42,823 nucleotides of DNA from NCBI GenBank assembly GCA_903860195.1, contig CAIOPO010000022.1, positions 1-42,823 on the forward strand. The letters are read 5' to 3'. The stretch comes from an uncultured Opitutia bacterium (GTDB taxonomy: Bacteria > Verrucomicrobiota > Verrucomicrobiia > Opitutales > UBA953). The notes beneath the pieces are model-generated. The model saw only the letters and a list, made by a program, of their open reading frames with translations. It did not search any database and was not told the origin of the DNA. Made by a program: the position numbers and the translations under genes. Below, one piece after another: positions 1 through 42,823 of this stretch; position 1 is the first letter of the stretch, and each line of letters opens with the position of its first letter.

Positions 1-288
1 CATGCCGGTCTCTCCCGTTCGGCGGCGACGGAATTCTCCTTCCTGCTGGGGCTCGTCACGCTGACGGCGGCATCAGGTTACAAGGCCTGGTCCCTCGGTC
101 CCGCCCTCACCCAGATCTACCCCCTCGACAAGGCCCTGCTGGGGCTCTTCGTGGCGGCCGTCTCGGCCTTTCTCGCGGTCATCTGGATGGTCGGCTACGT
201 GACCCGCAACGGCCTGGTGACCTTCGGATGGTACCGGATCGTCGCCGGAACGGCCCTGCTGGCCTGGCATCTCGTCCGCACCCCCTGA
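1..288 (+). CDS. uppP: Undecaprenyl-diphosphatase UppP/BacA, C-terminal fragment (5' truncated by window)
   Basis: Frame 1 reads HAGLSRSAATEFSFLLGLVTLTAASG...GLVTFGWYRIVAGTALLAW and stops at 286-288. SRS(A)AT and F.WYRI..G motifs are typical of UppP. Confidence 0.8.
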   Translation, partial: HAGLSRSAATEFSFLLGLVTLTAASGYKAWSLGPALTQIYPLDKALLGLFVAAVSAFLAVIWMVGYVTRNGLVTFGWYRIVAGTALLAWHLVRTP

Positions 289-315
289 TCGCCAGGGGGC
301 GCGGACGACCTGCCG

Positions 316-1701
316 TCAGAGCGAGTATCCTTCGCGGTAGGCGCGCCGCACGTAGGCGTTGGCCGCCTGATCGTTGGTCACCTGCATCTTCTCGCCGTCC
401 CAGAGCAGCAGCTTGTTGGGGAAGCGGATCGCGAGGTTGCCCATGAGGACCATCTCGGAGAGCGGACCGGAGTAGTCGAAGTTCGATGACGCCGCGGGGC
501 CGCCCTTCACGGCGCGGATCCAGGCCTTCTCGTGGCCGGAGGAGTTTCCGGGAACGCGGGCGAGCGTCTTCGGAAGCTTCTTCGCCTCGGCGCGGAGGTC
601 GGCGTTGAGCAGACGCGGGCGCTCACCGTAGCAGCCGCAGACGATCTTGCCCTTTTCACCGACGAGGAGACATCCGCCGTTCCAGTCGCCGAACATCTCG
701 CCCTCCTCGAGCTCGACCGGACGCGGAGGCGTGAGCCCGCCGTCCCACCAGGTGAGCTGCAGCGCGGGCATGCCCTCGCGCTCGGGGAAGCGGTAACGCA
801 CGATCGAAGCCGACGGATAGCACTCGTTCTTCGGCTCGATGAGCTTGCCCAGACCCTGCGGGACCGCGCGATAGACCGTGGGCGTGCTGCCCTCGACGCT
901 GACGGGATAGCGGAGCTTCAGGGCCAGGAACAGCGGGTCGATGATGTGACAGCCCATGTCGCCGAGCGAGCCCGTGCCGAAGTCCCACCAGGCCCGCCAC
1001 TTGCCCGGATGGTAGGCGGCGCTGAAGGGCCGCATCGGAGCCGGGCCGATCCAACGGTCCCAGTCCATGCCCGCCGGGGGAGTCTCGCCGGGCGGGGGGC
1101 GGTCCATGTCGATGCTCTGCGGCCAGATCGGGCGGTTGGTCCAGGCGTGCGCCTCGCGCACGGCGCCGATGAGTCCGGCGGCGACCCACTCGGCGATCAA
1201 CCGGATGCCTTCGCCGGAATTGCCCTGGTTGCCCATCTGGGTGACCACCTTGTGCTCGCGGGCGGCCTCGGTGAGGCGGCGCGCCTCGAAGACGGAATGG
1301 GCGATCGGCTTCTGGACGTACACGTGCTTGCCGGCCCGCATGCAGTCCATCGCGATGTGCGCATGGGTGTGGTCGGGCGTCGCCACGATGACGCCGTCGA
1401 TCTCCGGATGCGCCTCGAGCATCTTGCGGTAGTCGGTGTAGGTCTTCGCCTTGGGGAAGAACTTGATGGTGTCGGCGCAACGGCCGAGATCCAGATCGCA
1501 CAGGGCGACGACGTTCTCCTCGGCGCACTGGCGGATGTTGCTGCGACCGACGCCTCCGAAGCCGATCACCGCCACGTTCATCTTCTCGTTCGGAGAGACG
1601 GTGCGGGCGGCGGACTTCACCCAGGGGCGGGCGGCGGCGAAGCCGGCGGCGGCGAGGCCGGCAGTTTGCAGAAAGCCGCGACGATCTGTGGGGGTATTCA
1701 T
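316..1701 (-). CDS. Gfo/Idh/MocA-family oxidoreductase with Tat signal
   Basis: MNTPTDRRGFLQTAGLAAAGFAAA (RR Tat motif), Rossmann VAVIGFGGVGRSN, VQKPIAHS motif. Start set to internal Met of ORF 316..1776. Confidence 0.9.
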   Translation of the reverse strand: MNTPTDRRGFLQTAGLAAAGFAAARPWVKSAARTVSPNEKMNVAVIGFGGVGRSNIRQCAEENVVALCDLDLGRCADTIKFFPKAKTYTDYRKMLEAHPEIDGVIVATPDHTHAHIAMDCMRAGKHVYVQKPIAHSVFEARRLTEAAREHKVVTQMGNQGNSGEGIRLIAEWVAAGLIGAVREAHAWTNRPIWPQSIDMDRPPPGETPPAGMDWDRWIGPAPMRPFSAAYHPGKWRAWWDFGTGSLGDMGCHIIDPLFLALKLRYPVSVEGSTPTVYRAVPQGLGKLIEPKNECYPSASIVRYRFPEREGMPALQLTWWDGGLTPPRPVELEEGEMFGDWNGGCLLVGEKGKIVCGCYGERPRLLNADLRAEAKKLPKTLARVPGNSSGHEKAWIRAVKGGPAASSNFDYSGPLSEMVLMGNLAIRFPNKLLLWDGEKMQVTNDQAANAYVRRAYREGYSL

Positions 1702-1887
1702 GGGGTGGTCGCACCCTAGAACCCTGCCTTGACGGAGCAACGGGAAAGGAGCCGCCCCCTCGTCGGCCGCCCGCACCCAAACTGCTGAGGAGACGGAGTT
1801 TAGACGGCCCGGTTAAAGCCCGTATGGGCAACTTTGCTTTTGACTCCCCTGTGAATAACCCGTTCAAAAGGTCAACCCTCCCTCGAG

Positions 1888-2910
1888 ATGTTCAAGCGTT
1901 TCCCCGGCCTTTTCAATCAGGCGATAGGCATCGACCTCGGAACCGCCAACACTCTCGTCTTCCTCAAGGACCGCGGGGTGGTGCTCCGGGAGCCCAGCGT
2001 GGTGGCCATCCGCAGCAGCACCCGCAAGCCGATCGCCGTCGGCAACGAGGCCAAGATGATGCTCGGACGCACGCCCGGCGACATCGAGGCGCTCCGCCCG
2101 ATGAAGGACGGCGTCATCGCCGACTTCGAGATCAGCGAGCACATGCTTCGCTATTTCATCGGCAAGGTGGCCAGGCGCTCCTTCTTCACCAACCTCACGG
2201 TCGTCGTCGCGGTCCCCTATGGCATCACCGCCGTCGAGAAGCGGGCCGTCCAGGACTCCGCCTACCGCGCCGGAGCCGATGACGTCATCACGATTCCTGA
2301 GCCCATCGCCTCCGCCATCGGAGCCGGCCTGCCCATCGAGGAGCCGGCCGCGTCCATGATCGTCGACATCGGCGGCGGCACCACCGAGGTGGCGGTGCTC
2401 TCCCTCGGCGGCATCGCCAAGGACGCCGCTCGCTCGATCCGCGTCGGAGGCGACGAATTCGACTCCTCGATCATCAAGTACATCAAGAACTCGTACAACC
2501 TGATCATCGGCGAGCGGACGGCGGAAGAGCTGAAGATCAAGATCGGCTCCGCCTATCCGCTCGAACAGGAGCTCACGTATGAGATCCGCGGACGTGACGC
2601 GGTTTCCGGCATGCCGCGCGAGATGCACGTGTCCTCCCAGGAGATCCGGGAGGCCATGCGGGACAACGTCACCCAGATCATCGAGACCATCAAGGGCTCC
2701 CTGGAGCGCCTCTCTCCCGAGCTTTCGGGCGACCTCTACCAGCGCGGCATCGTGCTGGCCGGCGGCGGCGCCCTCATCCGCAAGATCGACCGTGCCATCT
2801 CCGAGGCCACCGGCGTGCCGGTGATCGTCGCTGACGACCCGCTCTGCTGCGTGGTGAACGGGACCGGCAAAATCCTGGCCAACTCCTCCCGCTGGAAGAG
2901 CCGGGACTGA
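1888..2910 (+). CDS. mreB: Rod shape-determining protein MreB
   Basis: AIGIDLGTANTLVFLKDRGVVLREPSVVAI, VVAVPYGITAVEKRAV, IVDIGGGTTEVAVLSLGGI; actin-fold signature. Confidence 0.98.
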   Translation: MFKRFPGLFNQAIGIDLGTANTLVFLKDRGVVLREPSVVAIRSSTRKPIAVGNEAKMMLGRTPGDIEALRPMKDGVIADFEISEHMLRYFIGKVARRSFFTNLTVVVAVPYGITAVEKRAVQDSAYRAGADDVITIPEPIASAIGAGLPIEEPAASMIVDIGGGTTEVAVLSLGGIAKDAARSIRVGGDEFDSSIIKYIKNSYNLIIGERTAEELKIKIGSAYPLEQELTYEIRGRDAVSGMPREMHVSSQEIREAMRDNVTQIIETIKGSLERLSPELSGDLYQRGIVLAGGGALIRKIDRAISEATGVPVIVADDPLCCVVNGTGKILANSSRWKSRD

Positions 2911-2928
2911 GTCCGGGCCCCGACGGCC

Positions 2929-3813
2929 ATGAACCGCGACCAACAGGGCGCCAAGGCCTCCTACGTCCTCCTCACGCTGGTCTTCCTGCTCTGGTGCTTC
3001 GGACCCTCGGTGGTGCGGCGCTTCACGCGTGAAGCCTTCACCGAGTTCCAGGCGCCCGCGCTCGAACTGGCCGGCAAAGGGCGCGACCTGGTCCGTTACT
3101 GGGAACTGCGCAGCCGTTCCTCCGAGGAACTGGCCGAGGCCGGCCGCGACCTGGGCCGCATCAACGCCGGGCTCGAGCTCAAGCTGCTGGAAATGAAGAA
3201 TCTCGCCGAGGAGAACGCCCGCCTGCGCACGCTCCTCAGCTACGGTCCCGACCCCGAATACCGCACGGTCGTCGCCCGGGTGGTCTCCCGTGATTCAGCG
3301 GGATGGTGGCAGCGCATCACCATCCGCAAGGGAAGGACCGACGGCGTACGCCCCTTCAGCCCCGTGGTGTTCGGCACGCGGGTCGTCGGCAGGGTGGCCC
3401 AGGTCCACCTGACCACCAGCGAAGTCGACCTGATCACAAGCCCGGGCTTCCGTTGCACGGCACACCTTGAAGGGGATGAGCAGCGGCGCGTAGTGCTGCT
3501 CAGCGGCACGGCCACGGGCTCCCGCGGCACGGCGCTGGTGACCAATGTCCCGACCGACTACTCTCCCCCGGCCGGACCGGTCGGAGACGAGGCCAAGGTG
3601 CTTACCACGGGCATCGGCGGGGTGTTCCCCGCCGGACTGCTGCTGGGCTACATCTCAGGCCACCCCCGCACGACGCCGAAAGGGGACTTCAAGGAGGCCG
3701 ACATCGCGCCTGCTCGCGACCTTCACTCGCTGCAAGAAGTAGCCGTGCTGGTGCCCGTCTATCCGACGCCGGGCGAACAGCTGACGGAGAGCCGGGTGGA
3801 CGATTTCCGCTGA
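2929..3813 (+). CDS. mreC: Rod shape-determining protein MreC
   Basis: N-terminal TM segment, coiled coil with ENARLRTLL, then VVARVVSRDSAGWWQRITIRKGRTDGVR; directly follows mreB. Confidence 0.93.
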   Translation: MNRDQQGAKASYVLLTLVFLLWCFGPSVVRRFTREAFTEFQAPALELAGKGRDLVRYWELRSRSSEELAEAGRDLGRINAGLELKLLEMKNLAEENARLRTLLSYGPDPEYRTVVARVVSRDSAGWWQRITIRKGRTDGVRPFSPVVFGTRVVGRVAQVHLTTSEVDLITSPGFRCTAHLEGDEQRRVVLLSGTATGSRGTALVTNVPTDYSPPAGPVGDEAKVLTTGIGGVFPAGLLLGYISGHPRTTPKGDFKEADIAPARDLHSLQEVAVLVPVYPTPGEQLTESRVDDFR

Positions 3814-3818
3814 ACGGC

Positions 3819-4343
3819 ATGAACTGGTCCTGGTTCCTGATCTTGCTCGCCACCTACCCCTGGCTGCTGGCCTCCGACCTCATCTCGGACGCCATGGCGG
3901 ACACCGGTCTGGTGTGCTTCCTCTCGGGCGCGGCGATCGTCGCTCCGGCCCGTCGCTTCGGTCGCGGTCAGGCCGCGCTCTTCGCGCTCTGCGTGGGGTT
4001 CATGTTCGAGGCACGCCGGCCCTTGGCCGACGGCTGGATCGCCTTCCCGCTGGCCTTCGCGGCTCTGGCGATCTGCGGACCTCAGGGCCTGCTGCGACGT
4101 CCCGCGGCGGTCTGGTTCGCGGCCATCGGCCTGAACGTCGCCGCCACCGCCGTCTGGCTCATCATCGGCGGCGCCGGCGTGCTTTCGCTCGGGACGCCCG
4201 TGGACTATCCCTCGGCGATCTGGCGGGGCGCCGTCCAGACGCTGGTGGCCGCCGGCGCCGCCGCGATTTTCGCCCCCTTCATGCTGCGCGCGCAGGAATC
4301 ACTCATGGACCGTCTCGGCGTGCCCGAGGCCCGGGAGGCCTGA
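3819..4343 (+). CDS. MreD-like integral membrane protein
   Basis: Hydrophobic 174-aa protein between mreC and PBP2, the canonical mreD position. Sequence itself is weakly diagnostic. Confidence 0.65.
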   Translation: MNWSWFLILLATYPWLLASDLISDAMADTGLVCFLSGAAIVAPARRFGRGQAALFALCVGFMFEARRPLADGWIAFPLAFAALAICGPQGLLRRPAAVWFAAIGLNVAATAVWLIIGGAGVLSLGTPVDYPSAIWRGAVQTLVAAGAAAIFAPFMLRAQESLMDRLGVPEAREA

Positions 4344-4346
4344 CCG

Positions 4347-6437
4347 ATGCGCGAAGCTGACGAGCGTGACATACGCCCCTCCACCCCGGTCAGCCGGCCG
4401 AGGGTGCTCGTGACCTTCTGGGTCATCGTAGCGGCCCTGGCCTACGTCCTCGCCGGCCTCGCCTACCGGCAGCTCGTCCAATCGGGCGAACTCAAGGTGC
4501 AGTCGGACTCCCAGAGCCGAAGGGTGGTGCTGATTCCGCCGGCCAGGGGGCTCATCCATGACCGAAACGGGGAAGTGCTGGCCGAGAACCGCGTGCGCTG
4601 GAGCGTGAAGGCCGACCTTCCGGAACTTCAGAAGGAGATCCGTGCCGCTTACCTGCGCGAACTCCGCGCCGCGCGCGCCGCCAAGTCCGCGGTCAATGCC
4701 GACGACCTGATGGAGAAGGCCAGAGTGGAGATCCTGCAGGGCTGGCTGGACAAGGTCTGGTCCGTCATCGACACCCCGGTGAGGAAACCGGGCAGTCCGT
4801 CCCTGCGCCGCAAGGAAGGCCCTCTCTCCTTGCACAAGGAACGCAAGGTGAACGTCGAGGAGCTCCGTAAGCATCTGCGCGAGCGGCGCGCCCTGCCCTT
4901 CACCCTCATCGCCGACCTCACCTTCCCCGACCCCACGGGCAAGGACGCCGCCCCGAGCCCCGAAGACGGCAACCGCTCGATCGCCCGTTTCATCGAACAG
5001 TTCCCGTCCGACGGCCCGATCCGCCTCGAGTCCGACATCGTGCGCAGCTATCCCAACGGAGCCACGGCCTCGCACGTGCTCGGCTACGTCAAGGACACCG
5101 ACTCCCTGCCGGAGCCGACCGTGCTGGACCAGGAAGTCCTGGCTCTGCAGAAGCTGCGGCACGCGGGCAAGACCGGGGCGGCGGGCGTCGAACTGGCCTT
5201 CGACGACTCGCTCCGCGGAAGCAGCGGGTGGGAGCTCTGGTCGAAGACCTCCGCGGGATACAACCAGTCCCTCATCAAACGGGTGGACCCGTTGCAAGGC
5301 GGCCATGTCAGCCTTTCGATCGACCTCGGCATCCAGAAGACCGCCGAAGCCTCGCTCGCCAAGGTCAGGGCGCCCGACGGCTCACCTCTGCCCGGCGCCG
5401 CGATCATGATTGAGATCCGCACCGGCGAGATCCTGGCGATCGCGAGCCAGCCCGGCTTCGACCCCAACCTGCTGGCAGGCAGGGTGACTTCCGCCTATTA
5501 TGACGAAATCGATTCGCGCGGCGGCTGGCTGAATCGCGCGACACAGGGTCTTTACCCGCCCGGCTCGACCTTCAAGGTCATCAACGCCGTCGCCGCGCTC
5601 CGCAAGGGCACGGTGCGCTGGGACGAGGTGCTCGACTGCGGGCCCAGCTTCCGCGTGGGCAACCGCGACTTCCCGGAACACGACCCGCAAGGCTACGGCC
5701 CGGTGGACCTCGAGGTGATGCTCGCGGTTTCCTGCAATGTCTGGAACTACCAGGTCGGCCTGCGGACGGGCGTGGACGCCATCGCCGCGGAAGCCCGTCG
5801 CTTCGGGCTCGACTCGCAGCTGCTCGTCAACTCCGCCGGAACCGAACTCCCCTATCCCGCCGGGCGCGGACTGGTCGTGCCCGACGGCGCCTACAAGTCG
5901 CGCATCGGCGCCGGCCCCTGGAGCCCGGGAGACACCGCGAACCTGAGCATCGGACAGGGCTACCTGCTCACCACTCCGCTTCACATGGCCTGCGTCGCCG
6001 CCTCGGTCGCACGGGGTGAGACCCGCACGGTGCCGACCATCATCCATGACCCCCGTCGGGACGGAAAGCACGCGGGCGCCGAACCGATCGGACTTCGCCC
6101 CGATCAGCTGGCCGCGCTCCGCACCGGGATGGAGCGCTGCGTGGAGGAAGGCACCGCCCGCAGCGTGCAGATACCCGGCATCCCCTACGCCGCCAAGACC
6201 GGCACCTCCGAGTATTTCAAGGACGGCAACAAGGCGCACCTCGGATGGTTCATCGGTTATGCGCCCTCGACCAACCCCGTGGTGGCCTTCTGCGTGCTCA
6301 TCGAAGGAGAGGATGACGGCACATGGGGCGGCAAGACCGCCGGACCGGTGGCACGCGACATGCTGCTCAAATGGGCCAAACGCCCCACCGGCCTGGAGGC
6401 GCCCGTGCAGGCCCTGCCCGGCGAGGCCGCGCGCTAG
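4347..6437 (+). CDS. mrdA: Penicillin-binding protein 2 (peptidoglycan D,D-transpeptidase MrdA)
   Basis: PARGLIHDRNGEVLAEN, catalytic YPPGSTFK, SCN motif, AAKTGTSEY. Confidence 0.95.
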   Translation: MREADERDIRPSTPVSRPRVLVTFWVIVAALAYVLAGLAYRQLVQSGELKVQSDSQSRRVVLIPPARGLIHDRNGEVLAENRVRWSVKADLPELQKEIRAAYLRELRAARAAKSAVNADDLMEKARVEILQGWLDKVWSVIDTPVRKPGSPSLRRKEGPLSLHKERKVNVEELRKHLRERRALPFTLIADLTFPDPTGKDAAPSPEDGNRSIARFIEQFPSDGPIRLESDIVRSYPNGATASHVLGYVKDTDSLPEPTVLDQEVLALQKLRHAGKTGAAGVELAFDDSLRGSSGWELWSKTSAGYNQSLIKRVDPLQGGHVSLSIDLGIQKTAEASLAKVRAPDGSPLPGAAIMIEIRTGEILAIASQPGFDPNLLAGRVTSAYYDEIDSRGGWLNRATQGLYPPGSTFKVINAVAALRKGTVRWDEVLDCGPSFRVGNRDFPEHDPQGYGPVDLEVMLAVSCNVWNYQVGLRTGVDAIAAEARRFGLDSQLLVNSAGTELPYPAGRGLVVPDGAYKSRIGAGPWSPGDTANLSIGQGYLLTTPLHMACVAASVARGETRTVPTIIHDPRRDGKHAGAEPIGLRPDQLAALRTGMERCVEEGTARSVQIPGIPYAAKTGTSEYFKDGNKAHLGWFIGYAPSTNPVVAFCVLIEGEDDGTWGGKTAGPVARDMLLKWAKRPTGLEAPVQALPGEAAR

Positions 6438-6994
6438 AGCCTGATCAGGACGGGCGTCCCGACGGGCGCCAGGGAGAACAGCTCGAGCACGGCGTCATCG
6501 GAAAGGAGCACGCAGCCGTGGCTGTTGGGCGTGCCGAGCGCGGCATGCTGGTTGGTGCCGTGGATGTAGACGTAACGGCGGAAGGTGTCGACGACCGCGC
6601 CGTGCGTGTCCTGCCCCCGGTTGAATCCTTCCTCGAGCCCGTCGAGCCTCAGGATGCGCGTGGTGATCAGGTTGTCAGGATTGTCCGGCCGGTCCGTCCA
6701 GACCTCGCCGACGTCCACCCTGGCCCGGAACACCGTACCCTTGCGCGCACCGTCGCCGATCTTCTCCTTCACGCGGTGCATGCCGAGCGGAGTGCGGTTG
6801 GAGCCCTCCAGCTGACCGACTCCGGCCCGCGCGGTGCTGACGGGCCACTCGCGCCGGACGCCCGGCCCGAGGAACCATAGTTTTTGCTGGTCAACCGAGA
6901 CGATGATGCAATGTTCCGCAGACGGAAGTCCGAGCGCCGAGAGGCGTCCCAGGACCTCTCCGCGCAATCCTTCATCTTCTCCTGAACATGGCAT
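6434..6994 (-). CDS. L,D-transpeptidase (YkuD domain)
   Basis: IIVSVDQQKLWF...YVYIHGTNQHAALGTPNSHGCVLLSDDAVLELF; HG...SHGCV catalytic signature. Start uncertain because it overlaps the asd start. Confidence 0.87.
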   Translation of the reverse strand: MPCSGEDEGLRGEVLGRLSALGLPSAEHCIIVSVDQQKLWFLGPGVRREWPVSTARAGVGQLEGSNRTPLGMHRVKEKIGDGARKGTVFRARVDVGEVWTDRPDNPDNLITTRILRLDGLEEGFNRGQDTHGAVVDTFRRYVYIHGTNQHAALGTPNSHGCVLLSDDAVLELFSLAPVGTPVLIRL

Positions 6995-8007
6995 ACCGTA
7001 TCGGCATCGTGGGCGTGACCGGCGCAGTCGGTCAAGAACTGCTGGCGCTCCTGGCCAAGCGCAAGTTCCCCGTCGCCGAACTGCGCCCCCTCGCCTCGGC
7101 CCGTTCGGCCGGCAACAAGGTCGCCTTCGGAGGCAAGGAATGGACCGTCCGTGAAGCCACCCCCGAGGCCTTCGAAGGCCTTGATTTCGCGGTCTTCAGC
7201 GCCGGAGGCTCCATCTCCACGGCCCTGGCCCCGGAAGCGGTCAGGCGCGGGTGCATCGTCATCGACAACAGTTCGGCCTTCCGCATGCGGGACGACGTTC
7301 CGCTGGTCGTCCCCGAAATCAACGCCTCCGCCCTGGACGGACACAAGGGGATCATCGCCAACCCCAACTGTTCCACGGCCATCGCGCTGATGGGACTCTG
7401 GCCGCTCCATCAGGCTTTCGGCCTGCGTCGTTTCTTCGCCTCGACCTACCAGGCGGTCTCCGGCACGGGCGCCGAAGCCATGCGTGAGCTCGACGCGCAG
7501 GCCCGCGCCTGGGCCAGGGGCGAGACGCACCCCGCCAAGGTCTACCCCCACACCATCAATTTCAACCTGATCCCGCAGGTCGATTCCTTCCTCGAGGACG
7601 GCTACACCAAGGAGGAGATGAAGATGCTCAACGAGGGCCGCAAGATCATGGGCCTGCCCTCCCTGCGCGTCACCACGACCTGCGTCCGCGTGCCGGTCTT
7701 CCGCGCCCATTCCATCGCCATCAGCGCCGAGTTCGAACGTCCCGTCGACGTGGCCGCGGCGCGCAAGGCCGTCGCGGCCTTCGAAGGCGCCGAACTGTGC
7801 GACGACCCCGCCAACCGACGCTACCCGATGCCGCTCGACTACGCCGGCAAGGAGAAGTGCGGCGTGGGGCGCATCCGCAAGGACACGCTCTTCGACAACG
7901 GCCTCTCCCTGTGGGTCAGCGGCGACCAGCTCTGGAAAGGGGCGGCGCTCAACGCGGTCCAGATCGCGGAGGCGCTTCACGCGCGCGGGCGCCTCGTCCG
8001 GCGCTGA
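6988..8007 (+). CDS. asd: Aspartate-semialdehyde dehydrogenase
   Basis: YRIGIVGVTGAVGQELL, IIANPNCSTAIALMGLWPLH, YQAVSGTGAEAM, RVPVFRAHSIAI. Confidence 0.96.
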   Translation: MAYRIGIVGVTGAVGQELLALLAKRKFPVAELRPLASARSAGNKVAFGGKEWTVREATPEAFEGLDFAVFSAGGSISTALAPEAVRRGCIVIDNSSAFRMRDDVPLVVPEINASALDGHKGIIANPNCSTAIALMGLWPLHQAFGLRRFFASTYQAVSGTGAEAMRELDAQARAWARGETHPAKVYPHTINFNLIPQVDSFLEDGYTKEEMKMLNEGRKIMGLPSLRVTTTCVRVPVFRAHSIAISAEFERPVDVAAARKAVAAFEGAELCDDPANRRYPMPLDYAGKEKCGVGRIRKDTLFDNGLSLWVSGDQLWKGAALNAVQIAEALHARGRLVRR

Positions 8008-8012
8008 CCGAC

Positions 8013-8576
8013 ATGGCCCGGAGCAACGATCGGGCCCCGCGCCACGCCGACCTCAGCCGGCCCGTACGGCTGCTGGACGAATCCTCCATACCCTCGCTGC
8101 TGGAAGGACGGAAGGACCCTCTCATCCTCGTCCTCGACGGCGTGCAGGACCCACACAATCTCGGCGCCTGCCTGCGCACGGCCGAATGCGCCGGGTGCGC
8201 CTTCGTGGTGATCACACGCAAGAACTCCTCACCGGTGAACGACACGGTGCGGAAAGTCGCCGTGGGCGCCGCGGAAAGCCTCCCGATCGTCCAGGCCAAC
8301 AATCTCCGCAACGCGCTCGTCAAGCTGAAGGAAGGCGGCGTCTGGATCGCAGGCACGAGCGACCACAAGGCGAGCCAGTCCCTTTACGCGGCCCGGCTCA
8401 CCGGACCTCTGGCCATCGTCCTCGGGGCGGAAGGCGACGGCATCCGCCACCTCACCGCCGAGACGTGCGACTTCCTGCTGCGCATACCCATGCTCGGCGA
8501 AGTGCCCTGCCTGAACGTCTCCGTCTCCGCCGGCGTCTGCCTCTTCGAGGCGGTCCGGCAGCGCGGCGTCCGCTGA
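8013..8576 (+). CDS. TrmH/SpoU-family RNA 2'-O-methyltransferase (RlmB-like)
   Basis: LVLDGVQDPHNLGACLRTAECAGC, LAIVLGAEGDGI, RIPMLGEVPCLNVSVSAGVCLFE; SpoU motifs 1-3. Start codon at 8013. Confidence 0.93.
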   Translation: MARSNDRAPRHADLSRPVRLLDESSIPSLLEGRKDPLILVLDGVQDPHNLGACLRTAECAGCAFVVITRKNSSPVNDTVRKVAVGAAESLPIVQANNLRNALVKLKEGGVWIAGTSDHKASQSLYAARLTGPLAIVLGAEGDGIRHLTAETCDFLLRIPMLGEVPCLNVSVSAGVCLFEAVRQRGVR

Positions 8577-8626
8577 AGAGTCCGCTTGCGGTCGGCCTGC
8601 GGTCCGTCTTTGATGGATGCGTTCGG

Positions 8627-8698
<72 letters not shown>

Positions 8699-8787
8699 CT
8701 CCGAACGCGTCAACGCTCCTGAAAACTCGCATTGGTTTTCGCTTGAAACGCACCCGCGTCCTTGCACTCATCTCCGTCCCGCTGTCC

Positions 8788-8862
<75 letters not shown>

Positions 8863-8879
8863 GCGGGAAACCCGACGTC

Positions 8880-9197
8880 TCAGGACGCCTTGTCCGCCTT
8901 CACGCGACGGTATCTCGCCGCCATGTAGGCCGAGTGGCACGGGCGACAGTAACTGTGATGGCTGCGAGAGGCCGGGATCCAATGGAACATCGCCAGGGGC
9001 AGGAGCTGCGCGCACTGGGCGCAGGCCTTCTTGGACTGACGGCGGGTACGGGCCCGGGAGGCGAGCCGACGCCGGACTCCGGCCTCGACGCACGGACGGC
9101 AGAGGGGATGAACGGGGAGGCCGCCGGCTCCGCCGGGAAACTCCGCGACGGGCTTTCGTCGCCGGCACGAAGGACAGGTGCGTGTTTTAATATTCAT
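8880..9197 (-). CDS. Small double zinc-ribbon/treble-clef-like protein, function unknown
   Basis: MNIKTRTCPSCRRRKPVAEFPG...LCRPCVEAGVRRRL...KKACAQCAQLLPLAMFH...YCRPCHSAYMAARYRRV: two successive CxxC...CxxC units. Start placed at MNIKTRTC. Confidence 0.65.
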   Translation of the reverse strand: MNIKTRTCPSCRRRKPVAEFPGGAGGLPVHPLCRPCVEAGVRRRLASRARTRRQSKKACAQCAQLLPLAMFHWIPASRSHHSYCRPCHSAYMAARYRRVKADKAS

Positions 9198-9273
9198 GGG
9201 CCGAAGCACGACAGTCCCGCGCGGCTGACTCCGCAAGGGGACGCCTCTGGGATGAAACCCTGAGCGGAGTCCC

Positions 9274-11115
9274 TCACTCCACGGTCACGGACTTGGCGAG
9301 ATTGCGGGGCTGATCGATGGGGCAGCCACGGATGCGGGCCACGTGATAGGCGAGCATCTGCAAGGCCACGGCCGCAGGCACCGTGGCGACCAGGGGGTCG
9401 CAATCGGGGATGACGAGGTCGGCCCAGGCGCCGGGCGGACCCTCCTGACCCTGGGTGACGACGGCGACGAGTCCGGCGCCGCGGGCCCGGCACTCCTCGG
9501 CGTTGGAAAGCGTCTTGTCCCTCACGGGCGAACGGTTGGCGATCACCACGACTGGCGTGCCTTCGGTCAGCAGCGCGATGGGGCCGTGCTTGAGTTCGGC
9601 GGCATGATAGCCTTCGGCATGGACGTAACTGATCTCCTTGAGCTTGAGCGCGCCCTCCAGGGCGACAGGGTGCATCGGCCCGCGACCCAGGAAGAAGGCA
9701 TGCTCCGAGTGCGCCATGCGCTCCGCGGCGCGGATGACGCTCGACTCACGCTCGAGCACGCGCTCGACCAGTTCGGGAAGCCGGGCGATCTCCGCCGCCA
9801 TCGCCCTTCCTCGCTCCGGCGAAAGACGGCGGGAACGGCCGAGACGGAGAGCCATGAGCAGCAGGACCGCGACCTGGCCGGTGAACGCCTTGGTGGAGGC
9901 GACGGAGACTTCAGGTCCGACATGCAGGTAGACGCCCCGGCCGGTCTGTCGCGCGATGGCGGAACCGACGACGTTGACGAGTCCGCGGACGCGTGCGCCG
10001 CGGGAGCGCGCCTCCTTGACCGCGGCCAGGGTGTCGGCGGTCTCCCCGGACTGCGAGACGGCCACGACCAGGTCGTCCGGACCCACGAGCGGATTGCGGT
10101 AGCGGAACTCCGCCGCCTGTTCGGCCTCGGCCGGAAGCTGCGCGAGCTCCTCGAAGGCGAACTCGCCCACCATGCAGGCGTGAAGCGAGGTGCCGCAGCC
10201 GAGCAGGATGGCGCGACGCACCGTGGCGTCTTCGCCGTCCTCTCCGCGTCCGAGTCCGGCCAGCACGGCGTCCCCGTTCCTGAGGTCGATCCGACCGCGC
10301 AAGGCGTTGCGCACGCTTTCCGGCTGCTCATGCATCTCCTTGTGCATGAAATGCTCGTGCCCGTCCCGCTCGGCCGCGGCGACGTCGGGGGGCAGCTCGT
10401 CCGGGCTCCGGTGGCGAGGCGAAAGGTCGAGTCCTGACACGTCGACGGAATCCGCCCTGAGCAGCGCGACGTCACCGTCATCCAGGTGGATGACCTGCCG
10501 GGTGTGGGCCACGAGCGCCGCCGGGTCGGAGGCGACCAGCACCCTGCCCTCGGCGATGCCGACGCAGAGCGGACTGCCCTTACGGGCGACCACCAGGGCG
10601 CCGGGCTCGTCCGCGCAGAGCACGGCGACGCCATAGGCCCCCTCGACCTCCCTCAGCGCCGCGACGACGGCGGCCCGCAAGTCGCCCTGGTGCCTGTCGC
10701 CGATCAGTCGTGCCAGCACCTCGGTGTCCGTTTCCGACGCGAAACGGTGACCGGCCGCCTCAAGCCGGGAACGGAGCTGACGGTAGTTCTCGATGATGCC
10801 GTTGTGCACGACCGCGATCCGGCCCGTGCGGTCGAGATGGGGATGGGCGTTGGCCTCGGTGGGGGCGCCATGAGTCGCCCACCGGGTGTGCGCTATGCCG
10901 GTCGTCCATCGGCCGAAGGGACCTTCAGGATCGTCCTGCGCGATGCGCTCCGTCAGGGCGGCGACTTTGCCGACCGCCCGACGGACGAGCAGACGTCCCT
11001 CGCCCGAAAGGGCGAGACCGGCCGAATCATACCCACGGTATTCCAGCCGACGCAGGCCGCCCAGCAGCACGGGCGCGGCCGCACCTCCTCCGACGACTCC
11101 GATGATGCCGCACAT
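9274..11115 (-). CDS. glmS: Glutamine--fructose-6-phosphate aminotransferase (isomerizing)
   Basis: MCGIIGVVG Ntn glutaminase N-terminus, HTRWATHGAPTEANAHPH, SIS domains, C-terminal NLAKSVTVE. Confidence 0.98.
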   Translation of the reverse strand: MCGIIGVVGGGAAAPVLLGGLRRLEYRGYDSAGLALSGEGRLLVRRAVGKVAALTERIAQDDPEGPFGRWTTGIAHTRWATHGAPTEANAHPHLDRTGRIAVVHNGIIENYRQLRSRLEAAGHRFASETDTEVLARLIGDRHQGDLRAAVVAALREVEGAYGVAVLCADEPGALVVARKGSPLCVGIAEGRVLVASDPAALVAHTRQVIHLDDGDVALLRADSVDVSGLDLSPRHRSPDELPPDVAAAERDGHEHFMHKEMHEQPESVRNALRGRIDLRNGDAVLAGLGRGEDGEDATVRRAILLGCGTSLHACMVGEFAFEELAQLPAEAEQAAEFRYRNPLVGPDDLVVAVSQSGETADTLAAVKEARSRGARVRGLVNVVGSAIARQTGRGVYLHVGPEVSVASTKAFTGQVAVLLLMALRLGRSRRLSPERGRAMAAEIARLPELVERVLERESSVIRAAERMAHSEHAFFLGRGPMHPVALEGALKLKEISYVHAEGYHAAELKHGPIALLTEGTPVVVIANRSPVRDKTLSNAEECRARGAGLVAVVTQGQEGPPGAWADLVIPDCDPLVATVPAAVALQMLAYHVARIRGCPIDQPRNLAKSVTVE

Positions 11116-11116
11116 G

Positions 11117-11995
11117 TCAGCGATGGAGATCCCGTTCGACGATCTCTCCCGGTCGGGTGGAAGTGCCCGGCCACAGCTTGCGACCGGGATAGACGGAAGT
11201 GTTGATTCCGGTGTGCACGCCGGCGCCTACGACCGTGCCGAACTTGCGTCGACCGGTGTCAACCAGCACGCCCGTCACCATGCTGCGATGCGCGCGTCCG
11301 TCGTGACGGAGATTGGAAACGATGGTCCCCGCCCCGAAGTTCACGCCCTCGCAGAGGATGGAGTCGCCGACGTAGGAAAGGTGACCGACGTTGGTGCCGG
11401 AAAGGATGACGGAGTTCTTGATCTCGACCGCCTGCCCGATGTGGCACCGGTCACCGATGGCGGTGGCGCCGCGGATGTAGCAGTTGGGCCCGACCTTGCA
11501 ACCCGCCCCGATGAGGACGTCGCCTTCGATGACGACTCCGGGCAGGATCTTGGTGCCGGAGCCGATGGACAGCCGTCCGTCCACATGCGTCGAAGGGTGG
11601 ACATCGGAAAGACGCACGAAGTCGTGACGGGATGAAACGGCCGCCTCATTGGCCCGCAGGAGATCCCACGGATGCCTCACGAGAAATGAACGTTCGGCCA
11701 CGACGGCGCCCCTCCCGTCCGCGCGCGCCATGAGCGGGCGCCCTTCCCCGTCCTTCAGTTCCGAAAAACCGCCGGCGATGAAATCCTGCACATCCTTGCC
11801 ATCGAGCCAGGCGCAGGCCTCGACGCGAAGCGAGGAATCGGACGCGCCCTCCTTCAGCCCCGCCGCCATGAGGGCGGCCAACTGATGCTCTCTGAAGGCA
11901 CGGTTGGCGACAGAGAAGGAAGCGAGCCCGCCCTCACCGAGCGCAGGTTCGCAGGTCGGCAGGTCGGGAGGGACCGGCAGGAAGAACCGTCTCAT
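11117..11995 (-). CDS. Left-handed beta-helix acyltransferase resembling the C-terminal half of GlmU-type proteins
   Basis: Hexapeptide repeats (IGSGTKILPGVVIEGDVLIGAGCKVGPNCYIRGATAIGDRCHIG...), HPWDLLRANE linker. No GxGTRM nucleotidyltransferase motif at the N-terminus. Confidence 0.82.
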   Translation of the reverse strand: MRRFFLPVPPDLPTCEPALGEGGLASFSVANRAFREHQLAALMAAGLKEGASDSSLRVEACAWLDGKDVQDFIAGGFSELKDGEGRPLMARADGRGAVVAERSFLVRHPWDLLRANEAAVSSRHDFVRLSDVHPSTHVDGRLSIGSGTKILPGVVIEGDVLIGAGCKVGPNCYIRGATAIGDRCHIGQAVEIKNSVILSGTNVGHLSYVGDSILCEGVNFGAGTIVSNLRHDGRAHRSMVTGVLVDTGRRKFGTVVGAGVHTGINTSVYPGRKLWPGTSTRPGEIVERDLHR

Positions 11996-13353
11996 GCGCG
12001 CACCTCCGAGAAATCCTCCTCGACCGCCTTGACGAAGGCCGCCGACCAGCGCTCCGCTTCACCGGCGTCCCGATGTTCGACCAGGATGCGCAGCTTGCTC
12101 TCCGTGCCGGAGTACCGGATGAGGTGACGCCCGTCCCTTCCGAAAGCTGCGTCGGCCTCTCTCAGTCGCTCCTGGAGGCGGGGAAGCTCGGAGAGCGGCC
12201 GGCGGGCGGATACCTTGAGGTTGATCAGTTTCTGAGGATATTCGTCCATGCAGGCGGCCAGCTCGGAGAGCGAAGCACCCTTGCATCGCATGAACCGCAG
12301 GACCTGGAGCGCGCTCATGATGCCGTCCCCGGTCGTCGCATGGTCGGCGAAGATGAGATGGCCCGAGTTCTCCCCGCCGAACGAATGTCCGCCGGCTCGC
12401 AACGCCTCGATGACGTGGCGGTCGCTCACGGGGGTCGTCACCACCGAGATCCCGGCCCGCCGCATGGCCTCATGCAACCCCAGGTTGGACATCACCGTGC
12501 AGGCCATGGTGCGGTTCTTCAGACGCCCTTCTTCCGCCAGCGCCAAGGCGCAGAGCGCCAGGATGCGGTCGCCGGAGACGGTCGCGCCCGTCCGGTCGGT
12601 GAAGATTACACGGTCGGCGTCACCGTCCAACGAGACCCCGAGATCCGCGCCCGTCTCACGCACCGCCTGTCCGGCGTGCTCGGGATGCAGCGCGCCGCAG
12701 CCGTCATTGATGTTCGTGCCGTCGGGCTCCACGCCCAGTTTCCGCACCTTGGCGCCGAGCTCACGGAAGATGAGCGGCGCGAGCATGTATCCGGCGCCGT
12801 GACCGCAATCGAGGACGATGCTCATGCCCTGGAGACTCATGTCACCGAGGCTCTGCTTGGCGTATTCGATGTAACGCCCGCGGGCGTCGTCGATGCGCGT
12901 GGCCTTGCCGATCGCCGCGCCGACCACTCCCCCGCCCTGCGGGCCTGACAGGACCTCCGTCTCAACCTGCGCCTCGAGCTCATCGGAAAGCTTGTAACCG
13001 TCCGGCCCGAAAATCTTGAGTCCGTTGTCCTCGAAGGGATTGTGCGACGCGGTGATCATCACCCCGGCGCCGCACCCCATGGTCTTCGTGAGATGCGCTA
13101 CCGCCGGCGTCGGCATCGGCCCGACCAGGAATACGTCCATGCCCGACGAGACGAGGCCGCTGGTCAGCGCCGTCTCCAGCATGTAACCGGAGATGCGCGT
13201 GTCCTTCCCGATGATGACGCGGTTGCGATTGGCTCCCTCAGACCTCAAAACCTTCGAGATCGCCTGGCCGATGCGCAGCGCAATCTCCGGTGTGATGGGA
13301 TACTGATTGGCCGTGCCACGGATGCCGTCCGTCCCGAAAAGTTTTTTGCCCAT
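11992..13353 (-). CDS. glmM: Phosphoglucosamine mutase
   Basis: KLFGTDGIRGTANQYPITPE, TASHNPFEDNGLK, DGDADR, RYSGTESKLRILVE. Confidence 0.96.
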   Translation of the reverse strand: MGKKLFGTDGIRGTANQYPITPEIALRIGQAISKVLRSEGANRNRVIIGKDTRISGYMLETALTSGLVSSGMDVFLVGPMPTPAVAHLTKTMGCGAGVMITASHNPFEDNGLKIFGPDGYKLSDELEAQVETEVLSGPQGGGVVGAAIGKATRIDDARGRYIEYAKQSLGDMSLQGMSIVLDCGHGAGYMLAPLIFRELGAKVRKLGVEPDGTNINDGCGALHPEHAGQAVRETGADLGVSLDGDADRVIFTDRTGATVSGDRILALCALALAEEGRLKNRTMACTVMSNLGLHEAMRRAGISVVTTPVSDRHVIEALRAGGHSFGGENSGHLIFADHATTGDGIMSALQVLRFMRCKGASLSELAACMDEYPQKLINLKVSARRPLSELPRLQERLREADAAFGRDGRHLIRYSGTESKLRILVEHRDAGEAERWSAAFVKAVEEDFSEVRA

Positions 13354-13396
13354 GCCTCGTTTTCTGCGATTTAAGCATAGGTTTTCAAGTTTAAAT

Positions 13397-13410
13397 GAGT
13401 GAAATCACTC
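13397..13410. promoter_or_regulatory. Inverted repeat GAGTGA-AA-TCACTC in AT-rich divergent spacer; candidate operator
   Basis: Perfect 6-bp dyad; outer ATGAGTG (13395-13401) also pairs with CACTCAT (13434-13440). Lies between divergent glmM and PmoA-like starts. Confidence 0.45.
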
Positions 13411-13524
13411 TTTTATGAAGTATATGATTAAAACACTCATTAATCTAAATGAATGGATACGGTTATATGTTTAAATGCCCGATAAAGCAGGTGAACGCAG
13501 GACATCCGCTCATAAGGTAGCCGC

Positions 13525-14481
13525 ATGAGAGCCGCCCTGTTCTTCCTGACCGCTCTGGCCTCCCTTGCGCAGGAAAAAGCTCCGGCAGGGATTGGCGCTG
13601 AACCGAATTGGAACGTGGTGATGTCCGGCGACGGCAACGTCTCATTCTTCGCCGGCTCCCGGCCTGTCTTGACCTATCAGCATGCGACGGAAACGCGGTC
13701 CGGCCTCGATCCTGCCTATGCGCGCGGGGGGTTCCTGCATCCGCTCTTCACGCCCTCCGGCGTGCAGCTGAGCGACAGTTTCCCCGCCGACCACCCGCAT
13801 CATCACGGCATCTGGACGGCGTGGTCAGCCGCGGAGTGGAACGGGCTCACTCCTGATTTCTGGAATGTGGGCAAGAGGACCGGCGGAGTGCGCGTGCGGT
13901 CAAAGCCTCGCCGGAGTGACAACGGAAAATTCATCGAATGCGCGTTGGAGGCGTTCGCCGTCACCCCCGGCGGCGAAGTGGTCGTCCTTCATGAGACGTG
14001 GAAGATCGCTCCGCTCGCCAGCAGTCCGCGTGCGCACCGGTTCGACCTGGAGATCAACCAGCGCAACGTCAGCGCCCACGAGTTGCGGCTCAAGGCCCAT
14101 CACTACGGGGGTCTGGGGCTGCGCGGCCGACCTGACTGGACCCACGACCTTCCGTACGCCGCCCAGTTGCGCTTCCTGACCTCAAACGGCACTTCGGACC
14201 GCGCCAAGGGGGACGGTGAACAGGCACGGTGGTTCTACTTCGGGGGTCCTTCGCCGAAGGGCCAGGTCGGCTACGCCGTGCTCCACCTAGCCGACAGCCC
14301 GACGCAGTTCACCCGATTCAATCCCAAGGATCCTTTCGTGGCCTTCACCCCGGTCAAAAAGGGCCTGCTGACGATCGCCCCCGATGGCAAGCTGACGATG
14401 CGCTATCGCATCCTCCTCATCGACGGCCCACCGGACGCTGCGGAGCTGGAGGCGGAATGGCGTGCCGCCATCAAGGGCTGA
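13525..14481 (+). CDS. PmoA-like (DUF6807) family secreted protein
   Basis: Signal peptide MRAALFFLTALASLAQ; FADHPHHHGIWTAWSAAEWNG-like motif (SFPADHPHHHGIW), LEINQRNVSAHELRLKAHHYGGLGLR. Confidence 0.82.
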   Translation: MRAALFFLTALASLAQEKAPAGIGAEPNWNVVMSGDGNVSFFAGSRPVLTYQHATETRSGLDPAYARGGFLHPLFTPSGVQLSDSFPADHPHHHGIWTAWSAAEWNGLTPDFWNVGKRTGGVRVRSKPRRSDNGKFIECALEAFAVTPGGEVVVLHETWKIAPLASSPRAHRFDLEINQRNVSAHELRLKAHHYGGLGLRGRPDWTHDLPYAAQLRFLTSNGTSDRAKGDGEQARWFYFGGPSPKGQVGYAVLHLADSPTQFTRFNPKDPFVAFTPVKKGLLTIAPDGKLTMRYRILLIDGPPDAAELEAEWRAAIKG

Positions 14482-14513
14482 TGCCTTTTCCGACGATTTG
14501 AGTTTCTTTTCCC

Positions 14514-14530
14514 CTCATTTCAAAAATGAG
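14514..14530. promoter_or_regulatory. Inverted repeat CTCATTT-CAA-AAATGAG; candidate operator or weak terminator
   Basis: Perfect 7-bp arms, 3-nt loop, in the spacer between the PmoA-like stop and the PSCyt1/DUF1549 gene. Shares AAATGAG with the 13393-13399 site. Confidence 0.45.
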
Positions 14531-14580
14531 CGTTTTACCTGCCTTGGTTTTTGTCATCTTCGGCCTTAGATGAAGCACCG

Positions 14581-17500
14581 ATGAGGCTAGCCCCCGCCCT
14601 ACTGTCCGTCCTTTGCGCGACCCTTGCCGACGCCGCGGCGACGCTGAGCTTCAACCGCGACGTCCGCCCGATCCTCTCCGACCGCTGCTACGGCTGCCAC
14701 GGGCCTGACTCCAACAAGGGACGCAAGGCGGGCCTGCGACTGGACGAACCCGCGGGCGCGACGAAGGAGCTCAAGAGCGGGGAGCGGGCGATCATCCCGG
14801 GCGACATCGAGAACAGCGAGATGGTGCGCCGCATGCTCAGCACGGACCCCGATGAGATCATGCCGCCGCCGGAACTGGACCGCCCCCTGACGAAGGAGCA
14901 GCGCGACGTGCTCATCCGCTGGATCAGGGAAGGCGCTAAATATGAACCGCACTGGGCCTTCGTGCCGCCCACGAAGTCCGCTCCGCCCGCCGCCGGAGAA
15001 GGCTGGGCCCTCGATCCGTTCGACCGCTTCGTCGCGGCGGCGGCCGACAAGGCGGGCCTTCAGCCCAGGCCCGAGGCCGAGCGCGCGACCCTGCTGCGCC
15101 GTCTCCATCTCTCCGTGACCGGACTTCCTCCCTCGCCCGAGGAGACCGACGCCTTCCTGGCTGACAAGTCGCCCGACGCCTACGCTCGACGCGTCGACAC
15201 ACTGCTGGCCTCGCCCCGCGCGGCCGAACATCAGGCGGTGGCCTGGCTGGACCTCTCGCGCTACGCCGACACCTGGGGCTACACGGGCGACAAGCCGATG
15301 TTCGCGTGGCCCTGGCGCGACTGGGTGCTCAACGCCATCAGGAGCAACATGCCCTACGACCGGTTCATCACCGAACAGGTCGCCGGCGACATGCTCCCCG
15401 ACGCGACTCAGTCCACCCGGGTGGCGACCGCTTTCAACCGGATCCACCGCATGACGTACGAGGGCGGATCCATCGCCGAGGAGTTCCGCCAGGACGGCAT
15501 CGCCGACCGTGTCGCGACCGCCGGCTACGCCTTCCTCAGCCTGACGCTCGACTGCGCCAAGTGCCATGACCACAAATACGACCCGATCTCCCAGAGGGAC
15601 TTCTTCGCCATGGCCGCGATGTTCGGAGACCTGGATGAGAACGGGCTGCTCGATTTCCACGGCGCCCAGCCCTCGCCTGTCATGCGTCTCTACACGCCGG
15701 ATGAAGAGGCCAAGGAGAAGGAGCTCATCGCAGCGGTACGTCAGGCCGAGGCGCGGCATTCGATGAGCGTAAACGGCATCCGCCCCGACGCCCCGCTCAG
15801 CACGGTCGCCCTGCCCGCCCCCGAAGCCCATTACCCCTTTGAGTCACTGACCAAGACCGGCGTCGAGAACGTCGTTCCGGGCGGCAAGCCGGCCACGTTC
15901 GAACGCGCCCGCGGCGACCAGCTCGGCCAGGTGGAACTTTGCGAAGGCGTCGTCGGCAAGGGACTTTCCTTCGACGGCGACGGCGGGCTGATGCTCGCCG
16001 GGCTGGAGAAGTTCGACCGGTTCACGTCCTTCACGCTCTCCGCCCACGTACGCCTCGGGGAGAAGAACTCCCGGGCCACGCTGCTGCACGGCACGGGTTT
16101 CTACACCGGCGAAGGCGATGCCTCAGGCCTTGAACTGCTGATCGACAAGGGACGCCTCCGGTGGAGCGCCATCCACCTCTGGCCCGGCTCCGCCGCTTCC
16201 GTCGAGACCGAGGACGAACTGCCCGTCGGCCGCTGGTTCAGACTGACCGTCACCTACGACGGCTCCTCGGAGGCATCAGGTCTCCGCATCTACCTCGACG
16301 GACGGTCGGTGAAGTCCTCCGTCCTTCGTGATTCACTCGACGCGCCTTTCCGTCTCAACCTGCTGGAGCTCGGCAGCCGGTCACGCGACTCCGGCTTCCG
16401 CAACGGCAAGATGGACGAAGTGAAGATTTGGCGCACGGCCCTCACCGCCGCCGAGGTCGCCGTAGAACACGGCATCGCCCCGGCCTCGCTCGATGCGGCC
16501 GTCGCCGATGACCATCGCCTGCGTCGCGAGTGGAAGCCGTGGATCGAATCCTTCGAAGCCCTCCGTGCCGCCCGCCGTGCCCTGAACGACCATCAGGCCA
16601 AGGCCCCGGAATTCTCCGTGATGCGGCGTTCGAAGAACGCTCCCCCGACTTTCGTCCTGACGCGCGGGGAATACGACAAGCCTGACAAGACCAAGCCGGT
16701 GAGCGCAGGCGCGCCCGAGGCCGTGTTGGCCTGGGATCCCGCCCTGCCCCGGGACCGGCTTGGACTCGCCCGCTGGCTCACCCACCCCAAGCAGCCTCTG
16801 ACCTCCCGTGTCCTCGTGAACCGCGTCTGGACGCAGCTCTTCGGTCAGGGGCTGGTCACCACCGGCGAAAACTTCGGCCTGATGGGAGACCTGCCGACGC
16901 ATCAGGAAGTGCTCGACACCTTGGCCTCCGACTTCGTGCAAGGCGGCTGGGACGTGCGGGCGCTGATGCGACGCATTCTGCTCAGCGCCACCTTCCGTCA
17001 GGACTCGACGCCCTCCAAGGAGCACCGTGAGAAGGACTCCTCGAACCGGCTGCTCGCGCGCGGTCCCGTGGTCCGGCTGCCGGCGGAGACACTGCGAGAC
17101 CAGGCGCTGCAGGCAGGCGGGCTGCTCAAGGAGCGCTTCGGCGGAGCGAGCGTGCAGGAGCACGAGCCTTACCGCAGCGTCTACGTCTTCCGCAAGCGCA
17201 CCGCCCCGCCCGACAGCATGCTGATCTTCGACGCGGGCTCGCGCGAGACCTGCCAGCCCAAGCGCCTGACGACCAACACGCCCTTGCAGGCCCTCGTGCT
17301 GCTCAACAATCCGACATTCGTCAGCGCGGCGGCGGGAGTCGCCCGTCGTGCCGCGGCCGCCGGCCAGGACGATGACGCGCGCATCACGTTCGCCTTCAGA
17401 CTACTGTGCGGTCGCGCGCCCGAGGACGTCGAACTCACGGCGTTGCGGGATCTGCTCCGCCAACGCCGTGCCGAATTCGCCGCCGATCTGGTCGCGGCCG

Positions 17501-17712
17501 GCAAGGTCCTCGGCATCAAGCCGACGCCCCCTCCGCCCGCACCCCCCAAGGGCAAGGCGGCCAAGGACAAGAAGAACGCCGCGGAGTCGAAAGATGCCAT
17601 CCCACCCAAGGCGGCTCAGGCGCCGGCGCCCAAGGGCGACCCGGACATTGCGGCGCTCGCTCTCGTCGCCTCCACCATCATGGCGAGCGACGCCTTCGTG
17701 ACCTCCCGTTGA
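14581..17712 (+). CDS. PSCyt1/DUF1549/LamG-like/DUF1553 secreted cytochrome-domain protein
   Basis: Signal peptide, FNRDVRPILSDRCYGCHGPDSNKGRKAGLRLD (CxxCH), DPFDRFVAA, AWLDLSRYADTWGY, SLTLDCAKCHDHKYDPI, central LamG-like region, PLTSRVLVNRVWTQLFGQGLV, TNTPLQALVLLNNPTFV. Confidence 0.93.
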   Translation: MRLAPALLSVLCATLADAAATLSFNRDVRPILSDRCYGCHGPDSNKGRKAGLRLDEPAGATKELKSGERAIIPGDIENSEMVRRMLSTDPDEIMPPPELDRPLTKEQRDVLIRWIREGAKYEPHWAFVPPTKSAPPAAGEGWALDPFDRFVAAAADKAGLQPRPEAERATLLRRLHLSVTGLPPSPEETDAFLADKSPDAYARRVDTLLASPRAAEHQAVAWLDLSRYADTWGYTGDKPMFAWPWRDWVLNAIRSNMPYDRFITEQVAGDMLPDATQSTRVATAFNRIHRMTYEGGSIAEEFRQDGIADRVATAGYAFLSLTLDCAKCHDHKYDPISQRDFFAMAAMFGDLDENGLLDFHGAQPSPVMRLYTPDEEAKEKELIAAVRQAEARHSMSVNGIRPDAPLSTVALPAPEAHYPFESLTKTGVENVVPGGKPATFERARGDQLGQVELCEGVVGKGLSFDGDGGLMLAGLEKFDRFTSFTLSAHVRLGEKNSRATLLHGTGFYTGEGDASGLELLIDKGRLRWSAIHLWPGSAASVETEDELPVGRWFRLTVTYDGSSEASGLRIYLDGRSVKSSVLRDSLDAPFRLNLLELGSRSRDSGFRNGKMDEVKIWRTALTAAEVAVEHGIAPASLDAAVADDHRLRREWKPWIESFEALRAARRALNDHQAKAPEFSVMRRSKNAPPTFVLTRGEYDKPDKTKPVSAGAPEAVLAWDPALPRDRLGLARWLTHPKQPLTSRVLVNRVWTQLFGQGLVTTGENFGLMGDLPTHQEVLDTLASDFVQGGWDVRALMRRILLSATFRQDSTPSKEHREKDSSNRLLARGPVVRLPAETLRDQALQAGGLLKERFGGASVQEHEPYRSVYVFRKRTAPPDSMLIFDAGSRETCQPKRLTTNTPLQALVLLNNPTFVSAAAGVARRAAAAGQDDDARITFAFRLLCGRAPEDVELTALRDLLRQRRAEFAADLVAAGKVLGIKPTPPPPAPPKGKAAKDKKNAAESKDAIPPKAAQAPAPKGDPDIAALALVASTIMASDAFVTSR

Positions 17713-17749
17713 ACCCATGAGCCCTTTCATCCCCTCCTACGATGACCTG

Positions 17750-19153
17750 ATGCGGCCGACGCGCAGGCACTTCCTCGGGACCTCCGCCCTCGGCATGGGC
17801 GCCCTCGCCCTCCGGCACCTCACCCCTGAAGCCGCCGCGGCGGAAAAGGCCGCCCGCACACACTTCCCCGCCAAGGCCAAGCGGGTCATTTACCTGTTCC
17901 AAGCGGGCGGTCCCTCCCAGTTCGAGACCCTCGACCCCAAGCCGTTGCTGCGGGAAAAGCACGGTCAGGACCTTCCCGATTCGGTGCGCAAAGGACAGCG
18001 GCTCACCGGCATGAGCGGCAACCAGTCGCGACTGCCCCTCGCCGGCTCCTTCACCGAATTCAAGAAATACGGCCGGAGCGGAGTCGAGTATTCCGACATC
18101 ATGTCCGAGACCGGCGCGATGGCCGACGACATCTGCGTCATCCGCTCGATGCACACCGAGGCGATCAACCACGACCCCGGCATCACCTTCTTCTGTTCCG
18201 GAAGCCAGATCGCCGGACGCCCCTCGATGGGCGCCTGGGCCTCCTATGGGCTGGGCAGCATGAACGAGAACCTGCCCGCCTTCATCGTCCTCGTCTCGCA
18301 GGACGCCACCAAGGACCAGCCGCTCTATTCCCGTCTCTGGGGCTCGGGCTTCCTGCCCTCCGAGCATCAGGGCGTGCAGTTCAAGGCCGGCAAGGAGCCC
18401 GTGCTCTTCCTCACCAACCCCGAGGGCGTCTCGCCTCACGCCCGCCGCGGCATGCTTGACGCCCTCGGCAAGCTCAACGGCGTGCAGCGCGCCAACGAGC
18501 TCGACCCCGAAGTCGACGCGCGCCTCGCCCAGGCCGAGATGGCCTACCGCATGCAGACCAGCGTGCCTGAAGTCACCGACATCTCCGGCGAATCGAAAGA
18601 GACCCTCGAGATGTACGGCGAAAGCGTCAACCAGCCCGGCTCCTTCGCCGCCAACTGCCTGCTCGCCCGACGTCTCATCGAGAAGGGCGTGCGTTTCGTG
18701 AACCTCTTCCATCAGGGCTGGGACAATCACGGCGGACTGCCCGGCGGCATCCGGAGGCAGTGCAAGCAGACGGACAAGCCCGCCGCGGCCCTGCTGAAGG
18801 ACCTCAAGCGTCGCGGACTGCTTGAGGACACGCTGGTCGTCTGGGGCGGTGAATTCGGACGGACGGCCTACTGCCAGGGCAAGATGACCAAGGACAACTA
18901 CGGCCGCGACCATCATCCGCGCTGCTTCTCCATGTGGATGGCCGGCGGCGGCGTGAAGGGCGGCTACGTCCACGGCGCGACCGACGACTTCGGCTACAAC
19001 ATCGCCTCCGACGGCGTGCACGTGCACGACCTGCACGCGACCATGCTCCACCTGATGGGCGTCAACCACGAGCGTCTCACGTTCAAGTTCCAGGGCCGCT
19101 ACTACCGTCTCACCGACGTCCATGGGCACGTGGTGAAGCCGGTCCTGGCCTGA
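17750..19153 (+). CDS. DUF1501-family protein (Tat signal, sulfatase-like fold)
   Basis: MRPTRRHFLGTSALGMGALAL; FQAGGPSQFETLDPKPLL, WDNHGGLPGGIRRQCKQTDKPAAALLKDLKRRGLLEDTLVVWGGEFGRTA. ORF opens at 17717, likely start 17750. Confidence 0.93.
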   Translation: MRPTRRHFLGTSALGMGALALRHLTPEAAAAEKAARTHFPAKAKRVIYLFQAGGPSQFETLDPKPLLREKHGQDLPDSVRKGQRLTGMSGNQSRLPLAGSFTEFKKYGRSGVEYSDIMSETGAMADDICVIRSMHTEAINHDPGITFFCSGSQIAGRPSMGAWASYGLGSMNENLPAFIVLVSQDATKDQPLYSRLWGSGFLPSEHQGVQFKAGKEPVLFLTNPEGVSPHARRGMLDALGKLNGVQRANELDPEVDARLAQAEMAYRMQTSVPEVTDISGESKETLEMYGESVNQPGSFAANCLLARRLIEKGVRFVNLFHQGWDNHGGLPGGIRRQCKQTDKPAAALLKDLKRRGLLEDTLVVWGGEFGRTAYCQGKMTKDNYGRDHHPRCFSMWMAGGGVKGGYVHGATDDFGYNIASDGVHVHDLHATMLHLMGVNHERLTFKFQGRYYRLTDVHGHVVKPVLA

Positions 19154-19192
19154 ACGGTTGACTGACGGGCCGCCCCACCGCACGGTCGGCCG

Positions 19193-20428
19193 ATGTCCGA
19201 ACGCAAGGAGAGCGCGGCCTCCCTCCCGGCCTTCCGGCGCTATCTGGCTTCGGTGCTTTTCGGCACGCTCGCGATCCAGGTGCAGGCGGTCGCGGTCGCC
19301 TGGCAGGTGTATGAGCTCACCAAGGACCCGCTCGCCCTCGGCGCCATCGGCCTGGCGGAAGTCATCCCGTTCGTCTGCTCCGTGCTCTTCGCGGGCCACG
19401 TGGCGGACACCCGCGACCGGCGGCTCGTGGCGGCGATCTCCCTCACGGCGATGCTGCTGCTGGGCGGGCTCCTGCTCCTGCCCGGACTTGTGGAGGACTT
19501 CCCCTTTCCCCTCCTGCTGCTTTACGCCGTGGTGACGTTCGGCGGAGTCGCCCGCAGTTTCCTGACCACCGCGCGCCAGGCACTCATCGGCGAAGTGGTG
19601 CCCCACTCGCTGCTGGGCGACGGCGTCCGCTGGCGCAACGCGGTCTTTGAAGGTTCATGCGTGGTCGGACCGGCCTTGGCCGGCCTGCTCTGGGCCGCGG
19701 GCGGCCCCACCCTCACCTACTCGGTGATGACCGGGTTCTTTGCGTTGTCGCTGGCGGGATGCCTGGCGATCGACGTCCCGAAATCACTCCGGACCCGCGA
19801 GCCGGAGCCTGTGCTTCGTAGCCTGCGCGCAGGCATCGACTTCATGCTGGGACGGCGCCTGCTCCTGGGCGCTTTCACGCTCGACCTTTTCGCCGTGCTC
19901 TTCGGCGGCGCCGTGGCGCTGCTTCCGGTCTTCGCCGCCGAAATCCTGCACGTCGGACCGGTGGGGCTAGGACTCCTCCGGGCGGCGCCCTCGCTGGGGG
20001 CGGTCCTGATGTCGGTCATCATGCTGGCCCTTCCGCCCGTCCGTCGGGCCGGCCCCCTGCTCTACGCGTCCTTCGCCGTGTTCGGTCTGGCCACGATCGC
20101 CTTCGGACTGTCGACGTCCTTCATGCTTTCGTGCCTGTTCCTGCTGATCATCGGCGGCGCCGACGCGGTGAACGTGATCATCCGCCAGACCATCCTCCAG
20201 ACCGGCACGCCTCCCGCGCTCATGGGCCGGGTGTCAGCGGTGACGGCGGTCTTCATCGGATGCTCGAACGAGCTAGGCGCCTTCGAATCAGGCGCCGCGG
20301 CCCGCCTTCTGGGAACAGTGGGCGCCGTGGTCTTCGGCGGAGTGGCGACATTCGGAGTGATGGCCGGCGTGGCCTGGCGTTTCCCCGAGATTTGGCGTCT
20401 GGACCGCATCGCCCCTGACCAGCGCTGA
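19193..20428 (+). CDS. MFS transporter (EntS/MFS_3-like)
   Basis: FRRYLASVLFGTLAIQVQAVAVAWQVYELTKDPLALGAIGLAEVIPF, AGHVADTRDRR, TPPALMGRVSAV; about 12 hydrophobic segments. Confidence 0.88.
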   Translation: MSERKESAASLPAFRRYLASVLFGTLAIQVQAVAVAWQVYELTKDPLALGAIGLAEVIPFVCSVLFAGHVADTRDRRLVAAISLTAMLLLGGLLLLPGLVEDFPFPLLLLYAVVTFGGVARSFLTTARQALIGEVVPHSLLGDGVRWRNAVFEGSCVVGPALAGLLWAAGGPTLTYSVMTGFFALSLAGCLAIDVPKSLRTREPEPVLRSLRAGIDFMLGRRLLLGAFTLDLFAVLFGGAVALLPVFAAEILHVGPVGLGLLRAAPSLGAVLMSVIMLALPPVRRAGPLLYASFAVFGLATIAFGLSTSFMLSCLFLLIIGGADAVNVIIRQTILQTGTPPALMGRVSAVTAVFIGCSNELGAFESGAAARLLGTVGAVVFGGVATFGVMAGVAWRFPEIWRLDRIAPDQR

Positions 20429-20480
20429 CCCTCTGCGGGCTTGTCTCGGCGGCAGGTATTGAGTCCTATTGCCGCACCCC

Positions 20481-21443
20481 ATGAGACTCCTCCTAGCCCT
20501 GCTGGCCGTCGCGCTGACGCCTCTGCCATCTTTCGCCGCCGATCCGAAGGCCAAGGCCCCTGCGCCGAAGCCCAAGTCGCTCGACGACCAGTATGTCCTG
20601 ACCGCCGACTCCCAGGAGCAGCCCGGCGTCCCCAAGGGCGAGGTGATGGAGTTCGAGCTGCCCGACTCCAAGGCCTTCCCCGGCTACCCCCGCAAGTGGG
20701 CTCTCTACATCCCCAAGCAGTATGACGGCGCCAAGCCCGCCTGCCTGATGGTCTTCCAGGACGGACTCGGCTACTCCTCCCGGACCGGCGCCTGGCGCGT
20801 GCCCACGGTCTTCGACAACCTCATCCACAGGAAGCAGATGCCCGTCACGATCGGGCTCTTCATCAACCCCGGTTTCGTGCCGGACGCGAAGAACCCCAAG
20901 GGCAAGGACGCCAAGGGCCGCCCGCTGGGGAAGTCCAACCGCTCCTTCGAATACGACAGCGTGACGCCGCTCTACGCGCAGTTTCTCATCGAGGAGATGA
21001 TTCCGATGGTCGAGGCCAAGGGCTATAAGATCTCCAAGGACCCGGCGCACCGCGCCATCGCCGGCGCCTCCTCCGGCGGCATCTGCGCCTTCAACGCCGC
21101 CTGGCACCGCCCCGATCAGTTCAGCAAGGTCTTCACCACCATCGGCAGTTTCACCAAGATCCGCTGGAACATCAGCGGCGGCAAGGAGACCGGCGGCGAC
21201 GTCTACCCGGACTGGGTGCGGCAGAATCCACGCAAGAACATCCGGGTCTACCAGCAGGAGGGCTCCAACGACCTGCTCAACGAGCATGGCAGCTGGCCCG
21301 AGGCCAACCGCAAGATGGCCGCGGCGCTCAAGGAGAAGGGCTACGACCACGTCTACGTCGAGGGCGAAGGCACCCACAACTCCAAGCACGGAGCCATGCT
21401 CCTGCCCGAAGCCCTGCGCTGGCTCTGGCGTGATGTCCGCTGA
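20481..21443 (+). CDS. Secreted alpha/beta-hydrolase esterase (Fes/enterochelin-esterase-like fold)
   Basis: Signal peptide; [41 protein letters not shown] (GASSGG nucleophile elbow), [21 protein letters not shown]. Confidence 0.85.
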
Positions 21444-21447
21444 TACG

Positions 21448-22311
21448 ATGCGACGCCTGCTGCCCCTGCTCGCCCTCTGCGCACCGGTCCTCGCGGCGGA
21501 GGACGGCTTCCGCCCGATGCTCGACCCGCAGCTCTCGCAATGGGAGAAGTGGCTCGGGCCGGTGCACCGCGACTTCGAGGTCCCCGGCTACGTGCGGGGC
21601 AAGACGGCCAAGGAGGATCCGGTCCTGGGGCTCAACAACGATCCGCTGAAGGTCTTCACGACCCGACAGGAGGACGGCGAGACGGTGCTGCACATCACGG
21701 GACAGGTGTTCGGCGCCCTCACGACGCTCGCGTCCTACGAGAACTTCCACCTTAAGACGGAACAACGCTGGGGAGAGAAACGTTGGGTGCCCCGGGCCGA
21801 CAAGATCCGGGACAACGGCATACTCATCTTCTGCGTCGGAGAGCACGGCGCGCAGGGCAAATACTGGATGCGGAGCCAGGAACTCCAGGTCCAGGAAGGC
21901 GACATCGGCGACTGGTGGCCCCTGGCCGGCGCCATGGCCGACATACCGATCCGCACCGACGACCCGGTCAAGACGCGCGTCTACGACCCCAAGGGCAAGG
22001 TCACGACGGTCACGGCCCGCGTCTGGCACGGCACGGAATACCCCGAGAAGCCTTTCGGCGAGTGGAACGTCATCGAATGCTTCGCCCTCAACGGCGATGC
22101 GGTGTTCCGTCTCAACGGCAGGACGGTGAACGTGCTTTTGAACTCCCGTTACCGGGAGAAGGGCTCGACGACCGAGATTCCGCTGCGTTCCGGCAAGATC
22201 CAGATCCAGTCCGAAGCCGCGGAGTGCCATTACCGCCGGATGGTCATACGTCCGCTCAAGGCCTGGCCCACCGAGCTGGCCGGTGACGTCCCGGCCTCGT
22301 CCGGACGCTGA
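21448..22311 (+). CDS. DUF1080 (3-keto-disaccharide hydrolase-like) family protein
   Basis: Signal peptide; FHLKTEQRWGEKRW, NGILIFCVGEHGAQGKYWMRSQELQVQEGDIGDWW, GEWNVIECFALNGDAVFRLNGRTVN, SGKIQIQSEAAECHYRRMVIRPL. Confidence 0.85.
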   Translation: MRRLLPLLALCAPVLAAEDGFRPMLDPQLSQWEKWLGPVHRDFEVPGYVRGKTAKEDPVLGLNNDPLKVFTTRQEDGETVLHITGQVFGALTTLASYENFHLKTEQRWGEKRWVPRADKIRDNGILIFCVGEHGAQGKYWMRSQELQVQEGDIGDWWPLAGAMADIPIRTDDPVKTRVYDPKGKVTTVTARVWHGTEYPEKPFGEWNVIECFALNGDAVFRLNGRTVNVLLNSRYREKGSTTEIPLRSGKIQIQSEAAECHYRRMVIRPLKAWPTELAGDVPASSGR

Positions 22312-22314
22312 GGG

Positions 22315-23790
22315 ATGCTCTCGCTCACGCGCATCTCCAAGTCCTTCGGAGGGCTTCCCGTCCTCCAGGAGGTCTCACTGGAGATCGCGGCGGGCGAGGT
22401 CCACGCGCTGATGGGAGAAAACGGCGCCGGAAAGTCCACGCTCATGAAGGTGGCCGCCGGACTGCACGCCCCGGACGGCGGAACGATGCGGCTCAAGGGC
22501 TCCGCTTTCGCGCCCGATTCGCCGCACGCGGCCCTCCTCGCGGGCGTGGCGATGATTCACCAGGAACTCATGCCCATCCCCGACATGACCGTGGGCGAGA
22601 ACGTCCTGCTCGGGATCGAGCCCTGCGGACCGCTCGGAATGGTCGACCGTGCGCAGGTGCTGGAACGCGCCCGCACCCTGCTGGCCGAACTGGAATCCGA
22701 CCTCAGCCCCGACGCCCCCATGCGGAGCCTGAGCGTGGGACAGACGCAGGTGGTGGAGATCGCCAAGGCGCTCGGACGGAATGCGGACGTGCTGCTGATG
22801 GACGAGCCCACGGCGGCCCTTTCGGACCACGAGGCGACGGCGCTCTTCCGCGCCATCGGTAGGCTCAAGGCGCGCGGCGTGGCGGTGGTGTACACGACGC
22901 ACAAGATGGACGAGGTGTTCCGCCTGGCCGACCGCATCACGGTCCTGCGGGACGGCCGCCACGTCATCACGTCGCCCTCCGGCGAACTCGACCAGGAGCG
23001 CCTCATCGCCCACATGGTCGGGCGACCGATGTCCGAAATCTTCCCGGCACGGGGCAAGGTCGCTCCGGAAGTCGTCCTGAGCGTGCGCAATCTCTCCCGC
23101 AAAGGGGCGTTCCACGATGTGAGCTTCCACATCCGCAAGGGCGAGGTGCTCGGACTGGCCGGACTGATGGGCGCAGGCCGGACGGAGGTCGCCTCGGCGG
23201 TCGCCGGACTGACGCCCGCGGATTCCGGAGAAATGCGTCTCGGTGATCGCGAATTCCGTCCCGCCACGCCGCACGAGGCCCTGGCGGCCGGGGTGGCCAT
23301 GGTGACTGAGGACCGCAAAGGCATGGGCATCATCCCCGTCCTCCCGGTACGCGAGAACATGACCCTCTCCGCCTTGGAGTCCATGAGTCCCGGAGGGCTG
23401 ATCAACCGGACGGCGGAATCCGCCGCCGTCCAGGAGGGCATGCGCGCCTTCGGCGTGCGCGCATCCGGTCCGGAACAGCCCGTCGGACAGCTCAGCGGCG
23501 GCAACCAGCAGAAGGTGCTGATCGCCAGGGCTCTGCTCAACCGCCCGGAAGTCGTCGTGCTGGACGAGCCCACGCGCGGCATCGACGTCGGCGCCAAGGC
23601 CGAGATTTACTCGCTGGTCCGGCGACTGACCGACGAAGGTCGCGCCGTGCTGCTCGTCTCATCCGAACTCCCGGAAGTCATCGCCCTCTCCCACCGGCTC
23701 CTCGTCCTTCGCCAGGGCAAGGTCGCCGCCGAGCTCGACGCCGCCACCGCCTCCCAGGAGGAAGTCCTCCGTCACGCCATGCCCCTCTGA
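22315..23790 (+). CDS. Sugar ABC transporter ATP-binding protein, RbsA/XylG type (two ATPase domains)
   Basis: GENGAGKSTLMKVAAG, LSVGQTQVVEIAKALGRNADVLLMDEPTAALS; second half LSGGNQQKVLIARALLNRPEVVVLDEPTRGIDVGAKAEIY. Confidence 0.95.
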   Translation: MLSLTRISKSFGGLPVLQEVSLEIAAGEVHALMGENGAGKSTLMKVAAGLHAPDGGTMRLKGSAFAPDSPHAALLAGVAMIHQELMPIPDMTVGENVLLGIEPCGPLGMVDRAQVLERARTLLAELESDLSPDAPMRSLSVGQTQVVEIAKALGRNADVLLMDEPTAALSDHEATALFRAIGRLKARGVAVVYTTHKMDEVFRLADRITVLRDGRHVITSPSGELDQERLIAHMVGRPMSEIFPARGKVAPEVVLSVRNLSRKGAFHDVSFHIRKGEVLGLAGLMGAGRTEVASAVAGLTPADSGEMRLGDREFRPATPHEALAAGVAMVTEDRKGMGIIPVLPVRENMTLSALESMSPGGLINRTAESAAVQEGMRAFGVRASGPEQPVGQLSGGNQQKVLIARALLNRPEVVVLDEPTRGIDVGAKAEIYSLVRRLTDEGRAVLLVSSELPEVIALSHRLLVLRQGKVAAELDAATASQEEVLRHAMPL

Positions 23791-23794
23791 GACC

Positions 23795-24739
23795 ATGAAC
23801 GCCCGCCTTGATCGCAGCCTCCTGCACCGCTTCGGCATCCTTCTCGTGCTCCTGGCCGTAGGCCTCGGCCTTTCCGTCGCCACCGACTCCTTCCTGACGG
23901 TCTCCAACCTCACCAATGTCGCCCGGCAGGTCTCGATCAACGGCATCCTTGCGGTCGGCGTGACCTTCGTCCTCCTGACCGGAGGAGTCGACCTGTCGCT
24001 CGGCTCGGTCGTGGCGCTGAGCGGCGTCGTCTGCGCGACCTTTGCCCATCCGTCCCCCGAGGGACATCCTCTTTTCCTGCCGGTCGCGGCGGGACTGCTG
24101 ACCGGCGCCGCCTGCGGGCTGGTCAACGGCGGCCTCGTCACCCGAGGCCGCGTGGCGCCCTTCATCGTCACGCTCGGCATGATGACCGTGGCGCGCGGCC
24201 TGGCCCTCATCGTGAGCGGAGGACGGCCCGTGGCCGACATGTCCGAACGCCTCACCGCCCTCGCCGGCGACGTCAGGGGCGTGCCCATCCCCCTCCTCTG
24301 CTTCGTCGCCGTGGCCTTCATCGCCTGGTTCTTCCTGAAGCGGTTCCGTCTTGGAAGACATGTCTATGCCGTCGGCGGCAATGAGCAGGCCGCGCGCGCC
24401 GCGGGCATCTCCGTCGGCCGGGTGAAGCTGTTCGTCTACGCCCTGTGCGGCGTCATGGCCGGCCTCGCCGGCGTCGTCCTGGCGGCCCGCATCACCACCG
24501 GCCAGCCCAACGCCGGCGTGGCCTACGAACTCGACGCGATCGCGGCGGTGGTCATCGGAGGCACGAGCCTGTCGGGCGGGGTCGGGTCCGTGGCGGGCAC
24601 GGTGCTCGGCGTCATCCTCATCGGCGTCATCAACAACGGCTTGGACCTGATGAGCGTGTCGTCCTACTACCAGCAGGTGGTCAAAGGGGTCATCATCGTG
24701 GGTGCGGTTTGGCTCGACCGTCGTCAGGCCCGGGCCTAA
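23795..24739 (+). CDS. Sugar ABC transporter permease, RbsC type
   Basis: ILAVGVTFVLLTGGVDLSLGSVVALSGV, GMMTVARGLALI, YAVGGNEQAARAAGISV, VVIGGTSLSGGVGSV. Confidence 0.95.
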   Translation: MNARLDRSLLHRFGILLVLLAVGLGLSVATDSFLTVSNLTNVARQVSINGILAVGVTFVLLTGGVDLSLGSVVALSGVVCATFAHPSPEGHPLFLPVAAGLLTGAACGLVNGGLVTRGRVAPFIVTLGMMTVARGLALIVSGGRPVADMSERLTALAGDVRGVPIPLLCFVAVAFIAWFFLKRFRLGRHVYAVGGNEQAARAAGISVGRVKLFVYALCGVMAGLAGVVLAARITTGQPNAGVAYELDAIAAVVIGGTSLSGGVGSVAGTVLGVILIGVINNGLDLMSVSSYYQQVVKGVIIVGAVWLDRRQARA

Positions 24740-24751
24740 ATCAGCGGGGTG

Positions 24752-25693
24752 ATGCGATCCGCCCCGCTCCATGTTCTCGGCACCCTCGTGGCCGCCGCCC
24801 TTCTCTCCGTAGTCGGCTGCAAAAAGCAGGCCGAGAAGAAGCCCGGTGAACTCGTGATCGGCTTCTCTTCCCGCGACATGTCGGCGGAATACACCGCCCG
24901 CCTGTCGGAGTCGGTGGTCGCCCACGGCAAGACCCTGCCCGGCGTGAAAGTCATCATGGTCGACGCCCAGGCCGATGCGCAGCGCCAGATCAGCCAGGTC
25001 GAGAACTTCATCTCCCAGAAGGTCGACGCCATCGTCCTCAATCCCTGCGAGTTCGAAGCCTCCGCCCCGGCGGTCGAACGCGCCAAGGCGGCCGGCATCC
25101 CCATCGTCAACGTCAACCAGGTCACCAAGGCCGACGGAGACGCCTACGTCGGCTCCAACGACGAGGACGCGGGACGCATCGCCATGGAGGCGGTGGCCAA
25201 GAAGCTGAATGGCAAAGGCGGCGTGCTCATGATTCACGGCATCATGGGCACCTCCGCCCAGCTGCATCGCGAGAAAGGCGCCCGGGAGGTGCTCGCCCGG
25301 ACCCCCGGACTCACGCTCGTCGACCACCAGACGGCCTCCTGGGAGCGAGCCAAGGCGATGTCCTTGATGGAAAACTGGATCCAGGCCCACCGTGGAAAGT
25401 TCCAGGCGGTCTTCGCCCACAACGATGAGATGGCGATGGGCGCCCTGATCGCCCTCGAGCGGGCGGGCCTCAAGGACCAAGTCTACGTCATCGGCATCGA
25501 CGCCATCGCCCAGGCGCTGGACGCCGTCAAGGCGGGCCGTCTTGACGCGACGGTCTTCCAGGATGCGGTCGGCCAGGGACGCGGCTCGCTCGAGACCGCG
25601 GTCAAGCTGGCACGCAAGCAGCCCTTCGAAAAGCAGACCTACATCCCCTTCCGTCTCGTCACCCGCGAAAACCTTTCCGAATTCACCAAATGA
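24752..25693 (+). CDS. Sugar ABC transporter substrate-binding lipoprotein, RbsB type
   Basis: Lipobox LLSVVGCKKQ; FSSRDMSAEYTARLSESV, DAQRQISQVENFISQKVDAIVLNPCE, FAHNDEMAMGALIALERAG, VIGIDAIAQALDAVKAG. Confidence 0.93.
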   Translation: MRSAPLHVLGTLVAAALLSVVGCKKQAEKKPGELVIGFSSRDMSAEYTARLSESVVAHGKTLPGVKVIMVDAQADAQRQISQVENFISQKVDAIVLNPCEFEASAPAVERAKAAGIPIVNVNQVTKADGDAYVGSNDEDAGRIAMEAVAKKLNGKGGVLMIHGIMGTSAQLHREKGAREVLARTPGLTLVDHQTASWERAKAMSLMENWIQAHRGKFQAVFAHNDEMAMGALIALERAGLKDQVYVIGIDAIAQALDAVKAGRLDATVFQDAVGQGRGSLETAVKLARKQPFEKQTYIPFRLVTRENLSEFTK

Positions 25694-26475
25694 CAACGAC
25701 CATGCGCCGCCTCCTCTCCCTGCTCACCTTCGGCCTCATGACCGCCCAGGCTTCAGCCGCCGACACGCGTCTCTTCGAGATGCGCGTCTACTTCGCGAAC
25801 GAAGGCCGTCTGGACGCCCTGCATGCGCGCTTCCGGGACCACACGATGAAGCTCTTTGAAAAGCACGGGATGACGAACCTCGGGTACTACGTGCCCGCCG
25901 GCGCCAACCCCGAGCGCAAGCTGGTCTACTTCCTGGCCTACCCCGACCGCGCGGCACGTGACGCCGCCTGGAAGGGCTTCGGGAGCGATCCTGCCTGGAA
26001 GAAGGCTTTTGAGGAGTCTCACAAGGACGGAGTCATCGTCGCGCGGGTGGAGAACGCCTTCCTGACCGCTACCGATTACTCCTACCTCGCCCAGGCCAAG
26101 AACTACGGCCAGGGCGCCTGGGAGCTGCGCACCTACACGACGGAGGCCGGACGGCTCGAGAACCTCAACGCCCGCTTCCGGGACCACACGGTGAGGCTGT
26201 TCGAGAAGCACGGCATGACCAATGTCTGCTACTGGAACCTCGCCGAGAGCCAGAAGGGCGCCAAGAACTCCTACGTCGCCGGGAACACGCTGATCTACCT
26301 CCTGACTCACAAGTCCGAGGACGCCGCCAAGGCCAGCTTCGGCGCCTTCCGCGCCGACCCTGCCTGGATCGCCGCCAAGGAGGCCTCCGAAAAGAAGGCC
26401 GGCGGCTCGCTCACCGTGAAGGACGGGGTGAAGTCGGAGTTCCTCGTGCCGACCGACTATTCGCCGGTTCGGTAA
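25690..26475 (+). CDS. Secreted protein with two tandem NIPSNAP domains
   Basis: LFEMRVYFANEGRLDALHARFRDHTMKLFEKHGMTNLGYY and WELRTYTTEAGRLENLNARFRDHTVRLFEKHGMTNVCYW; signal peptide. Start may be 25702. Confidence 0.9.
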   Translation: MTTTMRRLLSLLTFGLMTAQASAADTRLFEMRVYFANEGRLDALHARFRDHTMKLFEKHGMTNLGYYVPAGANPERKLVYFLAYPDRAARDAAWKGFGSDPAWKKAFEESHKDGVIVARVENAFLTATDYSYLAQAKNYGQGAWELRTYTTEAGRLENLNARFRDHTVRLFEKHGMTNVCYWNLAESQKGAKNSYVAGNTLIYLLTHKSEDAAKASFGAFRADPAWIAAKEASEKKAGGSLTVKDGVKSEFLVPTDYSPVR

Positions 26476-26564
26476 GCCAGACCCAGGACAAGACCAAGGC
26501 CAGGGCCCGATCTTCAACTCCTCTCCTTACTAGCCATGGCCCGAGCCCCAGTCCTATCCCTGCA

Positions 26565-27947
26565 ATGAGCAGCTCCCGTCGTCGCTTCCTGACCTCCTCT
26601 TTGCTGGGCCTGGGTGCGGTCGGCGGCATGGCCAAAGAGTCTCCTGTACCCGGCACTTTCACCGAACCCGCACGGACCCTGTCGATCGATGACTGGGCCG
26701 ACGTCATCGTCTGCGGCTCCGGCCCCGCCGGGGTGACCGCCGCCATCGCCGCCGCCCGCGCCGGCGCCAAGGTGAGGCTGTTCGAGACGCACGGCTCGCT
26801 GGGCGGAGTCTGGACGTCCTCGCTGCTCGGCTACCTGCTCGATTTCGACAAGCCGGGCTTCAATCAGGAACTGGTCGGTCTGCTGCGCAAACGCGACGCC
26901 ATCAACGGCAAGGGGGTCAACGACATCTCCTATCACCCCGAGGAGATGAAGCTGGTCCTGGATGAACTCTGTACGGAGGCCGGAGTCAGGATCCACCTGC
27001 ACACACGCATCGCGTCAGTCATCAAGGAAGGACGCAGGGTGACGGGCGTGATCACCGAATCTAAATCCGGGCGGCAGGCCTGGCGGGGCAAGGTGGTCGT
27101 CGACACCACGGGCGACGGCGACGTGGGCGCCCTCGCCGGAAACGGCTTCGAACTGGGGATGGAGAAATCCTGCCCATGTCAGCCGATGAGCCTGTGCGCC
27201 CTGCTCACCTGCGATGACGTCAGAGCGCTGAACGGTTACATCCGGTTCGGCGACGGCTTTGACAACCCCGACCGTTATGGCCACAAGAAGCGCCTGCTGG
27301 CGGAGATGCGTCGGGCCGGAGCGGACCCGAGCTATCAGGCGCCGACCTTCTTCCCCGTCCGGGACAATCTCATACTGGCCATGATCAACCATGAGTATGG
27401 CGTGAACGCGACCGACGCCGAAGCGGTCACCGCGGCCACCCTCCGGGCCAGGGCGGAGGTCAACACGCTGGTGAGGGCCTTGCGCGGACTGGGCGGCCCC
27501 TGGAAGGGACTCCAGGTCGTCGCCACGGCCGAGCAGATCGGCGTACGCGACGGACGCAGGCTGGCCGGACGCTACACGGTCGTGAAGGACGACGTCGCCG
27601 GCGGAGCCCGGCACGACGACGCGGTGGTCCGGGCGACCTTCTCCGTGGACGTGCACGCGCTGACCAAGGAGAAATCGGCCTACTCGAACATGGGCGTGAA
27701 AGTAAAGCCTTACGACATCCCGCTTCGGGCGCTCATCGCCCGTGATGTCGACGGACTGATGATGGCGGGTCGCTGCATCAGCGGCGACTTCATCGCCCAC
27801 GCGAGCTACCGTGTGACCGGCAACGCCGTCGCCATGGGAGAGGCAGCTGGCACGGCGGCCGCTCTAGCCGCGGACAGGCGCCTGCTGCCGCACGAAATAG
27901 CCTGGGCGGATGCCGCCGCGCTGCTGCCCAAGGTCAGGCGGAACTGA
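26565..27947 (+). CDS. Tat-exported FAD-dependent oxidoreductase
   Basis: SSRRRFLTSSLLGLGAVGG; DVIVCGSGPAGVTAAIAAARAGAKVRLFE, VVDTTGDGDVGALAG, DVDGLMMAGRCISGDFIAHASYRVTGNAVAMGEAAGTAAALA. Confidence 0.92.
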   Translation: MSSSRRRFLTSSLLGLGAVGGMAKESPVPGTFTEPARTLSIDDWADVIVCGSGPAGVTAAIAAARAGAKVRLFETHGSLGGVWTSSLLGYLLDFDKPGFNQELVGLLRKRDAINGKGVNDISYHPEEMKLVLDELCTEAGVRIHLHTRIASVIKEGRRVTGVITESKSGRQAWRGKVVVDTTGDGDVGALAGNGFELGMEKSCPCQPMSLCALLTCDDVRALNGYIRFGDGFDNPDRYGHKKRLLAEMRRAGADPSYQAPTFFPVRDNLILAMINHEYGVNATDAEAVTAATLRARAEVNTLVRALRGLGGPWKGLQVVATAEQIGVRDGRRLAGRYTVVKDDVAGGARHDDAVVRATFSVDVHALTKEKSAYSNMGVKVKPYDIPLRALIARDVDGLMMAGRCISGDFIAHASYRVTGNAVAMGEAAGTAAALAADRRLLPHEIAWADAAALLPKVRRN

Positions 27948-27954
27948 CGCGAGG

Positions 27955-29214
27955 TCAGGCCTTGCCGGGAACGGTCGGCTTCTCCTCGGGCAAGGTCACC
28001 TTGCCGCCCTCGAAATCAGCCGGGGCCGGCGAAAGGGTCAGGTTGTACCACGGTGACTGGGCGTCGCGGGTGAGGTCGGTCCAGCGCACCATGTCGCCGG
28101 TGTAGGACGAGATGCGCCCCATGATGGCGACCATCGTCGAATCCGCGATCTGGCGGGCCTCGTTGAGTGGCTTGCCCGTGAGGACGCTGCGAATGAGATC
28201 GACGTGCTCCTGCACCATGGCGTTGTCGGTGTCGAACTTCACCTCGGGCTCCTGCAGTTTGCGGCCCGCCGGAGGCTTGATCCTGCCTCCGCCGAAACAG
28301 GAACCGTCGGCGCCGGTGAACATCTCGCCCACCCTGCCCCAGGTGCCGGCGAGCTGTCGGCACTGGCTGTGGATGTGCACGTCATCGCCGAAATCGAAGT
28401 CCACGCTGAAGAAATCGAACTGGTTTCCGGTCTCGCGACGGGCACGCCCGCCGAAGCCCACCGCGGAGACCGGAGGCCGGCCGAGATACCAGACCGCGAC
28501 GTCGAGATTATGGACGTGCTGCTCGACGATGTGATCGCCGGACATCTCGGTGAAATTGAGCCAGTTGCGCGCCAGATAGTCGGCCGCAGACTCCCCGGCG
28601 GTGCGCCGCTTGATCCATGGCACGACGCCGTTCCACTGCACGACTCCGCCGCGGATCGGACCGATGGCGCCCAGGTCGATGAGCATCTTGTTCTTCACGT
28701 AGGAGGCGGTGTGACGACGCTGGGTGCCGGCGACGACGGCCAGGCCCTTGGTCCGGGCGACCTCGCCGGTCGCGATGACGGCACGGGCTCCGACCGGATC
28801 GACGGCCACGGGCTTTTCGATGAAGCAATGCTTGCCGGCCTCGACGGCGGCGGCGAAGTGCAACGGCCGGAAGGCGGGCGGCGTCGCCATCACGACGTAG
28901 TCGCAGCCGCTGGCGATGACCTTGCGGTAGGCGTCAAAGCCGTGGAAGCGGCGCTCAGGCGCAAGCTTGAGCCGGTCGCCGACGGCATCGGCCTGGGACT
29001 TGAAGGCGTCGCCGACGGCGGTGACCTCGGACTCGAGGTTCAGGACCTTGCAGGCCTCAAGGAAGTCGGAGATGGCGCCGTTGCCACGCCCGCCGCAGCC
29101 GATGAGACCGACCTTGATGCGCGGGCCGTTGCCGGCGGCGTAGGCGTTGCTGGCGGCCAGGGCGGCGCCGGCCAGGGCGGCGTTGCGGATGAAGTCACGA
29201 CGTGGGGTTTCCAT
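27955..29214 (-). CDS. Gfo/Idh/MocA-family oxidoreductase with Tat-like signal
   Basis: METPRRDFIRNAALAGAALAASNAYA; KVGLIGCGGRGNGAISDF, FIEKPVAVDPVGARAV, NWLNFTEMSGDHIVEQHVHNLDVAVWYLGRPP. Confidence 0.92.
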   Translation of the reverse strand: METPRRDFIRNAALAGAALAASNAYAAGNGPRIKVGLIGCGGRGNGAISDFLEACKVLNLESEVTAVGDAFKSQADAVGDRLKLAPERRFHGFDAYRKVIASGCDYVVMATPPAFRPLHFAAAVEAGKHCFIEKPVAVDPVGARAVIATGEVARTKGLAVVAGTQRRHTASYVKNKMLIDLGAIGPIRGGVVQWNGVVPWIKRRTAGESAADYLARNWLNFTEMSGDHIVEQHVHNLDVAVWYLGRPPVSAVGFGGRARRETGNQFDFFSVDFDFGDDVHIHSQCRQLAGTWGRVGEMFTGADGSCFGGGRIKPPAGRKLQEPEVKFDTDNAMVQEHVDLIRSVLTGKPLNEARQIADSTMVAIMGRISSYTGDMVRWTDLTRDAQSPWYNLTLSPAPADFEGGKVTLPEEKPTVPGKA

Positions 29215-30458
29215 GGGGGTTAGGGGTTGAGCCAAAGATTGGCAGGGACATCTTCCGACGCAAACCTCTCTCCGCTTTGGATTCAGCCCCGCCCCCATCC
29301 GCCGGCCCCCTCCGTTTCCTCCTCGCCTGGACCGGAGTGGTCGTGGCGTGTGCGGCGTGCGGGTCGGGCTTTCTCCACGGCCTGAGGGCAGCAAGTCTGG
29401 CCTTCAATAATCACCCTTGGTTGCTGTATGCCCTGCCCGGAATGGGTCTGCTCTCGGTCTGGCTCTACCGCAATTGGGCCAGGACGGCGGACGGGGGCAT
29501 GCGACGCGTGCAGGAATCGTTCGAAGGAGGCGGCCCCTTGGCGGGCTCAACCGCACCGGCCATCATCGTCACGACTCTGCTTTCCCACCTTGGCGGAGCG
29601 TCCGTCGGACGCGAGGGGACGGCCGTGCAAATGGGCGCCGGACTGGCCGACGCCGCCTCCCTGCGCATCAGCGCCGCACCGCAGATGCGTCAGACGCTGC
29701 TGCTCTGCGGGATCGCCGCAGGTTTTTCAGCCGTCTTCGGCACTCCTCTCGCCGGGGCAGTCTTCGCCTTGGAATTCATGCGTCGTGCCAGCTGGGCCTT
29801 CATCCCTTGCTTGGGCGCCTCATGGGCGTCGGACTTCATAGCCCGCAAGGCCTTGTTCGCGCCCCATGAAGACTATCGTCTGCCTTTTGCGCCTGACCTC
29901 GGGGCCGAAACCTTCCTCTGGGCCGCCGCGATCGGTGTCATCGCTTCCTTGGCCGCGGCATTTTACCTGCAGATTCTCCGCCTGCGGGGCAGGATTGAGA
30001 CCGCCTTCCCCGACCCCTACCTCCGGGTGGCCGTCGGAGGCGTTTTCGTGGTCTTACTGCTCCTTCCCGAAGGCGGGCGAAACTTCTCCGGACTGGGGCT
30101 GCAACTGATTGACGCCTCTTTCCTCACCGCCCTGCCTCTTCCGGTCTTCCTGCTCAAACTGGTGATCACGGCCGCCTGTGTCCTCTTCGGCTTCAGAGGG
30201 GGAGAGGTCACGCCCTTGCTGGCCGCAGGGGCGGCCCTGGGCAGCGCCCTAGGGGCATGGATCGGCCTGCCTGTCGCCCAGAGCGCCGCCCTGGGCATGG
30301 TGGCCCTCTTCGCCGGAGCGGGCAAGGTGCCGCTCACCTGCGTTGCCCTCGCGGCGGAGCTCTTCCACCCCTTGATGGCCCTGCCGGCCCTCGCGGCCTG
30401 CGTCATCAGCGCATTTCTCACCCGCCCGGACGGACTTTATCACCGAAAGCGGGATTGA
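29202..30458 (+). CDS. ClC-family chloride channel/antiporter
   Basis: LLSHLGGASVGREGTAVQMGAGLADA (GREGTAVQ ClC motif), SAVFGTPLAGAVFALE, FGFRGGEVTPLLAAGAALGSALG. N-terminal start uncertain. Confidence 0.9.
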   Translation: MGFPWGLGVEPKIGRDIFRRKPLSALDSAPPPSAGPLRFLLAWTGVVVACAACGSGFLHGLRAASLAFNNHPWLLYALPGMGLLSVWLYRNWARTADGGMRRVQESFEGGGPLAGSTAPAIIVTTLLSHLGGASVGREGTAVQMGAGLADAASLRISAAPQMRQTLLLCGIAAGFSAVFGTPLAGAVFALEFMRRASWAFIPCLGASWASDFIARKALFAPHEDYRLPFAPDLGAETFLWAAAIGVIASLAAAFYLQILRLRGRIETAFPDPYLRVAVGGVFVVLLLLPEGGRNFSGLGLQLIDASFLTALPLPVFLLKLVITAACVLFGFRGGEVTPLLAAGAALGSALGAWIGLPVAQSAALGMVALFAGAGKVPLTCVALAAELFHPLMALPALAACVISAFLTRPDGLYHRKRD

Positions 30459-30509
30459 GACGCTGGCGGTCCTCACTCCGGCAGGCATGATTAAGGGAGC
30501 CGCAGCTCC

Positions 30510-30899
30510 ATGTGCGCCACAATCAAAGCCCCCGAGATCCTTAAGTCGCCCGAGACCAGGACGGATGACCGAACCGAACCCCTGGTGCCCGTGGTGGTGC
30601 ATTTCACGTGCGACCCATTTTATGCCGACGCCATGCGCGTCTGGAGAACGACCTACCTCCTGGACCTTGATTCAGCTCACCGGAGTGAACTGATCGACAA
30701 GAAGAACATCACCTACGCCCCGAACTGGACCTTCGTGCAATACGGGGCCAGTCACCGCTTCACCCTCTACTTCGCTCCTCTGCCCAAGCGGGTCATCCAG
30801 TTCGACCTCAGGGAGATCATCCCCCAGCCCGGCGGCTGGCACATCCAGGGCATCCGTCGTAATCGCGAGGACGTGTATCAGGTCCGGCTGCCGAACTGA
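30510..30899 (+). CDS. Hypothetical protein, 129 aa
   Basis: Uninterrupted ORF filling the gap between the ClC and TSUP genes; no family recognised. Confidence 0.55.
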   Translation: MCATIKAPEILKSPETRTDDRTEPLVPVVVHFTCDPFYADAMRVWRTTYLLDLDSAHRSELIDKKNITYAPNWTFVQYGASHRFTLYFAPLPKRVIQFDLREIIPQPGGWHIQGIRRNREDVYQVRLPN

Positions 30900-30927
30900 G
30901 GAAGACCGACGCAGGCCCGGACGGGGC

Positions 30928-31680
30928 TCAATTCGGCCAAAGCAGCCTCAGGACGATGCCCAGGACGACGACGAGGAACACGACGCGGATGAAAGCCGCA
31001 CCATGCTTGAGAACCAGGCCGGTGCCGAGGCGCACTCCGATCATCTGGCCGGCCACCATCACGGCCGCGGGCAGGACGGCCACATGGCCGAGGCAGGCGA
31101 AGACGATGAGCGAGCCGACGTTGCTCGCGAGGTTGACGGCTTTGGTGTAGGCGTTCGCCCGCGTGAGCTCCTGACCCAGCAGCGCCACCAGCGCCAGAAT
31201 CCAGAAGGCGCCGGTGCCCGGCCCGAAGAAGCCGTCATAAAATCCGAGACTGAGACCGAAGAGCCAGGAGAAGACGGCTGCGTCAAGGCGAGCCCTGGTC
31301 TCCGCGAGTCCCAGCCGCGGACTGATGGCGACGTAGATGACGACGGCCAGCAGCATCCAAGGGATGATGACCCTGAGGACGTCGTTGCTGATCAGGGTCA
31401 GGGTCCACACGCCGACGGCCGACCCGATGAATGACAAGAGAACGGCCAGCCGCACTTCACTCCAGCTGACCAGGCCGGCGCGGGCATAACGCATCACCGC
31501 CAGGGTCGTTCCGCAGGAACTCTGGGCCTTGTTGGTGCCCAGCGCCAGTTGCGGAGGCAAACCGACCCAGAGCAGGGTCGGCACGGTGATCAGTCCGCCT
31601 CCGCCTGCGATGGAATCGATGAACCCTCCCAACAGGCCCGCTGCGAAGAGCAGCAACAGTGACGACAGGCCGAGTTCCAT
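30928..31680 (-). CDS. TSUP (TauE/SafE, YfcA-like) membrane transporter
   Basis: LLLLFAAGLLGGFIDSIAGGGGLITVPTLLWVGLPPQLALGTNKAQSSCGT; GFYDGFFGPGTGAFWILALVALLGQELTRANAYTKAVNLASN. Confidence 0.95.
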   Translation of the reverse strand: MELGLSSLLLLFAAGLLGGFIDSIAGGGGLITVPTLLWVGLPPQLALGTNKAQSSCGTTLAVMRYARAGLVSWSEVRLAVLLSFIGSAVGVWTLTLISNDVLRVIIPWMLLAVVIYVAISPRLGLAETRARLDAAVFSWLFGLSLGFYDGFFGPGTGAFWILALVALLGQELTRANAYTKAVNLASNVGSLIVFACLGHVAVLPAAVMVAGQMIGVRLGTGLVLKHGAAFIRVVFLVVVLGIVLRLLWPN

Positions 31681-31719
31681 GGTCCCGAAGGGATGCCCGT
31701 CCGGCTCAACCGCCGTCGG

Positions 31720-32016
31720 TCAGGCCTCGAAATCGAAGACGATCACCCTGGCCAGGTTGGGCACCACGATCTCCTTCACCCGTTCGTGTTCAGGGTGCGG
31801 CAGGTATTCGTCCCGGCTCTTCTGGGTGTCGAAGGTCATGACGAACCCGTGGGTGAAACCGTCATTGAGGCCCTCGGGGCTCTCGTAGGGGCCATGCTTC
31901 ATCGAGAGCAGACCGGGAATCTTCCCGACCATCCCGCGCATCTCGGCGAAGCAGCGGTCGATCTGGGCCTGGGTCACGCCCGGCTTGAAGATGAATGTTC
32001 CGTAATGGTAGACCAT
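31720..32016 (-). CDS. Dabb (stress-responsive A/B barrel) domain protein
   Basis: MVYHYGTFIFKPGVTQAQIDRCFAEMRGMVGKIPGLLSMKHGPYESPEGLNDGFTHGFVMTFDTQKSRDEYLPHPEHERVKEIV. Confidence 0.9.
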   Translation of the reverse strand: MVYHYGTFIFKPGVTQAQIDRCFAEMRGMVGKIPGLLSMKHGPYESPEGLNDGFTHGFVMTFDTQKSRDEYLPHPEHERVKEIVVPNLARVIVFDFEA

Positions 32017-32073
32017 GGGATCAGTGGGCAAGGTGACAAGGGGGCACGGTGACAAGGAAGAGCCCAGGGCGGC

Positions 32074-35000
32074 TCATCTTCCCGCCACCCAGCGGACGGA
32101 GTTGCTGAGCAGCCGCTTGAAGGCGGGGTTGGCATGGGCGGGCTCCGCATGGCCAAGGGTGATGTTCACGATGCGCGTACGGGAGTCCTTGGCCACCCAG
32201 ACGGTCGGGTAGTCGGCGGTCTGGCCGGGCTTGTCCCTCAGCTGGGGGCCGGTCAACGTGGCCAGAACCTGGGCGTTCTGGGGATGGGAGAGCACGGCCT
32301 GGTAGCTCTCGTCATTGATGGAGAAGTCGGCGACGCCGGCGGTCACCGGATGCGCCTTGTCGCGGATGACCACGGGCACGTCACCATGACCGTGACCGCG
32401 GGCGCCGCCGCAGACGAACCGTTCATTGTACTGGGGCGCATGTCCCCAATTGTACCAGGTGCCGGCGTGCAGGACGACGACCCCCTTCCCTGCGTCCGCA
32501 TAGGCGCTGAGCGCCTTCTGGAATTCAGCCGTCCCGAACTGGCCGTGATTGCCGCTGAAGACGAGCACGTCCGTCTCACCGATCAGGGCCAGGGCCTCGG
32601 CGAGGTTCGGGGTTCCGGCCACGTCGTGTCCGTCGGCCTTGAGCGTGGAGGCGTCGGAACCGAGGAAGAACTTGGGGAAGTCATGCGAGGAACCGGCACC
32701 GACGAGCAGCACGCGCAGCTGCCCGTCCTTGCGCGGACCGAACTTCTGCCCGAAGGCCCGGGTGGTCTTCGGATTGTCGGCGGGCAGCTGGTCGCTCGGA
32801 CCCTCGTCCTTGGCCTTCGCCTTCTTGCCCTTGCCCTTCGGCGCATCGCCGCCCTTGGCCCTGGGCGGGTTGGCGGGGCCGCCGGTCTCGACCGTGATGG
32901 CCACGGTGGTCGGGGCGATCTCCGTGTCCGCGCTCGTCAGGACGAGCTTCTCGATGACCTCGCCGCCTTCGACCGGCAGCACGAGCGTGCGCACCTGCCG
33001 GCCTTCGCCGTTGAGCAGCGAACGGGCGGACTTCGAGCCCGGGACGTCGCCCGTGCCGTTGTAGTCGGCGAAGTCCTTGGCGCCGTAGTAGACCTCCTTC
33101 TGGATCCGGCCGCCGAGGAAGTGCACTTCCGCGGTCATGGCGACGGTGTCGCCGCCGCCATGCGCGCCCCAGCCGCCGACCGCACCGAGGAAGTGGATGC
33201 GGGTGGCGGGCGAGCCGACGGGCACTTCGACGCGGTTGGTGAAGGACTTGGAGTAGGCGCCGCCGAAGGCGCCGCCCTTGAGCACGATCACGTTGCGTCC
33301 CTCCTTGGACTTGTCCGGATCGACCACCATGTAAGGCACGCCGTTGGCCTCCTGCTGCCCGAACTTGGCGAAAGGCAGCGTGTCGCGCTTGGCGCCCTTG
33401 CTGGCGTAGAGTCCGTCCTTGGTGGACGCGGTGAAGGCCGGTCCGAGGTCGAGCAGGCGGAACCGGCCGACGGTCACGCCTTCGGCCCGCACGGCCACGC
33501 TGCGGAGATAGGCGATGACGTTGCGGAGTCCGTCTGCTCCGAGCGACTCAAAGCCTTCGGGCATGAGCGAGTTGGGCGACTTGGCGCGCTGCGCCACTTC
33601 GGCGACCTTGAGCTCGGCGGACTGTCCGCCCGGCAGCTTGAGCTTCACGAAGGTGGGGTTCTCACTGGCGATGAGCGCGGAATACTGGGTTCCGTCCTTC
33701 ATGCGGATGTTCCAGGTGCGATGCTCGTCATCCACCATGCGGTTGGGGTCGACGATGTGCACCAGCATCTCCGCGGGCGGGTGCGAGCCGATGCCCTGGA
33801 GGTTCGGGCCGAACTCATTGCCCTGGTCGCCCACCTTGTGGCAGACGGCGCAGGCGGCGAGGAAGACCTCCTTGCCCTTGGCGACGTCGCCGGCCTTCTC
33901 GACCTCGGGACGCAGGCGCGAGACAAGGTCGTCCTTGGCCGGGCTGCTGCCGATGTTGAGCTTGGCGAGCACGGCCGCGGCGCGCTTCGCGACGGCGACG
34001 TCAGGATGACGGACGAGCTGGGAGGTCTGAAGCGGTCCGAGCTGCATCGGCGACACCGACTTGGCCTCCAGGGCGTCGATCAGCAGGCCGGCCCATTCGG
34101 AACGGCTGACCAGGGCGTTGAAGATCGCCGTGCGGGCGAGTCCGCCGGACCGGGGGAAGCCGGCGGCGAGCACCTTGCCGTAGGACAGGTCGCCGCTGGC
34201 CGAAAGCCCTTCGACGATCGCGCCGACGACCGATTCGGAGGCTCCGCCGGACACCGCCGAAGCGAGGGCCTGACGGACGGAAGCGTCCGTTGCCCGCAGG
34301 GCCACGAGGGTGCGGGCCGCGGACTCACGTGCGGCGGCGGGCGCGGACGAATCCGAAAGCAGCGGAATCAGCCGCTTCACCAAGGGCAGCAGCTCGGCGT
34401 TCAGAGAGCCGTCGGCGAACCAGCCCGCGGCCACGGAGGCGGCGGCGGAAGCCACGGAGGGTTCGGCCGCCAGCAGGCCGCGGAAAGCGTCCCGGACGGC
34501 GGCGGGATCGGAAGGGGCCGCGACCTTGCGCAGGGCGATCTCACGCATCAGCGCTGCCACGAGGGCCTTGTTGTCCGAGGACAAGGAGGCCCGCACGACG
34601 CGGGCCGCTGCATCCGGAGTGAGCGTGGCGGCGAGCGAGACCGCGAAATCTTCGCGGACAGGGGCCTTGCCGGACAGCATGACCTCGAGCGTGGAGGCGG
34701 GGTTGGCCGAAGCGGCCGCGGTGGCGGCGGCCGCCTCATGGGCGTTGGCCCAGGTGGACAGCAGCAGAGGACCGGCCTCGGCATCCAGCTCCGCCGCGCC
34801 CATGGCGCGCAAAGCCGCCAGGCGGACGCGGTCGTCCTTGTCCGCGATGCCCGCCTTGAGCGCGGCGGCGGGCAGGGAGAGGCGCGCGGCTTCGGCCACG
34901 AGGAAGGCGTTCTTGCGGACGGCGGCGGACGCGTCCTTCGCCGCGACGGCGAGCAGTCCGGGTTCGAGCCGGTCCAGACGCTGCAGCGCCCAGAGCGCGA

Positions 35001-37188
35001 GCACGCGGGCCTCAGGGAGGGCGTCCGACCGCACGAGGGCGTTGAGCGGTCCGGTGGCCGAGGCCTGGAGTCCGGCGTCACGTTCCATCAGGACCCGCAG
35101 GGCGTTGAAACGCACCACCTTGTTCGGATGGCCCAGGGCGGCGACGAGGCCGGCGACGTCGGCCTTCGAAAGGTCGGGATGCGACAGGACCTTGGCGTTC
35201 TCGTGCTGGATGCGCCAGATGCGGCCGAAGTAGTGCTCACGGTCCGGACGCACCGAGGCGCCGGACTTGGAATGCATCGGCCCGCGGGTGTCATTGTGAG
35301 CCACGACGGGCGTGTAGAAGTCGAGGACGTAGAGCGCGCCGTCCGGGCCGAACTGCAGCGCGACGGGACAGAACCAATGGTCCATCGAACGGAGCCACTC
35401 GCGGTCCTTCAGGGGGAGCTCGCCGGCGAATGTGCCGCCTCCAGGGACGAGCTTCTCATGGTGGATGACGTCGAGGATCGGCTCCGTGATGAAGATCGTG
35501 TCGCGATACTCGTCGGGCCAGGCGCCGTGCTCCTGCACCGTGACCGCGCAGGCGGCCGTGTAGTAACCCACCTGGTCGATCTGCAGCAGCGGGGCGCGGT
35601 CAGGAAGGTCGGCGCGGATGACCGGGCGCCGGGGGTTGACGGCGTTGAAGGCCTTGGCGGGCGTACCGGGGGCCTTGGCGAGGATGGATTCCGGCAGGAC
35701 GACGTGCTGGATCGGATTGCCGTTGGTGGCCTTGCCATGGAACAGCTCCATGTCCGAAGTCACCTCGTTGCCGAAGCTGTTGCCGCCCTGCGAGGCGATC
35801 TGCTCGATCGCCGAGCCATCGGGCCGGAACCGGAACGTGCCGGAGGAGAGCCGCACCTTGCGCTCAGGATTGGAAATCGGGAAGGCCTCTCCGCCTCCGC
35901 CGTTGCTCGCGTAGACCCAGCCGTCGGGCGCGAGGATGAAATGGTTGGCCACGAAGTGGGTGTCGCCGGGGGTGAAGCCTCCGTAGAGCACCTGCTCCTT
36001 GTCGGCCTTGCCGTCTCCGTCCGTGTCGCGGAGCCAGACGATGTGAGGCTGGCAGACGACGATCACGCCGTCGCGGTAGTGGCAGAAGCCCGTGATGAGC
36101 TCGAGCCCCTCATGGAAGACCTGCTTCCGGTCCGCCACGCCGTCGCCGTCGGTGTCGACGAGGACGCTGATCTTGTCCTGGGCCGGACGGTCGTAGCTGC
36201 CGGGAACGAGCACCCCGCCCTCCTTCCAGGCCTCGGCGTTGAGCGGGCGGCGGCCGTTGGGATACTCCGGAGTCTCGGCGACCCAGAGCCGGCCGCGTTC
36301 GTCCCACTGCATCGCGATGGGCTTGTTGATGAGCGGCTCCGCCGCGATCAGGGACGACTTGAATCCGGGCTGCATCCGGAAGGCGGCCATGGCCTGGTCG
36401 GGGCGGCTCGCCCCGCCGGCGGGATAGCGGAGATCGACGAGGTCGGCCGGCACGCAGAGCGCGTCGACGTCGGAAAGCCGCACGGTCCAGGCGACGGCCC
36501 GTTTGATGAAGGTGCGGTAGCTGAGATGGGAAAGGTTGGCCGGATTGCCTCCCTGCAGGAACACCGCGGCCCGGTGCTGGCCGGAATCATGGAGCCAGGC
36601 CTGGGGCTGGATGTCATAGATCGAGGCACGGGTCTCGTCGGCCACGATGTTCTTGCGGTTGTTCGAGACCTTCGAGGTGAACGAGGCCGCGAGGACGTCG
36701 ATCTTGTCGGTGAGCGACAGGTCGAAGACCGTGTCGTCGAGCAGGTCGAACGTGGAGGCGTCCTTGAGCACCGGATGGGCGCCGGTGCGGATGTTGAGCA
36801 TCATCAGATTGCGGAACTTGCGGCTCTCGGCCGTCCATCCTCCTCCGAGCACCTTGCGTCCCCACTCGGCGTCGCCCCCGGCGATGCCGCCGCAGACCGA
36901 GACTACTCCCTTGCCGGCGGCGGCGTGGGCGCTGACGGCGTCCTGCGCGGCCTTGGACAGCGGTTTGAACGCGGAGGAGTGCAGGACGATGACGTCATGC
37001 CCCTGCTTGGCCGGCAGCTCCGAGGGGGTGGCCGCGGTCGCCGTCGCGGCCGAGGTCGCCTCGAGCGACTTGACCAACGGGCCGGACACGGCGGGGTCGT
37101 CGCTGACGACGAGCACGCGGACAGGCGCGGAGCTGAGGACGGCGGCAAGGAAGGCCGGCGCCAAGAGGCGGGCGATGCGGGGAAGCAT
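32074..37188 (-). CDS. Giant secreted ThuA-like / PVC membrane-bound dehydrogenase (beta-propeller) / HEAT / c-type cytochrome / ThuA protein, 1704 aa
   Basis: Signal peptide; N-terminal ThuA-like VRVLVVSDDP...; FRMQPGFKSSLIAAEPLINKPIAMQWDERGRLWVAETPEYPNG; alanine-rich HEAT-like region; VFLAACAVCHKVGDQGNEFGPNLQGIGSH (CxxCH); C-terminal ThuA LVGAGSSHDFPKFFLG...VVVLHAGTWYNWGHAPQYNERFVCGGARGHGHGDV. Confidence 0.9.
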   Translation of the reverse strand: MLPRIARLLAPAFLAAVLSSAPVRVLVVSDDPAVSGPLVKSLEATSAATATAATPSELPAKQGHDVIVLHSSAFKPLSKAAQDAVSAHAAAGKGVVSVCGGIAGGDAEWGRKVLGGGWTAESRKFRNLMMLNIRTGAHPVLKDASTFDLLDDTVFDLSLTDKIDVLAASFTSKVSNNRKNIVADETRASIYDIQPQAWLHDSGQHRAAVFLQGGNPANLSHLSYRTFIKRAVAWTVRLSDVDALCVPADLVDLRYPAGGASRPDQAMAAFRMQPGFKSSLIAAEPLINKPIAMQWDERGRLWVAETPEYPNGRRPLNAEAWKEGGVLVPGSYDRPAQDKISVLVDTDGDGVADRKQVFHEGLELITGFCHYRDGVIVVCQPHIVWLRDTDGDGKADKEQVLYGGFTPGDTHFVANHFILAPDGWVYASNGGGGEAFPISNPERKVRLSSGTFRFRPDGSAIEQIASQGGNSFGNEVTSDMELFHGKATNGNPIQHVVLPESILAKAPGTPAKAFNAVNPRRPVIRADLPDRAPLLQIDQVGYYTAACAVTVQEHGAWPDEYRDTIFITEPILDVIHHEKLVPGGGTFAGELPLKDREWLRSMDHWFCPVALQFGPDGALYVLDFYTPVVAHNDTRGPMHSKSGASVRPDREHYFGRIWRIQHENAKVLSHPDLSKADVAGLVAALGHPNKVVRFNALRVLMERDAGLQASATGPLNALVRSDALPEARVLALWALQRLDRLEPGLLAVAAKDASAAVRKNAFLVAEAARLSLPAAALKAGIADKDDRVRLAALRAMGAAELDAEAGPLLLSTWANAHEAAAATAAASANPASTLEVMLSGKAPVREDFAVSLAATLTPDAAARVVRASLSSDNKALVAALMREIALRKVAAPSDPAAVRDAFRGLLAAEPSVASAAASVAAGWFADGSLNAELLPLVKRLIPLLSDSSAPAAARESAARTLVALRATDASVRQALASAVSGGASESVVGAIVEGLSASGDLSYGKVLAAGFPRSGGLARTAIFNALVSRSEWAGLLIDALEAKSVSPMQLGPLQTSQLVRHPDVAVAKRAAAVLAKLNIGSSPAKDDLVSRLRPEVEKAGDVAKGKEVFLAACAVCHKVGDQGNEFGPNLQGIGSHPPAEMLVHIVDPNRMVDDEHRTWNIRMKDGTQYSALIASENPTFVKLKLPGGQSAELKVAEVAQRAKSPNSLMPEGFESLGADGLRNVIAYLRSVAVRAEGVTVGRFRLLDLGPAFTASTKDGLYASKGAKRDTLPFAKFGQQEANGVPYMVVDPDKSKEGRNVIVLKGGAFGGAYSKSFTNRVEVPVGSPATRIHFLGAVGGWGAHGGGDTVAMTAEVHFLGGRIQKEVYYGAKDFADYNGTGDVPGSKSARSLLNGEGRQVRTLVLPVEGGEVIEKLVLTSADTEIAPTTVAITVETGGPANPPRAKGGDAPKGKGKKAKAKDEGPSDQLPADNPKTTRAFGQKFGPRKDGQLRVLLVGAGSSHDFPKFFLGSDASTLKADGHDVAGTPNLAEALALIGETDVLVFSGNHGQFGTAEFQKALSAYADAGKGVVVLHAGTWYNWGHAPQYNERFVCGGARGHGHGDVPVVIRDKAHPVTAGVADFSINDESYQAVLSHPQNAQVLATLTGPQLRDKPGQTADYPTVWVAKDSRTRIVNITLGHAEPAHANPAFKRLLSNSVRWVAGR

Positions 37189-37279
37189 GCCCCGAAACTA
37201 GGGACGCCCCACCCTCCCTCAACCCCCGAGTTCACCCTTCACCGCAACCCTCCCCCTCTCAAACGCACATGCCGGGGGC

Positions 37280-38215
37280 TCAGGACGCCCTTCCGGAGGC
37301 CTTCAGCACCCTGAATTGCGAGGGGGCATGCCCCGTGCTGCGCTTGAAGGCCGCGGCAAAACTGTTGCCGTTGGCGAAGCCGACCTGCCGGGCCACCGCC
37401 TCGAGCTTGACGTCGGACTCAGCGACCAGCCGGATCGCCTGCTGGATGCGCAGGTGGGTCAGATGGTTCATGGGTGTGCGGCCGATGTCCTTGAGGCAGA
37501 GACGCCGCAGGTGCTCGAAGCTCAGGCCTGAGGCGCGGGCCAGCGAGCGCATGTCCCAGGGATCGGCCAGACGGGACTGCACCTGGTCCCACAGACGCAT
37601 CAGCCGTTCGTCGCCGCGGAAACTTCCGGCGAAACCGCGGACGTAGTCATAGACGAGCTCGATCCACTGATGGACCCGGCGCGAGGAGCCCGAACCGGCG
37701 GCCTCGGCCATCAGCCCTTCGACCGCCGCCCTGAAAGGAGCCGGATCGAACTCCGCCAGCACTGGCGACCCCGCCCGGAAGATCGTGCTGGAACGCACCC
37801 CTCCCGAGAAACGCACCCATGCGAATTCCCACCTCCGACCGCGTCCCATCCGGAAGCGGTTGCGGAGACCGGCCGGCAGCAGGCAGGCATGGCCCGGAGG
37901 GAGCGAACGCCAACGTCCGTCCACCTGCACCTGCCCCTGTCCGCCCAAGCCCACCATGAAGAAGGCGCCGCTCTGCCGGTCGCGCACCACTTCGTAAGGA
38001 GGCAGCATCTCCGCCACCCCCAGATGCGCGATCTCGAAGAGCGAGAGTTCGCGGCAGGGCACCCCGGAACGGACCCAGGGACGTGCGTCGGCGGCGACGT
38101 CGGCCACCGCCGCCCGGCGCTTCGAGCGCGGATTCTCGATGTCCGTTTCAGGGTGGCGGACTTGCGTCTCGCTGTGGGGTTTAGGTTCGCTCTTCGCGGC
38201 CACGGGACTTTGCAT
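37280..38215 (-). CDS. AraC-family transcriptional regulator
   Basis: C-terminal WDMRSLARASGLSFEHLRRLCLKDIGRTPMNHLTHLRIQQAIRLVAESDVKLEAVARQVGFANGNSFAAAFKRSTGHAPSQFR (double HTH); cupin-like N-terminus. Upstream part of ORF 37280..39547 is antisense to other genes. Confidence 0.93.
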   Translation of the reverse strand: MQSPVAAKSEPKPHSETQVRHPETDIENPRSKRRAAVADVAADARPWVRSGVPCRELSLFEIAHLGVAEMLPPYEVVRDRQSGAFFMVGLGGQGQVQVDGRWRSLPPGHACLLPAGLRNRFRMGRGRRWEFAWVRFSGGVRSSTIFRAGSPVLAEFDPAPFRAAVEGLMAEAAGSGSSRRVHQWIELVYDYVRGFAGSFRGDERLMRLWDQVQSRLADPWDMRSLARASGLSFEHLRRLCLKDIGRTPMNHLTHLRIQQAIRLVAESDVKLEAVARQVGFANGNSFAAAFKRSTGHAPSQFRVLKASGRAS

Positions 38216-38275
38216 AGCCGCCGACCCGACGCTGGCAACCCCCGGCTCGGCCCGACTTCTCAACCCAAGCCCAAG

Positions 38276-39148
38276 ATGCCCAACCCCTGGACCGGAAAAG
38301 GAAATCCCTACACGCGCGAGGAGGTGCTCGAGCGCCTGCGCGCGACCAAGTCGGCCGGCCGGCCGATCATCGCCGCCGGAGCCGGGACGGGCATCTCCGC
38401 CAAATTCATCGAGAAAGGCGGCGCCGACCTGGTCATCGTCTACAACTCCGGACGCTTCCGCATGGCCGGTCACGGCTCCACCGCCGGCATGATGGCCTAC
38501 GGCGACGCCAACGCCGTGGCCATGGAGATCGGCGAATACGAGGTGCTGCCCGTCGTCGAGGAGATTCCCGTCATCTGCGGCGTCCACTGCACCGACCCCC
38601 GTCGCCGCATGTGGCACTGGCTCGGCAAGGTCAAGGACATGGGCTTCTCGGGCATCAACAACTTCCCCACCCACACCATCGTCGACGGCAAGTTCCGGCA
38701 GGTGCTCGAGGAGACAGGGATGAGCGTGAAGAAGGAGTTCGAGACCGTGGCCCTCGCCCGGCGCATGGACCTCTTCACCATCGTCTACGTCGGCTCTCCC
38801 GCCGAATCCAAGGCCATGGCGGAAGCCGGCGCCGACGTCATCATCGCGCACGTGGGCACCACCGTCGGCGGCTCGATCGGCGTGACCAACGCCACGATGA
38901 CCCTGCCCGACGCCGCCAAGGCGACGCAGGAGATCATCGACGCCGCCAAGGGGGTCCGCAACGACCTCATCTTCCTCAGCCACGGCGGGCCCATCAACAA
39001 CCCCGATGACGCCGCCTTCATCAACGAGCACACTGACTGCGACGGCTTCGTGGGCGCGTCCAGCCTGGAGCGCATGGCCGTGGAGCAGTCGCTCACCGAC
39101 CTCACCCGGCGCTTCAAGCAGATTCCGGTGAAGCGGAAGTTCTTCTGA
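38276..39148 (+). CDS. Phosphoenolpyruvate hydrolase-family TIM-barrel protein (Tm-1 C-terminal-domain type)
   Basis: GRPIIAAGAGTGISAKFIEKGGADLVIVYNSGRFRMAGHGSTAGMMAYGDANAVAMEI; INNFPTHTIVDGKFRQVLEETGMS; DVIIAHVGTTVGGSIG; DGFVGASSLERMAVE. Start at ATG 38276. Confidence 0.9.
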   Translation: MPNPWTGKGNPYTREEVLERLRATKSAGRPIIAAGAGTGISAKFIEKGGADLVIVYNSGRFRMAGHGSTAGMMAYGDANAVAMEIGEYEVLPVVEEIPVICGVHCTDPRRRMWHWLGKVKDMGFSGINNFPTHTIVDGKFRQVLEETGMSVKKEFETVALARRMDLFTIVYVGSPAESKAMAEAGADVIIAHVGTTVGGSIGVTNATMTLPDAAKATQEIIDAAKGVRNDLIFLSHGGPINNPDDAAFINEHTDCDGFVGASSLERMAVEQSLTDLTRRFKQIPVKRKFF

Positions 39149-39152
39149 TCCC

Positions 39153-40358
39153 ATGGCCACGATCGCGGTCCTCGGCACGCTTGACTCAAAAGGCGAGGAG
39201 CACGCTTTCGTCGCCGCGCTCATCACCAAGCACGGGCACCGGCCCCTGTTGATCGACGTCGGCACGGGCGCGCCGCCCACGGTTCGGCCCGACGTGACGC
39301 GGGAACAGGTCGCGGCCGCCGCGGGCGTCGACCTGGCGGCGCTCATCGCCCGGCAGGACCGCGGAGAGTGCGTGGTGGCGATGACCCGTGCGGCCCCCGT
39401 GATGCTCGCCAAGCTGGCCGCGGAAGGCCGCATCCAAGGGGTGGTCTCCCTGGGCGGCGGCGGCGGCACGGCGATCGCGACGGCCGCGATGCGCGCCCTG
39501 CCCCTCGGCTTCCCCAAGCTGATGGTGTCCACCCTGGCGGCCGGCAACGTCGCGCCCTACCTCGGCACGAAGGACATCACGATGATGCCCAGCATCGCCG
39601 ACGTGGCCGGACTCAACCGCCTGTCAAAGGTGATCTTCACCCGCGCCGCCGGCGCCATCTGCGGCATGGTCGCGGCGGAGCCCGAGACGGCGTCGAACCG
39701 GCCGCTCGTGGTCGCCAGCCAGTTCGGCAACACCACCGCCTGCGTGACCGAGGCCAAGAAGATCCTCGAGGCCGCGGGCTTCGAGGTGCTCGTCTTCGCC
39801 GCCACCGGCACGGGCGGGCGCATCATGGAGTCCGTCATCGAGAGCGGCATGGTGGCAGGCGTGCTCGACGTCACGACGACCGAATGGGCCGACGAACTGG
39901 TGGGCGGCGTGCTCAACGCCGGCCCCGAACGCATGGACGCCGCGGCCAAGGCGAAGGTTCCGACGGTCATCGCCCCCGGGTGCCTCGACATGGTGAACTT
40001 CGGCGAGATGGCCTCCGTCCCCGCCAAGTTCCAGGGACGCAACTTCTACGTGCACAACCCGCAGGTCACGCTGATGCGCACGACCAAGGAGGAGTGCGCC
40101 GAGCTCGGCCGGATCGTCGCGGCGAAGGCCGAGGCCTGCACGGCGGGCGCCACGGTGCTGATCCCACGCAAGGCCATCAGCGTGATCTCCGCCCCCGGCA
40201 AGCCCTTCCACGACGCGGCGGCCGACGCGGCCCTGTTCTCAGCGCTGAAGTCGGGCTGCAAGCGGACGCCGGTCCGCGAACTTGAGCTCGAAATCAACGA
40301 CCCGGCTTTCGCCCGCGCGTGCGCGGAGGAGCTGATCGCGCTGATGGCGAAACGCTGA
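39153..40358 (+). CDS. Tm-1-like ATP-binding domain protein (UPF0261)
   Basis: TIAVLGTLDSKGEEHAFVAALITKHGHRPLLIDVGTGAPP; SLGGGGGTAIATAAMRALPLGFPKLMVSTLAAGNVAPYLGTKDITMMPSIADVAGLN; FAATGTGGRIMESVIESGMVAGVLDVTTTEWADELVGG. Confidence 0.93.
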   Translation: MATIAVLGTLDSKGEEHAFVAALITKHGHRPLLIDVGTGAPPTVRPDVTREQVAAAAGVDLAALIARQDRGECVVAMTRAAPVMLAKLAAEGRIQGVVSLGGGGGTAIATAAMRALPLGFPKLMVSTLAAGNVAPYLGTKDITMMPSIADVAGLNRLSKVIFTRAAGAICGMVAAEPETASNRPLVVASQFGNTTACVTEAKKILEAAGFEVLVFAATGTGGRIMESVIESGMVAGVLDVTTTEWADELVGGVLNAGPERMDAAAKAKVPTVIAPGCLDMVNFGEMASVPAKFQGRNFYVHNPQVTLMRTTKEECAELGRIVAAKAEACTAGATVLIPRKAISVISAPGKPFHDAAADAALFSALKSGCKRTPVRELELEINDPAFARACAEELIALMAKR

Positions 40359-40364
40359 ACGCGA

Positions 40365-40380
40365 GCCCGGAGGTCCGGGC
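40365..40380. terminator. GC hairpin GCCCGGA-GG-TCCGGGC between convergent genes (candidate bidirectional terminator without U tract)
   Basis: Perfect 7-bp stem 6 nt after the UPF0261 stop, followed by further GCCGGC-rich dyads before the cysK stop. Confidence 0.35.
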
Positions 40381-40412
40381 CGGCGGAGGCGAAGGCCGGC
40401 GGGCGGCCCGGC

Positions 40413-41390
40413 TCAGGAAGCCGTGAGCGCGGTGACTTCGGCGCGGACCTTTTCGGCGAGGGCCGTGGAGAGGTAGCGTTCGCTCGGGCTGCAGGCGATG
40501 GTCACGATGCGCTTGCCGGCGAATTCCGGGCGCTTGGCCAGCTGGATCGCGGCCCAGATGTTGGCGCCGGAGGAGATGCCGACGGCGAGCCCCTCTCGGA
40601 CGGAGACTTCCTGGGCGGTGGCGAAGGCGTCCTCGTTGCTGACCTGGATGACGTCGTCGACGAGCGAGAGGTCGCAGTTCTTGGGCACGAAGCCCGCGCC
40701 GATGCCCTGGATCTTGTGGGGGGCGGGCTGGACGGGCTGCGAGGACCGGGTCTGCGTGATGACCGGGCTGGCGGAAGGCTCGACGGCGACGGCCTTGAAG
40801 TGGGGGTTGCGGCTCTTGAGCACCGAGGCGACTCCGGTGATGGTTCCGCCCGTGCCCACTCCCGAGACGATGGCGTCGACCTTGCCGGCGGTGTCGCTCC
40901 AGATCTCCTCGGCGGTGGTGCGACGGTGAACCTCGGGGTTGGCGGGGTTGTCGAACTGCATCGGCATGAACGCGCCCCCCTTGGACTCGTCACGGATCTG
41001 CGTGGCGCGCTCGATGGCGCCGCGCATGCCCTTGGCGCCGGGAGTGAGGACGATTTCCGCGCCAAGGAGGCGGAGCAGCACGCGACGCTCGATGGACATG
41101 GTCTCGGGCATGGTCAGGATGCAGCGGTAGCCGCGGGCGGCGGCCACGAAGGCGAGCGCGATGCCGGTGTTGCCGGAGGTGGGTTCGACGATGGTGCCTC
41201 CGGGCTTCAGGTGCCCGTCACGCTCGGCGGCGTCGATCATCGCGCGCCCGATGCGGTCCTTGACGCTCGAGAGAGGATTGAAGAACTCGAGCTTCACCAG
41301 CACCTCGGCCTTGAGGCCTTCAGTGACGCGGTTGAGGCGGACGAGGGGGGTCCGGCCGATGGTGTCGAGGACGCTGTTGTAGACGGGCAT
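40413..41390 (-). CDS. cysK: Cysteine synthase A (O-acetylserine sulfhydrylase)
   Basis: [84 protein letters not shown]. Confidence 0.96.
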
Positions 41391-41422
41391 GGCTGAATCG
41401 TGGGTTGTCAGGTAATCTTACG

Positions 41423-41440
41423 CCTTCACCGGGGTGAAGG
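41423..41440. promoter_or_regulatory. Inverted repeat CCTTCACC-GG-GGTGAAGG upstream of cysK; candidate operator or leader hairpin
   Basis: Perfect 8-bp arms, 2-nt centre, 33 nt upstream of the cysK start and downstream of the infA terminator. Confidence 0.45.
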
Positions 41441-41446
41441 GGCAAT

Positions 41447-41467
41447 AAAAAACCCGGCGGGCCGGGT
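41447..41467 (-). terminator. Rho-independent terminator of infA
   Basis: Minus strand: ACCCGGC-CC-GCCGGGT followed by TTTTTATT; located 16 nt after the infA stop. Confidence 0.85.
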
Positions 41468-41482
41468 CTGGGAGGGGCGCGC

Positions 41483-41743
41483 TCAGCGGCGACGCGGCGG
41501 GGGCGGACCCGGGGGACGGGACGTCTCCTTGAGTCGGAAGACGATGCGCGCCTGGGAGAGGTCGGAAGGACTCATCTCGACCTTCACGCGGTCACCCGGA
41601 TTGATGCGGATGAAGTTCTTGCGGAGACGTCCTGAAATCCTGCCGAGCACCACGTGCTTGTTGGGCAGCTCGATCCGGAACATCGTGCCGGGGAGCACTT
41701 GGAGGATCTTGCCTTCGAGTTCGATTACGGGTTCTTCAGCCAT
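41483..41743 (-). CDS. infA: Translation initiation factor IF-1
   Basis: [64 protein letters not shown]; proline/arginine-rich tail. Confidence 0.95.
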
Positions 41744-41847
41744 TCGTTGAGGCCGAGTAGGGACGGCGGGGGTGCGGGAGTCAACCCCCCTTCGGGCCGG
41801 CCGAGCGCACTTGCCAATCCGGGCACGGGCGGGATTGTCGGAGTCCG

Positions 41848-42396
41848 ATGAGCGCCGGCGAGGATTCCACCCCCCCGAAGGGCCTTCCCTGCCCCTTTGA
41901 GAAACTGCGCCCGTCGCAGCTCGTCCGGGATGACGCCTTCTACATGGCGCTGGCTTTCAACCTGGCGGTTGACGCCTGGCGGATCGACGAGGTGCCGATC
42001 GGGGCCGTCATCGTCCGCGGCGGTGAAGTCATCGCGGCCGCGCACAACGAGGTTGAAAGATCCGGCGACCCCACCGCCCACGCCGAGATGCTGGCCATCA
42101 CCCAGGCCGCCCGGAAAGTCGGCGACTGGCGCCTGAACGAATGTGAACTTTACGTGACCAAGGAGCCCTGCCCCATGTGCGCGGGCGCCACGGTGATGAG
42201 CCGGCTCGGACGCGTCGTCTTCGGCTGGGGCGACCCCAAGATGGGCTGCATGGGCGGAGCGGCCTCCGTCCACCAGCTTCCCAAGCTCAATCACCGGGTC
42301 GCCGTGACGGCCGGCGTGCTTGAGGAACCCTGCCGTGACATCCTGAGGGCGTATTTCGAACTCAAGCGGGGCAAGGATACCCACGGCACGGCTTGA
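41848..42396 (+). CDS. tadA: Nucleoside deaminase / tRNA adenosine(34) deaminase-like (TadA)
   Basis: [33 protein letters not shown] (HAE), [23 protein letters not shown] (PCxxC), DPKMGCMGG. Confidence 0.85.
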
Positions 42397-42427
42397 CCCC
42401 GGCCACGTTTCGTCATCGTTAGTTTCC

Positions 42428-42823
42428 ATGCTTCGACGTGACTTCATCACGGGTTCAGCGGCCGCCGCCGCCCTCGCGCTGACCAGCCGACTCGAAGCCG
42501 CCAATTCCACCATGAGCTACACCCTCGCGCCCCTGCCCTACGCCCACAACGCCCTCGAACCGCACATCGATCAGGCGACGATGGAGATCCACCACGGCAA
42601 GCACCACAACGCTTACGTCACCAACCTGAACGCCGCCCTCGCCAAGGAAGCGGGCTTCGCCGCTCCGGGAGACGTCAACGCGCTCATCGCCGACCTTTCC
42701 AAGGTCCCTGAGTCCATCCGCACCGCCGTTCGCAACAACGCCGGCGGCCACGCCAACCACACGTTCTTCTGGAACATCCTCTCCCCGAACGGAGGCGGCG
42801 AACCCGTCGGCGCCCTCGGCGAA
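42428..42823 (+). CDS. Fe/Mn superoxide dismutase with N-terminal Tat signal, 3' truncated by window
   Basis: [25 protein letters not shown] then [43 protein letters not shown]...[16 protein letters not shown]. Confidence 0.93.

Follow-up and report, generated by a model that had tools for sequence, protein, structure and literature searches.

The window analysed in this study, a stretch of 42,823 nucleotides from an uncultured Opitutia bacterium, contains a conserved five-gene module encoding a Dabb protein, a giant DUF7133-cytochrome c-ThuA protein, an AraC-family regulator, a PF09370 TIM-barrel protein, and a UPF0261 protein. The last two genes form a Tm-1-like pair that represents half of this larger arrangement. 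The pair itself is not new, because its coevolution and its fusion in plant Tm-1 were described by Yang 2016 (PMC5028733). Instead, the novelty lies in the module and in its joining to a recent kinase finding. A literature search for bacterial UPF0261/Tm-1 operons yielded only this coevolution paper, whose text, as far as it is searchable, does not discuss bacterial operons.

Genes of the module

The TIM-barrel gene (38276..39148, plus strand) codes for 290 amino acids that score 351 bits against the PF09370 PEP_hydrolase model (cut-off 33.8), and the product is accordingly termed PEP hydrolase-like, TBST, or Mll9387-like. It is followed after 4 bp, on the same strand, by the UPF0261 gene (39153..40358, plus strand, 401 amino acids), whose product is matched over its full length by PF06792 (209 bits) and PF23189 (286 bits; cut-off 27). 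The coordinates and strands in the initial annotation are correct, Pfam and PDB matches bear out its families for both genes, and Pfam and structure matches agree with its description of the pair as the two parts of Tm-1 carried by separate genes in reversed order.

A divergent gene (37280..38215, minus strand, start uncertain) encodes an AraC-family protein of 311 amino acids with both a DNA-binding and a ligand-binding domain (HTH_18, 68.5 bits; AraC_binding, 28.3 bits). The observation of these three genes was correct but incomplete, as two further genes travel with the pair. The larger one (32074..37188, minus strand) encodes a protein of 1704 amino acids with matches to PF23500 (357 bits), Cytochrom_C, and ThuA (132 bits), which is probably exported judging from its signal-peptide-like N-terminus. 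Downstream of it lies the Dabb gene (31720..32016, minus strand; PF07876, stress-responsive A/B barrel), with a Pfam match at 31726-32013 that is one of two in the 2.1-Mb assembly.

An antisense open frame of 1726 amino acids (32134-37314, plus strand) spans the whole of the giant DUF7133 gene. High G+C most likely accounts for this frame, because it is the minus-strand protein that has Pfam domains and relatives. A Gfo/Idh/MocA-like oxidoreductase gene with a twin-arginine-like leader is located a few kb from the module (27955-29394, minus strand). The module is followed by a cysteine synthase-like gene (40413-41390, minus strand) and a tRNA adenosine deaminase-like gene (41848-42396, plus strand), both ordinary housekeeping genes. 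These three assignments were made by eye.

Conservation of the pair

Among 289 sampled Verrucomicrobiota genomes, PF09370 exceeds its cut-off in 22 and PF06792 occurs in 23, and 22 genomes carry both (Fisher p 4e-32). Copy numbers also match, such that genomes with two or three members of one family carry two or three of the other. Outside this phylum, the genes lie next to each other in Thermomicrobia, Actinomycetota, haloarchaea, and Proteobacteria, including on plasmids of Thermomicrobium, Rubrobacter, Rhizobium, Sinorhizobium, Azospirillum, Gluconobacter, Vibrio, Serratia, Bradyrhizobium, and Haloarcula. In Haloterrigena, only a cupin gene lies between them. The UPF0261 gene usually comes first outside Verrucomicrobiota; in haloarchaea and Verrucomicrobiota it is mostly the TIM gene that leads. 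Protein distances for the two families are correlated over 74 loci (r = 0.94), a value inflated by shared species history.

The 22 of 22 co-occurrence, matching copy numbers, cross-phylum adjacency, and distance correlation together argue strongly that the TIM and UPF0261 proteins are functionally linked. The initial annotation would have been refuted by a lack of conservation of the pair in related genomes, and this refutation fails; its proposal that the two products form a physical complex is plausible. Within the genus of the window, the pair and the divergent AraC gene are retained together, and therefore this arrangement is not due to chance.

There are exceptions to this linkage. The two genes are far apart on the chromosome in several genomes of another Verrucomicrobiota family (f22) and in genome G259. 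Among same-genus assemblies that are at least 90% complete, one (G018) has no UPF0261 match and another (G020) has only a fragment at a contig end. UPF0261 proteins encoded without a TIM neighbour, as found in Thermus, Pseudosulfitobacter, Agrobacterium vitis, and Sphingobium, share less than 36% identity with the window protein. In a tree of sequences from loci L106-L185 and the window (Planctomycetota left out), they are placed separately from most TIM-linked proteins, a split that is not strongly supported.

A larger module centred on the TIM-barrel gene

In the genus of the window, the gene order is Dabb, the ThuA-DUF7133 giant, and AraC, all on the minus strand, and then TIM and UPF0261 on the plus strand. 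Wherever a locus of this genus extends far enough upstream, both the giant gene and the AraC gene are present, and the relative of the giant adjoins AraC. Several loci add an EamA transporter gene that overlaps or follows the UPF0261 gene, as well as a convergent group made up of a gene for a 3-keto-disaccharide hydrolase-DUF7133 giant together with GMC and gluconate-2-dehydrogenase-3-like genes. Other Verrucomicrobiota families arrange the same parts differently: TIM, UPF0261, Dabb, and 3-keto-disaccharide hydrolase-DUF7133 genes may run in one direction, for example, or AraC may be divergent from TIM, cupin, and DUF7133-ThuA genes. The usual fusion partners of the giants are ThuA or 3-keto-disaccharide hydrolase domains; Dabb, cupin, and divergent AraC genes are often nearby, and Dabb adjoins the pair or the giant gene in several families other than that of the window.

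A DUF7133 protein is encoded within 10 kb of the TIM gene in 17 of the 22 genomes, compared to 2.4 expected from genome-wide densities (p 2e-13, computed on an assumption of independent genomes that does not hold). By comparison, DUF7133 genes are present in none of the seven same-size windows around TIM-distant UPF0261 genes from seven of the same genomes. Where the UPF0261 gene has moved away, in several f22 genomes and G259, the AraC gene, the DUF7133-ThuA giant, or both are still located beside the TIM gene. These results make the TIM gene the hub of the module.

The AraC gene and the intergenic region

AraC orthologues at the same position share 65-94% identity within the genus and 42% in Akkermansiaceae. 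Every locus of the genus whose upstream sequence reaches far enough keeps the divergent position, as do families f14, f18, and f22. Although the initial annotation correctly placed a divergent AraC gene beside the pair, the 60-bp spacer it described rests on an ATG start codon at 38215 that only L002 and L003, the two nearest relatives, share with the window. A GTG at 38203, which would give a spacer of 72 bp, has an aligned GTG counterpart in most of the remaining relatives within the genus and thus may be the true start. The intergenic segment separating AraC from TIM (38204..38275) exhibits patches of conservation in an alignment of relatives and is a likely control region; a search of this segment for a consensus sigma-70 promoter gave no match. 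Regulatory DNA overlapping the AraC N-terminus was also considered and set aside, since conserved coding sequence was judged likelier there. Control of the pair by the AraC protein is plausible.

The UPF0261 protein is a predicted small-molecule kinase

A structural model of the window UPF0261 protein (pLDDT 88) matches the Tm-1 fold (Foldseek, 3wrw, 5e-36, TM 0.81). The best structure matches are tomato Tm-1 (3wry/3wrw) and PDB 9mpy, a UPF0261 protein from Novosphingobium aromaticivorans (Saro_1862) with bound acetovanillone. Acetovanillone catabolism in this organism begins with MarK, a single-component kinase, according to a 2026 paper (PMC13101465) that cites J Biol Chem 301:110606. We infer that MarK is almost certainly Saro_1862. 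The initial annotation called the bacterial function unclear and missed the published kinase activity of a UPF0261 protein (PMC13101465).

Residues common to the window protein and 9mpy are D11, K13, E16, G101-G102, K122, S126, D141, G219-G222, D239, E244, and R260. Those from position 101 onward are also found in Tm-1, reflecting the coverage of the fragment, and D11, K13, E16, K122, D141, D239, E244, and R260 are among the residues that are nearly constant across the UPF0261 family. The sharing of these residues with 9mpy and Tm-1 is only suggestive of ATP binding and kinase activity. The kinase activity of a relative and the retention of family-wide residues lead us to predict that the window protein is a small-molecule kinase.

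The window protein has the glycine-rich and charged residues of the MarK/9mpy type. In contrast to that type, which acts on an aromatic substrate (PMC13101465), it lies outside the 9mpy clade in the tree and is only 33% identical to 9mpy. Moreover, the carboxylase and phosphatase neighbours of the MarK type were not seen in the 31.7-42.8 kb region of the window. They are evident in Sphingobium, where a UPF0261 protein with 67% identity to 9mpy is encoded next to carboxylase and HAD-type genes and lacks a TIM gene, a context that fits the kinase-carboxylase-phosphatase route described previously (PMC12167813, PMC9618137). This locus, L117 on Sphingobium yanoikuyae plasmid pSYA3-2, includes biotin-dependent carboxylase, HAD, and beta-keto-acid cleavage genes and is a probable MarK-type hydroxyphenylethanone cluster. 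Further UPF0261 genes without a TIM neighbour (L114, L115, and L116) are beside class II aldolase/creatininase, aldehyde dehydrogenase/tripartite transporter, or HAD/aminotransferase genes, and they probably encode kinases of other substrates.

The HpeHI, CreHI, and PpsAB phenol dikinases likewise use two genes to activate a small substrate with ATP at the start of a catabolic pathway (PMC12167813). This resemblance is an analogy only, as these systems have unrelated folds comprising ATP-grasp and swivel domains (PMC12167813). Assignment of UPF0261 as HpeH or HpeI was ruled out for this reason.

The TIM-barrel protein is most likely an enzyme

The TIM protein matches PDB 2p10 (Mll9387) by sequence (280 bits, 1.6e-82), and its model matches the same structure (Foldseek, TM 0.75) with 46% identity over the alignment. 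Mll9387 belongs to PF09370 and is annotated as a putative phosphonopyruvate hydrolase, but we know of no tested activity for it or for the window protein. The name 'PEP hydrolase' is a guess by homology. After 2p10, the closest folds to the model are those of generic TIM barrels (class II aldolases, IGPS, and KPHMT), none of which singles out a reaction, and a sequence-profile search for distant TIM relatives turned up no useful match other than 2p10. When more than 20 diverse TIM sequences are compared, about 45 positions do not vary, and the protein is most likely an enzyme that acts on the phosphorylated product.

Some alphaproteobacterial loci encode extra PF09370-family proteins beside the pair, either of 580-600 amino acids or as short fragments (L108, 6090-7871; L184, 9189-10937; L185, 10630-12459), and a sigma-54 activator gene is also located beside the pair in such loci. 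PF09370 may serve there as a sensor domain as well.

A proposed pathway and its alternatives

The partners of the pair in Verrucomicrobiota, which include ThuA, 3-keto-disaccharide hydrolase, GMC, gluconate-2-dehydrogenase-like, and cytochrome c proteins, point to the oxidation of sugars outside the cytoplasm. In rhizobia, the thuAB operon serves disaccharide assimilation through 3-keto derivatives, according to a reference title in PMC10433430. In alphaproteobacteria, the pair is found with genes for sugar ABC transporters, a Gfo/Idh/MocA oxidoreductase, and cupin proteins. Our favoured reading, held tentatively and at slightly less than even likelihood, is that the module is an AraC-regulated catabolic unit in which a UPF0261 kinase and a TIM enzyme consume the product of extracytoplasmic sugar oxidation. 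The giant DUF7133-cytochrome c-ThuA protein, periplasmic or secreted and acting with Dabb, would oxidise or otherwise process a sugar-like substrate outside the cytoplasm. The cytoplasmic UPF0261 protein would then use ATP to phosphorylate a hydroxyl or enol group on the keto compound so formed, and the PF09370 TIM barrel would convert the phosphorylated compound by cleavage or rearrangement. Presumably, the two proteins would be consecutive and probably contacting enzymes, a pair that plants have fused as Tm-1. This proposal is based on families, synteny, co-occurrence, and residue conservation in our data and on the published kinase activity of one UPF0261 relative, and we infer the substrate class, the order of steps, the role of the TIM barrel, AraC control, and export of the giant. 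A more specific version is possible but doubtful. It assigns the pair, as the cytoplasmic half, to an oxidative sugar pathway not yet described, in which a giant extracytoplasmic DUF7133-cytochrome c protein carrying ThuA or 3-keto-disaccharide hydrolase makes a keto-sugar that UPF0261 phosphorylates and PF09370 cleaves.

Several observations weigh against the favoured reading, including the low identity of the window protein to 9mpy and its position outside that clade, the indirect identification of MarK with Saro_1862, the unlinked pairs in f22 and G259, and the lack of a full UPF0261 match in G018 and G020. In addition, DUF7133 has, to our knowledge, no assigned activity. The pair also has other neighbours elsewhere. 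A Variovorax TIM gene is near a ring-hydroxylating dioxygenase gene and the Thermomicrobium pair is near fumarylacetoacetate hydrolase-like and cyclase genes. Thus, family membership does not fix the substrate class. These contexts, together with the acetovanillone bound in 9mpy and the MarK kinase (PMC13101465), favour the main rival, a phenolic or glycoside substrate. The pair would then be a kinase and lyase for aromatic or enolic catabolism, with the sugar-oxidase-like neighbours supplying or removing the glycosyl moiety of glycosides from plants or algae. Agrobacterium breaks C3-oxidised aromatic O-glucosides by beta-elimination, as described in PMC10628242. We regard this explanation as unlikely, since family searches found no aromatic-ring gene among the recurrent Verrucomicrobiota neighbours examined, the recurrent partners are instead DUF7133, ThuA, 3-keto-disaccharide hydrolase, GMC, Dabb, and cupin proteins, and the TIM-linked UPF0261 clade is separate from MarK.

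The matching copy numbers and distance correlation, along with the plant fusion and coevolution (PMC5028733), would also be expected of one obligate two-component enzyme, in which a stable UPF0261-TIM complex shares a reaction. This is rather improbable given that the genes lie far apart in f22 and G259, that the correlation is inflated by shared species history, and that MarK is described as a single-component kinase in PMC13101465. Two other explanations have much less in their favour. The TIM barrel could be a ligand sensor rather than an enzyme, making the pair regulatory. The older Pfam name for PF09370, TIM-barrel signal transduction, implied such a role, and the 580-600-residue PF09370 proteins with room for extra domains and the sigma-54 activator near the alphaproteobacterial pair are compatible with it. 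However, the roughly 45 invariant TIM positions better fit an active site, transport and oxidation genes accompany the pair, and UPF0261 has a kinase relative, making a sensor very unlikely. Least probable of all is an incidental presence of the DUF7133-ThuA gene beside the pair. Verrucomicrobiota carry many such proteins, with 28 matches in the window's genome alone, but the excess near TIM genes (17 of 22 against 2.4) extends to several families besides that of the window with differing gene orders and is absent from the matched control windows (0 of 7).

Implications for plant Tm-1 and for Verrucomicrobiota

Plant Tm-1 and Tm-1L proteins consist of the same two families as the window pair, UPF0261 and TBST, which are coevolving partners (PMC5028733). 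Unlike the plant protein, which is one polypeptide with UPF0261 first, the window has two genes with TIM first and a 4-bp gap, and so it is not a plant-type Tm-1L fusion. The window pair is bacterial and, unlike tomato Tm-1, implies no antiviral role. In the tree, plant Tm-1 UPF0261 sequences group (99/98) not with the window protein but with proteobacterial proteins encoded directly upstream of TIM. These relatives share the UPF0261-then-TIM order of the fusion; one transferred operon may explain its origin better than two separate transfers.

The Tm-1-like fusion is kept in nearly every sequenced land plant (PMC5028733). By naming partners for both halves, the bacterial module, combined with the UPF0261 kinase reported in 2025, narrows the question of the ordinary role of this fusion in plants, beyond blocking a virus in tomato, to a short list of assays. 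It also ties the DUF7133-cytochrome c giants and ThuA, which are very abundant protein types in Verrucomicrobiota, to identified cytoplasmic enzymes. If the oxidative sugar pathway is true, it would provide a first function for PF09370 and DUF7133 and an ancestral role for plant Tm-1.
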